Source: Thermococcus camini (GTDB lineage: Archaea; Methanobacteriota_B; Thermococci; Thermococcales; Thermococcaceae). From it: a stretch of DNA of 64,000 nt. Of this stretch, positions 1 to 64,000 are shown piece after piece. The notes beneath the pieces were generated by a model. The model had not been told where the DNA came from. It did not search any database and was given only the letters and a program-made list of their open reading frames with translations. The stretch is from assembly GCF_904067545.1 (NCBI RefSeq), contig NZ_LR881183.1, positions 686,277 through 750,276 of the forward strand, written 5' to 3'. A program made the position numbers and the translations under genes. Every line of letters begins with the position of its first letter. Positions within the stretch are counted from its first letter, which is position 1.

Positions 1-1017
1 AGAGGTTGGATGCTGATAATGTTTGCTTTCCTCCTGGCCGCCCTCGACCCGGAAAGACTTCTCCTTGAGCCTCTGGGCCTTTCCCTTGTATCTTCGGTGT
101 CCTTTGTGCTGGATATGATAAACACTGCGTTCCAGGGCGTCCTCCTGATACTAGCCGCGGACTATCTTGCCCCTTCAAACCCGTCCCTCAAGAACTCCCT
201 ACTCTCCCTTGGGGTGGGGGTGCTGGCGTACCTCTGGATAGTTATTACCAACGTGAGCACCGTGGAGGTAAGCTTCTTCCTGAAGAGCTTCGGACCAATG
301 ATGGGTTACGCTGCGGGTTATATCTACATGGGTCTTCTGCTCTACAGGTATGTAATCACCAGGAGGCCAGGACAAATTCTCTTCCCCGCAGGAATGATCC
401 TCTTGGGTTTCCTGAACGCCACGTACCCGGTAACTGCCACGTGGCAATGGTTCATTCCCTACGGGTTCTGGCTGGGCACCATATTCAGGATTATGATGGC
501 CATCGGCGCACTGAGCTTCGTCCTCTGGCCGTTTGTTTCCCCTGACTCGGACGACGGTCATGAAGTCCCAGGAGGGGCTTTTATGTATCCCAGCCGGTCC
601 GCGGCGATGAGGGCTCTGGGAGATTTTGAGAAAATACCCAGTATGGTCCTAATAACCCGAAGAGACGTTAATTCGCTCGAAGACGGGTTGCACCCGAATG
701 CCATCGTGTTTTGGATGACGAGAGTGGCTGAAGGGGAGCTTTCGGATTCACCCAGGGTGTACGCCATAAGCCCGACTAAGATAGATATCCTGACCGATTT
801 TATAGCCGGGGCCCTGGATAGGGGGTATGCTGTGGTTGTCGTAGAGGCTGTGGAATACCTGATTGTTGAGAATGGGTTCGAGAGTGCGTTCAAATTCCTT
901 TTGAACATAAAGGACAGAGTGCTGCTCCGGGGAGGCACTATGGCACTTATCGTTGACCCTGCATCACTGGAGAAGCAGCAGTTGAAAACTCTCGAAAGAG
1001 AATTTAAAATGGAGTGA
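1..1017 (+). CDS. DUF835 domain membrane protein, probably cut by the left edge
   Basis: The reading frame is open to base 1. The first internal ATG is at 10, but DUF835 membrane proteins usually have more N-terminal sequence, so the true start probably lies outside the window. About five hydrophobic segments fill the first ~175 visible residues. A soluble domain of ~150 residues follows, with the DUF835 pattern: a hydrophobic strand (SMVLITRR), an acidic helix and a conserved VVVVEAVEYL core. The family is abundant in Thermococcales and has no settled biochemical role; a sensory or membrane-signalling role is only a guess. It converges on the CBS-domain gene, with 2 bp between the two stops. 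Confidence 0.8.
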   Translation, partial: RGWMLIMFAFLLAALDPERLLLEPLGLSLVSSVSFVLDMINTAFQGVLLILAADYLAPSNPSLKNSLLSLGVGVLAYLWIVITNVSTVEVSFFLKSFGPMMGYAAGYIYMGLLLYRYVITRRPGQILFPAGMILLGFLNATYPVTATWQWFIPYGFWLGTIFRIMMAIGALSFVLWPFVSPDSDDGHEVPGGAFMYPSRSAAMRALGDFEKIPSMVLITRRDVNSLEDGLHPNAIVFWMTRVAEGELSDSPRVYAISPTKIDILTDFIAGALDRGYAVVVVEAVEYLIVENGFESAFKFLLNIKDRVLLRGGTMALIVDPASLEKQQLKTLEREFKME

Positions 1018-1019
1018 AA

Positions 1020-2195
1020 TCACTCCAGTCCCAATTTTTCTATGAACCTCTTGTAGTACCGGGTGTCGTGCTCCAGCTCGGCCTTCTGGAGCAGCTGCCG
1101 CTCGATGGCCCGCAGGGCGTCGTGGACTGCCTGTATTGCACCCCACGTTTCTCCCGTAGCCACGAAGACCCCTCTGTCGGTGACGACACGCATCCTTGCC
1201 TGGTACAGGTGCACGCCGCGGAACTTCTCGTTGAAGCGCCTTATGTAGAGGTAGATTATGCCCTCTTGGCCCAGTAGATCCTCGTAGCCATCGACGAAGC
1301 GCCTGACATCCTCTATGATGCGTTCCCTTGTGAAGTCGCTGAGTATCTCGGCGTCGCCTCCAAGCTGGAGGTAGAAGCGGACCTCCTTCTCCACCATCCT
1401 CGATATTGGCAGGAGCAGGTCCTTTACAGTCAGGACACCCGCAACCTTGTTGTTATCATCGACGATGATGAGGCCGTCTATGTCGTTCTCCATCATCGTC
1501 GCCACTGCCTCCTTGACCCTGGCCTCCGGCTTTGCCGTTATGACGCCCCTTATCATGACGTCGCGGAGCTGCATGCTGAATGGGGGAATCTTCTCACCCG
1601 CCACCTCGCCGTACTGGGACTTGAAGCGGGGTTTGATGAACCTTATGATGAGGTCGTGGAGGGTTACGAGCCCCTCGAGCTTTCCGGCTTCGTTTACTAT
1701 CGGGATCCTCGATATCGCGTGGTCGCGCATGGTTGCCAGGGCCTTGGCAACGGTGTCGTCCGGTTTCAGGGTTATAACGTCCTTGGTCATGAACTCCTCC
1801 GTCTTCTTCTTTCCGAACTCTCCCTCGGCGACCCTCTTGAGAAGCTCTATGTCGCTTATAACTCCAATGATTTCAGCCTTGCTCTCCCCAACCGGGAGGG
1901 AACGGAGGTCAACCTCCATCATGAGCTTGGCAGCCTTGCTAAGGTCCTCATCCGGCTTGATGACCGGTGCGGTTTTGTACACGTCCCTAACCTTGGCCTT
2001 GGTTGGGTCCCACTTGAGGTGGGAGCGTATAATAAGGTCCTGCGTCAGAACTCCTTTGTACAGGTTTCCGTCGAAGACCAGAATAAGGTCGGGGTCTTCC
2101 TTCTCAAAAATTCCGATCGCCTCAGAAAGCGGGGCGGCGATGTCGATTTTCTGGAACCTGTCGGTCATAACTTCCTGCACAAGAATACCGACCAT
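1020..2195 (-). CDS. Four-CBS-domain protein with HPF/RaiA-like C-terminal domain
   Basis: Start chosen at the ATG at 2195, preceded by GGAGGTGACAGC; a longer frame to 2249 lacks such a site. The 391-residue product begins with four CBS repeats (about 5-60, 70-125, 130-185 and 205-260), which normally bind adenine nucleotides. The last ~125 residues differ: a strand-rich part followed by a helix ending in AIQAVHDALRAIERQL. That closely follows the end of the bacterial ribosome-hibernation domain HPF/RaiA (a xxAIDxAVDKLERQL pattern). I infer a nucleotide-sensing ribosome dormancy factor. The CBS assignment is secure; the HPF-like call rests on pattern recognition. It is transcribed divergently from the tRNA gene. 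Confidence 0.85.
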   Translation of the reverse strand: MVGILVQEVMTDRFQKIDIAAPLSEAIGIFEKEDPDLILVFDGNLYKGVLTQDLIIRSHLKWDPTKAKVRDVYKTAPVIKPDEDLSKAAKLMMEVDLRSLPVGESKAEIIGVISDIELLKRVAEGEFGKKKTEEFMTKDVITLKPDDTVAKALATMRDHAISRIPIVNEAGKLEGLVTLHDLIIRFIKPRFKSQYGEVAGEKIPPFSMQLRDVMIRGVITAKPEARVKEAVATMMENDIDGLIIVDDNNKVAGVLTVKDLLLPISRMVEKEVRFYLQLGGDAEILSDFTRERIIEDVRRFVDGYEDLLGQEGIIYLYIRRFNEKFRGVHLYQARMRVVTDRGVFVATGETWGAIQAVHDALRAIERQLLQKAELEHDTRYYKRFIEKLGLE

Positions 2196-2291
2196 GCTGT
2201 CACCTCCTTCGTAATATACTAGGGCACCGGTCAATTTAAACCTTTTCAACAGAGTTTTAGTAACTTTTTGTTAATAAATTTTTCGCGGAAA

Positions 2292-2302
2292 GATTTATAA
2301 AA
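2292..2302 (+). promoter_or_regulatory. TATA box of the tRNA-Ser gene
   Basis: A TTTATAAA box lies 25-32 nt before the mature tRNA 5' end, the normal archaeal spacing, preceded by purines that fit a TFB recognition element. Confidence 0.65.
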
Positions 2303-2325
2303 CTCCACCATGAACTCTCAACCGC

Positions 2326-2411
2326 GCCGGGGTAGCCTAGCCTGGGAAGGCGCTGGACTCGAGATCCAGTGGGCTCTGCCCACCAGGGTTCAAATCCCTG
2401 CCCCGGCGCCA
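2326..2411 (+). tRNA. tRNA-Ser (anticodon CGA), CCA encoded
   Basis: The 7-bp acceptor stem pairs GCCGGGG (2326-2332) with CCCCGGC (2401-2407). The discriminator at 2408 is G, as in serine tRNAs, and CCA is encoded at 2409-2411. The anticodon stem pairs CTGGA (2353-2357) with TCCAG (2365-2369), and the loop CTCGAGA gives anticodon CGA at 2360-2362, which reads UCG. A long variable arm (GGGC paired with GCCC) marks a class II tRNA. The T arm is CAGGG-TTCAAAT-CCCTG. I see no intron. Confidence 0.97.
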
Positions 2412-2680
2412 CCAAACTTTGCCTGCGCAAAGTTTGATCAAAGTTCGCATCTCCTTCCAAACTGCCGAGCCCTTTGGGGGTTTGCTCTTCATAATTCCCC
2501 TACTTTTTGTTGTCTCCCTGTTGATATAACGCCCTCTGGGCGTTAAGATATGTGGGAGACTTATTTCCACATGGCCTTTGAATCAAACCCCCGCCAACCA
2601 GCCCTTTGAAGGAGATGCAACTCTCCTCGCCCGTGTTTCATGGAATTTTACTTTTGCTCAAGCTTTTTCTAAAAGCTTGC
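2412..2680. repeat. Gene-free spacer with three perfect hairpins
   Basis: No credible gene lies here. The spacer holds three perfect inverted repeats. The first is 2414-2435, a 9-bp stem AAACTTTGC with loop CTGC, only 2 nt after the tRNA CCA. The second is 2527-2545, an 8-bp stem TAACGCCC with loop TCT. The third is 2660-2678, an 8-bp stem AAGCTTTT with loop TCT, just beyond the stop of map. In addition GAAGGAGATGC occurs inverted at 2447-2457 and 2608-2618. The outer hairpins could terminate or process the tRNA and map transcripts; the middle one is unexplained. Confidence 0.6.
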
Positions 2681-3663
<983 letters not shown>

Positions 3664-5145
3664 ATGCTGGAACTCGGCAAGCACATCAACATCTCGGACG
3701 ATCTGTTCGTGGTGAAGAACCTCATCGGCTCAATCCTTCAGGGCGTGGGCATCGCCTACCTCATCCCGGTGCTGCTGGCCTGGTTTTATCCGGAGGAGAT
3801 TAAGTACGTCACCTACTTCGCCCTCCCCGGGGCCGCCAGCGTCCTTTTCGGTGCCTGGCTGGCGAGGCACATGGGTAAAATTGAGGACGTCAATCTGAGA
3901 CAGGCAATGGTTTCGGCCGCATTCACCTGGCTTTTTGCCTCCGCCATAAGCGTCGTACCATTCATGTTCATAGCAGACATGTCCTTCATTGACTCATACT
4001 TCGAGAGCATGAGCGCCTGGACTGGAACCGGCCTCACCATGATGACCAATCTGGAGAGCTATCCCCATATCCTCCTCTTCTGGCGTGCCTGGATGCAGTG
4101 GCTCGGGGGAATAGGTATAGTTCTCGTCGCCCTCACCGTCCTCATACGTCCCGGCGTCGCCGCTGCTAGACTCTACCGGGCCGAAGCCAGGAGCGAGAGA
4201 ATCCTCCCCAACTTGGTCAATACTTCCAAGGTCATCTTCCAGATTTATTTTGTCCTGACCGTTGTGGGCGTCTACCTGTACTACATCAACGGCATGCCGC
4301 TCTTCGATGCGGTTACCCACTCCATGACAGGCCTGGGGACGGGTGGTATGAGCACCCACGACCTCAGCATCGGCTACTTCAACAGCACGTCCATCGAGGC
4401 GGTTACGATATTCCTGATGATAATGGGTGCCGTCAACTTCACGGTTCATTATAAGATGTTCGTCGGCAAGCACCTGAAGCCCTTCTTTGAGGACATCCAG
4501 GTCAGGTACATGTTCATTTTCCTCGTCCCCGCTGTGGCGATAACTGCCTACAGCCTCATCCAGGTGGGCGACAACGTGGGCGATTCCCTCCGCCAGGCGG
4601 TTTTTCACTCCGTCTCTGCAATAACGTGCACGGGCTTTGGCATAGCGGATCTCAGCAGGTACCCTGAGCTCGGCAAGTTCATAATCGGAATCCTCATGGT
4701 CATAGGTGGTGGTGCTGGAAGCACTGCTGGAGGTATAAAGCTCATCCGAGTCACGCTGATGTACGAGAGCCTCAAATGGACGATTCAACAGGCCATACTC
4801 CCCAGGGGAGCCATTATAAAGCGCAAGGTCGGCAGCTATCTGTTCACAGAGGAAGATATTCAGGAGGTCATGAGCTTCACGATAACCTACATCGCCCTGC
4901 TCCTCTTCGGAACCGTTTACACGATGCTCCGCATGGGAACCAGCCTCGTGGATTCCTTCTTTGAGGTGGCCTCAGCCCAGGGCAACGTCGGGCTGAGCGT
5001 GGGGATAACCTCAACGTACATGCCCGTCGATATGAAGGTGCTCCTCATCCTCCACATGTGGATAGGAAGGCTCGAGATATTCTCCACCCTGGTGTTCATC
5101 ATAAGCACGTTCTTCCTCGTTCCGAGGGTGGTGAGGGGCAGATGA
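3664..5145 (+). CDS. trkH: Trk/Ktr-type potassium transporter, TrkH subunit
   Basis: Start chosen at ATG 3664 after GGTGGG; the upstream extension overlaps map and is not membrane-like. The 493-residue integral membrane protein has the four membrane-pore-membrane units of the TrkH/KtrB superfamily. The pore-loop glycines show at TGTGLT, TGLGTGG, TCTGFG and GNVGLS, which build the K+ selectivity filter. It takes up potassium, a major solute in Thermococcales. TrkH normally works with a cytosolic TrkA/RCK ring; none is encoded here. Its stop codon overlaps the next start in ATGA, so it is probably translationally coupled to an ABC-type ATPase. Confidence 0.93.
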   Translation: MLELGKHINISDDLFVVKNLIGSILQGVGIAYLIPVLLAWFYPEEIKYVTYFALPGAASVLFGAWLARHMGKIEDVNLRQAMVSAAFTWLFASAISVVPFMFIADMSFIDSYFESMSAWTGTGLTMMTNLESYPHILLFWRAWMQWLGGIGIVLVALTVLIRPGVAAARLYRAEARSERILPNLVNTSKVIFQIYFVLTVVGVYLYYINGMPLFDAVTHSMTGLGTGGMSTHDLSIGYFNSTSIEAVTIFLMIMGAVNFTVHYKMFVGKHLKPFFEDIQVRYMFIFLVPAVAITAYSLIQVGDNVGDSLRQAVFHSVSAITCTGFGIADLSRYPELGKFIIGILMVIGGGAGSTAGGIKLIRVTLMYESLKWTIQQAILPRGAIIKRKVGSYLFTEEDIQEVMSFTITYIALLLFGTVYTMLRMGTSLVDSFFEVASAQGNVGLSVGITSTYMPVDMKVLLILHMWIGRLEIFSTLVFIISTFFLVPRVVRGR

Positions 5146-6002
5146 ACGTAATCCGTGTTGAGGACCTCCGCTTCAAATACCGTCGGGCGGAGAGGTATTC
5201 CCTGAAGGACATCAGCTTCACGGTAAAGCGGGGAGAGCTCCTCGGGATAATCGGCCCAAGCGGGAGCGGAAAGTCCACCCTCTGCCTCACCCTCAACGGA
5301 ATAATTCCCAACTCTATAAAGGGGGAGTTCGAGGGCGAGGTGGTTATTACCGACCCAAGGACTGGGGAGGAGTACAACACGAAGGAAACCCCCGTCCCAA
5401 CTCTTTCCACGATCGTTGGCCTCGTCCTCCAGAACCCCGAGAGCCAGCTCTTCAACATGACCGTGGAGGAGGAGATAGCCTTCGGTCTGGAGAACCTGGG
5501 GCTTGAGCGGAATGAGATACTCAGAAGGCTGCGGTGGGCCCTTGAGGTCACCGGCCTGAGGGGTCTTGAAAAGGAGTTCCCGCCGAACCTGAGCGGCGGT
5601 CAGCAGCAGAGGCTCGCCATAGCTGCTGTTCTTGCGATGGAACCGTCAATAATAGTTCTCGACGAGCCGACGAGCCAGCTTGACCCCGTGGGAAAGCAGG
5701 AGGTTCTGGGCCTTGTGTCGCTTCTCAACAGGGAGCACGGTATAACCGTCGTCCTCGTGGAGCACCATACCGACTACATCCTACGCTACGCCGACAGGGT
5801 TATAGTCATGGACCGCGGGGAGATAGTCCTCCAGGGGGCCCCTAAGGAGGTCGCGGAAGAGGCGGATACCCTCAGAAGGCTTGGGGTGAAGCTGCCGCCG
5901 GCCCTTGAGGTCTCCCACGAGCTGAAGAAAAGGGGCGTGCTCGGTGAGACGGTCCTCACTCCTGAGGAACTCCTTTCCAGGATAGGACGTCCCTCACGTT
6001 GA
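5142..6002 (+). CDS. ECF-type ABC transporter ATPase without its transporter
   Basis: The 286-residue nucleotide-binding subunit is most like the EcfA/CbiO energizing ATPases of vitamin and metal importers. It is complete: Walker A GPSGSGKST at 38-46, Q-loop Q96, signature LSGGQQQ at 149-155, Walker B IIVLDEP at 169-175 and H-loop H207. The ATG lies inside the trkH stop (ATGA). No EcfT, no substrate-binding S component and no second ATPase are nearby. It may serve an ECF complex encoded elsewhere, or be tied to TrkH. Its 3' end overlaps the convergent TPR-like gene by 47 bp. Confidence 0.9.
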   Translation: MNVIRVEDLRFKYRRAERYSLKDISFTVKRGELLGIIGPSGSGKSTLCLTLNGIIPNSIKGEFEGEVVITDPRTGEEYNTKETPVPTLSTIVGLVLQNPESQLFNMTVEEEIAFGLENLGLERNEILRRLRWALEVTGLRGLEKEFPPNLSGGQQQRLAIAAVLAMEPSIIVLDEPTSQLDPVGKQEVLGLVSLLNREHGITVVLVEHHTDYILRYADRVIVMDRGEIVLQGAPKEVAEEADTLRRLGVKLPPALEVSHELKKRGVLGETVLTPEELLSRIGRPSR

Positions 6003-6783
6003 AGCTCTCCCCCAAAAGACTGTGTTTGAGGTCGTAAAGCTTCAGCATGAGCTCGAACCTCGCGTCGGAGGATTCAACCTTTTCGGCCTCTTCAAAAGCC
6101 GCTTCAAGAAGGCGGAGGGCCTTTTCCCGGTCCCGCTCTCCCTCAACGGACGCCATGTAGTAGAGTGCCATAGCCCTCTGGAATGGGTTGGATATGTGCT
6201 TAACTATCAACGCCGCTCTCTTTTCGTCACCCGCGAGGTAGAAGCTCTCCGCAAGATTGACCAGAACGACGTCAATGGTTTCCTGATTCTTCGCCATCTT
6301 GATGGCGTAGCCTGCCTTCGCCAAAAGCCCTCTCTTCACAAGCCCCATAATGATATCCCGCACTATATCGGCATCGTCCCCTGCGAGGTTTATTGCCGTC
6401 TTCAGTGCTAGATCTCCATTGAGCTCGTCGTCTAGCCGGTAAAACAGAACCGCCAGGTCTGAGAGAAGGATGGCACGATAGCGCTTGGTGAACAGGCCGT
6501 TCACGGCGGGAATCAGGCTCCGGACCCTCTCCTTTATCCCCCCTATTTCATTGTCTGTGAGGGCACCCCTCCTCTCGGCCTCGTCGAGCGTTTCGACTAT
6601 GGCGCGTACTATCATCCTGAGGGCGAGGAAGAGGTTGTGTTCCTTTTTAATCTCGGGGAGCCTTGCGATAGCCTCGTCTATCCCGCCCTCATGGAGGTAC
6701 GCTTCTATCTCCTCCAGAATTTCAAGTTCGGGGCGTTTCTTCTCCCCTCCAAGGGATTTAAAGAACTCATCAAGCTTCCCCAT
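5956..6783 (-). CDS. TPR-like all-helical protein of unknown function
   Basis: The 275-residue soluble protein is predicted almost wholly helical. From about residue 100 it has repeated helical pairs with the small-residue spacing of tetratricopeptide repeats (LSDLAVLFYRL, LVNLAESFYLAGDEKRA, ALYYMASVEGERDREKA). Such repeats bind partner proteins; no catalytic motif is visible. The start ATG at 6783 follows AAGGAGGTG. It is the last gene of a tight operon with the CYTH, archaemetzincin and HepT-like genes, suggesting co-regulation but not a specific role. I do not recognise a named family. Confidence 0.75.
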   Translation of the reverse strand: MGKLDEFFKSLGGEKKRPELEILEEIEAYLHEGGIDEAIARLPEIKKEHNLFLALRMIVRAIVETLDEAERRGALTDNEIGGIKERVRSLIPAVNGLFTKRYRAILLSDLAVLFYRLDDELNGDLALKTAINLAGDDADIVRDIIMGLVKRGLLAKAGYAIKMAKNQETIDVVLVNLAESFYLAGDEKRAALIVKHISNPFQRAMALYYMASVEGERDREKALRLLEAAFEEAEKVESSDARFELMLKLYDLKHSLLGESFNVRDVLSWKGVPQE

Positions 6784-6786
6784 AGT

Positions 6787-7320
6787 TCACCTCCTTTCAA
6801 GCAGGAGCTCGAGGTACGAACGTCTCTCAAAGTGTTTTACCCCAAGGTTTTCGAGTATCTCCTTCAGCCGCTTCACGGTCTCTTCCACAGCATCTTCACT
6901 CTCGGCCAGGGCCTCTATCTCTATAAACTTCCCAAGCCTGTCAATCTCGTCCAGTGCTATAACCACTCCCTTGTCCACGTAGTACTTTTCTCTGACTTTT
7001 TCAACTGTCATGACCTCCCTGAAGCCCAGGCGAGCCAGTATCTCGGCATGCTTGTCCGGATCGCTGAGCGGGACTTCGATTTCTCTTCGTGTCTTTGAGT
7101 TCGAGTCTATTTTTGGTCCTTTGTATGTCAGAAACGCCTCGAAGTGCCCGTTGAAGCGTCTCACCCTTATCCTGAGCGCCTCGTCAGTCTCGGCGAAGTC
7201 CCTGCATGGATGCTGGAAGTATGTGTCCTCGTGGTATTCTTTCCGTATCATCTCGAAGTTCTCCCTGACCCTGCTGAAGATTTTATCATCCGCGTATCCT
7301 TTAATCTCTATCTCAATCAT
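6787..7320 (-). CDS. cyaB: CYTH-domain protein (class IV adenylate cyclase CyaB-like)
   Basis: The 177-residue single-domain protein starts with the CYTH signature ExExK (E3, E5, K7) and carries the Arg/Lys-rich strands of the triphosphate tunnel fold (LRIRVRR, LTYKGP, REKYYV). CYTH proteins act on triphosphates: class IV adenylate cyclases make cAMP, and related proteins hydrolyse inorganic triphosphate or thiamine triphosphate. The archaeal substrate is uncertain, so cyclase is a family label only. The start overlaps the archaemetzincin stop in ATGA and follows GGGGGTG. Confidence 0.88.
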   Translation of the reverse strand: MIEIEIKGYADDKIFSRVRENFEMIRKEYHEDTYFQHPCRDFAETDEALRIRVRRFNGHFEAFLTYKGPKIDSNSKTRREIEVPLSDPDKHAEILARLGFREVMTVEKVREKYYVDKGVVIALDEIDRLGKFIEIEALAESEDAVEETVKRLKEILENLGVKHFERRSYLELLLERR

Positions 7321-7871
7321 GAAATCACCCCCAGGTTTTTCTTCAGTTTGAGCTCACAGGACGTGCAGTAGTGCGGCCCCTTCACGTCCGTGTCGAGTAT
7401 GAAATTGGAGAAGTGCATTACGCACCGCCTGTTCAGACAGTGTCCCAGACCGAAGACGTGGCCGAGCTCGTGCATGGCCTCTTTAACTGCCCTTTCAACC
7501 AGCAGATTCACGTTGGTCTTCTCCCCGTAGAACTCGGGCCGAAGGCGGAAGGTTGAGATGACTGCGGCGCCCATCCCAGGGTGGGCGAGTCCGAATATGA
7601 AGTTGAGGCCCGTCTCGTAGAGGTCGAGTGGGGTGATGCCAAGAACTGCTCTCGCCCCGGTTCTCGCTCGTATCCTTCCAAGGACCTGTAGGAACGCCCT
7701 GCCAATGAACTGGTTCCTGGAGGGAGTGTACGCGTCCAAAAACCGTTCTGTTGGTATCGGATCGGACACCCTGACTGGGAGACCCAGCCGGGAATAGTAC
7801 TCGTCAACGAACCTCGAGACCGTTTCTACGATTCCGGTGTCCATATCACCCACGGGCACAACGAGTATCAC
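7317..7871 (-). CDS. amzA: Archaemetzincin family zinc metalloprotease
   Basis: The 184-residue protein has the archaemetzincin signature: HELGHVFGLGH, where three histidines bind zinc and Glu is the general base, followed by the Met-turn CVM, with cysteines that include a C-terminal CTSC pair for a second zinc. The family is thought to be proteolytic, but archaeal substrates are unknown. The start is GTG at 7871, overlapping the HepT-like stop (GTGA) with GGAGGGG upstream; the end overlaps cyaB. No signal peptide is seen, so it is likely cytosolic. Confidence 0.93.
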   Translation of the reverse strand: MILVVPVGDMDTGIVETVSRFVDEYYSRLGLPVRVSDPIPTERFLDAYTPSRNQFIGRAFLQVLGRIRARTGARAVLGITPLDLYETGLNFIFGLAHPGMGAAVISTFRLRPEFYGEKTNVNLLVERAVKEAMHELGHVFGLGHCLNRRCVMHFSNFILDTDVKGPHYCTSCELKLKKNLGVIS

Positions 7872-8263
7872 CGGGACCCCTCCAGGAAGGTCAGGACCGT
7901 CTCAATGAATTCAAGATACTCTTCCATATCTCTGAACGCCATTTCATCGTTTACCGAATCGTAGTCGTAGATGAGAACCTCCCTGAGCTGGGCCAGGAAA
8001 ATCGCCTTATCAGCGACGCTTTCGGGAATTGCCCCTTTCTCCGAGAGGCCTTCAACCATCTCCTTGTACGACAGGGCGATAATGTCGTGCTCCCTTGCGA
8101 GTTCGGAGAGCCCGTCCAGAACCATCCCGATAGCGAACTCGAGCCTTTTGTACACCCCATCCCGCGCGAGTCCCATGGATTTGAACTCCTCGACGGAGGC
8201 GGGCATTCCTTCCCTGATGAGCTTCACGCTTTTTAGAACCTCCTCATATTCCACGCTTCCCAC
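7868..8263 (-). CDS. HepT-like (DUF86) protein without an MNT partner
   Basis: The 131-residue helical protein resembles the HepT/DUF86 family: YKRLEFAIGMVLDGL near residue 38, then REVLIYDYDSVN at 94-105. In HepT toxins the equivalent stretch is R-x4-6-H followed by xY, and the histidine is needed for RNase activity. Here that place holds Y99. No MNT-type nucleotidyltransferase antitoxin is adjacent; instead the gene leads an operon with amzA, cyaB and the TPR-like gene. I infer a domesticated or inactive HepT relative. Family call moderate, residue call by eye. Confidence 0.65.
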   Translation of the reverse strand: MGSVEYEEVLKSVKLIREGMPASVEEFKSMGLARDGVYKRLEFAIGMVLDGLSELAREHDIIALSYKEMVEGLSEKGAIPESVADKAIFLAQLREVLIYDYDSVNDEMAFRDMEEYLEFIETVLTFLEGSR

Positions 8264-8362
8264 CGGTATATACTATGGTGGTTTGGAGTATAAACTTTTC
8301 CCGGGGAATTGGGCCCACAATGAGAAAAAGAGGGTAAAACTCGGTTATATCCCTGGCCGTGC

Positions 8363-9400
8363 TCACGGTGTGAGGTCCATCTCGCGAAGCTCCTCAAGGA
8401 AGCGCCTGGCAAACTCGATGGTCTTGTCGATGTCCCTGAGGTCAGCCGTCTCGACCTGGCTGTGCATGTAGCGTATCGGTATGCTGAGGACGGCCGTTGC
8501 AACGCCCTCGCGGTTGATCTGCATTATGTTGGCGTCGGTTCCGGTCGGCCTCGGGCTGGCCTCAACCTGGAGTTCTATGCCGTACTTCTTGGCAACCTCG
8601 TCGGCGAAGGCACGAACCTTGGGGTTGATGTTGGGCCCGACGTCCATGACCGGGCCGCCTCCGAGCTTGGGAACTATCTTGCCCTTGTCGCCGACCTGCT
8701 TGGCGAAGGTGACGTCCATCGCTATGCCTATCTCCGGGTCTATGGCGTAGCTGGCAACCCTGGCACCCCTCAGGCCGACCTCCTCCTGAACACTCGCGAC
8801 AAAGTAGATGTCCGCCTCGTGGTTCTCAACTGCCCTGGCGGTCTCTATCATGGCGTAGAGGCAGACGCGGTCGTCAAGGTAGGGCGTAGCAATCCTGTTC
8901 TCGTTGAGCTGGACGAAGGCGGGGGCGAACTCACCAACGGTTCCAACGCGGAAGCCCATCTCCTCGGCTTCCTCTTTACTGTCGGCGCCGACATCGACAA
9001 CGATGGTGTCCCAGTCAGCGGCCTTCTTCCTGTCCTCCGGCTTCTGAAGGTGGGGCGGTATGTGACCCACCACGCCAAAGCGCTCTCCCTTCTCGGTGAA
9101 GAACCTTATCCTCTGGGCGACGAGGGTTCTAGGATCAACGCCTCCAACGGGAACGACGTGGAGATAGCCTTCCTTGTCTATGTGGTTGACCATGACGCCT
9201 ATCTTGTCCATGTGGGCCGCGATCATTATCCTCGGCCCGTTGCCCTTCTTGTGGGCGATAACGTTGCCGAGCTTGTCAACGTATATCTCGTCCACGTGGT
9301 CCTTCAGGGCATCAAAAACGACGTCCCTTATTCCAAGGAACTCGTAGCCGGAAACTCCCGGCGCCTCTATAATCCTCCTGAGCAGCTCAATGTCCACCAT
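8363..9400 (-). CDS. M42 family aminopeptidase (TET1-like)
   Basis: The 345-residue metallo-aminopeptidase is of the family that forms 12-subunit tetrahedral (TET) cages trimming peptides released by the proteasome and other proteases. It closely resembles the Pyrococcus horikoshii TET1 type, which prefers acidic N-terminal residues. Visible co-catalytic zinc motifs: AAHMD (His and Asp near 63-65), TPYLDDR, QEEVG with the catalytic Glu, AMDVT, and the C-terminal MHS histidine. PRPTGTDAN is the conserved substrate-pocket loop. The start at 9400 follows GGAGGCG. It is monocistronic. Confidence 0.93.
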
Positions 9401-9473
9401 GGCTTTCGCCTCCTTTAGATTTCCATCTGAATGTGTTCGGCCAGCTTAATAAGGTTTACGAAAGAAAAGGGGT

Positions 9474-11018
9474 TCAGCCGAGGATGACCTGCAGGTAGGC
9501 CTCCTCGCCGGGTTCCAGGCGGTCGATCTCCCAGATTACGCTTCCGTCCTTGATTTTCACCTTCCCCCTAGTTGCCCTTGCTTCGATTGCGTTGACTCCC
9601 TTCTCGAACCTGAAGTTGTCAATGCCCCTCAGTCTTGGTGCCTTCACCTTGACGAAGTAGTACCTGTCAAGGGTTTCCTCCTGAACCGTATGCTGGAAAA
9701 ACGCAAGGTATGACGTTCCCGCGAGCAGGACGCCCGAGACGATCAGTATAAGCGCGAGGGGTCCGTAGTCCCTCGGCGGCTTTGATGGGGTGGTAGTTGT
9801 CGTTGGTTGGGGTGTGGTTGTTGGGCTCGGGCTGGACGTCGTGGTCGGCGTGGGCCTCGGCGGTTCGACAGTTTTGGCGCTTGTCGATGCCCCCATGTAT
9901 GTGCTGCTTTCTGCCTTGAGGATTATTGTACCGTAGCCTGTCCTCCTGAGGTCCACTGCGGCCAATCCCGAGGCGTTGGTGGTGCTGTAGTCCTTGCCGA
10001 GGGGGCCCGAAGCTGTTACGGTTATGTTGGGCACCGGTTTTCCCGTAGAATCAACAACCCTCACCAGGAGGGTCTCATTCCTTTGCTCGTAGCTTATGAA
10101 GAGCTTCTTGACCTCAACGAATGTTGTGACTATTCTTCCGTCAAGGTTCAGGACGATTCCGTACGTGCCGGGTTCGCTGACGAGGTACGAAACGGTCCCC
10201 GACTCGTCCGTCTTGAACGGTATCTCGTTTATTTTAACGGAGATGTCGGGAACACCCCTGCCGCTCTCGTCGTGGACGAATACGTGTATTGCCCCGTTCT
10301 CGAAGTAGGCTTTGTAACCGAGGTTTCTCTGGAACACCCTGAAGGTTGCGGTGGTGCTCTTTGATTTTCCTCCAAAATACGCCCACAGCCTCACGGTGTA
10401 ATCCCCCACAGGGGGCAGGCTGAGGGTAACGTTCCTAACCCACTTCTCCCCGGGGTTTAGGTATATGGTGGTAACGAAGTTCTCGACTGTTTCCCCGTCT
10501 CTGGTGATTGTGTAGCCTATCCTGCCGATTATCACTCCATTGGCCTTTGAGTCCATTCTGAGAATGACGCTCACGTTGCTTCCGTAGGGGTATTTCCTTC
10601 CCACATCGATTTTCAGGTCGTAGTCCACGAAAGTCTTCACGGTCACGGTCAGGGGGGCCTCGGAGTAAACTGACCCGGCCCTGGCCACGATGGTGAGGTT
10701 GTACTTCCCGGGGGCGATGTTCAGTATCTTTATTGAAAGGGTATCCTGGTAAGTTTGGTTCGGTCCGATAGGCTCTCTGATGACCTTGCTCTGGTAGAGG
10801 AATCCTTCGGCAGGCCCGGTGATGTAGACGCTGACGTTTTCGAGGGTCTGGTTTCCAAGGTTCTTCAGACTGAACGGGATTATTATGGTGTCCCCGGGAA
10901 CCCCGGAGAAGTCGTTGTTCAGGGGCACGATTACGAGAGGCGACTGGGCGCTTGTGGGGGGCAGAAACGGAAGCACCGCGGTGAGCAGGAGTATAATCAT
11001 GATGCCCCTAAGTTTCAC
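9474..11018 (-). CDS. Secreted, membrane-anchored protein with Ig-like repeats and Thr/Pro stalk
   Basis: The start is GTG at 11018, with GGGGTGAT upstream and an 11-bp overlap with hjc. A signal peptide covers residues 1-24 (ends PTSAQ). About 370 residues of beta-rich sequence follow, looking like several CARDB/NEW3-type immunoglobulin-like repeats (SLKNLGNQTLENVSVYI, TVRLWAYF). Next come a Thr/Pro/Ser-rich stalk of about 30 residues, one membrane span (ALILIVSGVLLAGTSYLAFF) and a C-terminal soluble domain of about 70 residues. Several NxS/T sequons suggest glycosylation. It probably sits at the cell envelope with the repeats outside. Function unknown. Confidence 0.75.
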   Translation of the reverse strand: MKLRGIMIILLLTAVLPFLPPTSAQSPLVIVPLNNDFSGVPGDTIIIPFSLKNLGNQTLENVSVYITGPAEGFLYQSKVIREPIGPNQTYQDTLSIKILNIAPGKYNLTIVARAGSVYSEAPLTVTVKTFVDYDLKIDVGRKYPYGSNVSVILRMDSKANGVIIGRIGYTITRDGETVENFVTTIYLNPGEKWVRNVTLSLPPVGDYTVRLWAYFGGKSKSTTATFRVFQRNLGYKAYFENGAIHVFVHDESGRGVPDISVKINEIPFKTDESGTVSYLVSEPGTYGIVLNLDGRIVTTFVEVKKLFISYEQRNETLLVRVVDSTGKPVPNITVTASGPLGKDYSTTNASGLAAVDLRRTGYGTIILKAESSTYMGASTSAKTVEPPRPTPTTTSSPSPTTTPQPTTTTTPSKPPRDYGPLALILIVSGVLLAGTSYLAFFQHTVQEETLDRYYFVKVKAPRLRGIDNFRFEKGVNAIEARATRGKVKIKDGSVIWEIDRLEPGEEAYLQVILG

Positions 11019-11409
11019 GTTCTATCACCCCTTCGAGGGACCTCTGTTTCCCGATTACTTCGTCGAATGTGAGGTAATTCTTTGTTTGGAGGCTCACCTT
11101 ATAGTTCTTGCCCCCTTTCTCCAGGTTTGCTGGGTAGAAGAACCTCCAGCCGTTGTTGATGAACTTGACCGCTATGACGGCCCTTCCCCCGAACCGCTCG
11201 GCAAAGGATGTTAGCTTTCTGTAGTCCTCCTCGCTGAAGTAGAGCCGGTCATCGTGGGTGCTTTTGACCTCTATGCAGAGGTAGAGTTTCCCGTTTCCGG
11301 CTATTATATCAACCTTCTTGCTTCCGGCGGAGCGCACCACCGCGAAGCCGGCCTTTTCGAGCATCTTTATGAGTTCCCTCTCCGCGCTCGCTCCCCTTCT
11401 GTACCTCAT
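11008..11409 (-). CDS. hjc: Holliday junction resolvase Hjc
   Basis: Structure-selective endonuclease that resolves four-way junctions in recombinational repair. Start chosen at ATG 11409 after GAGGGGGTG, matching the short N-terminus of Pyrococcus Hjc; a frame to 11427 exists but a TATA box at about 11441-11450 would place the transcript start within it. The 133 residues contain the nuclease core: E near residue 10, GSKKVDIIA with the catalytic Asp, and the ExK motif CIEVKS. It is divergent from the carbonic anhydrase-like gene. Confidence 0.95.
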   Translation of the reverse strand: MRYRRGASAERELIKMLEKAGFAVVRSAGSKKVDIIAGNGKLYLCIEVKSTHDDRLYFSEEDYRKLTSFAERFGGRAVIAVKFINNGWRFFYPANLEKGGKNYKVSLQTKNYLTFDEVIGKQRSLEGVIERET

Positions 11410-11479
11410 TGCACCCCCTCGAACCATCTTGCCCGGTTAGGTTTATAAGTTATGTCGAGGAGTAAAGCCGGTGATGCTT

Positions 11480-12004
11480 ATGGCGATTTACGAACTCGAT
11501 GGAAAGAGGCCTAAAATTCACGAGACAGCTTTCGTGGATGAGAGTGCCTCCGTCATAGGAGACGTCGTCCTTGAGGAGAAGAGCAGTGTCTGGCCGAGCG
11601 CCGTTTTGAGGGGAGACATAGAGCAGATTTACATCGGCTGCTGCTCCAACGTCCAGGACAACGTCAGCATACACACCTCCCACGGCCAGCCCACGATAAT
11701 AGGCAAGTACGTCACCATCGGCCACAACGCCGTCGTGCACGGTGCCGAGGTGGGCGACTATACCATCATAGGAATGGGGGCAATAATCCTCGACGGTGCC
11801 AAGATAGGCAAGCACGTCGTCATAGGCGCCGGCGCCCTCGTTCCGCCCGGAAAGGAGATACCCGACTACAGTCTCGTCGTCGGTGTTCCAGGAAAGGTCG
11901 TCAGGCAGCTCAGCGAAGAGGAGATCGAGTGGACGAAGAAGAACGCCGAGATATACATGGAGCTGGCGGAGAAGCACCTCGGGTCAAGGAAGAAGATCAA
12001 GTGA
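11480..12004 (+). CDS. Gamma-carbonic anhydrase-like left-handed beta-helix protein
   Basis: The 174-residue trimeric left-handed beta-helix protein has the hexapeptide repeat pattern throughout (VIGDVVL, VWPSAVLRGDI, TIGHNAVVHGA, IIGMGAIIL). Three zinc-ligand histidines characteristic of the gamma class are visible in SIHTSHG and IGHNAVVHG. Close relatives in Pyrococcus are annotated as ferripyochelin-binding or carbonic anhydrase proteins. It lacks the acidic loop of the archetypal methanogen enzyme, so CO2 hydration is plausible but unproven. Start ATG 11480 follows GGTGAT. It is paired with uppS, 6 bp downstream. Confidence 0.9.
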   Translation: MAIYELDGKRPKIHETAFVDESASVIGDVVLEEKSSVWPSAVLRGDIEQIYIGCCSNVQDNVSIHTSHGQPTIIGKYVTIGHNAVVHGAEVGDYTIIGMGAIILDGAKIGKHVVIGAGALVPPGKEIPDYSLVVGVPGKVVRQLSEEEIEWTKKNAEIYMELAEKHLGSRKKIK

Positions 12005-12010
12005 TGCCTG

Positions 12011-12805
12011 ATGCTTTCCCGTCTTCTTTCCCACGTTCCCCACATCATTTTCAAGCCCGCCTACGACATGTACGAGGACTACCTCCTAGAGCGGGTTAAG
12101 GGAGGCCGCATACCCAACCACGTGGCCATAATAATGGACGGAAACAGGCGCTGGGCCAGGAAGCTCGAGAAGCCGCCATGGTACGGCCACCTCTTTGGCT
12201 CCCAAAAGCTCGAGGAGATACTCGAGTGGTGCCGTGAGCTGAATATACGGACGCTCACAGTTTACGCATTCTCCACCGAGAACTTCAAGAGAACGCCCGA
12301 GGAAGTGAACGCCCTCATGGGGCTCTTTGAAGAGAAGTTCAAGGAGCTTCTCACAGACGAGAGGGTGCACAAGTACGGCATCCGGGTTAACGTCCTGGGC
12401 AGGAAGGAACTCCTGCCAGAGAACGTCAGGAAAGCCGCGGAGGAGGCGGAGAGGGCCACCAGGAAGTACTCCAGCTACACGTTGAACATAGCCCTCGCCT
12501 ACGGGGGAAGGAGCGAGATAGCCGATGCGGTTAAGGACATCGTGAGGGACGCCCTGGAGGGAAGGATAAAACCGGAGGACGTTGACGAGGAGCTCATAAA
12601 GGAGTACCTCTACTACCCGAACATGCCCGACCCCGACATCGTCATAAGAACCGGCGGGGAGGAGAGAATAAGCAACTTCCTCCTGTATCAAATCGCCTAC
12701 AGCGAGCTTTTCTTCGTCGATGTATATTTCCCGGAGTTCAGAAAGATTGACTTCCTCAGAATAATACGCGAGTATCAAAAGCGCCAGAGGCGCTTTGGGA
12801 GGTAG
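12011..12805 (+). CDS. uppS: Cis-prenyltransferase (polyprenyl diphosphate synthase)
   Basis: Condenses isopentenyl diphosphate onto an allylic primer to make long cis-polyprenyl diphosphate, the precursor of the dolichol-type lipid used in archaeal N-glycosylation. The 264 residues carry the family's five regions: AIIMDGNRRWAR with the Mg-binding Asp, FGSQKLEEILEWC, VYAFSTENFKR, ALAYGGRSEI and IRTGGEERISNFLL. The start lies 6 bp after the preceding stop, with GTGAT upstream. Products would serve the glycan genes at 54-57 kb. Confidence 0.94.
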   Translation: MLSRLLSHVPHIIFKPAYDMYEDYLLERVKGGRIPNHVAIIMDGNRRWARKLEKPPWYGHLFGSQKLEEILEWCRELNIRTLTVYAFSTENFKRTPEEVNALMGLFEEKFKELLTDERVHKYGIRVNVLGRKELLPENVRKAAEEAERATRKYSSYTLNIALAYGGRSEIADAVKDIVRDALEGRIKPEDVDEELIKEYLYYPNMPDPDIVIRTGGEERISNFLLYQIAYSELFFVDVYFPEFRKIDFLRIIREYQKRQRRFGR

Positions 12806-12905
12806 CTTTTCTCCATCGGAACCTTTTCCTCCCTTAATGACCCTTTTTAAAATTTTCCGCTAAAGCTTATTAACGTTGGCTTCGAGTTCTCCACGGTGGT
12901 GATTA

Positions 12906-13589
12906 ATGGAGTACGGTGAACTGAGCCCAAGAATAAAGAGGGTCTACGCTCAGGTGAGATACCTGGATGATTATCACTGGAAAATATCCGGCGACAGGAT
13001 AGTGGGGATCCACAAGAAGAGCAACGTCAGGGTTACAATAGACGTCGCGGACAACAGGGAGCACGCGGAGAAGCTCGCTGAAAACGGAAGCGGTGACGGG
13101 ATAAGGATAATCGCTATACCGGATAAGAGCGTCTTTTTTGTACACAATGGGGCGTTCATCCTAACCTACCGCTATATAAAGGCGACTCTCGCCGACATCA
13201 ACGACCACATCGTGTGGAGCGGCTTCAAGGTCGTCGAGGACGGGGAGAACCTTATCCAGGAGGACCTCTACGAGTACCTCGGAGGGGCTCTCATCAACCA
13301 TATCAAGAACAACATGCTCGCCGGCCAGGACTACGTCTTCTGGCAGTTCTACAGGTGTGAAGAGTGCGGAAAGTACGTCGATGTCGAGAGCCTTGAGAGG
13401 CACCTGAAGGGGCACGGCATCAAGCACCACGAGAAGAGCGAGGAGCGCTATGAGGTCTTTGAGATAAACTTCAGGGACGGCAAGGTCTACGACAAGTACG
13501 GTAAGGAGGTTCCTGTGAAGGAATTCAGCGAGGAGGCCAGGGACTTCCTTGATGAAATCCTCGCGGGCAGTAGGGTTGCCGGGGAGTAG
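12906..13589 (+). CDS. C2H2-type zinc-finger protein of unknown function
   Basis: The 227-residue soluble protein has one clear single-finger motif: C151-x2-C154-x11-H166-x3-H170, inside [20 protein letters not shown]. The N-terminal ~145 residues form a mixed alpha/beta domain without a motif I recognise; the C-terminal part is charged and helical. Lone C2H2 fingers are uncommon in archaea. The start ATG 12906 follows GGTGGTGAT, and a TATA-like TTATTAA lies about 30 nt upstream. It stands alone, so the context says little. Nucleic-acid or protein binding is a guess. Confidence 0.8.
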
Positions 13590-13619
13590 TCTCTCCTTCC
13601 CATTTTTGGGGTGGGAGTC

Positions 13620-14354
13620 ATGGAAATGAACGTTCTCGAAATTTTTAACGAGGATCGCCTCCCCGGTGCCGTTGTTACGGTGATATACGACGCGTATTCC
13701 TCTGCGTGGAGGATCCCACTGCTTCTCCTCCGCAGGGCTATCGAGAGTGGTTATTTTGGGGTAATATCCAACTACACCGGCCCGCTGACCAATTTTATAA
13801 AACGGGCAGGTACCGTAGGTCTGGATGTAAGAACCGCCCTTGAAATGGGAGACCTAGCGATAATCGATCTGTTTGGAACCCGCTACAGTTCTCGGGCGGC
13901 CATGCCAAACGTCTTTTACCTCGACAAGGTCGAACCTGAAACGATCAACCCCAAAATCAGCCACATATACGAAACTGAGCTGGGGGAGGTGCTCTCGAAG
14001 AAAACGGCATTCCGATTGATATACACCCTCGAGGGTGCGGCCCTCATGCTCGGTGAGGAAAGCACGCTCAAACTTCTCAACCAGACCCTCGCCTCAAGGG
14101 GCACCCAGCTTCCCAACTCGACCCTGGTTCTTCCCATAAACCGCGATGTGGTCTCGGAGAAGTTCGTTGCCTGGGTGGCAGGTGTGAGTGATTACGTCCT
14201 CCTTGCCCGCTCCAGTTTTGAGCCGGATGGCATCAGGGAGTATCTGTATGCAATATCCTCCCCCTGCGAGGAGTTTGAACCAACGGCTTACCTCTTCAGG
14301 GTCACCGGAGGAAAGGGGACAGAAAAGCTAAAGGTAAAGAAGATCAGCCCCTGA
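13620..14354 (+). CDS. DUF257-like protein of unknown function
   Basis: The 244-residue protein looks like the Thermococcales-specific DUF257 group: a degenerate RecA/KaiC-like fold without a P-loop. It opens with an [15 protein letters not shown] strand, has a central AIIDLFG strand and ends in a basic KLKVKKISP tail. No catalytic residues can be assigned. Start chosen at ATG 13620 after GGGGTGGGAG; GTG 13611 and ATG 13626 are alternatives. Its end overlaps the convergent thrS by 11 bp. Family call moderate. Confidence 0.6.
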
Positions 14355-16224
14355 ACTTGGGCCTCCTGCTGAGGAGCAACGGTAAGGGTCTCGGCCTGTA
14401 CGGGAAGCCCTCGACCTGGCCCTTTATCTCTTTGATGAGATCCTCGAGCTGCATCTCGACCTGCCTTCCATCGCTCCTTCTCCTGACGGTTACGGTGCCC
14501 TGCTCCTTCTCGTTCCTGCCGACGACGATGACGTAGGGAATCCATTCCTTCTCGGCCTTCCTTATCTTCTTGTTGAGCCTGTCGCCGGTGTCATCGACAT
14601 CAACGCGAATCTTTGCTCCCTCAAGCTTCCCGGCCACGTAGAGCGCGTAGTCCATGACCTCCTCACTGACTGGGATAACGCGGACCTGTATCGGGCTGAG
14701 CCAGAGCGGGAAGGCCGGTTTGGTGCCCCTCGCCTGAAGCTTCGCCTGCTTCTCGAGGATTGCATACATAACGCGCTCGATGGCGCCGCTGGGTGAGCAG
14801 TGGAGTATGAGCGGGTGCTCCTCCTTGCCTTCCTCGTTGTAGTAGGTTATTCCAAAGCGCTCTGCATTCTCGACGTCGATCTGGACGGTGCTCAGAGCTG
14901 CGGCCTTGTCGAGGTTGTCCACGAAGTTGAACTCGAACTTGAGTATGAAGTAGAAGAACCTCTGCTTCCACATCTCGATGAGGACCGGCTTGCCGATTAT
15001 CCTAGCGAGCTCAACGACGAAGTCCCTGTTCTCCTTCCAGAAGTCCTCGGTGAACCTTATGGCAACCTCGTAATCGTCAGGGGTGAGGCCAACGCCGCGG
15101 AGAACCTCCATGCTAAGCTTGTACTGCTTCTTGAACTCGTCCATGGCCTGCTTGAGGTCTTTGGCGACGGTGTGCATATCGGGCATCGTGAAGGCCCTGA
15201 GCCTCCTGAGGCCGGAAAGCTCTCCGCTCTTCTCGCGCCTGAACGAGTAGCGGGTAAGCTCGTACATCCTGAGCGGCAGGTTGCGGTAGCTTATCGTGGC
15301 GTCCTTCTTGATGAGGAACTGGCCGAAGCAGGCTGCAAACCTGAGGAAGAACTTCTTGTCGCCGCTTTTGACGACGTACTGCCTCGCCGGGAAGCGGTTG
15401 AGGTACTTCTCGAGCGCCGGGTGCTCGAAGTCGTACATGATCGGGGTCTCAACCTCCATGGCGCCGTACTCTATGACCTTCTCGGTGACGTACTGCTCGA
15501 GGAGACCCTTGATGAGCCTTCCCTTCGGATAGTAGCGGAGGTTGCCTCCGTCGCTTCCAGGTTCGTAATCAACCAGCTCGTGCTCGAGCATGAGCCTGAC
15601 GTGCGGCGGCTCCCTGTCGGCTATCCTGTTTTTGCTTATCTCGTAGTTGGCGAACTTCCTGAGGTTCTCGTGCCCGGTGAAGTCGAACTTCTCGACCTCG
15701 ATAAGCTCACCCTCAGGCGTGAGCACGTACCAGTAGCTCTTCAGCTCCTCCTCCTTCTCGAGGGCTATGTTGCGCTCCTCCTTGCTGACCGCCTCTCCGC
15801 TCGGGACTATCGTTCTGCTGAGCTCTGCCAGCGGGTGCCCCTTGCAGCTCAGCCTGAACGCCTTATAGTAGCCGAAGGGCGCGCGCTTGACCTCAAAGCC
15901 CTCCTCCATGAGTCTCTCCTCGATCCTCTGGAGAACCTTGAGTGCGACATCTGGCTTCGCCAGTTCGCTGCTCAGGTGGGCGAAGGGATAAACGAATATC
16001 CTGCCGGCCTTTACCTGTGAAGCGACGTCCTTAATCTCGACAACGGCCTTCTCGACGACCTCGTCGGGGTTGGTCTCATCGGCCTTCTCAACGCTCATGA
16101 AAACCGCCAGAACCTCCTCGAGCCTTCCCTTCTTCTGTTCTTCACTTATCGGCTCCGGGTTCTTGAGGGCCTTGTCTTTGACCTCGTACTCCAAATAGTC
16201 GCTGTGTATCAGAAGCATTCTCAT
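14344..16224 (-). CDS. thrS: Threonyl-tRNA synthetase, archaeal type
   Basis: Charges tRNA-Thr. The 626 residues begin with the archaeal D-aminoacyl-deacylase-like editing domain (about 1-140; [13 protein letters not shown] and the cysteine-containing [14 protein letters not shown]), which clears mischarged Ser-tRNA-Thr. The class II core follows: zinc ligands in [15 protein letters not shown] and LILHCSPSG, motif 2 [10 protein letters not shown] and motif 3 [12 protein letters not shown]-terminal anticodon-binding domain starts near 525 ([11 protein letters not shown]). Start chosen at ATG 16224 because GGTGGTGGT precedes it and it matches the family's [10 protein letters not shown] start. 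Confidence 0.96.
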
Positions 16225-16344
16225 CTTTAACCACCACCATAGGCTCAATTGGAATTACTAAAACTTTTCCCCCGGCCTTTATAAATCCTCCCGCATGGCA
16301 AAGGCTTAAAAAATCCGGACTGCAACTTTCATGGAGGTGGAAGA
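16225..16344. promoter_or_regulatory. Divergent promoters of thrS and csl4
   Basis: For thrS on the minus strand, an ATTTATAAAG box lies at 16277-16286, about 50 nt before the ATG, allowing a leader of about 28 nt. For csl4 on the plus strand, CTTAAAAA at 16305-16312 lies about 33 nt before the ATG, giving a very short leader that includes GGAGGTGG. Confidence 0.55.
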
Positions 16345-16935
16345 ATGGACGAAAAGAATGGCGCAAAAAGCGGTGATATCGTTCTTCCCGGTGACTACCT
16401 CGGCGTCATCGAGGAGTACTTCCCAGGGGAAGGTGTTAAGGAAGAGAACGGCGAGCTCTACGCCGTGAGGGCGGGGAAGGTTGTAATCGACCAGGACCGG
16501 ATGGAAATCAGCGTTGAACCTGTCACCGACACCCCGCCCCTGCCGCAGGTGGGCGACGTGGTCATAGCGAACGTCATAGAGGTCAAGCCGCAGGCGGCGA
16601 TAGTCCAGCTCATTAAAATCGAAGGAAGAGAGGATGACAGGGAGATAGCCACCTCGAAGCTCGCCGGAATCCATATATCCCAGGTCAGGGACGGTTACGT
16701 TGAGGGCATGTCCACGGAGTTCAAGGTCGGCGACATCGTGAGGGCCAGGGTCATAGCGAATGAGAAGAGTCCCATACAGCTCTCCACAAAAGGGCCGGAC
16801 CTCGGTGTGGTCTATGCCCTCTGCTCCCGCTGCAGGACCCCCCTGGTGAGGCGCGGCGACAAACTCATCTGCCCGCGCTGCGGAAGCGTCGAGACGAGGA
16901 AGCTTTCCACCCTTTACAGGAAGATGAGGGTGTGA
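16345..16935 (+). CDS. csl4: Archaeal exosome RNA-binding subunit Csl4
   Basis: Cap subunit of the archaeal RNA exosome, which sits on the Rrp41/Rrp42 ring and feeds RNA to it. The 196 residues have the expected three parts: an N-terminal beta domain (LPGDYLGVIEEYFPG), an S1 RNA-binding domain (about 65-150) and a C-terminal zinc ribbon with CSRC and CPRC. The start follows GGAGGTGG. It heads an operon with a DUF2067 gene and rpoL: the stop is 2 bp before the next start. Confidence 0.95.
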   Translation: MDEKNGAKSGDIVLPGDYLGVIEEYFPGEGVKEENGELYAVRAGKVVIDQDRMEISVEPVTDTPPLPQVGDVVIANVIEVKPQAAIVQLIKIEGREDDREIATSKLAGIHISQVRDGYVEGMSTEFKVGDIVRARVIANEKSPIQLSTKGPDLGVVYALCSRCRTPLVRRGDKLICPRCGSVETRKLSTLYRKMRV

Positions 16936-16937
16936 GC

Positions 16938-17570
16938 ATGGCGAGGGCTAAGAAGGTAATAACCATCCACGTCCGCGACGACAGGGAGAAGGAGGAGTTC
17001 ATGCGGGAGCTTCAGCGCCTTCGCCTGCCAGCGTTCATATACGTCCACGGCAAGCTGAACGACCTGAAGATAAACGTCCAGGGGACGAAGGAGGACATCC
17101 GAGAGGCCATCCGCAGGATAAGGGAGATACACAACCGCGTCAGGGCCAAGCTCTACCCCGACAAACGCGGTCTCTACAGGTACACCATAGACGACCTCTT
17201 CAGAGAGGCAGGGGCTAGTGTCTCAACCCCCATCCTCGTAAAGACCCTCGAGCTCCTGGGCGAAACCGTTGAAGTGAGGGAGGGGGAGCTGGTAACGTCC
17301 ATGCCATGGGAGGAGCTGGTCTCCCTGACCGGAACCCTTGGTGGATATCTGTCAGACATTGCCCTCCAGACAACGCGGCAGATAAGGGAGGTCGTCCTGC
17401 CCGCCGCCGTTGCCTACGACCTTGAACCGGAGGACGTTATCGACCTCCTGGTGGAGCTCGGTCTCGCCGAGTGGAAGGAGGATAAGTTTAAATACGAACT
17501 GGTGAAGAACAAGGAGCAAGCGCTGGAGATGCTGATTAACCACTTGAAGGGTGAGGAAAATGAAGATTGA
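16938..17570 (+). CDS. DUF2067 family protein
   Basis: The 210-residue archaeal protein matches DUF2067 in its basic N-terminal alpha/beta domain ([18 protein letters not shown]) and a helical C-terminal half. The family has no established function. It is placed between csl4 (exosome) and rpoL (RNA polymerase) and overlaps rpoL by 11 bp, which suggests a role in RNA metabolism or transcription. Start chosen at ATG 16938; the GTG at 16932 would overlap csl4 and lacks spacing to a ribosome site. Confidence 0.8.
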
Positions 17571-17847
17571 GGTCATCAAGCGTGAGGAAAACGTCCTTGA
17601 GTTCTACCTTGAGGGTGAAGACCACACCTTCGCCAACCTGCTCAACGAGGTGCTCCACGAGAACAAGCACGTGACCTTCGCGGGCTACACCATCGAGCAC
17701 CCGGTTCTCATGGCGAGAAAGCCCAAGTTCAGAATCGTCACCGACGGCAAGGTTACCCCCGAGAAGGCCCTTGAGGAGGCCGCACAGAAGGTGTTCGACA
17801 GGGCCAGAGCGGTTCTGGATGCCTGGAAGGCCGCTATAGGCGAGTGA
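17560..17847 (+). CDS. rpoL: RNA polymerase subunit Rpo11 (L)
   Basis: The 95-residue assembly subunit, homologous to Rpb11 and to the alpha N-terminal domain, pairs with Rpo3 to nucleate the archaeal RNA polymerase. The signature [13 protein letters not shown] dimerisation helix and the HPVL-KPKFRI segment are clear. Start chosen at ATG 17560 within GGGTGAGGAAAATG, inside the last codons of the DUF2067 gene, so translation is probably coupled. It is the last gene of the csl4 operon. Confidence 0.95.
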
Positions 17848-17954
17848 GTTTCCTTTTCTCCTTTGATGTATTCCACGCGGCGATTTCCGAAACCCTTAAA
17901 TTTGGAACTCTTCTAACTTCCAGTTGAAATAGATACATTTCGAGGGGTGGAATC

Positions 17955-19271
17955 TTGAGGCACCCTGAGCGAGCCCTTGCCCTCATCCTACTGGTCGGTC
18001 TCACAGTCCGGCTTGCCCTTGCGCCCTATTCGGCGGGAAGCGACCTTGCCCAGTTCTACGGCTTTGCCGGGACTATGCTTGAAAAGAAGGCTTGTTTCTA
18101 CGCATATGCCGATTGGATCGGCTACTCCGGCAAAGGCTGGCCGTACCCATGGCCCTATGTTTACGGGCCCGTCCTGGCGTATCTCCTTGCAGTGATCAGG
18201 TTGCTGGTGGGTGGTTCGGTCGAGGCATTCTGGAGCGGCGGCGTTTACCACGTCTACGTGGACCCCACCTGGGCATTCGCCGTTAAGCTGGTGTTCATAG
18301 CCGCCGATACTGCGGTCGCTCTTCTCATCTACGCCCTCCTCAGGGAGAGGGGAACGTGGGAGAGCGTCGTTGGAAGCGCCCTCTACTATCTAAACCCCAT
18401 GGTGATCCACGTCTCTGCGGTTTACGGCATGTTCGATGCCGTCCCCCTGGCAGTTTTCCTCCTCGGACTCCATCTGCGGAACAGGGAAAACATCTCGCCC
18501 GCTTTCCAGGGCCTTTCTCTGGCGATCAAACACACCCTCCTGTTCCCTGCCGTCGTTTCCCTATGGGAATACCTCCTGGGAGGAGTTGGGGGTCTCAAAA
18601 AAGCCGCACTTCTCTTTGCGGGGGCCGCCGTGCCGTTTCTTCCCATGCTACTCCTCTGTCCGTCGAGCCTGCGCACGCTTCCCCGGCTGATGCGGGGAAT
18701 TGAAGTCGGGTATCCCCTTCCGTTATCGTACAGCATGAACGGCTTCGTCAGCCTGCTCACGTACTTTCACGAGGCTCATGGGGTTGAGACGCTGATTTTT
18801 ATCGAGCACTGGTACGTCCCGGCAGGTATCCTTCTCTTCCTCACCCTTGTGAGGCATTCCTTTGAAAGAAACCCGGTAGTTTCCGCCTCGCTTGCCTACG
18901 CCACCTTTACCGCTTCCTACTGGCGCGTTAATCCCCAGTACCTCCTTCCCCTGGTCTCGTTTTTGATCCTCGTCGCCTTCAACACCCGGGGGAATGTCAG
19001 GCTGATCTCACTCTTCACCGCCTTTTACATCGGGATATGGCCTATCCTCCAGCCGAGCGAGTTCTGGTTTCACGTCCACCTGCGGAACCCCAACTGGGCC
19101 GTTGTCAGGTTTATGGGCCACTTCACGATTGGGGTCTGGGGCGATGTTCCCTACGTCGCCTATTCTCTGGTTCTGAGTATCCTGCTGTATGCCCTCCTCC
19201 TGGGGAGCACCCTGCCGTACCTCAAAAACCTTAAAGCCTGGCTCTCGGAGAAGTCTGGGGTGAGAGCTTGA
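17955..19271 (+). CDS. Multi-pass membrane protein, GT-C-type glycosyltransferase-like
   Basis: The 438-residue integral membrane protein has about 10-12 spans. The first external loop carries an acidic motif ([14 protein letters not shown]), as in GT-C fold glycosyltransferases that use lipid-linked sugars, and a long Trp/Tyr/Pro-rich loop follows ([14 protein letters not shown]). Overall it resembles PIG-M or DUF2029-type mannosyltransferases. I infer transfer of a sugar from a polyprenyl-phosphate donor outside the cell, unproven. Start is TTG at 17955 after GGGGTGG. It overlaps the RNase III-like gene by 4 bp (TTGA). Confidence 0.6.
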
Positions 19272-19654
19272 GGTACGAGAGAAACTTCACCGACAAGGGG
19301 CTTGCGAAGCTCGGCGACTCGCTGGTGAACTTCGTCTTCTCGCTCGCTTTGAGCGAGTATCTGGACAGACCCACCGGTGAGAGGGTTCCGAACGCGTCGC
19401 TCACGATAGCCCTCGAGCTGGCCGGGCTGAGGCACGTGGTTCCGCCGAGGACCGACAAGCATGGTAAGGGCGACATAGCCGAGGCAATCTTCGCCTACGC
19501 GTGGCTCGAGGGCAAGATAACTGTGGAGGAAGCTGTCGAGATTTTGAGGGAGAACTTCACCGAGGACGTTACGCACTTCTCAAGAAGAAAGGAATCGATA
19601 GGGAGGGCCTTCGCGGAGGTTTTCAAGGTGATAGGGGAGAGGTTGGGGTTATAA
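19268..19654 (+). CDS. Stand-alone RNase III-like catalytic domain protein
   Basis: At 128 residues it is the size of a mini-RNase III, with no dsRNA-binding domain. Two family motifs are visible: [12 protein letters not shown], matching the signature helix LEFLGDxxL with its catalytic Asp, and [16 protein letters not shown], matching the second Asp/Glu pair. The first catalytic Glu of the signature (LEFLGD) is replaced (LAKLGD), so activity may be altered. RNase III is uncommon in archaea. Start TTG 19268 lies in a TTGA overlap with the upstream gene; the ribosome site is GGGGTGAGAG. Confidence 0.75.
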
Positions 19655-20455
19655 GCTCGTCAGAAGCTCTATCAATCCCTGCTTCGTCGGGACCTTCATG
19701 AACTTCTCGGGGTCCTTCACCTTCAGGAGCAGGGGGACGTCGCCAAACAGCTTGAGAACCTTTCCAAAGGGTATGCTTCCCTCGCCGGGGAGAAGGTGAA
19801 GGTCGCCGACACCGTAGGCGAGGGCATCCTCGGGCTCAACCTGCGGGAAGAGCTTTCCGAAGTTGTCGTGTATCATGAGGATTACGGTTTTGTCTGTTCC
19901 CAGCTTTACGTCCTCGAGCAGCTTGTCCGCGTCACCCTGGGCGCTGAGAAAGGCGTGGGCGACGTCGAGGGCGAAGCCGACGTTCTTCCTGTCCACGTTC
20001 TCGACAACGTAGAGCGTGTCCTTGACGCTGAACGTGTTCTCGAGGGCTATCTTTATCCCGAACGGGCCCACCATGTCCGCAAGCTGCTGGAGGGCCTCTA
20101 TTTCGAGGTCGAGTCTTCCGGTCCTTCCGCTCTGCATGACGATAACCTTGGCGCCCAGCTTTATCGCGACGTCCGCTATAGCCCTTGCAACGCGGAAGTG
20201 ACGGGTGTAGTAGATGTGGTCGCGCAGATTAACGGAGGTGGGCATCCTGACGATGTAGTCGATTCCGACGCCCCTCAGGGTCGTCTCGATGTTTTTGAGC
20301 TTTTTCTCAACAACGACGCCGTTCTTTATGAGGCCGAGCGTGTGTGGGAATATCGAGACGAAGTCGTAGTTCTTTATCTTGACGTCCGCGAGCACCGACG
20401 CGAGGGTCTTGTCCTTCGTGACGAAATGCGGATAGACCGTAATTCCTATCTCCAT
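19649..20455 (-). CDS. TIM-barrel sugar-phosphate isomerase/AP endonuclease IV-like protein
   Basis: The 268-residue AP_endonuc_2/xylose isomerase-like barrel has likely metal ligands at strand ends: IALENT (Glu), ALDVAHA (Asp and His), MIHDN (His) and LPGEGSIPF (Glu). Such proteins are either sugar isomerases/epimerases or, with more ligands, DNA repair endonucleases. The ligand set here is closer to the isomerase type. Substrate unknown. It converges on the RNase III-like gene with a 6-bp overlap and is divergent from sppA. Confidence 0.78.
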
Positions 20456-20549
20456 GCTACCACCTACAAGAGAGTGTGCCGCTGGATATAAAAGCTTACC
20501 GAGGGACAGGGTTTAAAAGTTCCAGGCGGAACATCTTCCGGGTGAGTGG

Positions 20550-21554
20550 ATGAGGGAAAACATCTGGAAGTACATATCCGCAGTTCTCATACTCCTGCTC
20601 GCCGCCTCAAGCGTGGCGGTGGTGCTGCTCTACATGCAGAACTCGGAGCTGAAATCTTACACCCCTTCGAACGTCTCCCCGGTAGTTGTGGAGACCTCAC
20701 TGAACGCGACGTGCAACGAAACGGCTTACAGGCTCCAGATAGAGGAGCTCCAGAGGCAGCTGGACTTCATGCGGGCCCAGCTCAGGGAGAGGAACATGCC
20801 CGAAGACAACACGACGATAGCCGTCGTCCCGATATTCGGCCTGATTGATGAGTACACCGCCCTCAGAATCGTACCCCTTCTAAGGGACATTGCCCGGAAC
20901 GACTCAATCGGAGGCGTTGTTCTCTGGATAGAGAGTCCGGGTGGATACGTGGGGCCTGTGAGGGACATCTACGCCACGGTTCGGAAGCTCAACCTCATTA
21001 AACCCGTGGTCGCCTACACCGGTGGCATGGCGGCATCGGGTGGGTACTACATCGCCGCAGGCGCCGAGAAGATAATAGCGGATCCCCTCGCGGAGGTGGG
21101 CAGTATCGGCGTCATCTACGTCCACTACAACCTCCAGAAGAACTACGAGATGAACGGCATCAAGGTCGATGTCTTCAAGACCGGGCCCTATAAGGACACC
21201 GGCGCGGAGTGGCGCGACCTGAGCGAGGAGGAGCGCGAGATGATAGCGGAGAGCATTGACACATATTTCCAGGCATTCCTCCAGGCGGTGAGTAGCGGGA
21301 GGAACATGCCGCTCAACGAGACCAGGAAGTATGCAACCGGCCAGACCTGGTTCGCCATGAACGTGACCGGCTCCCTCGTGGACGAAACCGGCGACATCGA
21401 CCGTGCCCTGAGCATCCTCTCAGAGGAGCTAAACGTCACCAACCCGCGCGTGGTCATATACAGCGGGGACTCTCCTTCGGATTTTGGTATCTTCGGAAGC
21501 ACGGCCCTCCTGCTTGATCCGCGCTACGTGAGCGCTTACCTGAAGACAGGCTGA
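20550..21554 (+). CDS. sppA: Signal peptide peptidase SppA (S49 family)
   Basis: The 334-residue membrane-anchored protease has an N-terminal span at about 8-28 and its catalytic domain outside. It cleaves leftover signal peptides using a Ser/Lys dyad: S163 in GGMAASGGYY and K215 in KTGPYKDTG, the same spacing as the characterised T. kodakarensis enzyme. WIESPGG is the oxyanion strand. A coiled segment (LQIEELQRQLDFMRAQL) links the anchor to the catalytic part. The single-domain length is typical of archaeal SppA. It is followed closely by two further genes on the same strand. Confidence 0.95.
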   Translation: MRENIWKYISAVLILLLAASSVAVVLLYMQNSELKSYTPSNVSPVVVETSLNATCNETAYRLQIEELQRQLDFMRAQLRERNMPEDNTTIAVVPIFGLIDEYTALRIVPLLRDIARNDSIGGVVLWIESPGGYVGPVRDIYATVRKLNLIKPVVAYTGGMAASGGYYIAAGAEKIIADPLAEVGSIGVIYVHYNLQKNYEMNGIKVDVFKTGPYKDTGAEWRDLSEEEREMIAESIDTYFQAFLQAVSSGRNMPLNETRKYATGQTWFAMNVTGSLVDETGDIDRALSILSEELNVTNPRVVIYSGDSPSDFGIFGSTALLLDPRYVSAYLKTG

Positions 21555-21564
21555 GGTGATTGGA

Positions 21565-22041
21565 ATGCTCTGTGAGGAGAAGCTCGAGGTATTTGAAAAC
21601 GGATTCCGGGATGAGAAGTTCAACCTCGAGGTGGAGTTCTACGGAAGGGACGCCAGAAAGCTTCTCCTTGCAGTGATAAGGGAGCTTTACCTCCCCGATT
21701 ATGGGGAGGACTACGTCTATCCCTTCGAGTGTGCCAAGGAGTTCTGGGGCATCCACATGGAACCCTCCGAGATAGTTACCGGGGAGTTCCGGCCGAGCCC
21801 CATCAAGTTCCTCAACCGCAGCGTTCTCAATCGCCTCGAAAAGGCTCTCGAGGAGATCGATGCGCCAGGGGAGGTTAAAGGTGCCATAGACTTCGAAAAG
21901 GCCGAGGTTCACAGGCTCAGGAAAGGTTTATTAGCCCTGGGGAAGAACTTTATACTCGGCGAGGGATACATAATCGTCTTCAACAAGCCCGCTGCGAGGG
22001 AGCTCATACTGAAATATCTGGGGATGCTGGATGGAGCTTGA
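21565..22041 (+). CDS. Conserved hypothetical protein
   Basis: The 158-residue soluble alpha/beta protein has a Phe/Tyr-rich middle (LYLPDYGEDYVYPFECAKEFWG) and an extended C-terminal helix. I do not recognise a family or catalytic motif. The start ATG 21565 is set by GAGGTGAT 4 nt upstream; the sppA stop is 10 bp before. Its end overlaps the AI-2E-type gene by 11 bp, so all three genes are probably one transcript. Confidence 0.7.
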   Translation: MLCEEKLEVFENGFRDEKFNLEVEFYGRDARKLLLAVIRELYLPDYGEDYVYPFECAKEFWGIHMEPSEIVTGEFRPSPIKFLNRSVLNRLEKALEEIDAPGEVKGAIDFEKAEVHRLRKGLLALGKNFILGEGYIIVFNKPAARELILKYLGMLDGA

Positions 22042-23026
22042 AGCCGCAGTCTGGATCGCGATATCACTCGTAGTTCTCTACCTCGTCTGGGAGACGGTTA
22101 GCCCTATCCTTTCTCCCCTCATACTCGCGATAACCCTGGCTTACATCCTCTATCCTTTCCACGAGCGCCTCTCCAGGAAAACCGGAAAGCGTGTTTCGGC
22201 CTTCATCATGACAGGTATCCTCACGATCCTGACGTTTCTCTTCATGATCGGCTTTGCCCTCTGGATAAACGACGTCAAGCAGTCCCTGGCGTACTACATG
22301 GATGCCTTTTTCAGGTGGCTGCTTGGCTTCCACCTTCCCCCCGCAATCTACGAGCTCATCCAGCGCCTCGCGGAGGATATTCCCACGCGCTTTGAGGAGT
22401 ACGTTCTCGGCTACACCTACTCCCTTCCCAAGCTCTCCCTTCAGGCCATCGTGATGGTCTTCGCGTTCTACGGGATCCTCGTGAACACCGAGACAATACG
22501 GGAGGAAGTTCATGCTCTCCTTCCGCAGGACAACAGGGAACTGGCCCTTAAACTCCTGAACAGTGCTGGAAGGACCCTTCACAGCCTTCTCCGCGGATGG
22601 CTCGCCCTGAGCATACTCAAGGGCGCGGCCATAGCGGTAGGCTTCTATCTTTTCGCTATAGCCGACGCCGGCGGGGCGATAGCGGCCGGTATCTTCACGA
22701 TAATCTTTGAGCTCCTCCCCGTCCTCGGGGGATGGATAGTCTGGCTGGCCGGGGCGGCCTATCTCTTCGGCATCGGAGGGACTGCCGCGGCGGTCGTCTT
22801 TGCACTCTACGGTGCGGTTTTCGTATCCCCGATGCCGGACTACATCCTCAGGTCCCGCCTGGGCGAGAGGGAGACAGGGGTAAACGCGCTGATAAGCCTT
22901 GTTGGAATCTTCGGGGGTTACATAGCCTTCGGCTTCGTCGGCCTGATAATCGGCCCCGTTGCCCTGTCACTCCTCGGAACCCTGGTTGAGGAATGGAAGA
23001 AGACGAAAGAAGCGGCTATGGCCTAA
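22031..23026 (+). CDS. AI-2E/PerM family membrane protein
   Basis: The 331-residue protein has about eight membrane spans and the AI-2E transporter (UPF0118) layout: two N-terminal spans, a soluble amphipathic insert at about 85-155, then a C-terminal bundle with the family's ELLPVLGG motif and a GFVGLIIGPV end. Family members are exporters or Na+(Li+)/H+ antiporters in bacteria; the archaeal substrate is unknown. It overlaps the upstream gene and converges on folP with an 11-bp overlap. Confidence 0.88.
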   Translation: MELEAAVWIAISLVVLYLVWETVSPILSPLILAITLAYILYPFHERLSRKTGKRVSAFIMTGILTILTFLFMIGFALWINDVKQSLAYYMDAFFRWLLGFHLPPAIYELIQRLAEDIPTRFEEYVLGYTYSLPKLSLQAIVMVFAFYGILVNTETIREEVHALLPQDNRELALKLLNSAGRTLHSLLRGWLALSILKGAAIAVGFYLFAIADAGGAIAAGIFTIIFELLPVLGGWIVWLAGAAYLFGIGGTAAAVVFALYGAVFVSPMPDYILRSRLGERETGVNALISLVGIFGGYIAFGFVGLIIGPVALSLLGTLVEEWKKTKEAAMA

Positions 23027-23834
23027 ACTTCCTCATGAACGCCGCCATCTTAACGGCATCGAGTGTTTCCCTGACGTCGTGTGTCCGGATTATGTTGGCT
23101 CCGTTGAAGACGGCCACCGCCGTGGCGGCAAGGCTCCCCGGGAGCCTCTCCGTGGGGTCTTTTCTACTGGTTATCGCCCCTATGAACGACTTCCTGGAGA
23201 CTCCTATGAGGATGGGCCGTCCGAAGATTTTGAGCATGTTGAGGTTCGCCAGAACATTTGAGTCCCACTCGTACCAGGGCGGCCATTCCGGACGGAGGAA
23301 GCCTATCGCCGGGTCTGTGGCTATCTCCTCGATACCGTGTCTCTCGGCTATGACGAGGCTCTCCTGCAGGAGGTCCACCACTGTGTGAATCGGGTCGCTG
23401 AGGTTCCTAACCTCCCCGTGGGCGCAGACTATCACGGGAGCGGTATATTCAGCCGCGACCTGCGCCATCCTGGGGTCGCCCTTCAGACCTGTGACGTCGT
23501 TTATAATGTCTGCCCCTGCCTTCAAGGCCTCCTCCGCGACCCTGGCACTCGTCGTGTCTATGCTTATCGGCACGTCCACGTGGTCGCGGATGGTTTTAAT
23601 CGCCCATACTGCCCGCCTTATCTCCTCCTCGACTGGAATCTGGGTCTCTAGGTAGGGGGCCGTCGATTTGGCGCCGATGTCTATGAAAGATGCTCCTTCC
23701 TCAACCATCTTTACGGCGGTCTCGATGAGTTTCTCCTCGCCGTCCCTGACGCTCCCCTTGTAGAAGCTCTCAGGCGAAACGTTGATGACGCCCATTATCC
23801 TCGGCTCACCTAGGTCAACTCCCGCGAACTTCAT
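23016..23834 (-). CDS. folP: Dihydropteroate synthase-like enzyme for modified folate
   Basis: The 272-residue TIM barrel has the pterin-binding signatures GVINVSPESFYKG, SFIDIGAKST and GVSRKSFIGA. It joins a pterin diphosphate to an arylamine. In archaea that make methanopterin-like cofactors, the arylamine is probably beta-ribofuranosylaminobenzene phosphate rather than p-aminobenzoate. That fits here, since the RFAP synthase gene lies divergently about 390 bp away. It overlaps the upstream small membrane gene by 20 bp, so the two are co-transcribed. Confidence 0.93.
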   Translation of the reverse strand: MKFAGVDLGEPRIMGVINVSPESFYKGSVRDGEEKLIETAVKMVEEGASFIDIGAKSTAPYLETQIPVEEEIRRAVWAIKTIRDHVDVPISIDTTSARVAEEALKAGADIINDVTGLKGDPRMAQVAAEYTAPVIVCAHGEVRNLSDPIHTVVDLLQESLVIAERHGIEEIATDPAIGFLRPEWPPWYEWDSNVLANLNMLKIFGRPILIGVSRKSFIGAITSRKDPTERLPGSLAATAVAVFNGANIIRTHDVRETLDAVKMAAFMRKFRP

Positions 23835-24132
23835 GGTTCACACCAAGCTCGAGCTTAATGGCCATGAATAAAAAGGTTAGCGTGGCTATGAGGGTGGGCA
23901 GAAACGGGTCGACATTCGGGTCGTTGGAATGCACAGCGACCGCGAGGAGGCCGTTGACCGCGCTGAAGCCGGCCAGAACCGCCTCGTCGGTTACCTTCGC
24001 CTTGAGCCTGTCGAGGACGTGGAAGAGATACAACTCGGTCACGAGGGGCGCTATAGTTAGTATCCCAATCAGTCCAGTGAATATCGTGAGGATGTACAGG
24101 GCAATCCCAATTGCGTCATCGCCTTCCCCCAT
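23815..24132 (-). CDS. Small membrane protein of unknown function
   Basis: The 105-residue protein has three or so hydrophobic segments (IALYILTIFTGLIGILTIA, VLAGFSAVNGLLAVAV and a C-terminal span). Start chosen at ATG 24132, preceded by GGTGATAAT; a frame to 24180 lacks a ribosome site. It is the first gene of the transcript leading into folP. Its role, perhaps linked to pterin or another membrane function, cannot be told from the sequence. Confidence 0.7.
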   Translation of the reverse strand: MGEGDDAIGIALYILTIFTGLIGILTIAPLVTELYLFHVLDRLKAKVTDEAVLAGFSAVNGLLAVAVHSNDPNVDPFLPTLIATLTFLFMAIKLELGVNHEVRGS

Positions 24133-24221
24133 ATTATCACCGTGGGGTGTAATATTGGAGATACTTAAAAGTTTTGCCAACCGTTAAAAATCGATAACCC
24201 CAACTCTCCCCGGTGACGTTC

Positions 24222-25190
24222 ATGCTAATCCGCACTCCGAGGAGGCTTCATCTGGGTCTCATCGATCCATCGGCCACCTTTGGGAGACGCTTTGGAAGCC
24301 TTGGCGTTGCCCTTGAAGGTGGCTATGAGGTCAGAATCGTCGAGGGCGAGGCCATGGAAGTGATTGCAGATGGGGAAGACAGAAAAACCATCGAGTTCGC
24401 CATAAAGAGGATGAACTCCGCCTACGAAACCGGAGTCAACTACATCGTCGAGGTCAGGAAGGCCATCCCCCGGCACGTTGGTCTCGGCTCCACGACTCAG
24501 CTCAGCCTGGCGGTCGCGATGGGAATAGCCCGGCTTAACAACCTGAACGTCTCTGTTGAAGAGCTGGCCAAGGTTCTTGGAAGGGGAAGGAACGGTGGTG
24601 CCGGAATCTACTCCTTCGCATACGGCGGATTCGTCATAGACGGCGGCGTTAAAAACGGCATCCCACCACTGATATTCCGCGAGGACTTCCCGGAGGGGTG
24701 GGCTTTTCTGCTGGTTATTCCCGAGCTCAAGCCCGGCCTCGACGAGGAGGAGGAAAAGCCCGTTATGGCTGGTGTCGTTGGAAGGGCCGACGTCGCCATG
24801 GAGATAAGCCACAGAATACTGCTCGGCCTTCTTCCTGCCTTGAAGGAGCAGGACGTGAGAACCTTCGGTGAGCACCTCTCCGCGATACAGAGGCTCGTGG
24901 GAAAGCACTTTGAGCCGTACCAGGGTGGGGAGTTCAGGGGGGACGTTAAACTAATACTCGACTTCCTGGCGGAGAAAACCTACGGTTGTGGCCAGAGCAG
25001 CTGGGGGCCGACCGTTTACGGGCTGATCAGAAGGGAGGAGTTTGGGGGACTCAGAGCAGAGGCACATGACTTCCTGCGTGAGCACGGGATAAGGGCGAAG
25101 GTTGAGCTCGGCCTTCCGAACAATACCGGGGCGGAGATAATTGGGGAGAGCGCGTTCCTGGAGAGGCTGATAAAATCTGTGGGTGGTTAG
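24222..25190 (+). CDS. Beta-ribofuranosylaminobenzene 5'-phosphate synthase
   Basis: First committed enzyme of the arylamine branch of methanopterin-type cofactors: it condenses p-hydroxy- or p-aminobenzoate with PRPP, releasing CO2. It has 322 residues of the GHMP-kinase-like fold, with the glycine-rich loop RHVGLGSTTQLSLAV and an Arg-rich start (RTPRRLHLGLIDPS). The C-terminal segment CGQSSWGPTVYG is typical of the family. Start ATG 24222 follows GGTGA. With folP nearby it implies a tetrahydromethanopterin-like C1 carrier in a non-methanogen. Confidence 0.92.
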   Translation: MLIRTPRRLHLGLIDPSATFGRRFGSLGVALEGGYEVRIVEGEAMEVIADGEDRKTIEFAIKRMNSAYETGVNYIVEVRKAIPRHVGLGSTTQLSLAVAMGIARLNNLNVSVEELAKVLGRGRNGGAGIYSFAYGGFVIDGGVKNGIPPLIFREDFPEGWAFLLVIPELKPGLDEEEEKPVMAGVVGRADVAMEISHRILLGLLPALKEQDVRTFGEHLSAIQRLVGKHFEPYQGGEFRGDVKLILDFLAEKTYGCGQSSWGPTVYGLIRREEFGGLRAEAHDFLREHGIRAKVELGLPNNTGAEIIGESAFLERLIKSVGG

Positions 25191-25191
25191 C

Positions 25192-25983
25192 TTGACGCTC
25201 GATAGGTTCATCAAGGTAAGATACCGGGCCGACGAGGAAAAAGTGAGGATCCTCATGGAGATTTTAAGCGAGCTCGGCATCGACTGCGCCAGAACCATCG
25301 AGGAGAGGGTTGACCTCCAGTTCGATGCCCTCAAAAACCTCCATGCGAACCTTGGGGACGATGAGCTCTTCATCAAGCTGGTCATAGCGAATTCCATTGT
25401 GAGCTATCAGCTGACGGCGAAGGGCGAAAGGTGGTGGTGGGAGTTCTCCGAGCACTTTTCCGAGAACCCACCAGCAGGAAGCATAGCCGAAGCCTATGCC
25501 GATTTTCTGCCGAATTCGAGGACCAACAGAAGGCTGGTCGCCGGGAAGGTGAGGAGGCTGGAGAGGCTCGAACCTTTTCTCGATTCGCTCTCCCTACGTG
25601 ACCTGAGGGACTACTACTTCAACGGCATGGAATGCCTTCGTGACGAGCTTTCAAAGGGCCTCGGCTCAAAGAGAAGCGCCAAGACGATAGTCTTCGCGGT
25701 TAAGATGTTTGGCTACGCGGGCAGGATAGCCTTTGGGAAGTTCGTGCCGTATCCAATGGCCATCGAGATACCAGATGACGTGAGGATAAACGCCTATACA
25801 AAGAGATTCACGAACGAGCCGCCGGTGAGCTTCTGGAACAAGATTGCGGAAGAGACGGGTATCCCACCACTGCACATAGACTCTATACTCTGGCCTGTCC
25901 TAGGGGGGAATAAGGAGGTCCTGAGAAGAGTGAGGGAGCACTGTCCAAAATGGGAGGACGTTTTGAAGCTGGCTTCCCTCTAA
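25192..25983 (+). CDS. 8-oxoguanine DNA glycosylase/AP lyase, AGOG type
   Basis: The 263-residue archaeal base-excision repair enzyme removes 8-oxoguanine and cleaves the AP site. It belongs to the AGOG branch of the helix-hairpin-helix superfamily. Likely catalytic parts are the lysine-bearing segment KRSAKTIVFAVKMFGYA (160-176) and the aspartate in EIPDDVRI (192-199), placed as in the Pyrobaculum and Thermococcus enzymes. Start is TTG 25192, 5 nt after GGGTGG and directly after the RFAP synthase stop, so the two genes are probably co-transcribed. Confidence 0.9.
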   Translation: MTLDRFIKVRYRADEEKVRILMEILSELGIDCARTIEERVDLQFDALKNLHANLGDDELFIKLVIANSIVSYQLTAKGERWWWEFSEHFSENPPAGSIAEAYADFLPNSRTNRRLVAGKVRRLERLEPFLDSLSLRDLRDYYFNGMECLRDELSKGLGSKRSAKTIVFAVKMFGYAGRIAFGKFVPYPMAIEIPDDVRINAYTKRFTNEPPVSFWNKIAEETGIPPLHIDSILWPVLGGNKEVLRRVREHCPKWEDVLKLASL

Positions 25984-26109
25984 GTTTCCCAATGATTCGC
26001 GGCTTCATTTAATCTTCACTCGGGCTATCCCCTGGAGAAAGAAGACCTCGTGTGCTTAATCTATCGGGACTCCGATTGGTGCTAGGATGGGATGCTTCAA
26101 CTCGATTGA

Positions 26110-26160
26110 CAAAATTTTTATACTTCTTGCGTTAATTTTAATCGGGAGTAGTTTACTCCA
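26110..26160 (+). promoter_or_regulatory. Promoter with palindromic candidate operator before the ABC-2 exporter
   Basis: A TATA box (TTTTATAC, 26116-26123) is followed about 22 nt later by a perfect palindrome GGAGTA-GTT-TACTCC at 26145-26159, right where transcription should start. A repressor bound there would block initiation. The start codon is 25 nt further on. The rest of the 200-bp gap (25984-26109) shows nothing I can name. Confidence 0.55.
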
Positions 26161-26183
26161 ATACTGCAATGGGGGGTACATCT

Positions 26184-27053
26184 ATGCTTTGGGGGTTTCA
26201 GCTTGAGTTTAAGCAGAGCCTTCGAACCAAGAAGCTCTGGGTTATCCTGGGTGTCATGATGCTTCTGTACATACCTGGGTTCTACTTCCAGAAGGCCTCT
26301 GGAACGGAAATAGAAACCGTTCAGCAGGCCGTTTCGGTTCTCATAGGCAACATCAACGGGCTGGGCGGCTTTTTCATCGCCATACTCGCCCTTCTGATGG
26401 GGGCCACCGCGATAAACAGCGAGATAGAGAAGGGAACGCTGCGCGTTGCCATGAGCAAGCCGATAAAGCGGCTGGGCTACATCGGCGGCAAGTTCCTTGC
26501 CCACACGGTGGTTGTGCTGATGGCGCTCCTTCTGACGACCCTCGTGGGAATAGTCGGCCTGGCGTGGCTGGGCGCCCCAATGGGGAGTCAGCTCGTCACC
26601 GACTCTCTCCTGCTTAACGGTCTGCTGCTCCTGGCAATGATCCAGCTTATAGCGCTGGGCTACATAATCTCCACCACCGTGAAGTCTTCCAGTACCGCAC
26701 TCGGTGTTGCCCTTGTGATAGTGTTCGTGGTCTTCATGATAATGCCCGCCATAGTTCAGTTTATGGCCGCCAAGGATACCATAATAAGCGACCACCCCGA
26801 CTGGGAGGCGTACCAGGAGAAAAGCAAGGAGTACAAGACCAGATATCTCTTCTACGTTCCAACTACCCAGATAGACGTCATAGTCAGCGATGCCACAAAG
26901 GTTACTGGAGACATAGAGAACCCGCAGGTAGAATACGTGGGAATAGGGGGTGCCATACTGAAGAACCCCGTTAACCTGGGCATACTCTTTGGACTCACCC
27001 TCGTCTACCTCGCCCTGGCCTTTTACCGCTTCCTCCGCATGGATCTGAGGTGA
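26184..27053 (+). CDS. ABC-2 type transporter permease
   Basis: The 289-residue membrane protein has six predicted spans. There is a long cytosolic N-terminus-to-span-1 section (FKQSLRTKKLWVILGV), the AINSEIEKGTLRVAMSKPI coupling region typical of NosY/ABC-2 permeases, and a large external loop before the last span. It is the membrane half of an exporter whose ATPase is the next gene. Start chosen at ATG 26184, 6 nt after GGGGGGT; ATG 26169 is the alternative. Substrate unknown; drug, lipid or peptide export are all possible. Confidence 0.9.
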   Translation: MLWGFQLEFKQSLRTKKLWVILGVMMLLYIPGFYFQKASGTEIETVQQAVSVLIGNINGLGGFFIAILALLMGATAINSEIEKGTLRVAMSKPIKRLGYIGGKFLAHTVVVLMALLLTTLVGIVGLAWLGAPMGSQLVTDSLLLNGLLLLAMIQLIALGYIISTTVKSSSTALGVALVIVFVVFMIMPAIVQFMAAKDTIISDHPDWEAYQEKSKEYKTRYLFYVPTTQIDVIVSDATKVTGDIENPQVEYVGIGGAILKNPVNLGILFGLTLVYLALAFYRFLRMDLR

Positions 27054-27058
27054 TGGCT

Positions 27059-27976
27059 ATGATACGAATCGAGAATCTGGTCAAGGTTTACGGAGACGTT
27101 CGTGCCCTTGACGGCCTGAGCCTTGAGGTCAGGCCCGGCCAGATATACGGCTTCCTAGGCCCCAACGGCGCCGGAAAGAGCACCACCATCCTCAGCACCC
27201 TCGGTCTGATCTTTCCTCAGGCTGGTAGGGTTCAGCTCTTCGACCTTGAGGTCTTCAGGGACGGGAAATTCGACGAGAACAACCTCGTTGAGGCCAAGAG
27301 GAGAATAGGCTACATGCCAGAGCATGCCACCCTGTGGGACTTCATGACCCCCATCCAGACCCTTGAGATAATCGCCGACGCCTTCGGAATCCCGAAGGCC
27401 GAACGGGAGAAGCAGGTCAGGGAGCTTCTTGAACTGGTCAACCTGTGGGAGGAACGGGACAGAAAGGTCGGCAAGTTCTCGAAGGGTATGCGCCAGCGTC
27501 TCCTGCTCGCCCAGGCGCTCATCAACGACCCCGAACTGCTCATCCTCGACGAGCCGATGACGGGCCTCGACCCGACTGGAATAGCGGAGTTCAAGGACAT
27601 CATCAGGGAGCAGAAAAAGGCCGGGAGGACGGTCTTCTTCTCAAGCCACATTCTGGCGCACGTTGAGGAGATATGCGACACCGTTGGCGTAATAGTCAAA
27701 GGCAAGCTCCGCGTTGAGGGCAACCTTGAGGGCATCAAGAAGGAATTCCTCAGGAAGGCTGGGTACACGATAGTTTTAGAGACAAACGTTCCAGTTGACT
27801 TTACTGGAGTCGGGTGGAAGGTCACGCCGCTGGGGGAGAAAAAGTACCGCATAGTTGCGCCGGACGACATCAGGGAGGAGGTTCACGATTTCGTTGCCAC
27901 ACAGGGGGCTAAGATTCTCACCATGCAGGTCAAAGAGCCGAGCCTTGAGGAGATATTCCTCAAGATGGTGGAGTGA
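27059..27976 (+). CDS. ABC transporter ATP-binding protein (ABC-2 exporter)
   Basis: The 305-residue ATPase is complete: Walker A GPNGAGKST, a Q-loop region, a short signature GMRQRLLLAQ (KFSKGMRQR instead of LSGGQ, common in this subfamily), Walker B LLILDEPMTGLDP and switch His in FSSHI. A C-terminal extension of about 90 residues is typical of exporter ATPases. Start ATG 27059 after GAGGTGAT, 5 bp after the permease stop, so the pair forms one operon controlled by the promoter at 26110-26160. Confidence 0.93.
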   Translation: MIRIENLVKVYGDVRALDGLSLEVRPGQIYGFLGPNGAGKSTTILSTLGLIFPQAGRVQLFDLEVFRDGKFDENNLVEAKRRIGYMPEHATLWDFMTPIQTLEIIADAFGIPKAEREKQVRELLELVNLWEERDRKVGKFSKGMRQRLLLAQALINDPELLILDEPMTGLDPTGIAEFKDIIREQKKAGRTVFFSSHILAHVEEICDTVGVIVKGKLRVEGNLEGIKKEFLRKAGYTIVLETNVPVDFTGVGWKVTPLGEKKYRIVAPDDIREEVHDFVATQGAKILTMQVKEPSLEEIFLKMVE

Positions 27977-27979
27977 GGG

Positions 27980-29245
27980 CTAGAGCTTAGCCCTCTCGAA
28001 TTCTTCCTTTCTCTCCAGCGGTTTGGTTGCGTCTATTCCCCACTTTGCTGTCAGGCTCTTCTCCGCAGAGGGGTCCAGGGAACTGCCCCTGGCGTTGGGG
28101 ATAACCACAAGGTCCCTGTCGGCCTGGAAGCGCGTTGCTATCGCCCATTCCACTTCTCTGTCGTCGTATATGTCCACGTCCTCATCCACAACGACCACGT
28201 GCTTCAGGCTCGGGTGCCCGGCGAAGGCAGCAAGAATCGCATTCTTTCCGTCCCCGTCGTGCTGTTTGGTTATGCTCACCACCGCGTGGAGCCACATCGC
28301 ACCGCCCTCGGTCAGTCTTACGCCGTGAACTCTGGGAACAACCCTCTTAACGCTCGCGTAGATCTGCGGCTCCTTCGGCAGGCCCATAAGCATGAAATGC
28401 TCGTAGCCGCCGGGGAGAAGGGCATGGAAAACCGGTTCATCGACGTGGTACATTCTCTCAAAGACCACCACCGGCTGCTTCCTCACGTAGTCGTAGGTTC
28501 CGGTTATATCGACGAACGGTCCCTCGTCGGTCAGCTCGGGGAGTATCTTGGCCCCGAAAACGAACTCCGTCTCAACCGGGACGGGTATTCCTCCGAGGTC
28601 GAAGACTTCGAGGGGTCTTCCAAAGGCCCTCCGACTCATCGCCGAGGCTATCTCAAGCTCGCTTATGCCGTAGGCCACGCTCGTGGCTCCGGCAAGGAGG
28701 ATGTGGATCGGGTTCCCGACGACTATTCTGACGTCCAGCTCCTCCCCAGCCTCTGCCTTTTCCTTCCACATAGCGTACAGATGCCTCGGAACGAGCCTTA
28801 TGGCGGCTCTTTTATCGTCAATGACCATCATCCTGTGGAAGGACATGTTGACAAAGCCATTCTCGTCCCTGGCTATGACCATGGCGGATGTGAAGTACTG
28901 ACCGCCGTCCTTGGGGTAGTACTTTGGAATCGGAAGCTCGGTTAGTGAGAAGTCCCCGGTTGAGTTCGCCATGAAGGGGGCGCCGTCAACCGTCCTGTAG
29001 GGTTCGGGATTTTCCATGGCCCATGTCATCGTGTGAAGTATCTCCTCCCTCTCGATACCAAGGTAAGATGCAATCCTTTCCCTGGTGCTCCAGATGTTGC
29101 CCGCGACTTCCCATCCGTCCACGTCTTTGAAGAGGACGGGCCTATCGCGGTACTTCAGAAGATAACGCGTTACCCCGAGCTCTTTGCTTACCTGCTCCTT
29201 AACAACGACTGCATCATCAAACCGTTCAATGATTTCCCCCAGCAT
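27980..29245 (-). CDS. UbiD-family decarboxylase
   Basis: The 421-residue prenylated-FMN-dependent decarboxylase fold has the family's conserved ExxR-type and metal-binding segments ([41 protein letters not shown]). In most archaea a UbiD homolog decarboxylates trans-anhydromevalonate 5-phosphate in the modified mevalonate pathway. This gene is a good candidate for that role, since HMG-CoA reductase and cis-prenyltransferase are also in the window, but other UbiD substrates cannot be excluded. It converges on the ABC operon with 3 bp between stops. Confidence 0.88.
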
Positions 29246-29312
29246 TCTATCACCTTAGTTTGATGTTCCAAAAGGCCTATAAAGTCTTTTTCCAAACTTT
29301 CGGCGATTGGTC

Positions 29313-30713
29313 ATGCCTACGGTAACCCTCCGAATTCCCGATGGCTCCGCACTGGTTCGGATTGAGAAGGCAGATCCACAGGTGTATTTCAAAATCTACG
29401 AGCTGCTCAGCTACAAAAGGGACTTTGGCAAATGGGAAAAGCCAGAGAGCCTCTACGACCCATATGAGAAGACTTTTCCCGTTGGGGTTCTTCCGAGGGT
29501 CAAGAAGTTTCTCAACTGCAAGGGATACCGCGTCCGCGTGAAGGACGAGCGGCAGGTCAGGGGTGCCAAGCTGAACTCCACGTGGAACGAAAACTACAGC
29601 ATGCGCAGGTATCAGGAAAGGGCGGTTAAAAAGGCCCTCCGGGAGAAAATGGGTGTTCTGGCTCTTCCGGTTGGAAGCGGTAAGACCGTCGTTGGGCTGA
29701 GGATAATCCACGAGCTCGACCTCTCCGCGCTGATAGTCGTCCACACGAAGGAGCTTCTCTACCAGTGGGCGGACAAGGTTAGGGAAGTTTTGGGCGTTGA
29801 GCCGGGCATAGTCGGGGACAACAAATGGGAGGAGCGCGCCGTTACCATTGCCATGATACAGACCCTTCTCTCGAGAGGCGCGGAGAAGCTCCAGAACGAG
29901 TACGCGATCCTCATGTTCGACGAGTGCCACAGAACCTCCGCCGCCGAGAAGTTCTACCAGCTTGGCCTTTCGCTGCCCCAGGTATACCGCTTTGGCCTAT
30001 CTGCGACGCCGTGGAGGCGCATACGCGGTGAGGAGATCAAGATAGAGGCCGTTGTTGGGCCCACCATATTCGAGGTTCGCGCTGATGACCTCATAAAGGA
30101 AAAGTTCCTTGCGAAGCCGCGCTTTGAAATAATCACCTACGAGTCGAGCATGCCCTCCTTCAGCGAGCGCTACAAGGAACTGTACGAGGACATGATAATG
30201 AACAACGACGAGAGGAACCGGGCCGTGGCGGAGAAGGCCGCCGAGCTCGCCCGGAAGGGGCACCGAGTCCTCATCGACGTCAGGAGGATCGAGCACGGCA
30301 GGATACTCCGGAAGATGCTTGGCGAGATGGGCGTGAAGGCGGAGTTCCTGAGCTCAAAGAGCTCCAACCGCTGGGAGATACTTGAGGCGTTCAAGAACGG
30401 AGAGATTCCGGTTCTCATCTCGACACTCCTCAAGGAGGGCGTGGACATACCGGAGATTTCGGCGATAATACTTGCGGGAGGCGGCAAGAGCGATATCATG
30501 ACGATTCAGACAATAGGGCGCGCCCTGAGGCCGAAGAAGGGAATGAAGGCCGTTATAGTTGACGTTCAGGACGACGACCCCTTACTCTTCACCCACTTCA
30601 TCGAGCGGCAGAAGGCGCTCAAGCAGTACTACGGTAAATACTACGACAGGGAGATGGCCTCAAAGCTCGAGGAGAGTGTCACCAAAAAGGGCCGCCCTCG
30701 TAAGCGCTCTTGA
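29313..30713 (+). CDS. Superfamily II DNA helicase, XPB/Rad25-like
   Basis: The 466-residue helicase is related to XPB. An N-terminal damage-recognition-like domain (1-95) precedes the Q-region RRYQERAV. Motif I is LPVGSGKT, motif II the box MFDECH, motif III GLSATP, and motif VI TIGRALRPKKG. XPB's RED motif may correspond to RIRGEE. Archaeal XPB acts in DNA repair, often with the Bax1 nuclease, which is not adjacent. The start ATG 29313 is set by family length. Its 3' end overlaps truA by 54 bp in opposite orientation. Confidence 0.9.
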   Translation: MPTVTLRIPDGSALVRIEKADPQVYFKIYELLSYKRDFGKWEKPESLYDPYEKTFPVGVLPRVKKFLNCKGYRVRVKDERQVRGAKLNSTWNENYSMRRYQERAVKKALREKMGVLALPVGSGKTVVGLRIIHELDLSALIVVHTKELLYQWADKVREVLGVEPGIVGDNKWEERAVTIAMIQTLLSRGAEKLQNEYAILMFDECHRTSAAEKFYQLGLSLPQVYRFGLSATPWRRIRGEEIKIEAVVGPTIFEVRADDLIKEKFLAKPRFEIITYESSMPSFSERYKELYEDMIMNNDERNRAVAEKAAELARKGHRVLIDVRRIEHGRILRKMLGEMGVKAEFLSSKSSNRWEILEAFKNGEIPVLISTLLKEGVDIPEISAIILAGGGKSDIMTIQTIGRALRPKKGMKAVIVDVQDDDPLLFTHFIERQKALKQYYGKYYDREMASKLEESVTKKGRPRKRS

Positions 30714-31463
30714 GTAGCGTTCGAACAGGTCGCGTTTTGCTTTTTTGATTCCCCTTTCATCCGCCTGGAACTTCACGTCCGGGTATTCCATATGCCAGAG
30801 TATGAGTCCCTCGGGGGGCGCGGGGGGAACTTTTTTGCCATACTGTCCCTTGAGCATCATTTCGACCGTTTTGGGCTCCATGAGGCCAAGACCGCAGAAT
30901 CGGATTGCGTTAACTATTCTTCTCGCCATCTCCCACAGGAAGCTTTTTCCCTCGATTTCGATGATGTAGTAGCCCTGGCGCCCTATGACCTCAACCCGGA
31001 GGAGCTCTCTGATCGGATCCCTGCCGGGTTCAAGCCGGGAGAATGCCGAAAAGTCATGTTCGCCAACGAAGAGCGCCGCGCACTCTCTCATATCGCGCTC
31101 ATTGAAGCCCTCGTCAACCTGGTAGTAGCGGTAGGTCTTTGACCTCGCCTGGAACCTGGGGTGGAATCCCTCGGGAACCTCAGCAACGCCGAGAACCCAG
31201 AGATCCCTGAGGTGGTGGTTGAGAACCTCCGCGCGAACGAGGTCCGGTCTCGAGGCGACGTCAAAGGCCACGACGTTGAAGATTGCTGAAACTCCCCTGT
31301 CCGTTCTCGAGGCCCCCTTGAAGTTCGAGCTCTCGGCGTCCCTTATTATTCCGAGCTTCGACAGGGCCTTTATCAGCTCCCCTTCGACGGTTCTAACGTC
31401 GGGCTGCCTCTGAAAGCCATAGAACGCGCTGCCATCGTATGCCACTCTGAGTGCGAACCTCAT
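30660..31463 (-). CDS. truA: tRNA pseudouridine synthase A
   Basis: Makes pseudouridine in the anticodon arm (positions 38-40) of tRNAs. Start chosen at ATG 31463 (MRFALRVAYDGSAFYG), matching the family N-terminus; the frame to 31538 would read through the TATA box at about 31484-31491. The 267 residues carry the catalytic Asp in GASRTDRGVSA and the conserved FHPRFQARSKTYRYY and FLWEMARRIV segments. Converges with the helicase gene over 54 bp of shared coding DNA. Confidence 0.95.
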   Translation of the reverse strand: MRFALRVAYDGSAFYGFQRQPDVRTVEGELIKALSKLGIIRDAESSNFKGASRTDRGVSAIFNVVAFDVASRPDLVRAEVLNHHLRDLWVLGVAEVPEGFHPRFQARSKTYRYYQVDEGFNERDMRECAALFVGEHDFSAFSRLEPGRDPIRELLRVEVIGRQGYYIIEIEGKSFLWEMARRIVNAIRFCGLGLMEPKTVEMMLKGQYGKKVPPAPPEGLILWHMEYPDVKFQADERGIKKAKRDLFERYSRALTRAALFGDTLLEL

Positions 31464-31625
31464 GGTTGTTGGATGGGCCAGAGGGTATAAATGTCTTTTC
31501 CACGGTGCTGGTTGATACTGCGACGGATTATTTTGCAAATGTAAACCTCAATTTTGGATGCTGTTCAAGCGGGAGCGAGAAAAATTGATAAACCACGTCC
31601 ACAAAGTGTACCCGGAGGTGGGAGG

Positions 31626-31721
31626 ATGGATGCGATAATAGGGATTGAGGTGCTTGAGAACGTGACGAACTTCGAGATAATGTGCGCCCTTCTGGAGAAG
31701 AGGATAAAAATAGAGGATTAG
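31626..31721 (+). CDS. Candidate 31-codon small protein gene
   Basis: An ATG follows GGAGGTGGGAGG, a near-perfect ribosome site, with a TATA-like ATTGATAAAC at about 31583-31593. The 31-residue product begins MDAIIGIEVLENVTNFEI and ends KRIKIED: acidic, one probable amphipathic helix, with a single Cys. The stop TAG overlaps the convergent pheT stop by 4 bp. Arrangement of promoter, ribosome site and ORF argues for real translation. I know no homolog. Confidence 0.5.
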   Translation: MDAIIGIEVLENVTNFEIMCALLEKRIKIED

Positions 31722-33505
31722 AGGTACGGCGCCCGATAGAGCGGCCTTAGGAACATTTCAAACGCCGCCACGGGCATTTCTATTCCCCAGTTTTCCAGGA
31801 CTGCCGGGTGGACCTCCCCGATGATGCCGATCGGTTTTCCTTCGACGACTATTTTTCCTGCCCTCCCCGGAATGAAGCTCGGATGATCAATGCCCTCGAG
31901 CTCGTACCTGAAGCCGAGGTGGTGCATCACGCTCTCAAGTATCTCCTTGGCCTCGGTGAAGGTAACGCGCGGGTGGGCGAGGGCAACAGCCAGCTTGCTC
32001 TCACTGACCGTTTTGGTCTCCCTGCTCTCGTCTATGAGTGTAGCCTTTCCGACCTCGAAGATTCTCTGCGGGTACTCCTCGTGGGTGTTCTGGCTCAGGA
32101 AATCGAGGAGGCTTGGGATGAGCCAGACCCTCAGGGCGGACCACTTGGGGCTTATGGGGTTCTCTATCTCGACGAGCTCCGCCGGCGGGTGGCTGAAGCG
32201 GTCCTCACCGGGTTCGAGCAGCATCTTTCCGTACTGGGATTCCCTGTTCGTCAGGTTGAAGGTCATGACCTCCTGGAGGCCGTAGCCGACCATGAGCTCC
32301 CTGACGGCATCCTCGAACTCGATGAACTTGTCGCCCCTTCCCTGGACGGCAAGCTTTGGCTCCTCAGGTTCGATCTCGTTATAGCCGTAGGCTATGAGGA
32401 CATCCTCCAGAACGTCGCGGGCGTGCATTATGTCGTCGCGGAAGGCGGGATAGAGGAGGTTTGCCTTCCCGTCAACCAACTTGACATCGTACATCATTCT
32501 CTCGAGGAGGTCTTTGATCTCCTCGTCACTCAGCTCGAGCCCGGTGAGCCTCTTGATGTAGTCGAGCTCAACCTTGAAGGATTTGGGAGTTAAATCCGGT
32601 GTTTCAATTACTAACCAATCTGTTAGTTTCTCAATAGTTCGTAGTTTATCTTCAACATCCGGGGCTAAATAACTAACTAACTCATTAATATCCATATCAG
32701 GGTATACTACTTCCACACTCTTTATCTTCCCCCCGCGTTCAGCTAAAGCGGTAACCACGACGTTCAAAGCCAGCATGACTTTGTTCAGGTCCCAGCCGGT
32801 CACGTCGATGAAGACGTTTCTCGTCTCCGGGGTCACCCTGCCGGTTATCTCGGAGTTTATAATCGGGGGCATCGAGAGAACCTTACCCTCGCTGTCCACG
32901 AGGAGCGGGTAGTAGGGCTTGTCCTTGATGAGGTGGCCATACTCCCTGCCCTTCTCGTGCTTCTCAAGTATCTCCTCGAGAGTCATCTCCTCCTCGAAGC
33001 CCAGCGGAACGAACTTCTCGCTCTTCTCAGCGGCGCGGTAGTATATTGGCGGCTTCACCTTATCAAAGTCGAAGATGCCTATGGCGACCTCTCTTCTCCT
33101 CCTCCCGAAGGTTAAGGCCACCTTCTCCTGGAGGTTGATCATCTGCTTTAGCGCCTCTTCATCGAGGTTCAGTCCCTCAACTATTGCGTAGACACCATAC
33201 GGGCGGATGTTCTTCAGCTTCCCGTCAACGTAAACCGTTACGCCGCTGTCTTCCACTTTGTACCCGGGAAGACCGCTCTCGAAGCCGAGCGCCCAGCGTA
33301 TCTGCCTTGCTATTCCCTCGGCGCTCCAGAGGTCGGGCCTGTTGGTGTCCTTTGAGTCTGCCTTGAAGTAGATTTCACCGTCCTCCTCCCAGACGTCGTC
33401 CAGCTCGCACTTCGCGTAGAGGAAGAGGTCCTCCCACTCCTCAACGGTGAAGGTCTTCCCGACGAGCCTTTCCAGATCCCGCTTTGACACATCGAACTTG
33501 GGCAT
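31718..33505 (-). CDS. pheT: Phenylalanyl-tRNA synthetase beta subunit
   Basis: The 595-residue archaeal-type beta subunit is shorter than bacterial PheT and lacks the N-terminal tRNA-binding domain. B3/B4 editing and B5 parts are visible (DTNRPDLWSAEGIARQI, KSFKVELDYIKRLTG, FRDDIMHARDVLEDVLIAYGYNE). With PheS it makes the (alpha-beta)2 enzyme that charges tRNA-Phe. Start ATG 33505 follows GAGGTGAT, 9 bp after pheS. About 32586-32745 has strikingly AT-rich codons (TTA, GTA, AGT, CTA) unlike the rest of the gene. Confidence 0.95.
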   Translation of the reverse strand: MPKFDVSKRDLERLVGKTFTVEEWEDLFLYAKCELDDVWEEDGEIYFKADSKDTNRPDLWSAEGIARQIRWALGFESGLPGYKVEDSGVTVYVDGKLKNIRPYGVYAIVEGLNLDEEALKQMINLQEKVALTFGRRRREVAIGIFDFDKVKPPIYYRAAEKSEKFVPLGFEEEMTLEEILEKHEKGREYGHLIKDKPYYPLLVDSEGKVLSMPPIINSEITGRVTPETRNVFIDVTGWDLNKVMLALNVVVTALAERGGKIKSVEVVYPDMDINELVSYLAPDVEDKLRTIEKLTDWLVIETPDLTPKSFKVELDYIKRLTGLELSDEEIKDLLERMMYDVKLVDGKANLLYPAFRDDIMHARDVLEDVLIAYGYNEIEPEEPKLAVQGRGDKFIEFEDAVRELMVGYGLQEVMTFNLTNRESQYGKMLLEPGEDRFSHPPAELVEIENPISPKWSALRVWLIPSLLDFLSQNTHEEYPQRIFEVGKATLIDESRETKTVSESKLAVALAHPRVTFTEAKEILESVMHHLGFRYELEGIDHPSFIPGRAGKIVVEGKPIGIIGEVHPAVLENWGIEMPVAAFEMFLRPLYRAPYL

Positions 33506-33514
33506 GGTATCACC

Positions 33515-35017
33515 TCACCAGACCAGTCTCGCCTCCCTCAACCATCTGAGGTCATAGCTGAACAGGTAGCGGATGTCGTCTATTCCGAGTTTGAACATAG
33601 CAAGTCTGTCTATTCCTATCCCCCACGCTATCACCGGAACGTCAACTCCGAGGGCCTTCGTCATCTCCTCGCGGAAGATTCCGGCACCGCCGAACTCAAC
33701 CCAGCCGAGCTCGGGGTGGTAGGCGCTCATCTGAACGCTCGGCTCGGTGAACGGGTAGTAGTCCGGCAGGAACTTGACCTTCCTGGCCCCGGCTATCTCC
33801 ACCGCGAAGCGCTTGAGTATCCCGAGGAGGTTCCTGAAGTTCAAATCCTCGCCGACGACGAAGCCATCGACCTGGTTGAACTCTATGAGGTGGGTTCTGT
33901 CGAGGACGTCCGGGCGGAAGACACGCTGAATCGTGAAGTATTTTCCTGGTATCTCAACGCCCCTGGCGAGCTGTCTGCCGCTCAGGGCTGTACCGTGTGC
34001 CCTCGGCATGAGGAGCATGGCCCTCTCTGGCGACCAGACGTAGCCCCAGCCGCGGGAACCTGCCAAGCCGTGCTCGTGGGCAGCCTTGACGCTGGCGACG
34101 AGTTCCTCCATGGGCAGGTGGCCGTTCTTCGGGTATTTGAGCTGGTAGGTATCGGTCCAGTCTCTCGCCGGGTGGTTCTGGGGCTGGAAGAGCGCGTCGA
34201 AGTTCCAGAACTGGGTCTCTATGAGGCTGTCGGAGACCATCTCGATGAATCCCATCTCGATAAGTCTCTTCCGTATCTTGTCGAGAAAGGCCCTGTACGG
34301 CTGCTTCTTGCCCGGGTAAATCCTCCTGACCGGGGCCGAGATGTTAAAGCGCTTGAACTCGACCTCGCGCCATTTTCCAGACTTTATCAGCTCCGGGGTC
34401 AGGTTGGAGACCTCTTCCTTCAGCTCGATGCCCCTCTTCACGAGCTCCATTCCCTCGGGGGATATCTCGACGAGCCTCTCGGTAACGGAATCTTCCTCCG
34501 CAATCTTCCTTCTCTTGAGCTCTTTAACGGGAATGAGTCCTTCAATCTCCTCCAGAGGTACGGTCTTCCTCTCCGTGAGGAGCTTGAGGGCGGTATCAAT
34601 GGACCTCTCTTCCGCGCTGAGTCCCTTCTCGGTGATTTCGAGGACTAACTTCCCGTCCTCCTTCCTAACGCTCGCCCAGCTCTCCTTCCTCAGGAGGCCG
34701 ACTATAGGTTTCAGCTCATCCTCGCTGAGAACGTTCCTCAGGTCATCCAGGGTCGCCTTTTTCTTTTCCTTCAGAACCTCCAGCGCCCTCCGCTCAGGGA
34801 GGCCTATTTCAGCGTACTTTCTTCCGGTCTCGGTGAGCCTGACAACCCTCTCACTTTTCTCGTGGAGCTTCGCCAGCCCCTTGCTCTGAAGGCCGAGAAC
34901 CGCTCGCATAACAGCAACCTGATCCAGACCGGTCCTTTTGACGAGCTCTTCGAATTTAGTCTTTCCAACTTCGCTGAGCTTTATGAGCGTGAGTTTCTCC
35001 TGGTAGCTTAGCTCCAT
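33515..35017 (-). CDS. pheS: Phenylalanyl-tRNA synthetase alpha subunit
   Basis: The 500-residue catalytic subunit is archaeal/eukaryotic type. About 180 residues of tandem winged-helix domains ([14 protein letters not shown] onward) precede the class II core, for tRNA contacts. Core motifs: motif 1 near [22 protein letters not shown], motif 2 [17 protein letters not shown], and motif 3 [14 protein letters not shown]. Start ATG 35017 follows GGGAGGTGG. First gene of the pheST operon. Confidence 0.96.
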
Positions 35018-35088
35018 AGTGCCACCTCCCTGGGGTGAGTTTGAGAGGAGTTACTTAAGAATTGCGGTGAAAGAAAAGGGGAGATAAT

Positions 35089-36141
35089 TCAACCCTTGTG
35101 CGGGAAGAACACGACCTTACCGGTCTTACCGGCCTTCATCAGCTCAAAGGCTTCCTCGAAGTCATCAAAGCCCTTGTACTTGTGGGTGATGACCGGGTCG
35201 AGGTTGAGCCTGCCGCTCTGGATGAGGCTTGAGACCGTGTACCAGGTCTCCCAGAGGTGCCTTCCGGTTATGCCGTGAACCTCGAGGGCCTTGAAGATTA
35301 TCAGGTTGTTGAAGTCCACCGTAACGTCCCTCGGGAAGAGGCCGAGAAGTGAGACCCTTCCTCCTGGAGTGGTGGCCGCTAGACCCTGCTCCAGAGCCTT
35401 GGGGGCGCCGCTGAACTCCAGGAAGACCTCAACGCCGGCGCCGTCGGTTATGTCCATAACCGCCTTGACGGGATCCTCCTCGAAGGGGTTGATGACGTAG
35501 TCGGCACCGACCTTCTTGGCCAGCTCGCGCCTGAACTCGCTCGGCTCGCTCACGATAACCGGGTAAGCCCCGGACGCCTTTGCAACGGCAATTCCAAGAA
35601 GTCCGAGCGGGCCTGCACCCGTTATAAGTGTGCTCCTTCCGGCTATCGGCCCCGCCAGAACGGTATCGACGGCATTGCCAAGCGGCTCCTGGAGCGCCGC
35701 GTACTCAGGGGGCATGTCCTTTGGGTTCTTCCAGGCGTTCTGGGCAGGAACTATCGCGTATTCCGCGAAAACACCGTCCATGTCAACGCCGAATATCTTG
35801 GTGTTCTGGCAGACGTGGTAGCGGTTGTGCCTGCAGGCGTAGCACTTGCCGCAGACGATGTGCGTTTCCGCGCTTATGTAGTCGCCGACCTCGAGGGTAT
35901 CAACGCCGGGTCCGACCTCGATGACCTCTCCAGCCACTTCGTGGCCCATGATCTGGGGTGGCTTGATCCTGCTCTGCGCCCACTCGTTCCACTCGTAGAT
36001 GTGGAGGTCGGTTCCGCAGATGCTGGTGGCGAGAACCTTGATGAGGACTTCGCCCGGTCCTGGCTTGGGAACATCAACCTCAACGAGCTCGGCACCATAA
36101 GCGGGCTTCGTTTTCATGATAGCCGGCATCTTTTCGGCCAT
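35089..36141 (-). CDS. tdh: L-threonine 3-dehydrogenase
   Basis: Zinc-dependent, NAD-linked enzyme of threonine breakdown to 2-amino-3-ketobutyrate. The 350 residues closely match the characterised T. kodakarensis enzyme. Catalytic zinc ligands: Cys in TSICGTD, His and Glu in GHEVAGE. The structural zinc site is [15 protein letters not shown]. The NAD fold is [17 protein letters not shown]. Start ATG 36141 follows GGAGATG; the frame to 36210 lacks support. TATA box GGTTTATATC at 36188-36197. Monocistronic, divergent from the MinD-like gene. Confidence 0.96.
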
Positions 36142-36290
36142 GGCAATCATCTCCTTAACATTTACATGGATATCTGAACGGGGGACGATATAAACCTTTT
36201 GTGGCGGCAATTGGAGGATGAGTGTTCCCTATCCCTATCGGAAACCTTATATCCCCTTTTGAGTATGTCCCCTGTGAAGGGGGTTTAGGG
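36142..36290. promoter_or_regulatory. Divergent promoters of tdh and the MinD-like gene
   Basis: The tdh TATA box reads GGTTTATATC on the minus strand at 36188-36197, about 47 nt before its ATG. The plus-strand gene has CCTTATAT at about 36245-36252, about 40 nt before its ATG. I saw no copy of the TATCAC-N5-GTGATA glycolytic motif. Confidence 0.5.
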
Positions 36291-37034
36291 ATGGCGCTCA
36301 TAGTAGTGACCGGCAGAGGCGGTGCCGGAAAGACCACGACAACGGCCAATTTCAGTACGTTTCTGGCCATGCGGGAGTACCGCGTCCTCGCGGTTGACGG
36401 CGACCTGTATCTCCCCAACCTTGGCTTTCACTTTGCTCTTGACACTGTTAAATATACCCTTCACTCGCTCCTGAAGAACCCCGATATAGACCCCGAATGG
36501 GCGATTTACCGGCATCCCCACACCGGTGTTCATGTGCTTCCGGGGAGCACCCAGCTCCAGGACGTTCTGGGCATCTCTCCGAGGAGACTTGTGGACATTC
36601 TGGACCGGGTGAAGTATAAGTTCGGTGTCGTCTTCGTTGATTCGCCCACAGGCATACCGTTCGACACCCTCCCGACTTTTGAGGTCGCAAACTACCAGCT
36701 TATAGTCGTCGAGATAGAGCGCTCGCCGATATACTCCTTTGAAACGATGGTTGAAAACGAGATAGAGAAGCTGAAGGCACTCGGCGAGAGGTACGGCCTC
36801 AATATAGGTGTGATCCTGAACAAGGTTCGTGAGTCTGCGGACGTTGTGGACAAGATCGTGGAGGCGGTCGAAGAAGATCTCGATGTCCCGGTTCTCGGAT
36901 GGATACCCTTTGACTACAACGTCCCCGAGTCCATCAATGTTGGAGTGCCCATAGTTAAATATGCCCCAAACAGTGATGCCTCGATAGCATTCCGGGAAGC
37001 CGGAGAGGTGCTTGAGGAGTGGATATTCGGCTGA
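36291..37034 (+). CDS. MinD/ParA-family ATPase
   Basis: The 247-residue protein has the SIMIBI fold. The deviant Walker A reads GRGGAGKTT, where the usual signature lysine of KGGxGKT is arginine. Switch II (VFVDSPTG) and the base-binding NKVRES segment are present. MinD-like proteins in Thermococcales are often multiple and of unclear role; there is no MinC/MinE or ParB partner nearby. Start ATG 36291 lies after AGGGGGTTTAGGG; the frame to 36222 lies upstream of the transcript start. It ends 17 bp before hmgA. Confidence 0.88.
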   Translation: MALIVVTGRGGAGKTTTTANFSTFLAMREYRVLAVDGDLYLPNLGFHFALDTVKYTLHSLLKNPDIDPEWAIYRHPHTGVHVLPGSTQLQDVLGISPRRLVDILDRVKYKFGVVFVDSPTGIPFDTLPTFEVANYQLIVVEIERSPIYSFETMVENEIEKLKALGERYGLNIGVILNKVRESADVVDKIVEAVEEDLDVPVLGWIPFDYNVPESINVGVPIVKYAPNSDASIAFREAGEVLEEWIFG

Positions 37035-37051
37035 TTTCTGGAGGTGTCGAT

Positions 37052-38278
37052 ATGAACGTGGAGGAACTTGTGGAGAAAGTGGCCAGCGGAGAAATAAAGC
37101 TCCACCAGGTTGAGAGGTACACAAACGGTGATAAGAAACTCGCCACTGAAATAAGGAGGAGGGCGCTTGAAAAGAAGCTCGGTGTTAGCCTTGAGAACAT
37201 AGGGCACTACTCGATAGACCCCGAGAGGGTCATAGGCAAGAACATCGAGAACATGATAGGCGTCGTCCAGATACCGATGGGAGTTGCCGGCCCTCTTAAA
37301 ATCAACGGGGAATATGCCAGGGGCGAGTTCTACATCCCCCTCGCCACCACTGAGGGAGCGCTGGTTGCAAGCGTCAACCGTGGCTGCTCCGCCTTGACAG
37401 AGGCGGGTGGGTTGAAGACCACGATAATAGACGACAAGATGACCCGAGCGCCCCTCCTCAAGTGCCCCGACGCGAGAAGAGCCAGGGAAGTCGCCGAGTG
37501 GGTAAAGGCTAATCTCGACTACCTCCAGGAGAGGGCCGTCAGCAAGGTCACCAGACACGGAAAGCTGAGGGACGTTAAGCCTTACATCGTCGGCAACAAC
37601 CTTTACCTGCGCTTCGAGTTCGAGACCGGAGATGCCATGGGCATGAACATGGTCACCATATCAAGCGAGGAGATAATGAAGGTCATCGAGGAGCACTTCC
37701 CGGACGTGAAGTACCTCGCCCTCTCGGGCAACCTCTGCGTGGACAAGAAGCCGAACGCGATGAACTTCATCAACGGCCGTGGGAAGACCGTTATTGCCGA
37801 GGCCATAATCCCGCGCGAGATAGTCGAGAAGAAGCTGAAAACCACTCCGGAGCTCATAGCCGAGGTCAACTACAGGAAGAACCTCATCGGTTCGGCCCAG
37901 GCCGGTTCCTATGGCTTCAATGCTCACTTTGGGAACATAGTCGGTGCAATCTTCCTTGCCACCGGCCAGGACGAGGCCCAGATTACCGAGGGCTCGCACG
38001 GCATAACCCTCGCGGAGGTTACCCCCGAGGGAGACCTCTACATCAGCGTCACCATGCCGAGCCTTGAGATTGGAACGGTCGGCGGAGGAACTCGCGTCCC
38101 GACCCAGAGGGAAGCCCTGAGCATAATGGGCGTTGCCGGCGGCGGAGATCCGCCCGGTACAAACGCCAGGAAGTTCGCGGAGATAATAGCCGGTGCAGTT
38201 CTTGCAGGGGAGCTTTCCCTTCTGGCGGCGATAGCGGCGAAGCACCTGGCGAAAGCACACGCCGAGCTGGGGCGTTAG
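37052..38278 (+). CDS. hmgA: HMG-CoA reductase, class I
   Basis: Reduces HMG-CoA to mevalonate with NADPH, the committed step toward archaeal isoprenoid lipids. The 408 residues match archaeal class I enzymes, which lack the membrane anchor of eukaryotic ones. Catalytic residues are visible: Glu in TTEGALVAS, Lys in the NLCVDKKPNAMN region, Asp in TGQDEAQ, and the C-terminal His in AKHLAKAH. Start ATG 37052 follows GGAGGTG, 17 bp after the MinD-like gene, so the two are likely one transcript. Confidence 0.96.
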   Translation: MNVEELVEKVASGEIKLHQVERYTNGDKKLATEIRRRALEKKLGVSLENIGHYSIDPERVIGKNIENMIGVVQIPMGVAGPLKINGEYARGEFYIPLATTEGALVASVNRGCSALTEAGGLKTTIIDDKMTRAPLLKCPDARRAREVAEWVKANLDYLQERAVSKVTRHGKLRDVKPYIVGNNLYLRFEFETGDAMGMNMVTISSEEIMKVIEEHFPDVKYLALSGNLCVDKKPNAMNFINGRGKTVIAEAIIPREIVEKKLKTTPELIAEVNYRKNLIGSAQAGSYGFNAHFGNIVGAIFLATGQDEAQITEGSHGITLAEVTPEGDLYISVTMPSLEIGTVGGGTRVPTQREALSIMGVAGGGDPPGTNARKFAEIIAGAVLAGELSLLAAIAAKHLAKAHAELGR

Positions 38279-38925
38279 CCCTTTTTCTCTCCTTCCATTC
38301 CGAGCCGGATAACGAAGACCTTTGTGCGGGCTTCTCCTGTTGAGATAACTTCTACCCCTCTGAAATAGAGCAGTGAGAGTGGATAGTCGAGTATCAGATA
38401 AATGATTAGGGCAAAGAGGATTGTAACGAGGAAACCAGTCCAGTAACTTCCCAGCTCTATCAAGGATGAAAAAACCACACCGCCCAAAAGGCTCATAAGA
38501 AAGTTCAGTGTCGAGCGGTGTTTGTGCCTGATGCCGCCGATTCTCTTCCGCCCTATGACATCGAGGAGGGCGCGGAATCCTTCTTTTCTCTTCACGCGAA
38601 ACGCGAGGACGAACTCCGGGCGGGGAATCCCCTTGAGGCTCACGGGCACGTCTGACGCGGCCAGATAGAAGATGCGACCCAGTCCATCGGTTAGCTCTAT
38701 TACCGTCAGAAACTTCCCACGGTCGTAGAAATTCTCTCCCGAGGACACCAGCAGGTACGGGTCGGGGTCGGTCAGACGGGTGAATCTCAGCCCCATGGAT
38801 TTAAGGGCCCTCTCCACTGGCCGTGTGCAATCGGAGAGAATCTCGCATCTAACGAGCGCGTAGGTGCACCTCTTTCCGTCCATCCAGCCGGCGATGATTC
38901 CTTCAACCTTCGCTTTGAGCGCCAT
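38275..38925 (-). CDS. Membrane-hairpin protein, paralog of its upstream neighbour
   Basis: The 216-residue protein has a soluble N-terminal domain (about 1-135), two close membrane spans (LGGVVFSSLIELG and ILFALIIYLILDY) and a short basic tail. The N-terminal domain aligns with that of the next gene upstream (38969-39487): RFTRLTDPDPYLLV against RFVRLVNPDEYTLM, and GRIFYL against NRWFYL. The pair arose by tandem duplication. No known family or motif. It converges on hmgA with a 4-bp overlap of stops. Confidence 0.7.
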   Translation of the reverse strand: MALKAKVEGIIAGWMDGKRCTYALVRCEILSDCTRPVERALKSMGLRFTRLTDPDPYLLVSSGENFYDRGKFLTVIELTDGLGRIFYLAASDVPVSLKGIPRPEFVLAFRVKRKEGFRALLDVIGRKRIGGIRHKHRSTLNFLMSLLGGVVFSSLIELGSYWTGFLVTILFALIIYLILDYPLSLLYFRGVEVISTGEARTKVFVIRLGMEGEKKG

Positions 38926-38968
38926 GCCATCACCTCACCCTTCCCCCGACGGCCGGTGGCCGCGGTGC

Positions 38969-39487
38969 TCACTTTTTCCTCTTCTTGTATCCCCTCCTGA
39001 ACCCCTCTATGAGGCCGGATAGCAGCAGCACAAGGGGCAGGAAGCTGTTGATCCACTCCAGCTCATCGTTTTTGTAGCCCAGATAGCTCAGGAAGAGGAA
39101 TCCTCCCCAGAGCAGGAGCTGTAACATCGCGGAGAATTTATCCACGCCGAGCTTTCCGTGTGCGGACCCCTCGGCTATTTCTCGGAATACCGCTTCAAAT
39201 GCCTCTTCCTTCCCAATCTCGTACTCATAAGCCGCTTTAGGCTTTTCCAGGCCATTCACGCCCTTCGTCAGGTAGAACCATCTGTTGATGTCGTTTCTAA
39301 TCTCTATCACATAGACCTCCTTTGAGGTTCCGAGGATGCTTTTAAAATTCGTCATGAGGGTGTACTCGTCCGGATTCACCAGCCGGACGAAGCGGCCGAG
39401 TTTTGATTCAACGGCCTTCGCGTAGTTCCCGAGGGGCTCGTCTTTAACCTCGTAGAGGTAGTAGACGATTTTGATCTTCTGGGTCAT
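38969..39487 (-). CDS. Membrane-hairpin protein, paralog of its downstream neighbour
   Basis: The 172-residue protein has the same architecture as the 38275-38925 gene: a soluble N-terminal domain, two spans (LQLLLWGGFLFLSYLG and FLPLVLLLSGLIEGF) and a Lys/Arg-rich tail (RRGYKKRKK), placing the soluble domain and tail in the cytosol. Start chosen at ATG 39487 after TGTGGGAAG; GTG 39496 is an alternative. The 43-bp spacing suggests one transcript with its paralog. Function unknown. Confidence 0.7.
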   Translation of the reverse strand: MTQKIKIVYYLYEVKDEPLGNYAKAVESKLGRFVRLVNPDEYTLMTNFKSILGTSKEVYVIEIRNDINRWFYLTKGVNGLEKPKAAYEYEIGKEEAFEAVFREIAEGSAHGKLGVDKFSAMLQLLLWGGFLFLSYLGYKNDELEWINSFLPLVLLLSGLIEGFRRGYKKRKK

Positions 39488-39533
39488 ACTTCCCACAAAT
39501 GGAAGTAAGAAAAAGGGGTTAAAAACTTAACCC

Positions 39534-41420
39534 TCAGCTCAGCTCCTGGATCTTCTTCCTCACGAGCGAACTGACGAGCTTTCCGTCTGCCCTTCCACGA
39601 AGCTTCGCCATGGCCCTGCCCATGACCATTCCCATCGCACCCATTCCCTTGGCCTTGATGACTTCGATGTTCGCCTGAACGACCTCGTCTATTATCCTCT
39701 CGACCTCTTCCTCGCTGAGCAGCGTTAGGCCCTTCTCCTCCGCCACCTGGGCGGCGCTCTTCTCGGGGTTCCTCGCCAGCTCCTTGAATATCTCCTCGAA
39801 TGCTTCCTTGGCTATCTTTCCACCGAGGTACAGGTCGAAGGCCTCTCTGATGTGTTCATCGGTGATATTCTCGATGGGTGCCTCCTTCTTGAGTCCCTTG
39901 AGGACCACCACGAGGATTGAGGCGGCTAAAGATGGCTTGATGCCCCTGGCTATCAGCTCCTCGAAGAGCTCGTCACGCTCGTCGTTCACCAGGGTTTCTG
40001 CTAAGCTTCTGTCTATCCTGTACTCCTTCACATAGCGGTCGACGCGCTCCTGCGGGAGCTCGGGCAGGTTCGCCAGTACATCGTCCTTCATCTCCGCCGT
40101 GAGAAGTATCGGCGGTATGTCCGTCTCCGGATACATCCTGGCCTTGCCCGGGAGCGGGCGCATGTACTGGGTGTTTCCATCAGGCAGGGCCCTCCTGGTC
40201 TCCTCTGGCACTCCCTCGATGGCCTCCCTCGCGCGCTGGAGAACCTCCCGGAGGGCGTTCTTTGCGGTTTCCTCCTCGGCCGCGACGAGAACGAACGCAT
40301 CCTCTCCGCCGAGACCAAGTTTTTCAATAACTGCATTAACCTCTAATTCTGTAATTCCATAGTTAGGCAGTTCATCGATGTGGAAGATTCCCTTCACGTA
40401 CTTCTTGGCCCTGTCCGCCATCTCGGTGCCGAGTCTCCTTCCTGGCTGTATCTCCTTGCCTATAAGCCCGCGGAACTTGGGGAGTTTTATTGCCAGGACC
40501 TTTCCGCCCCTCTTTACCGTGCGGGCGATTATCTTCGAGCCGGTGTTCTCGAATATATCCGTAACGTCGTGGAACTCCTCCCTTATGTCCTCGGGCTTGA
40601 CCCCGCGCTTCCTCAGCTCCTCGCGTATTTTGAGCAGGTTCACCTGCCTCTCAATCTCGCGCTCGATGATGACGGGTATCATATCGAGCTCCTGGACACC
40701 TTTGATTTCGACCCTCGCTCCTCCCCTGATGGAGACGTTCAGGTCCTGCCTGATGGTTCCAAGACCGCGCTTGACCTTTCTCGTCGCCCTGAGCGCGTCG
40801 CCGATGTACTTGGCGACCACCTTCGCCTGCTCCGGGTGGTGTATGTCCGGGGTTGTGCTTATCTCCACCAGTGGAATGCCGAGGCGGTCGAGGCGGTAGA
40901 TGACCTCCTTCTCTCCCCTCTCGACTATCCTGCACGCGTCCTCCTCAAGGCATATCGTCGGAATGCCGACGCTTCCCCAGGGGGTGTCCACCTTTCCGTT
41001 CATGGCGATTATCGCGGTTCTCTGGAAGCCGGAGACGTTGGAGCCGTCTATGACTATCTTGCGCATGAAGTGGACCTCGTCAACGGGGGTTGCGTTGAGG
41101 AGGTAGCTTATCTGGAGAGAGACCCTGAGTGCCTCCTCGTCCGGCATGTGGGGAGGCTCCTCATCCATGTAAACGAGGTCCGCCAGCCTGTAGTTGCCCT
41201 CGTAGATGTAGGTTTTTCCCTTCTTGAATTCTTCAAGCGCGGCTGGATCGATTTCACCGAGCTCGCTTATCGTCGGCCTGAGCCTGCGCTGGAAGGTGAA
41301 GTCCACCTCGTCGCTCATCTCGCTGGGAACCGGGGAGAACAGTCTCCTCGTGTCGAGCTGTCTGTGTATCTCAAGGCCCACCTTGAGGCCAAGCTCCTCG
41401 TAGTTGAACTTCCCGGTCAT
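39534..41420 (-). CDS. gatE: Glu-tRNA(Gln) amidotransferase subunit E
   Basis: Binds Glu-tRNA-Gln, phosphorylates its Glu and uses ammonia from GatD to make Gln-tRNA-Gln, the archaeal route. The 628 residues include the GatB-like cradle ([13 protein letters not shown], the cradle motif [18 protein letters not shown]), the AspRS-like insertion and the C-terminal YqeY-like tail ([18 protein letters not shown]). The start ATG overlaps the PIN toxin stop in ATGA, and its ribosome site GGAGGTG lies inside the toxin's last codons. Codons at 40320-40375 form a short AT-rich patch. Confidence 0.96.
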
Positions 41421-41890
41421 CTTAACACCTCCAGTGGAGTTCTCAAAAAGTCATCATCAAAGGTCGCTATCTTGTCTATCCCATAATACTCACAGGCTGA
41501 TACAATCAGGGAATCGTTTGGTAGCAGACCAAGCTTTTTGCGGATATCCCGGGAGAGATGCATTATCTCCCAGTTCTCGTCGAGGAAAATCAAAACATCC
41601 GATGCAAGAAGGGAATCCAGGAGTTCATCAAAGGTTTCTACGGGCTCATATAGCTCAGGGTTCTTGGCGAGCTCCTTTCTGAGCGAGTAGAACCTGTAGC
41701 TTCCAGTTAGTTTGATATAGTTTCTTGCAAGCAGCTGAAAGGCAACCTCTCCGTATATCGTTGGCGTAATCGCGAGGATGTACTCACTGACCAGTCTCTC
41801 CATCAGTTCAGTTCCGCGTTTCTCCCCAAGCAGGTAGTCTATCCAGACGTTTGAATCAACCATCACCGGCTCTCTTGAGGATGTGCTCAT
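41417..41890 (-). CDS. PIN-domain toxin of a type II toxin-antitoxin pair
   Basis: The 157-residue PIN nuclease has the acidic sites MVDSNVW (Asp), TIYGEV (Glu), PNDSLIVSA (Asp) and FDDDF (Asp), so it looks catalytically intact. VapC-type toxins cut tRNA or rRNA. The start ATG 41890 follows GGAGGAGG and overlaps the antitoxin gene by 35 bp; ATG 41863 is possible. The gene sits inside the gatD-gatE operon. Base composition is more AT-rich than in gatD and gatE, consistent with acquisition. Confidence 0.88.
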
Positions 41891-42068
41891 GGTACGCCTC
41901 CTCCCAGTCTATGTCCCCGACATCCTTCAGCCCTCTAAGCGCTCCAGCGTATCTCTTAATGGCCTCTTTGGGGTCAGCTATGAGTATCTCCACCCTGGTT
42001 CCCTCAGGCAGGTCCACCTTATCGAGGGGCTTGAAGACCCCGTTCCTGTAAACCGCCCTGATCCCCAC
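41856..42068 (-). CDS. DUF104/AF2212-type antitoxin
   Basis: The 70-residue protein has the AF2212-like signature at its start: IRAVYRNGVFKPLDKVDLPEGTRVEI, split here as IRAVYRNGVFKPL and LPEGTRVEI. This beta-hairpin domain pairs with PIN toxins; the acidic C-terminal half ([13 protein letters not shown]) probably wraps the toxin. Start chosen at GTG 42068, 4 nt after GAGGTGAT, which itself overlaps the gatD stop. It overlaps the toxin gene, the usual antitoxin-first order. Confidence 0.85.
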   Translation of the reverse strand: MGIRAVYRNGVFKPLDKVDLPEGTRVEILIADPKEAIKRYAGALRGLKDVGDIDWEEAYHEHILKRAGDG

Positions 42069-42073
42069 ACCTA

Positions 42074-43393
42074 TCACCTCAGGAATGTGTCAAACCTCGT
42101 GTACGGCGTTATCTCTCCTGCATAGTTGGTCAGCATCATCTCACGCACTTCCTTCGGGTCGTCGGTGTGGCCGAGAACCCACATGAGCTTGACGTAGGCC
42201 GTCTCTGGGAGCATGTCCTCGCACGGAATCACGCCGGCCTTTAGGAGTCTCCTTCCGGTGGAGTACACGTTGAGGTTCACCCTGCCGTAGAGGCACTGGC
42301 TCGTCATGCAGACGGCGACGCCTTCCTCCGTGGCGCGCTTTATAGAGTCGATGACGTATGTGGGCACGTGGCCGAGACCCGTTCCTTCGATGACCAGCCC
42401 CTTGTATCCCCTGTCAACGAAGAAATCGATTATCTCCGGCTGGATTCCCGGGAAGGCCTTGATGATGGCCACCTTCTCCTCCATCTCGTCGTCCACCCAG
42501 ACCTCGCTCTCAGTTCTCCTGCGGTAGTCGTCCCTGAGGAACTCGATCCTACCTCCCGGCCATATCCTTGCGAGGGGAATGTCGTTTATGCTCCTGAACG
42601 CATCCCTCCTGCTCGTGTGCATCTTTCTGGCCTTGGTCCCGCGGTGGGCGAGGCAGTAGGTGTCGCTGGTCTCTCCGTGCATGACGATGGCCACCTCACC
42701 AAAGTCTGAAGTCGCCATCCGGACGGAGCAGATGAGGTTCATCGCCGCGTCGCTGCTCGGCCTGTCTGAGCTCCTCTGGGAACCCACGAGAATAACAGGC
42801 TTTCCGAGGTCGCGGAGCATGAAGCTGAGCGCCGAGGCGGTGTAGGCCATCGTGTCCGTTCCGTGGGCGATGACAACTCCATCTTCCCCGTTGTTGAGCA
42901 TTCCGGCAACCTCGTGGGCTATCTTAACCCAGTACTCAGGGCGCATGTCCTCGCTCATTATGTTGAAGAGCAGCTTCGGCGTTATGTTCGCCACCTCGAA
43001 TATCTCGGGGACGGCCTTGGCGAGCTCCTCGGCGGTGAAGGCCGCGTGAACAGCGCCCGTCTTGTAGTCAATCCTGCTCGCTATGGTTCCACCGGTTCCT
43101 ATTATCGCGACACTTGGGAGGCCCGGCTTCTTGGGAAAGACCTCCTCGAACTCCAGCTCCTCCCTGGGGGCGGCCTTCTCGATCACCTCGACCTCCAGGA
43201 TTTGATCCACGAGGATTCCGACGTTGTACCCGTTGTCGAGCTTCAGCGTGAGCGTTTCGCCGCTGGACAGCTCGTAGGGGTTCATGACAACGCCCTCATA
43301 GACGCTCGTGTTTCCATTCTCCTTTTCGATTATCCGGACGTGATCTCCGACTTCGAGGCCTTTCTCCTTCATAAACCTCTCAACTTTCCGCAT
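42074..43393 (-). CDS. gatD: Glu-tRNA(Gln) amidotransferase subunit D
   Basis: Asparaginase-like glutaminase that supplies ammonia to GatE. The 439 residues have an N-terminal beta domain of about 75 residues (VGDHVRIIEKENGNTSVYEG) that contacts GatE. The catalytic domain has the two threonine motifs IIGTGGTIAS and VIAHGTDTMAYTAS. The C-terminus ITPYTRFDTFLR is complete. Start ATG 43393 lies after GGAGGGAGA; TATA box at about 43428-43436 on the minus strand. First gene of the operon gatD, antitoxin, toxin, gatE. Confidence 0.96.
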   Translation of the reverse strand: MRKVERFMKEKGLEVGDHVRIIEKENGNTSVYEGVVMNPYELSSGETLTLKLDNGYNVGILVDQILEVEVIEKAAPREELEFEEVFPKKPGLPSVAIIGTGGTIASRIDYKTGAVHAAFTAEELAKAVPEIFEVANITPKLLFNIMSEDMRPEYWVKIAHEVAGMLNNGEDGVVIAHGTDTMAYTASALSFMLRDLGKPVILVGSQRSSDRPSSDAAMNLICSVRMATSDFGEVAIVMHGETSDTYCLAHRGTKARKMHTSRRDAFRSINDIPLARIWPGGRIEFLRDDYRRRTESEVWVDDEMEEKVAIIKAFPGIQPEIIDFFVDRGYKGLVIEGTGLGHVPTYVIDSIKRATEEGVAVCMTSQCLYGRVNLNVYSTGRRLLKAGVIPCEDMLPETAYVKLMWVLGHTDDPKEVREMMLTNYAGEITPYTRFDTFLR

Positions 43394-43420
43394 AACTCTC
43401 CCTCCGCCCTAAGCTGATAC

Positions 43421-43493
43421 AAACCCAATATAAACCTTCGGGCTGGACAGGTGACAAAAGCCGGCCACTATGATCGATAAATTTCGTCGAAAT
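43421..43493 (-). promoter_or_regulatory. gatD promoter and upstream palindrome
   Basis: Reading the minus strand, GGTTTATATTGG (about 43427-43438) is a good TATA box about 35-45 nt before the gatD ATG. Further upstream a perfect 13-bp palindrome ATTTCG-T-CGAAAT occupies 43481-43493, just beyond the stop of the preceding gene. It could be an operator for gatD or a transcript end structure. Confidence 0.45.
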
Positions 43494-43498
43494 GACAA

Positions 43499-43792
43499 CT
43501 ATCTGGCCTCGATCTTAAACCTGGGTTCCTCTATCCACTCAGACCTGCACTTCGGACAGCGGGAGGGGATGTTTATCTCCGGCCGGAAGACGAAGCCGCA
43601 CTTCCTGCACTCAGCTGGCTTTATGAGGAGTACCTTTCCCTCGCGCTTGAGGGTCCTCTGGATGGCCTTCAGATCCTCCAGCACGGTTTTCTTTGCCCCT
43701 CTGCCGCGGAGCTCAAGGCCCAGTACCAGCTCGCTCGGTGAGTAGTCCCGCTCCTCCAAAAGCTTTATTATTCTCTGCCTGCGAGTCATCAT
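43499..43792 (-). CDS. HTH plus zinc-ribbon transcription regulator-like protein (COG3357 type)
   Basis: The 97-residue protein has an N-terminal winged-helix part (TRRQRIIKLLEERDYSPSEL) and a C-terminal zinc ribbon, CRKCGFVFRPEINIPSRCPKC. This layout matches the archaeal predicted regulators of COG3357. The target is unknown. Start is one of two adjacent ATGs, 43792 or 43789. It is divergent from pus10 with only about 45 bp between start codons, so the two promoters are very close together. Confidence 0.85.
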   Translation of the reverse strand: MMTRRQRIIKLLEERDYSPSELVLGLELRGRGAKKTVLEDLKAIQRTLKREGKVLLIKPAECRKCGFVFRPEINIPSRCPKCRSEWIEEPRFKIEAR

Positions 43793-43837
43793 CGCGAGAA
43801 GCTTTGAACTGCGGGATATAAATCTTAGGGTGAGAGC

Positions 43838-44998
43838 ATGATAACTGAAAAGGCTGCGAGGGTTCTTGAATCCCACAAACTCTGCGACCACTGTCTGGGC
43901 AGACTGTTCGCGGGGCTTGGGAAGGGCACCAATGAGGAGCGCGGGAAGGCGGTAAGGTTCGTCCTCAACATGGAGCGCTCCGCTAAAGATTTGCCCCCGG
44001 TTGAAGCACCCGAAACGTGCGAGCTGTGCGGCAACGTTTTCGAAAGGATTCCCGAACTCGTCGGAAGGATGGAGGAGGTCGCGGCTGGCGTCGAGTTTGA
44101 GACCTTCCTCGTCGGCTCCCGCTTCCCCGAGGAGGTTCGGGAGAACGAGAAAGCCCTATGGGGGGAGTTTGACATAGGGACCGCCGAGCCCATAAACCGC
44201 GAGTTCAACCGTGAGCTCGGTAAGGCCTTTGGGAAGGCAACGGGAAAGGATACTGCCAAGAACCCCGACGTGGTTTTCATCGTCGAGCCTTATTCCGGCA
44301 GAATAGAACTTCAGATAAACCCAATTTACGTCTACGGCCGCTACAGAAAGCTCGTGCGGGGCATTCCCCAGACGCCCCTTCCGGACTTTGACGAGAGCGT
44401 GGCCTCGATCATCTGCAGGGCATTCTCCAGTGCGAGCGGCGGGAAGTGCGTCTTCAAGGGGGCAGGAAGGGAGGACGTTGACGTCCGTATGCTCGGAAAC
44501 GGCAGGCCCTTTATCGTCGAGATAAAGCTGCCGAAAAAACGGAAGCTCGACCTCGATGCAGTAAAGGGGGAGATAAACGCAAGCGGAAAGGTCGAGGTTC
44601 TTAATCTGCGCTTCGTTTCACCTAAAGAGGCCGAAGAGGTCCTCACACGGAATCACCGCAAGGAATACCTTGCGCTGGTTCTGGTCGAGGAGGGGGTAAC
44701 CCCTGAGGAGGCCGAGGAAGCTGCCAGAAAGCTTAGGGGGCTTGAGATTCGTCAGAGAACCCCCTGGCGCGTGAGAAAGGCGAGAGCCGATAAAGTTCGC
44801 GTCCGGAGGGTTCACGAGGCGGAAGCGAGATGGCTCGACGGGAAGCACTTCGAGCTCCGTCTCGTCACCGACGGAGGCCTGTACATTAAGGAGCTCATAT
44901 CCGGCGATAAGGGGCGCACGAAGCCCTCGGTGAGCGACCTGCTCGGAAAACCTGCCTGGTGCGAGAGGCTTGACGTGCTGAACATTCTCGACCACTGA
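43838..44998 (+). CDS. pus10: tRNA pseudouridine synthase Pus10
   Basis: Makes pseudouridine 54 and 55 in the T loop of archaeal tRNAs. The 386 residues have an N-terminal zinc site of two CxxC pairs (CDHC and CELC), a THUMP-like domain and a C-terminal catalytic domain with the Asp in GREDVDVRMLG. The conserved RQRTPWRVRKARADKVR segment and the GGLYIKELISGD end are clear. Start ATG 43838 fits the family length. Divergent from the HTH/zinc-ribbon gene. Confidence 0.95.
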   Translation: MITEKAARVLESHKLCDHCLGRLFAGLGKGTNEERGKAVRFVLNMERSAKDLPPVEAPETCELCGNVFERIPELVGRMEEVAAGVEFETFLVGSRFPEEVRENEKALWGEFDIGTAEPINREFNRELGKAFGKATGKDTAKNPDVVFIVEPYSGRIELQINPIYVYGRYRKLVRGIPQTPLPDFDESVASIICRAFSSASGGKCVFKGAGREDVDVRMLGNGRPFIVEIKLPKKRKLDLDAVKGEINASGKVEVLNLRFVSPKEAEEVLTRNHRKEYLALVLVEEGVTPEEAEEAARKLRGLEIRQRTPWRVRKARADKVRVRRVHEAEARWLDGKHFELRLVTDGGLYIKELISGDKGRTKPSVSDLLGKPAWCERLDVLNILDH

Positions 44999-45135
44999 AA
45001 ACTTTATAAACGGTTCCCGCCGATTGGATAGCGGAGCCATAACAGGCTTAGTCTATACGCCGAAGAGGCGTGAAACTCTGAAAAATGTCTTTGCGTCTGT
45101 TGCGCGATGAGTAAAAACCCTGCGAGGTGATTGGA
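44999..45135 (+). promoter_or_regulatory. Promoter and long leader of the rpl21e operon
   Basis: A TATA box TTTATAAA at 45003-45010 predicts a start near 45035, leaving about 100 nt of leader before the L21e ATG at 45136. That is long for this lineage. The leader holds a 5-bp hairpin ACGCC-GAAGA-GGCGT at 45057-45071. GAGGTGAT precedes the start codon. Confidence 0.55.
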
Positions 45136-45432
45136 ATGGTTAAGAAAGCACACAGCTTCAGAAGGAAGACCCGCGGCAAGCTCAGCAAGAAGCCGAGGAG
45201 GAGAGGTCTCCCGCCCCTCACCAGGTTCCTCCAGGAGTTCGAGGCTGGACAGAGGGTTCACATCGTCATAGAGCCGAGCTACCACAGGGGAATGCCCGAC
45301 CCGAGGTTCCACGGAAGAACCGGAACCGTCGTCGGTAAGCGCGGCGATGCCTACGTCGTCCAGGTTAAGGACGGTGGCAAGGTCAAGACCTTCTTCATCC
45401 ACCCGGTTCACCTCAGGGCTCAGAAGGGATGA
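45136..45432 (+). CDS. rpl21e: Large ribosomal subunit protein L21e
   Basis: The 98-residue very basic ribosomal protein has the archaeal/eukaryotic L21e features: [16 protein letters not shown] at the N-terminus, then an SH3-like barrel ([22 protein letters not shown]) and FFIHPVHLR near the end. Start ATG 45136 follows GAGGTGAT; the GTG at 45127 sits inside that site. First gene of a conserved archaeal operon with rpoF, DUF655 and ksgA. Confidence 0.97.
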
Positions 45433-45434
45433 GC

Positions 45435-45803
45435 ATGATAGGGAGGAAGAAGCTCGAGGAGCGCTACCTCACGATATCCGAGACAAAGGAGCTCCTCGAG
45501 AGGCGCAAGGCTGAGGGCATGGTGGAGAACCCGGAGGAGCCCATGTTTTACGAGGCCAGGGTTAGCCTCGAGCACGCCGAGCGCTTCGCCAGGCTCAAGC
45601 CCGAACAGGTCGCCGAGCTGAAGGAGAAGCTCCTCGGCCTCTTTGAGTGGATAGATGAGAGGATAGCCGTGAAGCTCGTCGACTTTATGCCCGAGGACTA
45701 CTTCGACATCCGCGTCCTCTTCGCCAAGGAGGACTACATGCCCACCAGGGAAGAGGCCGAGGAAATAATAAGACTCCTCGACGACTACCGTCCCGAGGAG
45801 TGA
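45435..45803 (+). CDS. rpoF: RNA polymerase subunit Rpo4 (F)
   Basis: The 122-residue partner of Rpo7 in the stalk of the archaeal RNA polymerase is homologous to Rpb4. The core NPEEPMFYEARVSLEHAERF and the LLGLFEWIDERIAVKLVDFMP HRDC-like part are clear. Start chosen at ATG 45435 after GGGATGAG; an ATG at 45429 overlaps the L21e stop and is possible. Confidence 0.95.
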   Translation: MIGRKKLEERYLTISETKELLERRKAEGMVENPEEPMFYEARVSLEHAERFARLKPEQVAELKEKLLGLFEWIDERIAVKLVDFMPEDYFDIRVLFAKEDYMPTREEAEEIIRLLDDYRPEE

Positions 45804-45872
45804 CCCTCCTTTCCTTTTCTCTTAGACAAAGTATAAAAACTCCGGACGGGTATAATTTCTGGGGGAGAGACA

Positions 45873-46493
45873 ATGGACAGGTACCGGAGACATTCTTACA
45901 GGGAAAGCCTCGACAAAAAGAGGCGGAATGTTGAGTATGAGGAGTACGCCTACGTGCTGGACTATCTACCCGAGGGCTACACAGATTTAAAGACCGGAAG
46001 AAGAACCGGCAAGCCTGTTGCCCAGGTTATAGGTGAAAAGGCTTTCACGCTGCTCGAGGTTGCCCCGAAGGAGGACCTCATGCTCTACGAGAGGGTCTTC
46101 ATAGGCAAGGGACAGAGGGACAAGATACTCATGATCAACAAGAAGATTCACTTTGATGACCTCACCGCCACTGCCAAGGCCGAGCTCCCGTACGTGGTTG
46201 AGGAGATAATCAAAAACAACGAGGAGCACTTCGTGAAGTTCTTTAACATGGCCCCCCCAATAACCAACAGGCTCCACAGCCTCGAACTCCTGCCCGGCAT
46301 CGGCAAGAAGCACATGTGGGAGATACTCGAAGAGCGCAAGAAGGAACCGTTCAAGGACTTTGAGGATCTGCGCCACCGTGTCAAGGGGCTTCCAGAGCCG
46401 GCAAAGATGATAGCCAGGAGAGTTGTCGATGAGATAGAGGGCAAGGACCGCTACCGCCTTTTCGTTGGCTCAAGGAGGATATTCAGGGTATGA
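45873..46493 (+). CDS. DUF655 protein (OB fold plus helix-hairpin-helix)
   Basis: The 206-residue basic protein has an OB-fold-like N-terminal part (YEEYAYVLDYLPEGY, PVAQVIGEKAFTLLE) and a helix-hairpin-helix near LLPGIGKKHMWEILEE, a nucleic-acid-binding pattern. The family is archaeal, nearly always between rpoF and ksgA, and uncharacterised; an RNA-binding role in ribosome assembly is the natural inference. A TATA-like GTATAAAAAC lies about 40 nt upstream, so it may also have its own promoter. It overlaps ksgA in ATGA. Confidence 0.9.
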   Translation: MDRYRRHSYRESLDKKRRNVEYEEYAYVLDYLPEGYTDLKTGRRTGKPVAQVIGEKAFTLLEVAPKEDLMLYERVFIGKGQRDKILMINKKIHFDDLTATAKAELPYVVEEIIKNNEEHFVKFFNMAPPITNRLHSLELLPGIGKKHMWEILEERKKEPFKDFEDLRHRVKGLPEPAKMIARRVVDEIEGKDRYRLFVGSRRIFRV

Positions 46494-47311
46494 GGGAGCG
46501 CCTCTTTTCTCTAATTTCAAAATACAACCTTAAGGCAAATTCTGACCTGGGACAGAACTTTCTGATAGTGCCGGATATAATCGAGCGCAACGTTGAACGG
46601 GCGGAACTGAGCGGGCGGGACACGGTCCTCGAGGTCGGCCCGGGTCTTGGGGTCCTCACAGACGCCCTGAGCCGGCACGCTGGTAAGGTGTACGCCATTG
46701 AAAAGGATCCCCGCCTCGTGGGGATTTTAAGGGTCGAATACGACTGGCCCAACGTTGAAATAATCGAGGGTGATGCCCTGAAGGTTGAGTTCCCTGCGTT
46801 CAACAAAATAGTCTCCAACCTGCCCTACCAGATTTCGTCCCCCATAACCTTCCGCTTTCTGAGGTATGATTTCGAGAGAGCCGTTCTTATCTACCAGCTG
46901 GAATTTGCCCGGAGGATGGTGGCGGAGCCGGGGGATAAAAACTACTCCCGTCTCTCGTTGATGGTTCGGGCGAAGGCTTACGCCGAGCTTGTGGAGCGCA
47001 TCGGCAGGGGGGCCTTCTGGCCAAGGCCCAGGGTTGACTCCGCGGTCATCGTTCTTGAGCCAAAGCCAAGGGACGAGCGCATTGAACTTAACGAGGATCT
47101 GGTTAGGGCCCTCTTCCAGCACAGGAGAAGCACGGTTCTTTCCTCCTTGAAAAAGTCGCACCACATGCTGGGATTGAGTAAGGAGGATTTCAAACGGGTT
47201 CGCGGCATTCTTGCGGAGGTCCCCCACGCCGAAAAGAGGGTTTTTCAGTTGGCTCCCTCGGAAGTTAGGGACATCGAGGAATTTCTCTCTGCTGAGGGCG
47301 TCATGTGCTGA
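46490..47311 (+). CDS. ksgA: 16S rRNA dimethyladenosine transferase KsgA/Dim1
   Basis: Dimethylates two adjacent adenines at the 3' end of 16S rRNA during small-subunit maturation. The 273 residues have the SAM site LGQNFL and EVGPGLGVLT and the catalytic motif NLPYQISSP. The C-terminal helical domain contains LFQHRRSTVLSSLKKS. Start overlaps the DUF655 stop (ATGA). Last gene of the rpl21e operon; ends immediately next to the convergent ferritin-like gene. Confidence 0.96.
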   Translation: MRERLFSLISKYNLKANSDLGQNFLIVPDIIERNVERAELSGRDTVLEVGPGLGVLTDALSRHAGKVYAIEKDPRLVGILRVEYDWPNVEIIEGDALKVEFPAFNKIVSNLPYQISSPITFRFLRYDFERAVLIYQLEFARRMVAEPGDKNYSRLSLMVRAKAYAELVERIGRGAFWPRPRVDSAVIVLEPKPRDERIELNEDLVRALFQHRRSTVLSSLKKSHHMLGLSKEDFKRVRGILAEVPHAEKRVFQLAPSEVRDIEEFLSAEGVMC

Positions 47312-47851
47312 TCACTCCCCAGGGCCGGCTCCGAACAGTGCTGTGTATAGGTCTCTAAGTTTCTGGTAATGGCCGTTCTCTATGTTTGAGAGCCATAGAA
47401 GGGTTGCTTTGGAGTTTTCATCCTCCGTTTTCTCAGCCAGGTACCGGTAAACGTCGTGGGCCAGTTTCTCTGTCCCCATCAGGTATTCAAGGATCTCCCG
47501 GAGGTTCCCATGATACACCAGGTCCCTCAGGCGCTCCTCGGACAGCTCCACCTCGAGGGGAGCAACGTTGACCTTTGGAGGCTCCTCGTCGGGAAACATC
47601 TCGTGGAACATCCTGAGAAGTGCTTCCGCATGCCCGAGACTCTCCTTGTAAAGCTGGAAGAACAGCTTGGAAACCCGCTCATCCCAGTTAACGTCGCGGC
47701 TGAGCTGATACAGCTTGTGGTACATCTCCGCCTCCATTACCTCCTGATCCATCCAGTACGCCATTAACGCCATGTAGTCCAGCTTTGAGATTTCTTCTAG
47801 TATTCTTTTGAACCTCTCCTTTTCAGCAGTTCGATAGTTGGGTTTTTCCAT
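47312..47851 (-). CDS. Ferritin-like diiron protein (rubrerythrin-type, no rubredoxin domain)
   Basis: The 179-residue four-helix-bundle protein has diiron ligand motifs in pairs: Glu in MDQEVMEAEMY, ExxH-type ESLGHAEALL, Glu in LMGTEKLAHD and ExxH in NIENGHYQKL. This is the ferritin-like superfamily, probably peroxide or iron handling as in rubrerythrins. It lacks a C-terminal rubredoxin domain, so an electron donor would be separate. Monocistronic, converging on ksgA with no gap. Confidence 0.85.
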   Translation of the reverse strand: MEKPNYRTAEKERFKRILEEISKLDYMALMAYWMDQEVMEAEMYHKLYQLSRDVNWDERVSKLFFQLYKESLGHAEALLRMFHEMFPDEEPPKVNVAPLEVELSEERLRDLVYHGNLREILEYLMGTEKLAHDVYRYLAEKTEDENSKATLLWLSNIENGHYQKLRDLYTALFGAGPGE

Positions 47852-47943
47852 GCCCTTCCCCCATGTAACTGTTATTGCAGTAGGGCCGTTTATACTTTTT
47901 TGTCCATCGATTGATTTTTAAGCTGGGCCCGAGACTCCCAACC

Positions 47944-49689
47944 ATGATAGTTGCCATCATCGACGGGTACACCGACGAGCCCGCGGGCCTGGGGGTACCG
48001 CCTTATATGGGAATCTACCCCCGCTACGCCTACGGCGCGATAAAGAAGGCCAGGAAAGATGCCCGCATCTTTTACCTGACGATAGACGACCTGAGGGCCA
48101 CCTTCGAGGGCGAGAGGGGCGTGGCAACGAGGAACAAGACCCCCAACTTCTCCAAAACGCGCGAAATACTTGAGAAGGCCAGCCTCATCGTTTACATCGG
48201 CGGCCTTCACACGCCTGGTAAGTACCTATCCGCCGTTCCGTCCCAGGTCGAAGAGGTCGCGAGGTTTCTCAGGCCTTTTAGGGGGATCAAGGTTCTCGGC
48301 GGCCCGGCGTTCATGGGCTCCGCCCACGCCGGCGGGACGAGGATAACCTCCCGCGAGCTCCTCCTTGCCCAGTCGGTTTTTGATCACGTCGTTTACGGGG
48401 ATTTAGAGGCGTTCCTATTCGACTACCTGAGGAACCCTAAAGACGCCGGCCCCATGAGGTTCAGGGATTATAGTGAATTACGCGATTATGCAATTATTGG
48501 GGCCGAGGTCGTGAAGCAGTTTCCCGATTTCCCGGACTTCGTGATAGCTGAGATAGAAACCCAGCGTGGCTGCCCCAAGGCGGTGGGCATAGGTGGCTGC
48601 TCCTTCTGCACCGAGCCTGTGCGCTACAGAAATGTTGAGAACAGGCCTATTGAGGACGTCGTTGCGGAGGTCGAGGCCCTTTACACCCTTGGGGTGAGGC
48701 ACTTCCGGGTCGGCAGGCAGAGCTGCATATTCTCGTACATGGCCAGACCCAACGGAAGAGTTCCGGTACCTAATCCTGAGGCTCTGGAGAAGCTTTTCCG
48801 GGGTATTCGCTCCGTCGCGCCCGAGATTAAGACCCTCCACGTGGACAACGCAAACCCCGCAGTCATAGCCAACTACCCCGAGGAGAGCGTTAGGATAGCC
48901 AAGACGCTCATAAAGTACGGGACGCCGGGCAACGTCGTCGCCTTTGGCCTTGAGAGTGCCGACCCGAAGGTGGCAAAGCTCAACAACCTAAACGCCACCG
49001 CCGAGGAGACCTACGAGGCGGTGAGGATACTCAACGAAGTGGGAGCAAAGCGAGGCCCCAACGGAATGCCCTGGCTCCTGCCGGGGATAAACATAATCTT
49101 CGGCCTTCCAGGTGAGACGAAGAAGAGTTATCAGCTGACCTTCCAGTTCCTCAAGAAACTCCTCGACGACGGTCTGATGGTGAGGAGGATAAACATTCGC
49201 CAGGTCGTCGTCTTCCCCGGCACTCCACTCTGGCACATGAGGAACAGAGTCAAGACCGAAAAGCACGGGAAGCTCATTCAGCACTACCGGTACAAAATAA
49301 GGCACGAGATTGATTTGCCGATGCTCAAGCGCGTCGTTCCAGTCGGGACGGTTCTCAGAGAAGTTCGCTCGGAGGTATTTGAGAACGGTCTGACCTACGG
49401 CAGGCAAATTGGGAGCTATCCCCTCATCGTCGGCATTCCAAAGGAAGTTCCCCTCAACAGGTTCTACGACGTCCTCATCGTGGATCACGGGTTCAGGAGC
49501 ATAACCGGGATTCCGATTCCGATAGATATCAACCGCGAAAGTCCCAAGGTTCTTCAGTACCTCCCCGGAATCGGCAAGAAGACCGCGGTGAAAATACTTT
49601 CAAAGAGGCCGTTCAAGAACAAGGACGAGTTTTTTAGCGTGGTTGGGGAGGATAAAAGGGAAATGCTCGAGGGAATTATCCGCCTGTGA
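47944..49689 (+). CDS. Radical SAM protein with C-terminal helix-hairpin-helix (COG1031 type)
   Basis: The 581-residue protein has an N-terminal B12-binding-like part (1-200). Its cluster motif has unusual spacing: C210-x8-C219-x2-C222 in RGCPKAVGIGGCSFC, against the canonical Cx3Cx2C. A radical SAM barrel follows (FGLESADPKVAKL, NIIFGLPGETKKSY). A TRAM-like part and a helix-hairpin-helix end (YLPGIGKKTAVKIL) suggest nucleic-acid binding. Reaction unknown; RNA modification is plausible. Start ATG 47944 matches the natural N-terminus MIVAIIDGYTD. Codons 48464-48502 are AT-rich. Confidence 0.88.
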   Translation: MIVAIIDGYTDEPAGLGVPPYMGIYPRYAYGAIKKARKDARIFYLTIDDLRATFEGERGVATRNKTPNFSKTREILEKASLIVYIGGLHTPGKYLSAVPSQVEEVARFLRPFRGIKVLGGPAFMGSAHAGGTRITSRELLLAQSVFDHVVYGDLEAFLFDYLRNPKDAGPMRFRDYSELRDYAIIGAEVVKQFPDFPDFVIAEIETQRGCPKAVGIGGCSFCTEPVRYRNVENRPIEDVVAEVEALYTLGVRHFRVGRQSCIFSYMARPNGRVPVPNPEALEKLFRGIRSVAPEIKTLHVDNANPAVIANYPEESVRIAKTLIKYGTPGNVVAFGLESADPKVAKLNNLNATAEETYEAVRILNEVGAKRGPNGMPWLLPGINIIFGLPGETKKSYQLTFQFLKKLLDDGLMVRRINIRQVVVFPGTPLWHMRNRVKTEKHGKLIQHYRYKIRHEIDLPMLKRVVPVGTVLREVRSEVFENGLTYGRQIGSYPLIVGIPKEVPLNRFYDVLIVDHGFRSITGIPIPIDINRESPKVLQYLPGIGKKTAVKILSKRPFKNKDEFFSVVGEDKREMLEGIIRL

Positions 49690-50473
49690 TGTTGATGGTC
49701 CTTGTCTCGTTCCCTTCCGGCCACTTGAAGCTTATTATGTTCTCTATGAGCACTACCTCCGCCCTGAGGGTCTCGTCGGTGGTTCCTTCGATGACGAGAA
49801 CCCCCCTGCGGGGGGTGAATATTCTGTTCTCCTTCGCTCCCTCCGCGGGCCCGATGAGCAGCACCGCCAGGTGCCCCTCGTTTCCAATCTTGCCCCTGCC
49901 GAGGTCTACCTTGGTCCAGAAGTTCAGATATGTTTTTCTGTACCCCAGCTGGGTCTGGTTGAAGGCGTACTGCTTGGCCGTGACGTTGTCGTAGCCCATG
50001 TTGATGCCCTTCACGTAGTAGTTGGCCGCGAAGATGCTCGCCACGACTCCGGATATCTCCGAAACCGCGAGCGTCCTGTACCGGCAGTCCCCCACGTAGA
50101 GCTGTGGGTTGTCCTTGCAGTTGATGACCGATGGATCACCCATGACGATGGTGAACTGCTTGTAAACGCTCCTCAGGGTCAGGTTGAGATCAACCCCTGG
50201 GCTGCCGGTGATGTAGCTGTCCACGGTGATGTTGAAGAGTTTAGATCCCGCTGGGGGAGAGTTACCATCCTCTATGAGTTTCTGATATTCCTCCGCAGTC
50301 AGGGTATAGAACTGAGCTGATGGGGTGTAGATTATGATGTATCTGTCGGACGCTTTGGGGGTTCCTGGGTTCACCAGGCTGCCGAAGTTGTGGTATGAAT
50401 ACACCAGGTAGCTGATTGGAGCAACCACCAGAATGAGGGCAATGAGAATGACTGCGAGTTTCTTTTGATTCAA
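49676..50473 (-). CDS. Secreted or membrane-anchored hypothetical protein
   Basis: The 265-residue protein has an N-terminal hydrophobic segment (KLAVILIALILVVAPISYLVY) acting as signal anchor, with the remainder outside. The outer part has several NxS/T sequons and a CKDNPQLYVGDC cysteine pair that could form a disulphide. No family recognised. Start is TTG 50473, with GGGGGT about 8 nt upstream. It lies just downstream of the S-layer gene, 45 bp after its stop, and may be read from that strong promoter. It converges on the radical SAM gene with a 14-bp overlap. Confidence 0.72.
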   Translation of the reverse strand: MNQKKLAVILIALILVVAPISYLVYSYHNFGSLVNPGTPKASDRYIIIYTPSAQFYTLTAEEYQKLIEDGNSPPAGSKLFNITVDSYITGSPGVDLNLTLRSVYKQFTIVMGDPSVINCKDNPQLYVGDCRYRTLAVSEISGVVASIFAANYYVKGINMGYDNVTAKQYAFNQTQLGYRKTYLNFWTKVDLGRGKIGNEGHLAVLLIGPAEGAKENRIFTPRRGVLVIEGTTDETLRAEVVLIENIISFKWPEGNETRTINITGG

Positions 50474-50518
50474 CTTTAAAACCCCCAGAAGAGAGAATTA
50501 AAAGGGAAGGAAAGGCCT

Positions 50519-52300
50519 TCAGAGGCCAGCGAGGTACTCCATAAGGGCCTCGGCGGCCATCCTGGTCTCGTTCCTGGTGGCACCGGCGACGATGACGACG
50601 TCGTAGCCGCCAAGGGCGCCCTCGATGTACTCGATGTCGCCTGGGCTGTTCACCCAGTCGACCGTGCTGATGTTGTTCTCGACGAGGTACTTGGTGAGGC
50701 TGTTGGCAACCGGACCACCAACGAGGATGAGGTTGGCTCCCGGGTCCTCCATGCTGACCTCGTAGTCCATGACGGTTATCGGCGCGCTGACCGGCTTGAG
50801 GGTGATCTGGTCAGCGGTGGCGTGGATCTCACTGACGACGTAGTCGGTGTCGAGGACATCGTCGCCGACCTTGAGCTCCTTCTCGACGACCTTGCCCTCC
50901 TTCTCCTTGAGCCAGATGTGGGCATAGGCGACGACGAAGTCCTTGTCCTCCTTCTTACCGTCGCCGTTGATGTCGTAGTCGACCTTCTTCTCGTTGAGGG
51001 TCTTGAGCTGGAAGTGGTACCAGAGGTCGTAGGCACCGAAGATGTCGACCGGGTTGCCCTCGAGCTTGTCGAGGTTGGTGAGGGTGACGTTCTTGATGTA
51101 GTCGCCGTCGGTGGCGATGGTCATCTTCCACTTCTTGCCATCGTAGGTGATGGTGTCGCCGCTCTTGTAGTCCTTGACGTCGACCTGGGCGTCGATGCTG
51201 GCTATGAGGTGGCCGTCGATACCGACGAAGGTGTCCTTGAGGGTGAGTATAACGGCACCGTCGTTGAAGACGTCGACCGGGGTGTCCTTCTCGAGGATAA
51301 CCTGGTTGCTCTCCTTGCCGGTGACGGCGTTCTTAACGACCGCAAGGGCCCTCTGGTCAATGATGCTTATGTCGAGGACGGTGACGACCCAGTCGGTACC
51401 CTCGATGGCCTGCGGCTCGCCGACCTGGTACCACTCAGTCGGCTTGTCGAGACCGGCGGTGAAGGTACCGTTTCCAACGTCGAGGACGTAGTAGGTCTCG
51501 CCGAAGACGGTGAAGGTCTGTCCGGCTTTGACACCCTCCTTGTAAACGGTTCCGCCGGTTCCCTCAGCAGCGTCGCCGATGTACCAGCTGGTCTTGTTCT
51601 CGTAAACGGCCGGAACGCCCCACTCCGGGTAGGCGTCTCTTACCTTCTCCTCCTTGGTAACGGTGTAGTTGTAGAGGACGTAGTCAACGAAGACGGTGAC
51701 GTTGCCCGGGGTGACGACGAGGTCGGCGTCCTTGGGCGGCCTGCTCTTGTCCCAGTTGCTCGGGTCCTTGGACTTGAGCTGGACGTTCTTGAGGGTGACG
51801 TGCCAGTCGACGAGCTGCTCGTCACCGATCTTGTCCTTGTCCTTGATGGTGGTGGTGACCTGGAAGTTGCCCATCCAGTCGCTGTAAGCGACGTTGTAGC
51901 CGCCGGCACCGTTGTACCAGTAGTCGCCCGGAAGCTCGGTGTACTTGGTGGCCCAGGCGGTCTGGTTCCTTATGGTGCTGGCGTTGTAGGCGTAGATGGT
52001 CCAGCTGTCGACGGTCTCGGGCGGGTACTCGGCCTTGATCTTGACGTAGTCTCCCTGGACGTCGACCTGCTCCTTGGTGTAGAGCAGGCTGCCGAGGGCA
52101 ACGGCTATGTCAGCGGCGCTGGCAACGTCCATAGCAGCAGCGGTACTTCCAACGACGATTTTAACTGCCGGAGTTCCATCGGCGTTAACGAAGAAGTCCT
52201 TCGGTATGTTCGGGACGGTCGGCTGAGCGCTGGCAAAGCCCATGGTGGCTCCAACCATTGCGGCACCAACAGCGAGCGCCGCGATCTTTTTCACTTTCAT
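50519..52300 (-). CDS. S-layer protein
   Basis: The 593-residue main surface-layer protein is of the Thermococcales type. The signal peptide is about 1-25 (AALAVGAAMVGATMGFASA, then QPTVP). The mature part is a beta-rich, acidic, Asp/Thr/Val-rich protein with many NxS/T sequons and a C-terminal segment resembling a sugar- or cohesin-like fold (VDWVNSPGDIEYIEGALGGY). Codon use is extremely biased to GTC, GAC and AAG, as in very highly expressed genes. The ribosome site is AAGGAGGTG. It forms the paracrystalline cell coat. Confidence 0.93.
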   Translation of the reverse strand: MKVKKIAALAVGAAMVGATMGFASAQPTVPNIPKDFFVNADGTPAVKIVVGSTAAAMDVASAADIAVALGSLLYTKEQVDVQGDYVKIKAEYPPETVDSWTIYAYNASTIRNQTAWATKYTELPGDYWYNGAGGYNVAYSDWMGNFQVTTTIKDKDKIGDEQLVDWHVTLKNVQLKSKDPSNWDKSRPPKDADLVVTPGNVTVFVDYVLYNYTVTKEEKVRDAYPEWGVPAVYENKTSWYIGDAAEGTGGTVYKEGVKAGQTFTVFGETYYVLDVGNGTFTAGLDKPTEWYQVGEPQAIEGTDWVVTVLDISIIDQRALAVVKNAVTGKESNQVILEKDTPVDVFNDGAVILTLKDTFVGIDGHLIASIDAQVDVKDYKSGDTITYDGKKWKMTIATDGDYIKNVTLTNLDKLEGNPVDIFGAYDLWYHFQLKTLNEKKVDYDINGDGKKEDKDFVVAYAHIWLKEKEGKVVEKELKVGDDVLDTDYVVSEIHATADQITLKPVSAPITVMDYEVSMEDPGANLILVGGPVANSLTKYLVENNISTVDWVNSPGDIEYIEGALGGYDVVIVAGATRNETRMAAEALMEYLAGL

Positions 52301-52320
52301 TTCCCAACACCTCCTTAACT

Positions 52321-52398
52321 TTGGGCTTACGCCCTAGGATGGTCTAACATGTGTTGTCAATGACTTTCTACCGACTTCAGGTATATATACTTTTCGCT
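52321..52398 (-). promoter_or_regulatory. Strong S-layer promoter with structured leader
   Basis: Reading the minus strand, a purine-rich BRE (CGAAAAG) runs into TATATATA at 52382-52390. The predicted start is near 52358, giving a leader of about 55 nt. The leader contains a 4-bp stem with a GTAA loop (GGGC-GTAA-GCCC, 52323-52334), a GNRA-type tetraloop, 22 nt before the ATG. The other part of the 200-bp gap (52399-52499) holds nothing I can name. Confidence 0.7.
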
Positions 52399-52499
52399 TT
52401 CAGACCCTTTCTCTCCCTAAAAAAAGCTCGCTCATTGCCGTAAAAATGAAAGGGAGCTTAATTAAATGCCTATAGGCCTTTCGCCTTTTGCCGATAATA

Positions 52500-53324
52500 T
52501 CAGGGGTTAAGTTTGAACTCCGTGTTCTTCTTTTCCATGATCTGCCTCTTGACAGGTCTTGTGACCAGTTCATTCACGAAGCCGCCGAGGTCTGTGAGGG
52601 TGTTCTGGAGTTCGTTGGCTGTAATATCAATTATTTCGGGTTCTATGATGGAAATCGCAACGGGGGCGTACTTTCCGGTCAGCTGGAAGAGTGTTTCGAA
52701 CGGTGACAGGAGCTCCGCGGCCAGGAGCCCTTTAAACTTGCCTTCCTCCTCCTGTCCCTGGACTGCGAGCTTGTTTATCCTGCACCCCTCGATTGAGAGG
52801 GCCTTCGCCATGGTCTCTTTTATGCCCTCCCCGTTCTCTCCAAAGACCTCAATGACGAAGCGGTAGAGGATGTTCCTGTCATCGACAATGAGGCTCTCTA
52901 TCTCCTCCCTGGAGTATCCGATGTCGGGCGTGGGAATGTCGTCGAGTTTTGGATAAACCGCGAGGCCTCCGAACTTCTCCATGAGCTTGCCCATGAAGAG
53001 CGAGACTTCTCCGAGGATTTTCATGAGCTCCTTCGATTCAATTTCAAGCTTCCCGGGCCCGAGCACTTCGACTATCGCGGGTGAATAGCGGAGGGTCAGG
53101 CGGACTATATCGGCAAGATCGCCAACCAGCTGGGCTTCGATAACTCCAGAATACTTGAGGATGTCCTCTTCGCTGTTTTCCAGCACATCCTCGACCCGCA
53201 CATACTTTACCTCGACGTTCTTTTCGTTCCGGAGGTTCTCTGCAGTCTCCTTCATAGCCCTTTCTAAAACTTTCTTATCGCTTCCCAGTCCTTCGATGTA
53301 GAAAATAACCTCGATTTCGGCCAA
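52500..53324 (-). CDS. Conserved hypothetical protein
   Basis: The 274-residue soluble alpha/beta protein appears to be built of two similar halves: each starts with a strand-helix unit (IEVIFYIEGLGSDKKVLERAMKET, cut here as IEVIFYIEGLG; and YRFVIEVFGENGEGIKETM) and each ends in a P-x-x-V/I-x-x-x-x-P-x-x-I-E/D motif (SPAIVEVLGPGKLEIE; APVAISIIEPEIIDI). No known family. The start is uncertain: TTG 53324 gives the most natural N-terminus after GGTGGTG; GTG codons at 53336-53330 are in frame. It overlaps or abuts amrS. Confidence 0.7.
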   Translation of the reverse strand: MAEIEVIFYIEGLGSDKKVLERAMKETAENLRNEKNVEVKYVRVEDVLENSEEDILKYSGVIEAQLVGDLADIVRLTLRYSPAIVEVLGPGKLEIESKELMKILGEVSLFMGKLMEKFGGLAVYPKLDDIPTPDIGYSREEIESLIVDDRNILYRFVIEVFGENGEGIKETMAKALSIEGCRINKLAVQGQEEEGKFKGLLAAELLSPFETLFQLTGKYAPVAISIIEPEIIDITANELQNTLTDLGGFVNELVTRPVKRQIMEKKNTEFKLNP

Positions 53325-53326
53325 TT

Positions 53327-54376
53327 TCACCACCACATCCCGTCATATCGCTTTTTTCGATACCTTCCCACCACAGGGATAGGTTCGCCGCAGTACCTGC
53401 ACTTCCCATCGTCGGTTATGTTGTACTCGGTGATTTTGAATCCCCAGCGGACTATTAAAGGTTTGCCGCACCTGGGGCAGTATGTGGTCTCCCCCTCATG
53501 TCCGGGTATGTTGCCGACGTAGACGAATTTCAGTCCCTCCTCCCTGGCAACGCGGTATGCCATTTCGACCGTCCCAACCGGTGTTGGGGGGAGGTGGCTC
53601 ATCTTGTAGTGCGGGAAGAAGCGCGAGAAGTGCACCGGCGTATCTTCGCCGAGCTCTCCAACCACCCAGCGGGCAAAGGTCCTTATCTCTTCCTCCCCGT
53701 CGTTGAGCGTGGGTATTATGAGATACGTCAGCTCGACATGGATCCCGAATTCTCTCTTTGCTATAACCGCTGTTCTCCTGCTCGGCTCGCCGCCAGGAAC
53801 GCCGGCTATTTTCATGTAGAACTCGTCGCTGAAGGCCTTGATATCTATGTTCATCGCGTCTATGTATGGCGCAAGTTCTCTAAACGGCTCCTCGTTTATG
53901 TAGCCGTTGGTTATGAGGAGATTGTAAATCCCCTCCTTCTTTGCCAGCCTCGCTGTATCGAGAACGAACTCGTACCAGATAACCGGTTCGTTGTAGGTGT
54001 AGGCTATGCTCTCGCAGGAGTAACGCTTGGCCATCGCAACTATCATCTCTGGACTCATGTCGTGGAGGTAGGGAAAGCTTTCATCAGCTTGGCTTATCTC
54101 CCAGTTCTGGCAGTGCTTGCAGTGCATGTTGCAGCCGACCGTGCTTATCGAGAGTGCACATGATCCGGGCCAGAAGTGGAAGAGGGGCTTCTTCTCAACC
54201 GGGTCCGCCGCTATGGACGAAACCTTGCCGTAGTTGAACGTGTAAAGCTTTCCGTTGATGTTCTTCCTCACCCTGCAGGAGCCGCGCTGGCCCTCGTTTA
54301 TGATGCAGTTGAGGGGGCACAGTCTACACCTCACCTTTCCGCCTTCTAGCGGCTCCCAGTACATAGCCTCACGCAT
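53327..54376 (-). CDS. amrS: AmmeMemoRadiSam-system radical SAM enzyme
   Basis: The 349-residue radical SAM protein is related to pyruvate formate-lyase activases. The cluster motif is canonical, C82-x3-C86-x2-C89 (CNMHCKHC). The N-terminus carries extra cysteines (C17, C20, C24, C34) and the C-terminus a zinc-ribbon-like CPRC and CRYC pair. In the AmmeMemoRadiSam trio it goes with AMMECR1 and Memo proteins, which are not in the window; the reaction is unknown. Start ATG 54376 follows GGTGAG; frame extends to 54385. Confidence 0.9.
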   Translation of the reverse strand: MREAMYWEPLEGGKVRCRLCPLNCIINEGQRGSCRVRKNINGKLYTFNYGKVSSIAADPVEKKPLFHFWPGSCALSISTVGCNMHCKHCQNWEISQADESFPYLHDMSPEMIVAMAKRYSCESIAYTYNEPVIWYEFVLDTARLAKKEGIYNLLITNGYINEEPFRELAPYIDAMNIDIKAFSDEFYMKIAGVPGGEPSRRTAVIAKREFGIHVELTYLIIPTLNDGEEEIRTFARWVVGELGEDTPVHFSRFFPHYKMSHLPPTPVGTVEMAYRVAREEGLKFVYVGNIPGHEGETTYCPRCGKPLIVRWGFKITEYNITDDGKCRYCGEPIPVVGRYRKKRYDGMWW

Positions 54377-54400
54377 GCTTCTCACCGCATTGTAGTAGGT

Positions 54401-55126
54401 TCACTCCCGTTTAAGTTTTTGGTATTCATTGTAGTAATCACGCATCGTCAGGAACTCCGCTCCCTGGCGCCGGTAGTGGTCTATCAGCATTCCAAGCAGC
54501 TCAACGGCCCTGTCCCCGGTGTTGAACCTGCAGTCCCACCGGATTTTTTCCCTCTGCATGGGAACGAACTCCCAGGGGTGGGCGAAGTAAACCCTGGGTT
54601 CCTTCAGGCGGGGGTGGATAATCCGTTGAATCCTCCAGGGCAGTCTTATAACGGAGCTCGTGGTGGATGCCGGAACCTCAAGAACATCTCCAAAGAACCG
54701 CACACCCTCACGATAGCCCTTGTATGTTGCCTTGGATGAGTCAACCAGGATGTCGTTCATTTCCAGTATATCATAATAGTAATCCGGGAACTGCAGGTTG
54801 GGCGCGCGGAATGAAACAACTTCGCCGAACTCCCTCAGCACCTTCAGGGACTTCACGATAGCCCTTTCACCTTCTGCCCTACTGAGTCTGTCCAGCCGCT
54901 CGTGGTTGTAGTTGTGGCTTCCCAGCTCATGCCCCTCGTCTATAACCCGCTTCACGAGTTCTGGAAAGCGCCTTGCCATCTCCGCGGTGAAGAAGAACGT
55001 TGCCCTGACTTTCTTCTCGGCCATCAAATCCAGCAGCTTCGGAAGCCCTTCCTCCATGCCCCTCGTCGTCGTGAGGTACGGCGGGCAGTCGTGTTCAACG
55101 TCAAACGTTATTGAAACGAGCATCAT
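54401..55126 (-). CDS. Polysaccharide deacetylase family protein (CE4-like)
   Basis: The 241-residue NodB-fold protein has the carbohydrate esterase 4 motifs: TFDVEHD (catalytic base and metal Asp), HELGSHNYNHERL (two metal His in SHxxxH) and RAPN. It removes N-acetyl groups from amino sugars. The last metal-coordination motif is near VYFAHPWEF. No signal peptide, so it acts in the cytosol on a lipid- or nucleotide-linked sugar. It starts inside the stop of the glycosyltransferase gene (ATGATG). Confidence 0.88.
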   Translation of the reverse strand: MMLVSITFDVEHDCPPYLTTTRGMEEGLPKLLDLMAEKKVRATFFFTAEMARRFPELVKRVIDEGHELGSHNYNHERLDRLSRAEGERAIVKSLKVLREFGEVVSFRAPNLQFPDYYYDILEMNDILVDSSKATYKGYREGVRFFGDVLEVPASTTSSVIRLPWRIQRIIHPRLKEPRVYFAHPWEFVPMQREKIRWDCRFNTGDRAVELLGMLIDHYRRQGAEFLTMRDYYNEYQKLKRE

Positions 55127-56346
55127 CCCAGCCTCCTCATCAGCTTGTAGGGGAGGTACAGCCTGTCCACGTCAGAACCCACTTCAATCGTCATCCTGTA
55201 AACCCGGAGGAGCCTCTTGAGCACGACCTCCCACGAGAACTCCCTCCCTGCCCGCTCTCTGGCGGCCACTCCCATCTCCACAAGGAGTTCCGGTTCCTCG
55301 AAAACCCTGGCAAGGTTGTCCGCCATTCCCCCTTCACTCACTGCAAGCAGGCCCGTGATGCCGTGAAGGACCATGTCCGACAGCCCGCTCTCGTTCCGGC
55401 CAATGACGGGATTTCCAGTGGCCATGGCCTCAAGTCCCACAACCGGAAAGGCCTCCAGGATGCCGGGCATGAGAACTAAGTCGGCTGCCCAGTACAGCGG
55501 GAGAAGCCTTCCCCGCTCCATGAAATCGTACAGTTCGGTTATCTCCCCTATGCCAGTCTCCCGGAGGTTCTTCTCCAGCACAGGACGCATGGGGCCGTTG
55601 CCAACCATTATAAGCTTCACCTTGCTTTTCGGAATTCCGCTCCGCTTCAGCGCCTCCTTCACCATCACCGGTATCCTGTGGGCCTGCTTGCGCTCGGTCA
55701 TCCTCCCGAGGTACAGCACCACTATCTCGTCCCTCACCCCGAGGTCACTTCTGGCCCTCTCCCTTTCCTCCGGTTCCGGCGGGCGCCATTTCCTGACGTC
55801 TATCCCGTTGGGAACCACGACGACCGGACGCCCGTTGAGCTTATTCCCCAGCAGGTTCCTGGTATCTTCGGCTACTGGTGTACTGACGGCCACAAAAGTG
55901 TCTATCCGCTTGAGGTGGTGTCTGATGAATGGCCCCATCAGGAAGCCTAGGGAAGGCCTGCCGTAGAAGGAGTGGTTGGTGGCTATGACCGGGACGTCTC
56001 GAATTCCCCTCGATATTTTTGACACCGCCACTGCCAGGGGTGAGTATATGCTGTGGACGTGGGTTATATCAAAGCCGACCTTCTTGTAGAACTCGTTTAT
56101 CCTCCATAACTGTGAAAATCCCACGCTGGAGTGGTATTTGCGGAAGTAGAGCGTTGCGGGAAACCTGACAACGTGATAGGGAAAGCTGTCAATGTACGGC
56201 TTCATGTACCTGTAGTCGTGGGTCAGGACGTAGGGTTCGTGCCCCATGAGAACGAGGTTGCGGGCGAGTTCATCGATGTGTGATTCTATTCCCCCTATCT
56301 TCGGGTAGAACCAGTCGCTTGCTATTGCGATTTTAAGGCTTTCCAT
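55123..56346 (-). CDS. Glycosyltransferase family 4
   Basis: The 407-residue GT-B enzyme has the donor site pattern E-x7-E (GILEAFPVVGLEAM), the PIG-A-like N-terminus (SDWFYPKIGGIESHIDELAR) and VPNGIDVRKW. It is closest in look to PIG-A/GPI GlcNAc-transferases, which put GlcNAc on phosphatidylinositol. Since the next gene is a deacetylase, the pair recalls GPI or inositol-lipid glycan synthesis (GlcNAc transfer then deacetylation). Overlaps the membrane-protein gene upstream by 25 bp. Confidence 0.88.
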   Translation of the reverse strand: MESLKIAIASDWFYPKIGGIESHIDELARNLVLMGHEPYVLTHDYRYMKPYIDSFPYHVVRFPATLYFRKYHSSVGFSQLWRINEFYKKVGFDITHVHSIYSPLAVAVSKISRGIRDVPVIATNHSFYGRPSLGFLMGPFIRHHLKRIDTFVAVSTPVAEDTRNLLGNKLNGRPVVVVPNGIDVRKWRPPEPEERERARSDLGVRDEIVVLYLGRMTERKQAHRIPVMVKEALKRSGIPKSKVKLIMVGNGPMRPVLEKNLRETGIGEITELYDFMERGRLLPLYWAADLVLMPGILEAFPVVGLEAMATGNPVIGRNESGLSDMVLHGITGLLAVSEGGMADNLARVFEEPELLVEMGVAARERAGREFSWEVVLKRLLRVYRMTIEVGSDVDRLYLPYKLMRRLG

Positions 56347-57209
56347 ATTTCAACCCCTCCGGACGTCAGGAGAACCGCCAGTCCCACCAGACTGCTGGCA
56401 ACGTACGAGACAAAGCGCTCCAGGAGGGTTATTGAAACCGCGAGCGCCGTCGGGATGCCGAAGTACGTGAGTGTTCCAACGAGGCCCCCCTCGATTATTC
56501 CCACACCTCCGGGGGTGAAGGCGACGAGGCCAAACAGCAGGTTGGCTATTGAGATAACCGCTATGAAGCTCCACGCCAGGTTGAGGCCAAAGGCGAGGGC
56601 TATGAGTTTCAATCTGACGACATCGAGGAGCCACACGGTGGAGCTGAGCAGTACCGCAGCCATGTTGAGGCTGTGCATGCTCCTGAGTGCAGTTATCCTT
56701 TTCATCTCGTCATCGGTCACGGGGGTTCGGAAAAGCCTGAGCGAGAGCCTCACGAAGGCATCCCACTTAATCCATACCAGGATCACGCCGGCTATACCGA
56801 GGATTATGAACGGGAGGGGTTCCCCGGATGAGAAGTAGGTCATACCAACTAGGAACAGGGCGAATATGGGGATGGTTTCCAGTATGCGCTCGTAGACTAT
56901 GCTGACCGCGGAAACTCCCGTGGGGATGTTGGCCCTTTTGGAAACCCATGCCATTCTGAGCAGTTCTCCTCCGCTCCTGCTCATTGGGGTGACGTTGTTC
57001 ATGAAAATCGAAGCTAGGATAGCCTTGATGAGCTCATGCAGGGGTGCGTCTCTACCGACGCCCCTCAGGACGAGCTTCCAGCGGATACCGTAGAGAACGA
57101 CGCTCACGTAGTACGTGAGAAAGGCTAAGATGAGGTACTTGAGGGACGCGCTAACGACCACTGAAAAATACTGCTGCGCCGACGTTGCGATACTCTCCAG
57201 CATAGTCAT
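56322..57209 (-). CDS. Lysylphosphatidylglycerol synthase-type (YbhN/UPF0104) membrane protein
   Basis: The 295-residue protein has about eight spans and matches the UPF0104/YbhN flippase-like family: FMNNVTPMSRSGGELLRM and the FTPGGVGIIEGGLVG motif near the C-terminus. In other systems such proteins move or modify lipids. Here it is the first gene of an operon with a GT4 glycosyltransferase and a deacetylase, so it may move the glycolipid they make. ATG 57209 or 57203 starts it. Confidence 0.88.
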   Translation of the reverse strand: MTMLESIATSAQQYFSVVVSASLKYLILAFLTYYVSVVLYGIRWKLVLRGVGRDAPLHELIKAILASIFMNNVTPMSRSGGELLRMAWVSKRANIPTGVSAVSIVYERILETIPIFALFLVGMTYFSSGEPLPFIILGIAGVILVWIKWDAFVRLSLRLFRTPVTDDEMKRITALRSMHSLNMAAVLLSSTVWLLDVVRLKLIALAFGLNLAWSFIAVISIANLLFGLVAFTPGGVGIIEGGLVGTLTYFGIPTALAVSITLLERFVSYVASSLVGLAVLLTSGGVEIWKALKSQ

Positions 57210-57243
57210 GACCTACCTTAAGTCGGCCCAGGATTTTAAAACG

Positions 57244-58209
57244 TTATCGGAACATCTCTCTATACGTTCCTTTTGCTCCCCGGCCAAGGTGTTCCCAGCC
57301 TAGAACTGGCATCTCCTGTCTTTTTCCGTCGGTGGTAATGTACACACCGTCCCCTCTCTCGACCCGTCCTATCACGGTGAACTCCATCCGGAGATCATCT
57401 GCCCTCCCCTCGGGTACCGTGAAAACGAGTTCGAACTCCTCCCCGCTCGCGAGGGCAATTTCAATTGGATCCAGCCCAAGGGCCTCGGCCACTTCCCTGA
57501 CCTCCCCCCTGATCGGCAGCTTCCGGGCATCGATCTCTATCCTCACACCGCTCATCCCTGCCAGTAGGTGCAGTTCTTTACTCAGGCCGTCGCTTATGTC
57601 TATTGCTCCGTTTGCAATCCTGCTCAGTTCGATTCCCTCGCGAACCCTTGCCCGGGGTTCAAGAAGCTTTTCATAGAGCGCTTTTTTTGTGGAAGGGGGA
57701 ACGTTGAGCCCGTGCTTCCAGACGAGAAGTCCCGCCAGAGCCCGGCCAATGTCCCCCGTGACACATACCAGGTCTCCCGGCCTCGCCCCGCTCCTCGTGA
57801 GAAGTCTCTTCGTCCTTCCAAGGGCGATTCCGTCTATTATCAAATCGTCCGCTTCGTTCGTATCGGCGCTGAGAACTGGGACTTCATAAAACTCAAGGGC
57901 CTTTCCTATCCCCTCCGCAATGCCCTCGAGATAGTCCATCTCAATATCCCGCGGAACACCCAATGAGAAGAGAAATCCCAGGGGTTTCGCTCCCATAGCA
58001 GCAACGTCGCTCACGTTCATGGTGACTATCTTGAAGCCTACCTGCTTGGGCGTCATTATATCCGGCACGTCCGTTTTTCTCACCAGCATGTCGTTGGTTG
58101 CTACCAGCCATTCGTCCCCAAGCTTAATTGCCCCGGCGTCGTCCCCCAGAGATAAATCGCCCTGAATCCCGAGGTGCCTCGTAAAGAGCTCGATTATCTC
58201 CCTCTCCAC
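57244..58209 (-). CDS. thiL: Thiamine-monophosphate kinase
   Basis: Phosphorylates thiamine monophosphate to the diphosphate cofactor. The 321 residues of the PurM/ThiL superfamily have SLGDDAGAI, the MNVSDVAAMGAKPLGFLF segment and GAIDISDGLSKEL, which bind metal and substrate. The C-terminal domain includes the ASGEEFELVF strand. Start is GTG 58209 after GAGGGAT. It is followed by the glycan operon on the same strand but with 35 bp and a promoter-like gap. Confidence 0.93.
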   Translation of the reverse strand: MEREIIELFTRHLGIQGDLSLGDDAGAIKLGDEWLVATNDMLVRKTDVPDIMTPKQVGFKIVTMNVSDVAAMGAKPLGFLFSLGVPRDIEMDYLEGIAEGIGKALEFYEVPVLSADTNEADDLIIDGIALGRTKRLLTRSGARPGDLVCVTGDIGRALAGLLVWKHGLNVPPSTKKALYEKLLEPRARVREGIELSRIANGAIDISDGLSKELHLLAGMSGVRIEIDARKLPIRGEVREVAEALGLDPIEIALASGEEFELVFTVPEGRADDLRMEFTVIGRVERGDGVYITTDGKRQEMPVLGWEHLGRGAKGTYREMFR

Positions 58210-58297
58210 CTTTATCCCTCACTCCCAGTTGGGCCATTGAATTTAAAGCCTTCGCCAAGCTTTTATGCTCTTCCGCAAATCCAAATCAGTGGTGGAG

Positions 58298-59281
58298 ATG
58301 AGGGAGCTGAGGTACAATCCCCTGACCGGTCAGTGGGTCATGGTCTCCGCGGTGAGGAGGAAACGCCCGTGGCGACCGAAGAACTTCTGCCCTTTCTGCC
58401 CAGGAGAAGAGGAGACCGGCTACGGCTGGGAGGTTCTCCTCCTTCCGAACAGGTTCCCCATGCTGTCCTTCGATGCCCCCAGGCCCGAGCGAGGTGGGTT
58501 TTACAGGAAGGCACGGGCTCTCGGCCAGTGCAGCGTGATAGTTGAAACGCCTGAGCACGACGTCAAAGACCTCGACGGGCTTTCCCTCGACGCCATGACC
58601 CGGGTTGTTGAATTATGGAAAAATATAACCGCAGAACTGAAGAAGAATCCTGGAATTGCCTACGTCTCGATCTTTAGAAACAAGGGCGAGGAGATAGGTG
58701 TTAGCCTAACCCATCCCCACGGCCAGCTCTACGCGATGCCGTTTATACCCCTCAAGGTTCGCCTCAAAATCGAGAACTCGAGGAGCCACTTTAGACGCAC
58801 CGGCGAGTGCCTCTTCTGCAGGATTCTAAGAGAAGAGATGGAGGGTGAGAGGGCAATCTACGAGAACAGAAGCTTTGCAGTCTTTCTACCCTTCTTCGCG
58901 AACTGGCCCTTTGAGATCCATATCTATCCTAAAAGGCACGTTCAGTGGCTCACCCAGCTGGCGGAGGAAGAGCTCATGGATTTGGCCGACGCTCTCAGAA
59001 CTGCGACAGGAACCCTTAACACTGTCCTGGAGAGGGACATGCCGTACACCATGATGGTCTATCAGGCACCGTTCAAGGGGAGTTACGATTTCTACCACCT
59101 CCACATCGAGTTCTACCCAATCCTGAGGGACAACGGGAAAATCAAGTACGCCGCAGGGATAGAGATGGGAACCTGGGATTTCACCTACGATGGAGTTCCA
59201 GAGGAGAATGCGGAGAAGCTTAGAAAAGCGTGCAGAAAGGTGGTAAAAAGAATAGATGCCAAGGGTAGGTGCTTCACTTAG
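58298..59281 (+). CDS. galT: Galactose-1-phosphate uridylyltransferase
   Basis: The 327-residue HIT-superfamily enzyme has zinc ligands in NFCPFCPG and the catalytic His in THPHGQLYAM, with a second FYHLHIEFYP motif. It swaps UMP between glucose and galactose phosphates. TATA box at about 58258-58266 puts the transcript start next to the GTG/ATG cluster, so it may be leaderless. Start ATG 58298 matches the family N-terminus MRELRYNPLTGQW; GTG 58289 is possible. Codons near 58608-58660 are unusually AT-rich. Confidence 0.92.
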   Translation: MRELRYNPLTGQWVMVSAVRRKRPWRPKNFCPFCPGEEETGYGWEVLLLPNRFPMLSFDAPRPERGGFYRKARALGQCSVIVETPEHDVKDLDGLSLDAMTRVVELWKNITAELKKNPGIAYVSIFRNKGEEIGVSLTHPHGQLYAMPFIPLKVRLKIENSRSHFRRTGECLFCRILREEMEGERAIYENRSFAVFLPFFANWPFEIHIYPKRHVQWLTQLAEEELMDLADALRTATGTLNTVLERDMPYTMMVYQAPFKGSYDFYHLHIEFYPILRDNGKIKYAAGIEMGTWDFTYDGVPEENAEKLRKACRKVVKRIDAKGRCFT

Positions 59282-60536
59282 GCCGTAGGAACTTCATGAG
59301 GCTCGTCTGCCTCGGCTGGTATTCCTCCTTTGGAACCTCAACCTCAATGGCTTCGAGGTCTTCTATTCCGGCCTTTCTTATCTCCTCTGGCAATCTTATC
59401 TCGCCGTATTTTCCTCCACCTCCTGGGATTACTATCAGCTTGCCCTCCCTGTAGGCCCATACCGCCTTTGCGACCTCCTCGTGAACCTCCGCCAGACTCT
59501 CAAGAGGGACATCGACGAGAACCCTTATCTCGCTCCTGAACTCCTTCAAAAAGCGCTCCCAGATTACGCGAACTGCCTTCGTCTCAACTCCTTTCCCTAT
59601 CACCATCGCGATTATCTCAGCGAGCGGAGCCAGGTGGAGGTAGGGCGGCCTGTCCTCTGGCCTCTCCTCAGTGTCGGCCAGCTCAAGGATTCTGTCGTGA
59701 ACGCCCTTCTTTATCCTGCCCCCGCATTTTGGGCACTTCCACCTAAAAGCTCTGGCCTCCTCCAGAGAATATTTCGTATAACAGCGGGAGCATGCGGTAA
59801 GGTGGTACTTACCAAGACGGGGGTCAAGGCCGGCGTTGAGGACGATTTTTCTCCCCCCGCGCTTCAAAATGGCCTTCCGTATCTCCTCGAAGGTGACCTC
59901 TTTAACCTCAAAGCGGTTGAACTCCCTCCCGAGGCGGTGGGGCATCGGTGAGTGAGCGTCGCTGTTGCTGAGGTAAGTCAGCGGGTGGTGGGCTTTTATC
60001 CTATCGGCCATCTCGCTGTCTGCAGAGAGGCCCAGCTCAAGAAAATGAATTTTAGCGTTTCCATAGGCCTCCTTCAGGCTGTCGTACTCCTTGTAGAGGC
60101 TCGTCCACGGGGTAAAAGCGTGTGCGGGCCCTATTAGAATTCCCAACTCGTTCGCCATCTCGGCTATCTCCGCCGCGGAAAGGCCAACCCTCGGTCTCCC
60201 TTCGGTCTCTATGTCGCCAGAGTACTTTTTCAGCTCCTTCCTCATCTCCCGGACGGCCGAGATGCTTGGGAAGATAAGGACGTGGTGAACGCGCCGGTTA
60301 TCCTCAATCTCGGCTGTGAGGATGAAGCGAATCCCGTTCCTCTCGTAGGTCCCCTCGTCCACCTTTTCGGTGTACCTCAGCAGCTCCCCTTCCCACCTCG
60401 GGTTGAGTATGTCGCCGGTTCCGACTACGCCGAGGCCCTTGAACCTGGCGTTCTCGGCGAGATTGGGGATGGTCATGGCTTTCGAGACGGCCTTGGAGTA
60501 GCGCGAGTGTATGTGAAGGTCGGCATCAACCTGCAT
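59274..60536 (-). CDS. Endonuclease Q
   Basis: The 420-residue DNA repair endonuclease of Thermococcales and a few bacteria cuts 5' to deaminated bases (uracil, hypoxanthine) and AP sites. The N-terminal PHP domain has metal-binding motifs ADLHIHSRYS, GVVGTGD, PAHAFTPW and LSNSDAHSP. A zinc finger CSRC...CPKC lies near 250-275, followed by a helical C-terminal domain and a PIP-like tail QTSLMKFL, a PCNA-binding motif. Length matches EndoQ (TIGR00375). Converges on galT with an 8-bp overlap. Confidence 0.92.
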   Translation of the reverse strand: MQVDADLHIHSRYSKAVSKAMTIPNLAENARFKGLGVVGTGDILNPRWEGELLRYTEKVDEGTYERNGIRFILTAEIEDNRRVHHVLIFPSISAVREMRKELKKYSGDIETEGRPRVGLSAAEIAEMANELGILIGPAHAFTPWTSLYKEYDSLKEAYGNAKIHFLELGLSADSEMADRIKAHHPLTYLSNSDAHSPMPHRLGREFNRFEVKEVTFEEIRKAILKRGGRKIVLNAGLDPRLGKYHLTACSRCYTKYSLEEARAFRWKCPKCGGRIKKGVHDRILELADTEERPEDRPPYLHLAPLAEIIAMVIGKGVETKAVRVIWERFLKEFRSEIRVLVDVPLESLAEVHEEVAKAVWAYREGKLIVIPGGGGKYGEIRLPEEIRKAGIEDLEAIEVEVPKEEYQPRQTSLMKFLRPK

Positions 60537-60545
60537 GAAACCACC

Positions 60546-62273
60546 TCAGTCTATGTACATTCCCTCCAGGCCGCGGTAGTAGGCGCGGTATATGTCCCTT
60601 TTGGTCACAACACCAATGAGTTTTGGGTCCTCCTCTGAGCGAACCACGGGGAGCAAGTTTAGGTCGTACTCCATAAGCTTTTCAAAGGCATCCTCCGCTG
60701 TCTCTGTTGGGTATGTGACTGTGAAGGGCCTTGATTTCAGGAACCTCTCGACCCTGATTCTCTTCAGCGAAGTCGGCTTTTTCAGGATGTCCTTTATTCC
60801 CACAACTCCGATTACATTCATATCGTCATCGACAACGGGGAAGCAGTCGTGGGCGGTCTCGCTTATGAGGTGCTCAACATCGAGAAGCGTCGCGTCTTTG
60901 TGGACGTAAACCGGCTCCCTCGTCATTATTTCCCCGACGGAGATGGTCTCGAGTATGACCGGTTTGCCCGTCGTTACATGGTAGCCCTTTCTGATGAGCT
61001 TGAGGGTGTAGATGGACTCCCCCTTGAGGAAGAACCTGGCCGTTAGGAAGCCTATGGTCGCGGAGGTCATCACCGCGGGCAGAACGGCGTAGCTCCTCGT
61101 CAGCTCCGTGACCATGAGTATCTGGGTTAGCGGTGCCTGGGTCATGCCGCTGAAAAAGGCCGCCATTCCGGCCAGGGCATAGACGGCCGGGTTTGCGTCG
61201 AGAGCTGGGAGGAGAGTTTTTACAATCTCCCCAAAGGCGGCCCCAAACATGGTTCCGATGTAGAGGCTCGGGGCAAAAACTCCACCGCTCTGACCGGAGC
61301 CGATAGTCAGAGCAGTGGCGAGCATCTTAACCAGTCCGAGGACGATGAGAAGCCCTATCGCCAGCTCTCCGTAGAAGGCCATCCTCATGCCCTCGTAGCC
61401 TATCCCGAATATTCCGTAGATGGGAAACAGCATTCCAAGAACGCCGACTCCGAAGCCGCCCATCGCGGGTTTTATGACTTCGGGCACGTTGGCCTTCGAG
61501 AACCCATCAACTACACGGTAGAGGAACCGCGCGTAGAATGCCGCCAGGAGGCCGAGGCTTAACCCAAGGAGAAAGAACAGGGGAAGCTCTGGAAGCGTGT
61601 GCCCGATGTTACCGGGTATCTCTATCTCGACGGCCTTTTTAAGAACCGCCAGGGTTACCGCGTTGCCCGTTACGGCCGCTATGAATATCGGAACAAGGTT
61701 TATCGAAAAAGCTCCCATATAGACGACCTCAAGGGCGAACATCGCCCCCGCGAGCGGGGTGTTGAAGGTGCCGGCTATACCTGCTGCCAGACCGCAGGTG
61801 ACCAGGAGCTTTTTCATTTCCTTTGAGAGATTGAACCGGCGCGCGAGGATGGAGGTCAGAGAAGCCCCGATGAATCCTATCGGTCCCTCACGTCCCACGC
61901 TGCCGCCGGAGCCTATGGTTATCGCCGTGGCTATAGTCTTCAGAACCGCGAACTTTCCGGGGATGTTGCCGCCCTTGAATATGACGGCCTCTATGACCTC
62001 CGGGATGCCGTTCCCCTTAATCTCGGGACACTTGATGACAAAGAGCGTGACCACCAACGCGCCGAGCGTTGGCAGGAGTATGCAACCGATATTAAAGCTT
62101 CCCACCTCGTAGGAAACCCGGGGGAGAAGCCACTCGAAGAAAAACCTGTGAACCACTCCTATGAATACCCTAAAGACTATCGCCCCCAAACCGCCCACCA
62201 GGCCGGCCAGAATGGAGAAGGCCATTACTATGCCCCATTTCCTGAGGTACGCCCCGTCTCCTGAGGTCATCAA
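60546..62273 (-). CDS. ClC-family chloride channel/transporter with two CBS domains
   Basis: The 575-residue protein has a ClC membrane domain (about 1-440) and two CBS domains (about 455-575) for nucleotide regulation. Anion motifs: GNGIPE (normally GSGIPE), GREGP with the gating Glu E129, and GSGQSGGVFAPSL. The position of the ClC-ec1 proton glutamate (E203) is Val in FALEVV, as in channels. Start ATG 62273 or 62270. A TATA box at about 62290-62300 leaves hardly any leader, so it may be leaderless. EndoQ follows. Confidence 0.93.
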   Translation of the reverse strand: MMTSGDGAYLRKWGIVMAFSILAGLVGGLGAIVFRVFIGVVHRFFFEWLLPRVSYEVGSFNIGCILLPTLGALVVTLFVIKCPEIKGNGIPEVIEAVIFKGGNIPGKFAVLKTIATAITIGSGGSVGREGPIGFIGASLTSILARRFNLSKEMKKLLVTCGLAAGIAGTFNTPLAGAMFALEVVYMGAFSINLVPIFIAAVTGNAVTLAVLKKAVEIEIPGNIGHTLPELPLFFLLGLSLGLLAAFYARFLYRVVDGFSKANVPEVIKPAMGGFGVGVLGMLFPIYGIFGIGYEGMRMAFYGELAIGLLIVLGLVKMLATALTIGSGQSGGVFAPSLYIGTMFGAAFGEIVKTLLPALDANPAVYALAGMAAFFSGMTQAPLTQILMVTELTRSYAVLPAVMTSATIGFLTARFFLKGESIYTLKLIRKGYHVTTGKPVILETISVGEIMTREPVYVHKDATLLDVEHLISETAHDCFPVVDDDMNVIGVVGIKDILKKPTSLKRIRVERFLKSRPFTVTYPTETAEDAFEKLMEYDLNLLPVVRSEEDPKLIGVVTKRDIYRAYYRGLEGMYID

Positions 62274-62345
62274 ATGGGGGTTGACGTCCCAAATAAAAAG
62301 CTTAAGCTTTTATACCTCCTTCCCGAACCTCCACCGGTGGAAACT
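62274..62345. promoter_or_regulatory. Divergent promoter region of the ClC gene and the small acidic-protein gene
   Basis: Shared AT-rich stretch with AAGCTTAAGCTT-like symmetry near 62299-62310. CTTTTTATTT (minus strand, about 62290-62300) would serve the ClC gene; GCTTTTATAC (about 62306-62315) lies about 30 nt before the plus-strand ATG. The two TATA boxes lie side by side. Confidence 0.45.
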
Positions 62346-62813
62346 ATGAAGGTTGAAGGATTCGTTGCTTCCCTTAGAAACGCCGAGACAATCGGCGGGC
62401 TGTTTAAGATACTCGCGGAGAAAGGGCCAATCGTCGAGCTCGACGGGAAGAGGTTTCTCATCGTCGTTGAGGGTGACTTCGGGGGCAGAAAGTTCTGGAC
62501 CGAGATAAACGGCGAGAAGGCCAACCAGGCTTTGGGTGATGCGATGCTCAACTCCTCAAGCTTCCCATTCAAGTGCAAACGCCCCTACACCGGCGGAAAC
62601 GTCATCTTCGTGGAGTTCGATGACATCGAGGTTGAAGAGTTCCTCGTTGCGTACCGCGACCCCGAATACGGCATCTTCTACCGTGTCAGGAACGGAGGGG
62701 CTGAGGAGATAACAAAGGAAGAATACGAGAAACTGCTTCCCGAGATGCCCGAGTTCAAAATAAAGTCCATGAGCGAGGAGGAAATGAGCGCCATGGGGGC
62801 GTTCTTCGGCTGA
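62346..62813 (+). CDS. Conserved hypothetical acidic protein
   Basis: The 155-residue soluble protein of Thermococcales type has a mixed alpha/beta body (GGLFKILAEKGPIVEL, RFLIVVEGDFGGRKFWTEI) and a strongly acidic C-terminal end (MSEEEMSAMGAFFG). No motif or family recognised. Start ATG 62346 follows GGTGG; the earlier frame to 62274 lies within the promoter. It is divergent from the ClC gene. Confidence 0.75.
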   Translation: MKVEGFVASLRNAETIGGLFKILAEKGPIVELDGKRFLIVVEGDFGGRKFWTEINGEKANQALGDAMLNSSSFPFKCKRPYTGGNVIFVEFDDIEVEEFLVAYRDPEYGIFYRVRNGGAEEITKEEYEKLLPEMPEFKIKSMSEEEMSAMGAFFG

Positions 62814-62833
62814 GGCAGAAAAGAGAAAAAGGC

Positions 62834-64000
62834 TCATCCGGAGCCCTTCAGTTCTTTTATCCTCTTCTTTGTGTTCTCTATCCTCTCCACCTTTGCACTG
62901 GCCTTCTGTGCCCTCGTTGTCTCTATCTCTTCCTTAAACGCCCACTTGAGGAGTGGCGGCGTTATCAGCACCGAGACCGTTATGAATATCAGGGTCGCCG
63001 CTATGAACTCCGGGGCGTGCTCGGGGCTTATCGCTCCCCCGTGTATCGCCACCATCAGGTCAACGAGCGCAACCTCGGTCCTCGGAACCGAACCGATGCC
63101 CATCTGGAGCGACATCCAGAGGTTCTTCCTGGTGAAGAGGAAAGCCCTTCCGCGCCCCCATGCGGTTATCCACGCTCCCAGTCCCCTTCCGAAGACCTTT
63201 CCGAAGACAGCAACGGTAGTGAGGACCGCGGCAAGGATAAGGGCGTTGGCGTTCTCGAAGACCGTAAGGTTGAGCATCGCTCCCGTGTGGACAAAGAAGA
63301 ACGGTATCAGCAGGCCGTAGCCGATGGCCTTCACGTCCTCCATGAGGCGCTTTCCTTCTGGCAGTTTTGAGAGGACGAGGCCCATCATGAACGCACCCTC
63401 TATTGCAGCCGCGAACCAGCCTTCAGCTAAAGCCGCGAAGAGGAACATCATCCCGAGAACCACTCCGAGGATTCCCTTCTCCACGTGAAGTCTCTCGGCG
63501 AATTTTATGTAATAATCGACGAGGAACCACCAGATGACCCCGGTGAGAATGAAGAACGCCACGATTTTAACCGAGAGCTCCAGAAGGCCGCCGCTTCCGA
63601 CGGCGAAGATGACGAGGGCTATGCCCAGAAAATCGTCCATGACGCTCGCGCTCAGAGAAGCTGCTCCAACCTCACTCTTGAGAACGCCCAGATCCATCAT
63701 CACCCTGACGGTCAGGCCGATGCTCGTCGCGGTCAGCAGGACACCGCCGGCAAAGGCTTCCCTGCTCGGGTAACCCATCTCCAAGAGGGCGAACCAGCCG
63801 AGGGCGAGGGGAACAAAGACACCGAGAACCGTCGAGACCGTTGCGGTAAGTCCCGTCTTCTTGAGCTGTTCAATGTCTGCATCGAGGGCACCGAGAAACA
63901 GGAGGAATATTATACCCAGCTTGGCGAGGAAGTTGGCCACCACGGTCATGTCCGTGGCAAACCCCTCGCCGCTGACTATCGGCAGGTACTGGGGCGCAAC
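62834..64000 (-). CDS. CPA2-family Na+/H+ antiporter, cut by the right edge
   Basis: The frame is open to base 64000 on the minus strand, so the N-terminus lies outside. At least 388 residues are visible, with about ten spans. It has the CPA2 (NapA/KefB-type) core: SVMDDFLGIALVIF with the two aspartates of the ion-binding site, FFFVHTGAMLNL, and RTEVALVDLMVAIH. The C-terminal ~35 residues are highly charged. It exchanges monovalent cations for protons. An internal ATG at 63949 is not the real start. Confidence 0.9.
   Translation of the reverse strand, partial: VAPQYLPIVSGEGFATDMTVVANFLAKLGIIFLLFLGALDADIEQLKKTGLTATVSTVLGVFVPLALGWFALLEMGYPSREAFAGGVLLTATSIGLTVRVMMDLGVLKSEVGAASLSASVMDDFLGIALVIFAVGSGGLLELSVKIVAFFILTGVIWWFLVDYYIKFAERLHVEKGILGVVLGMMFLFAALAEGWFAAAIEGAFMMGLVLSKLPEGKRLMEDVKAIGYGLLIPFFFVHTGAMLNLTVFENANALILAAVLTTVAVFGKVFGRGLGAWITAWGRGRAFLFTRKNLWMSLQMGIGSVPRTEVALVDLMVAIHGGAISPEHAPEFIAATLIFITVSVLITPPLLKWAFKEEIETTRAQKASAKVERIENTKKRIKELKGSG

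Follow-up and report, generated by a model that had tools for sequence, protein, structure and literature searches.

A CBS protein of Thermococcus camini that is almost certainly an orthologue of the ribosome hibernation factor HibA

Introduction

What is the function of the CBS protein encoded at positions 1020-2195 of the window, the whole stretch of 64,000 nucleotides of Thermococcus camini DNA analyzed here? An original prediction, made by eye, took it for a ribosome dormancy factor. Such a family is already known: HibA was described in PMC13324472 (Nat Commun, April 2026) as a protein that joins four CBS domains to an HPF/RaiA domain, the latter bearing two archaeal insertions. According to this report, HibA is widespread, being present in 47% of archaeal genomes, and was found by cryo-EM in three conformations on 70S ribosomes of stressed Pyrococcus abyssi (structures PDB 9SR9-9SRF and 9T7H). 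P. abyssi HibA inhibits translation in vitro, and deletion of hibA in T. barophilus doubled the lag and lowered 70S by about 60% (PMC13324472). Between them, the proteins of these two species were thus shown to bind 70S and 30S and to preserve 70S ribosomes in stationary phase.

Results

The source genome is a single contig of 2.02 Mb and is 99.8% complete. Upon translation, the ORF at 1020-2195 (minus strand) runs from an ATG at 2195 to a stop at 1020-1022 and yields a product of 391 aa. The start codon is supported by the Shine-Dalgarno sequence GGAGGTGA and by an N-terminus that is identical in ~50 relatives. The features of the locus are the following:

1020-2195, minus strand: hibA, encoding a 391-aa CBS4-HPF/RaiA protein, assigned as the orthologue of P. 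abyssi HibA (UniProt Q9UYR4) by phmmer and identity
1389-2195, minus strand: CBS module with four CBS domains, residues 1-269 (Pfam PF00571; limits taken from PMC13324472)
1575-1628, minus strand: PTC loop, residues 190-207, RFKSQYGEVAGEKIPPFS, 16/18 identical to P. abyssi HibA
1023-1388, minus strand: predicted HPF/RaiA-fold domain, residues 270-391 (AF2 model, Foldseek, identity to P. abyssi HibA)
2200-2207, minus strand: Shine-Dalgarno sequence, 8 nt, kept in relatives
2233-2248, minus strand: inferred BRE/TATA element around AAAAGGTTTAAATTG (footprint of upstream regions)
2256-2278, minus strand: 23-bp near-palindrome TTTATTAACAAAAAGTTACTAAA, putative Phr-like operator (promoter conservation, genome search)
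2326-2411, plus strand: tRNA-Ser(CGA), a divergent neighbour and not a conserved partner (comparison with relatives)

The gene is convergent with one (10-1017, plus strand) whose product is a membrane protein carrying DUF835 at its C-terminus. Two other ORFs of the window, both on the minus strand, were recorded: a 275-aa ORF at 5956-6783, alpha-helical and repeat-like by eye, has no Pfam match at E 0.001, and a second CBS protein at 60546-62273, a membrane protein, reads by eye as a ClC-type chloride channel with two CBS domains after it.

The CBS family was matched in four stretches (E 3.7e-43), and residues 270-391 (~122 residues) lie C-terminal to the four CBS domains, in line with the original prediction of four such domains and a tail of about 125 residues. 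The tail is present in a single copy in the genome. Pfam scans gave no match to the HPF family in this C-terminal domain at E up to 10; weak matches to Hrs_helical, DUF7075 and malic in the Pfam and NCBIfam scans fell below the cut-off and were rejected. An AF2 model of the tail, built from 14 Thermococcales sequences, reached a pLDDT of 87.5 and a pTM of 0.76. It contains, in tail numbering, a strand (10-16), a short helix (17-20), a helix (23-39), a second short helix (41-44), three strands (48-61, 64-75 and 78-87) and a last helix (89-123), so that the predicted secondary structure has the HPF order plus two additional short helices. When this model was compared by Foldseek with PDB entries up to 2026-04-08, ranks 1-32 were all HPF, RaiA, protein Y or PSRP1 chains (probability score 1.00, best E 2.2e-6), with aligned identities of 8-23% for the top matches, and the first unrelated chain was a dsRBD at rank 33 (E 6.5e-3). 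As the entries end on 2026-04-08 and no HibA was among the matches listed, this test of the fold is independent of HibA.

A chance helix pattern on another alpha-beta fold, for instance a dsRBD-like one, would agree with the silence of Pfam on HPF and with the dsRBDs found from rank 33 down, but every higher rank is held by an HPF/RaiA chain and the solved orthologue shows the HPF/RaiA topology (PMC13324472), which already refutes this explanation and leaves it practically no credence. The C-terminal domain is thus predicted to have the HPF/RaiA fold, and the resemblance of the tail to HPF/RaiA is at the level of the fold, beyond sequence profiles. The earlier reader had seen by eye a likeness that profile search misses: the segment AIQAVHDALRAIERQL (residues 353-368), in which the end of the tail was read as HPF/RaiA, maps to the final helix of the domain as predicted, and structure prediction of the tail, which had been named as the check, returned HPF/RaiA and not another fold.

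In a phmmer search of PDB sequences, the 391-aa protein matched chain H of 9sr9 over its full length (E 3.8e-214); 9SR9 is HibA-ATP according to the data statement of PMC13324472. The protein is 83.1% identical to P. abyssi HibA over 390 residues, with 88.9% identity (16/18) in the PTC loop (residues 190-207), located between CBS3 and CBS4, and 86.8% in the C-terminal domain (270-390). Another chain of solved structure, 9l96_a ("CBS domain-containing protein"), was also matched, again over both the CBS module and the tail. In the PDB, chain H of 9sr9 is entered as "Dehydrogenase", a label by which automatic annotation could be led astray. On the strength of the 83% full-length identity, the conserved PTC loop and the modelled domain fold, the gene at 1020-2195 is almost certainly hibA and would encode, by orthology, an archaeal ribosome hibernation factor. 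The proposal of a ribosome dormancy factor is borne out to the extent that the P. abyssi and T. barophilus proteins, through cryo-EM, in vitro translation and the knockout, speak for their orthologue (PMC13324472).

The protein could instead be a CBS regulator of another process, acting in transcription like HhpR or as a sensor like AMPK gamma, with a tail that does not bind ribosomes. Taken by itself, the CBS module has a fold similar to those of AMPK gamma, MJ1225 and further CBS proteins; the NCBIfam HhpR model matches the CBS part with 66.6 bits; and pulldowns cited in PMC13324472 recovered TK1186/Pab0961 together with proteins of replication and recombination. However, the HhpR score is far under the 520-bit NCBIfam cut-off, the tail has the HPF/RaiA fold in the model and the orthologue was seen on ribosomes by cryo-EM (PMC13324472), and we consider such a regulator very improbable. 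By fold, the full-length AF2 model matches the ribosome-bound CBS proteins Sri of Methanosarcina and Dri of Pyrobaculum as well as AMPK gamma; the model has a pLDDT of 82.3, and its inter-domain arrangement is weak (pTM 0.59, linker pLDDT <50).

The distribution of HibA was surveyed in 115 genomes of the phylum. Among the Thermococcaceae genomes with a completeness of 90% or more, all have a full-length orthologue (77-98% identity), and the genomes of this family without one are all <90% complete. Since the orthologues are 74-98% identical throughout the Thermococcaceae, the combination of CBS domains and tail is not due to chance. Full-length relatives with 31-34% identity are present in 3/4 genomes of a second family, and three more families gave CBS matches only, at the sensitivity used.

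The original prediction also held that the CBS domains could sense adenine nucleotides. The GxxTxxD-type residues G175/D181 in CBS3 and G253/T256/D259 in CBS4 are invariant even at 32-34% identity; in distant relatives the CBS1 motif is not retained, in contrast to the CBS3/CBS4 motif residues and a PTC loop of the same length. In P. abyssi HibA the AMP/ATP site sits between CBS3 and CBS4 (PMC13324472), and conservation of CBS3/CBS4 without CBS1 fits this published site. On its own, the P. abyssi CBS module has the highest affinity for AMP, followed by ADP and then ATP (12, 65 and 113 uM, respectively), but neither AMP nor ATP clearly altered ribosome binding by HibA, and the conformational landscape was largely unchanged (PMC13324472). 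The adenylate claim therefore stands for binding, in the P. abyssi protein, and not for a clear effect on the ribosome. A dual role, in which HibA would serve in hibernation and also join an adenylate-dependent partner in replication or recombination that keeps it off ribosomes at high energy, was proposed in PMC13324472 from the pulldowns and the order of nucleotide affinities. The conserved CBS3/CBS4 motif residues of T. camini HibA accord with it, and the largely unchanged ribosome binding with AMP and ATP speaks against it; we hold it to be rather unlikely.

Upstream of the gene, a footprint was derived from 48 upstream regions (45 from Thermococcaceae and three from the distant family). 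The motif GTTTAA is found 46 nt before the hibA ATG, at about -42 to -50 in relatives, and the near-palindrome at 2256-2278 lies 14 bp upstream of it. Within 2 mismatches, the palindrome is present in 41/45 Thermococcaceae promoters compared to 2/960 mononucleotide-shuffled upstream regions, a comparison that overstates the surprise as the pattern was derived from the same promoters and the sequences are related. The hibA copy is the sole perfect match in the 2.02 Mb genome; the next best, with one mismatch, is directly before an Hsp20 gene. A tRNA promoter was considered and rejected: the palindrome is 48-70 bp upstream of the tRNA and is kept in four relatives whose hibA has no tRNA gene next to it. 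The tRNA gene itself had been pointed out as a neighbour, and it is indeed there, as tRNA-Ser(CGA) on the opposite strand; it is adjacent to hibA in many Thermococcus and absent or distant in others, so that a functional tie, or a partnership, is not retained.

PMC13324472, citing Vierke 2003, places hibA under the heat-shock repressor Phr, and in P. furiosus Phr is known to act on the HSP20 promoter (PMC10746257); no description of the upstream palindrome was found in the accessible part of PMC13324472. Because of the match before hsp20 and the reported control of both hibA and HSP20 by Phr, the palindrome at 2256-2278 is probably the Phr site of hibA, a putative assignment from sequence. Transcription of hibA is probably controlled by stress through this conserved element. 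The palindrome is upstream of the TATA element at hibA and downstream of it at hsp20. It is conceivable, though we would give it only tentative credit, that hibA is switched by a regulator sitting on the palindrome upstream of BRE/TATA, in an activator-type arrangement, in contrast to the repressor-type operator of hsp20. If this were true and Phr bound both sites, it could repress one gene and activate the other, and hibernation would be tied to the heat-shock switch.

Discussion

For the window, the value of these results lies in a correct annotation where a general Pfam scan gives just "CBS domain", and the upstream palindrome offers a concrete handle on how hibA is turned on. The same ribosome role is inferred for T. 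camini HibA from its P. abyssi and T. barophilus orthologues: the C-terminal domain would plug the mRNA/tRNA channel of the 30S subunit, the CBS module would sit in vacant sites of the 50S subunit, and idle 70S ribosomes would stay intact through stress until growth restarts. HibA couples a bacterial-type ribosome plug with an AMP-binding module.

Several known systems can be set beside the T. camini protein. Bacterial HPF/RaiA proteins (YfiA, protein Y) and chloroplast PSRP1 share the predicted C-terminal fold and, unlike HibA, are without a CBS module. Dri of Pyrobaculum calidifontis and Sri of Methanosarcina (PDB 9E7F, 9ZNF) place CBS modules on archaeal ribosomes and match the CBS part in fold, and their positions on the ribosome differ from those of HibA (PMC13324472); in Dri there are eight CBS domains in two modules, without an HPF domain, whereas the T. 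camini protein has four CBS domains and a predicted HPF fold. HVO_2384 of the halophile Haloferax volcanii, noted in October 2025 to combine tandem CBS domains with a C-terminal hibernation-factor domain, co-purifies with a Pat2 variant, and its ribosome role is only inferred there (PMC12607858); its architecture is alike by description only. Closest are HibA of P. abyssi (Q9UYR4) and T. barophilus (F0LKU5), which are of equal length and have the same four CBS domains, HPF/RaiA domain and PTC loop; the T. camini copy, known from sequence, differs from them by species only.

Follow-up and report, generated by a model that had tools for sequence, protein, structure and literature searches.

The pheT gene, which encodes the beta subunit of an archaeal-type phenylalanine--tRNA ligase, occupies positions 31718-33505 of the minus strand as an open reading frame of 595 amino acids, within a 64,000-nucleotide stretch of the Thermococcus camini genome that is referred to here as the window. 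Phenylalanyl-tRNA synthetase is an essential enzyme. The genome to which the window belongs (G000) consists of one contig of 2,022,529 bp and is 99.84% complete; pheT gives a single match within it. The protein matches NCBIfam TIGR00471 (pheT_arch) over residues 1-584 with 564.9 bits (E = 1.6e-169), above the curated cut-off of 282.65. The sister genome G012 is syntenic and aligns to 99.2% of the window with 90.9% identity, and pheT outside the patch described below is 90-91% identical to its sisters. A first-pass annotation of the window had pointed to an AT-rich tract with deviant codons in pheT, and this tract is real, presenting a GC3 of 0.17-0.20 against 0.77 elsewhere in the gene. No other stretch of 30 codons in 66 mechanically chosen ORFs of the window deviates as strongly (z = 6.8), and the tract has the lowest GC3 among the 68 window ORFs matched to G012, where the runner-up displays a GC3 of 0.23 that is equal in G012. 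The limits given at the time were 32586-32745; the codon comparison places them slightly wider, at about 32570 and 32773. A tract in gatE (40290-40379), previously taken to be of similar kind, is common to the sister G012 (GC3 of 0.30 vs 0.33, 93% nucleotide identity) and is, as judged from this comparison, conserved and not imported. Other places of the window with low GC3 include one at 13788 (0.37 vs 0.57 in G012) and one at 5013-5102 (0.23, equal in G012), the latter perhaps partly 5' of the start codon of its ORF.

The core of the pheT tract is an AT-rich, in-frame insertion of 27 codons located between the B3/4 and B5 domains, whose borders were taken from Pfam. It extends from about 32609 to 32689 on the minus strand (residues 273-299 as aligned), with an uncertainty of a few codons since two alignments differ slightly. 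PheT sequences from 79 of the 94 family genomes were aligned, leaving out 14 genomes of at least 80 contigs and the single-contig G102. The insertion is missing from 76 of these 79 Thermococcaceae proteins, all of which present loops of equal length (typically ...VVYPDFEIETPDL...). Inserts at this place were found only in G000, G076 and G085, and thus an AT-rich tract common to all relatives, which the first-pass annotation had proposed as the sign of constraint, is not what the family displays. The protein had also been described as uninterrupted; the frame is indeed open, but the presence of 27 codons absent from 76 of the 79 aligned orthologs had been overlooked. Gene conversion without insertion, as the tract was then worded, is ruled out by these 27 extra codons at its core. 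Relative to G012, the pheT insertion is the sole in-frame indel of at least three residues in 68 non-overlapping window ORFs, and in the comparison with relatives the best stretch of each ORF alone was considered. The ORF at 50522-52333 aligns to G034 with many gaps in a match of just 34% identity, and was taken for a paralog.

The net number of extra codons at this place is 27 in G000, 34 in G076 and 35 in G085, in frame in all three genomes. The GC3 of the inserts is 0.20, 0.37 and 0.46, respectively, against 0.77, 0.77 and 0.70 in their own genes. In a FastTree phylogeny of pheT computed without the tract (support values not printed), the three carriers occupy three separate places, each beside insert-free sisters, which are G012 and four others for G000, G081 for G076, and G027 and G090 for G085. 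The G076 and G085 inserts are identical at 17 of 38 residues (z = 8.8), and this level of similarity indicates that they are homologous. The G000 insert resembles that of G076 (shuffle p = 0.006), its similarity to the G085 insert is not significant (p = 0.11), and on these alignments it is probably related to the other two. The comparisons of insert similarity and flank identity were made without G088, owing to a motif filter. Assuming independence, which does not hold for the G076 and G085 inserts, the chance that three inserts of this composition and length would be both open and multiples of three is ~1.7e-5.

The predicted structure of G000 PheT retains the fold of the Pyrococcus horikoshii protein (PDB code 2cxi), with a TM score of 0.94 by target length and an rmsd of 2.0 over its 347 residues. 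Unlike G000 PheT, 2cxi, a structure of N-terminal PheT, carries no insert, and its positions matching query residues 273 and 300 adjoin each other. The G000 insert is modelled as two helices extending from residues 273 to 280 and 284 to 294 (block pLDDT of 47-59, low confidence), and a separate model of the G076 protein presents helices at 278-287 and 291-302 of that protein (block pLDDT of 35-53, low confidence). The insert may therefore be described, at low confidence, as a predicted helical hairpin. PheRS editing has been localised to the B3/4 domain, according to the accessible part of PMC3275996. Because the insert sits in the loop between the B3/4 (editing) and B5 domains, the enzyme would be expected to tolerate it.

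Relatives and a donor of the insert were searched for at several levels. The 179-nt tract has no full-length match in the other 114 genomes of the class, and across all 115, G000 included, the insert is covered by G000's own match only, the remaining matches being short or belonging to the pheT flank and reaching the edge of the insert. Each carrier genome, G000, G076 and G085, contains one full match to its insert and no further copies; three short DNA matches of the G000 tract within its own genome (17-20 nt) lie inside long ORFs and not in repeat arrays. In protein searches of the 94 family genomes, the G076 and G085 inserts retrieve each other (E of 3.7e-4 and 7.7e-4), while the G000 insert retrieves itself only, apart from weak matches outside pheT. 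No convincing relative outside pheT was found in these genomes with any of the three queries (best E of 0.04-0.8 per genome); the weak outside matches, nine of which, from the G000 and G076 queries, were inspected by eye, displayed no sign of a shared family. None of the three inserts matches Pfam or PHROGs. Plasmid and phage records returned short matches only (E of at least 0.2) to the G000 tract as DNA and only matches with E of at least 2 to the G076 insert as protein, viral contigs had no match to the G076 insert or to the window PheT, and solved structures had none to the G076 insert. An origin of the insert in a phage, plasmid or virus was rejected, as the G000 tract, its PheT and the G076 insert gave no significant match. 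Intein features are likewise missing, with no splicing or endonuclease domain in inserts of 27-35 net codons that lack a Pfam match. Among the open PMC papers listed, as judged from titles and abstract beginnings, none describes this pheT insertion.

Divergence extends from the insert into the sequence on both its sides, and insert plus flanks form an apparently foreign patch spanning codons 245-312 (about 32570-32773, minus strand), in which many flank codons differ from both the sister clade and G013, a genome of another lineage about 15% apart from G000. Codons unlike both the five sisters and G013 amount to 20 of 38 in the flanks (245-270 and 301-312) against 20 of 528 elsewhere, with a Fisher p of 7e-16 that is flattered by the patch edges having been read from the same data. 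When synonymous codons alone are considered, 20 of 33 comparable flank codons are private, compared with 14.7% overall. Relative to G012, differences occur in 26 of 37 flank codons and are synonymous in 22 of these. The flank patch is the top-scoring synonymous tract (25/37) in 65 window genes. The GC3 of synonymous flank codons is 0.42 in G000 and 0.74 in four sisters; changes from GC to AT number 20 and the reverse 5, compared with 67 and 44 for the remainder of pheT, and the flank changes comprise 17 transitions and 16 transversions. The best match to the flanks is found in G089, of the same genus, at 83% of 108 nt, the sisters reaching 69-70%. In a phylogeny of these 108 nt (55 of 79 rows), G000 has an end branch of 0.61 and the grouping with the sisters is not rejected (AU p = 0.37), a result that speaks neither for nor against transfer.

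A similar flank patch is observed in G085 (13/38 vs 30/381, p = 2e-5), and G076 has none (6/38 vs 45/381, p = 0.44). The G085 patch is GC-richer than its sisters (0.76 vs 0.54) around an AT-rich insert, and a single AT-rich donor genome thus does not explain all carriers. Tract scans covered the 50 genomes for which a relative at 88% or above exists; among their private segments, the top two scores belong to G085 and G000, both at the insert site. Restricting the scan to synonymous changes places the insert-free G096 at the top (residues 235-273, near the site), G000 second and G085 fourth. The insert-free pheT of G003 (L004) also displays a private diverged tract, at codons 312-324 in insert-free numbering (16 of 36 sites), a short distance from the insert site. 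A general recombination hot spot at the pheT site was considered and not adopted; insert-free genomes also have tracts there.

The patch is embedded in a mosaic neighbourhood. On one side of it, 32340-32579 (minus strand) presents identities of 0.96 and 0.93 to G013 and of 0.87 and 0.84 to G012, while on the other side, 32820-33179 (minus strand) presents 0.93, 0.93 and 0.97 to G013 and 0.92, 0.89 and 0.85 to G012. With G013-like parts on both sides, the insert patch thus appears to lie in a pheT that was itself already a patchwork of two lineages. Further along, 209 nt at 29700-29908 (plus strand) form an exact run of identity to G013, flanked on each side by sister-like sequence; within this run, a part matches G013 at 122 of 122 positions and G012 at 80% over those 122 nt. 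This run has the signature of a recent short recombination tract, which we take it to be, and 209 nt identical to another species so close to pheT make exchange itself hard to doubt. The segment 28500-28979 is 97-98% identical to G013 and 85-92% to the sister G012, and more identical or near-identical runs to G013 are observed at 28137-28979 and 37130-38073, with exact runs of up to 199 nt (37733-37931). Clustered synonymous differences relative to G012 were detected at p of 0.01 or less in 12 of 65 window genes (0.65 expected), the scan covering ORFs with at least 80 usable codons; 11 of the 12 tracts have the lower GC3 on the G000 side, and pheT has the highest score. Such clusters could also reflect uneven rates, and some of the tracts do have a donor. 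At 30825-30926, in the ORF at 30660-31538 of the minus strand, synonymous divergence is accompanied by a GC3 of 0.39 vs 0.70 in G012; a search for the donor of the 30815-30936 tract found none in the 94 family genomes, the best match being 79%.

These observations suggest that about 200 bp of pheT were probably replaced by homologous recombination with an allele of another Thermococcus that carried the 27-codon insert, and on the available alignments the source of this allele is best read as a relative outside the genome sample. The first-pass annotation had offered a gene-conversion tract from an AT-richer, Pyrococcus-like relative or selection for low GC. Conversion is retained here as the best reading; a Pyrococcus-like donor is unsupported, as the flanks are nearest to G089, of the same genus. 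Selection for low GC accounts neither for the insertion nor for flank codons that are unlike both lineages present in the rest of the gene. The replacement may have begun with DNA of an insert-bearing relative entering the cell by natural transformation or by another route. In its accessible text, PMC5099854 describes natural transformation for Thermococcales, in Pyrococcus and Thermococcus. The incoming DNA would have paired with pheT through its homologous flanks, a patch of about 200 bp being copied in and the insert being carried along as a heterology between them. The insert would then be translated, would form a small hairpin of helices and would hardly alter the enzyme. Gene flow would pass an old allele bearing the insert from lineage to lineage, with no need for the peptide to arise afresh each time. 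We infer the route of transfer and the neutrality of the insert, as well as one old origin common to all three inserts.

Several alternatives to this replacement have to be weighed. The insertion could have arisen locally, the flank substitutions representing indel-associated mutation by error-prone repair with no import, an explanation that we regard as unlikely but as a genuine rival. Accessible parts of PMC3114760 report mutation of this kind over hundreds of bp in prokaryotes and eukaryotes, and it would fit the unrejected sister grouping and long G000 end branch of the flank tree, the excess of changes toward AT and the lack of a donor among the class genomes. As in those clusters, substitutions crowd around the pheT indel; unlike in the parts of that report considered here, 26 of 37 flank codons are off G012, mostly at synonymous positions and through both transitions and transversions, and the neighbourhood holds demonstrable imports from another lineage. 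The flanks are, in addition, nearer to G089 than to the sisters, and indel-associated mutation alone leaves the same-place inserts of G076 and G085 unexplained. The pheT place could also be home to a small, horizontally travelling insert allele, spread either by homing-like biased conversion, in which a nuclease encoded elsewhere would cut sites that lack the insert, or by selection directed against an attacker of phenylalanyl-tRNA synthetase. If true, such an allele would account both for the recurrence in three lineages and for the flank patches in two, and we consider it distinctly improbable.

A mobile in-frame element that targets this place, resembling the Rickettsia palindromic elements or homing through an endonuclease supplied in trans, is held to be very unlikely. 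The shared position of the inserts in three lineages, each having insert-free sisters, flank patches like those of co-conversion in two of three carriers, and inserts that are all AT-richer than their own gene would agree with it, as would the imperfect hairpin formed by the G000 insert (z of -1.6 to -2.0, over a range chosen post hoc). The insert is, however, single-copy in G000, and its three versions have neither a convincing relative outside pheT in the 94 family genomes nor a Pfam or PHROGs match. The plasmid, phage and viral searches with the G000 tract, the window PheT and the G076 insert gave no significant match. Neither the G076 nor the G085 insert is palindromic (fold z of +1.7 and +1.9), and the inverted-repeat p of the three inserts is 0.25, 0.99 and 0.99; a palindromic element was rejected as two of three inserts have no palindrome. 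That an AT-rich block within an essential gene is removed before translation as a bulge-helix-bulge intron, or is the scar of an excised integrative element, is highly improbable. The reading frame stays open through each of the three inserts, whose lengths are all divisible by three, and protein similarity is kept between those of G076 and G085 (17/38 residues); the inserts thus look translated. Since 99.2% of the window aligns with the syntenic G012, there is no gap next to pheT in which an element could reside. An assembly or sequencing artefact has next to no likelihood: the genome is a single, nearly complete contig, the insert is open and in frame, and two further assemblies, of which one is a single contig, carry inserts at the same place.

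Known systems provide partial parallels to the replacement by recombination proposed here. Discontinuous homologous recombination in short tracts has been described in Sulfolobus, in the accessible portions of PMC3914695 and PMC4471258, and, as there, patches of another lineage are interspersed with recipient sequence around pheT. The pheT case differs from what those portions describe in that it involves Thermococcus lineages about 15% apart, is read from genome sequence, and includes one patch that brings a 27-codon insertion and has no donor match among the class genomes. Like the Rickettsia palindromic elements, as presented in the accessible part of PMC10969869, the insert is a small in-frame insertion in a housekeeping gene; unlike them, on the same partial account, it is a single copy in one gene, is not a palindrome in two of three carriers and lacks convincing relatives in other parts of the family genomes. 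If the proposed replacement is true, small insertions can reach an essential gene within patches of about 100-200 bp recombined between Thermococcus lineages, and an indel in a core gene would thus not have to reflect vertical descent. With inserts recurring at a single point in pheT, there is a defined locus for examining whether exchange of this kind is neutral, under selection or driven. Separately, a second and smaller indel site, variable among Thermococcaceae PheT proteins, was observed at column 486 of the pheT alignment.
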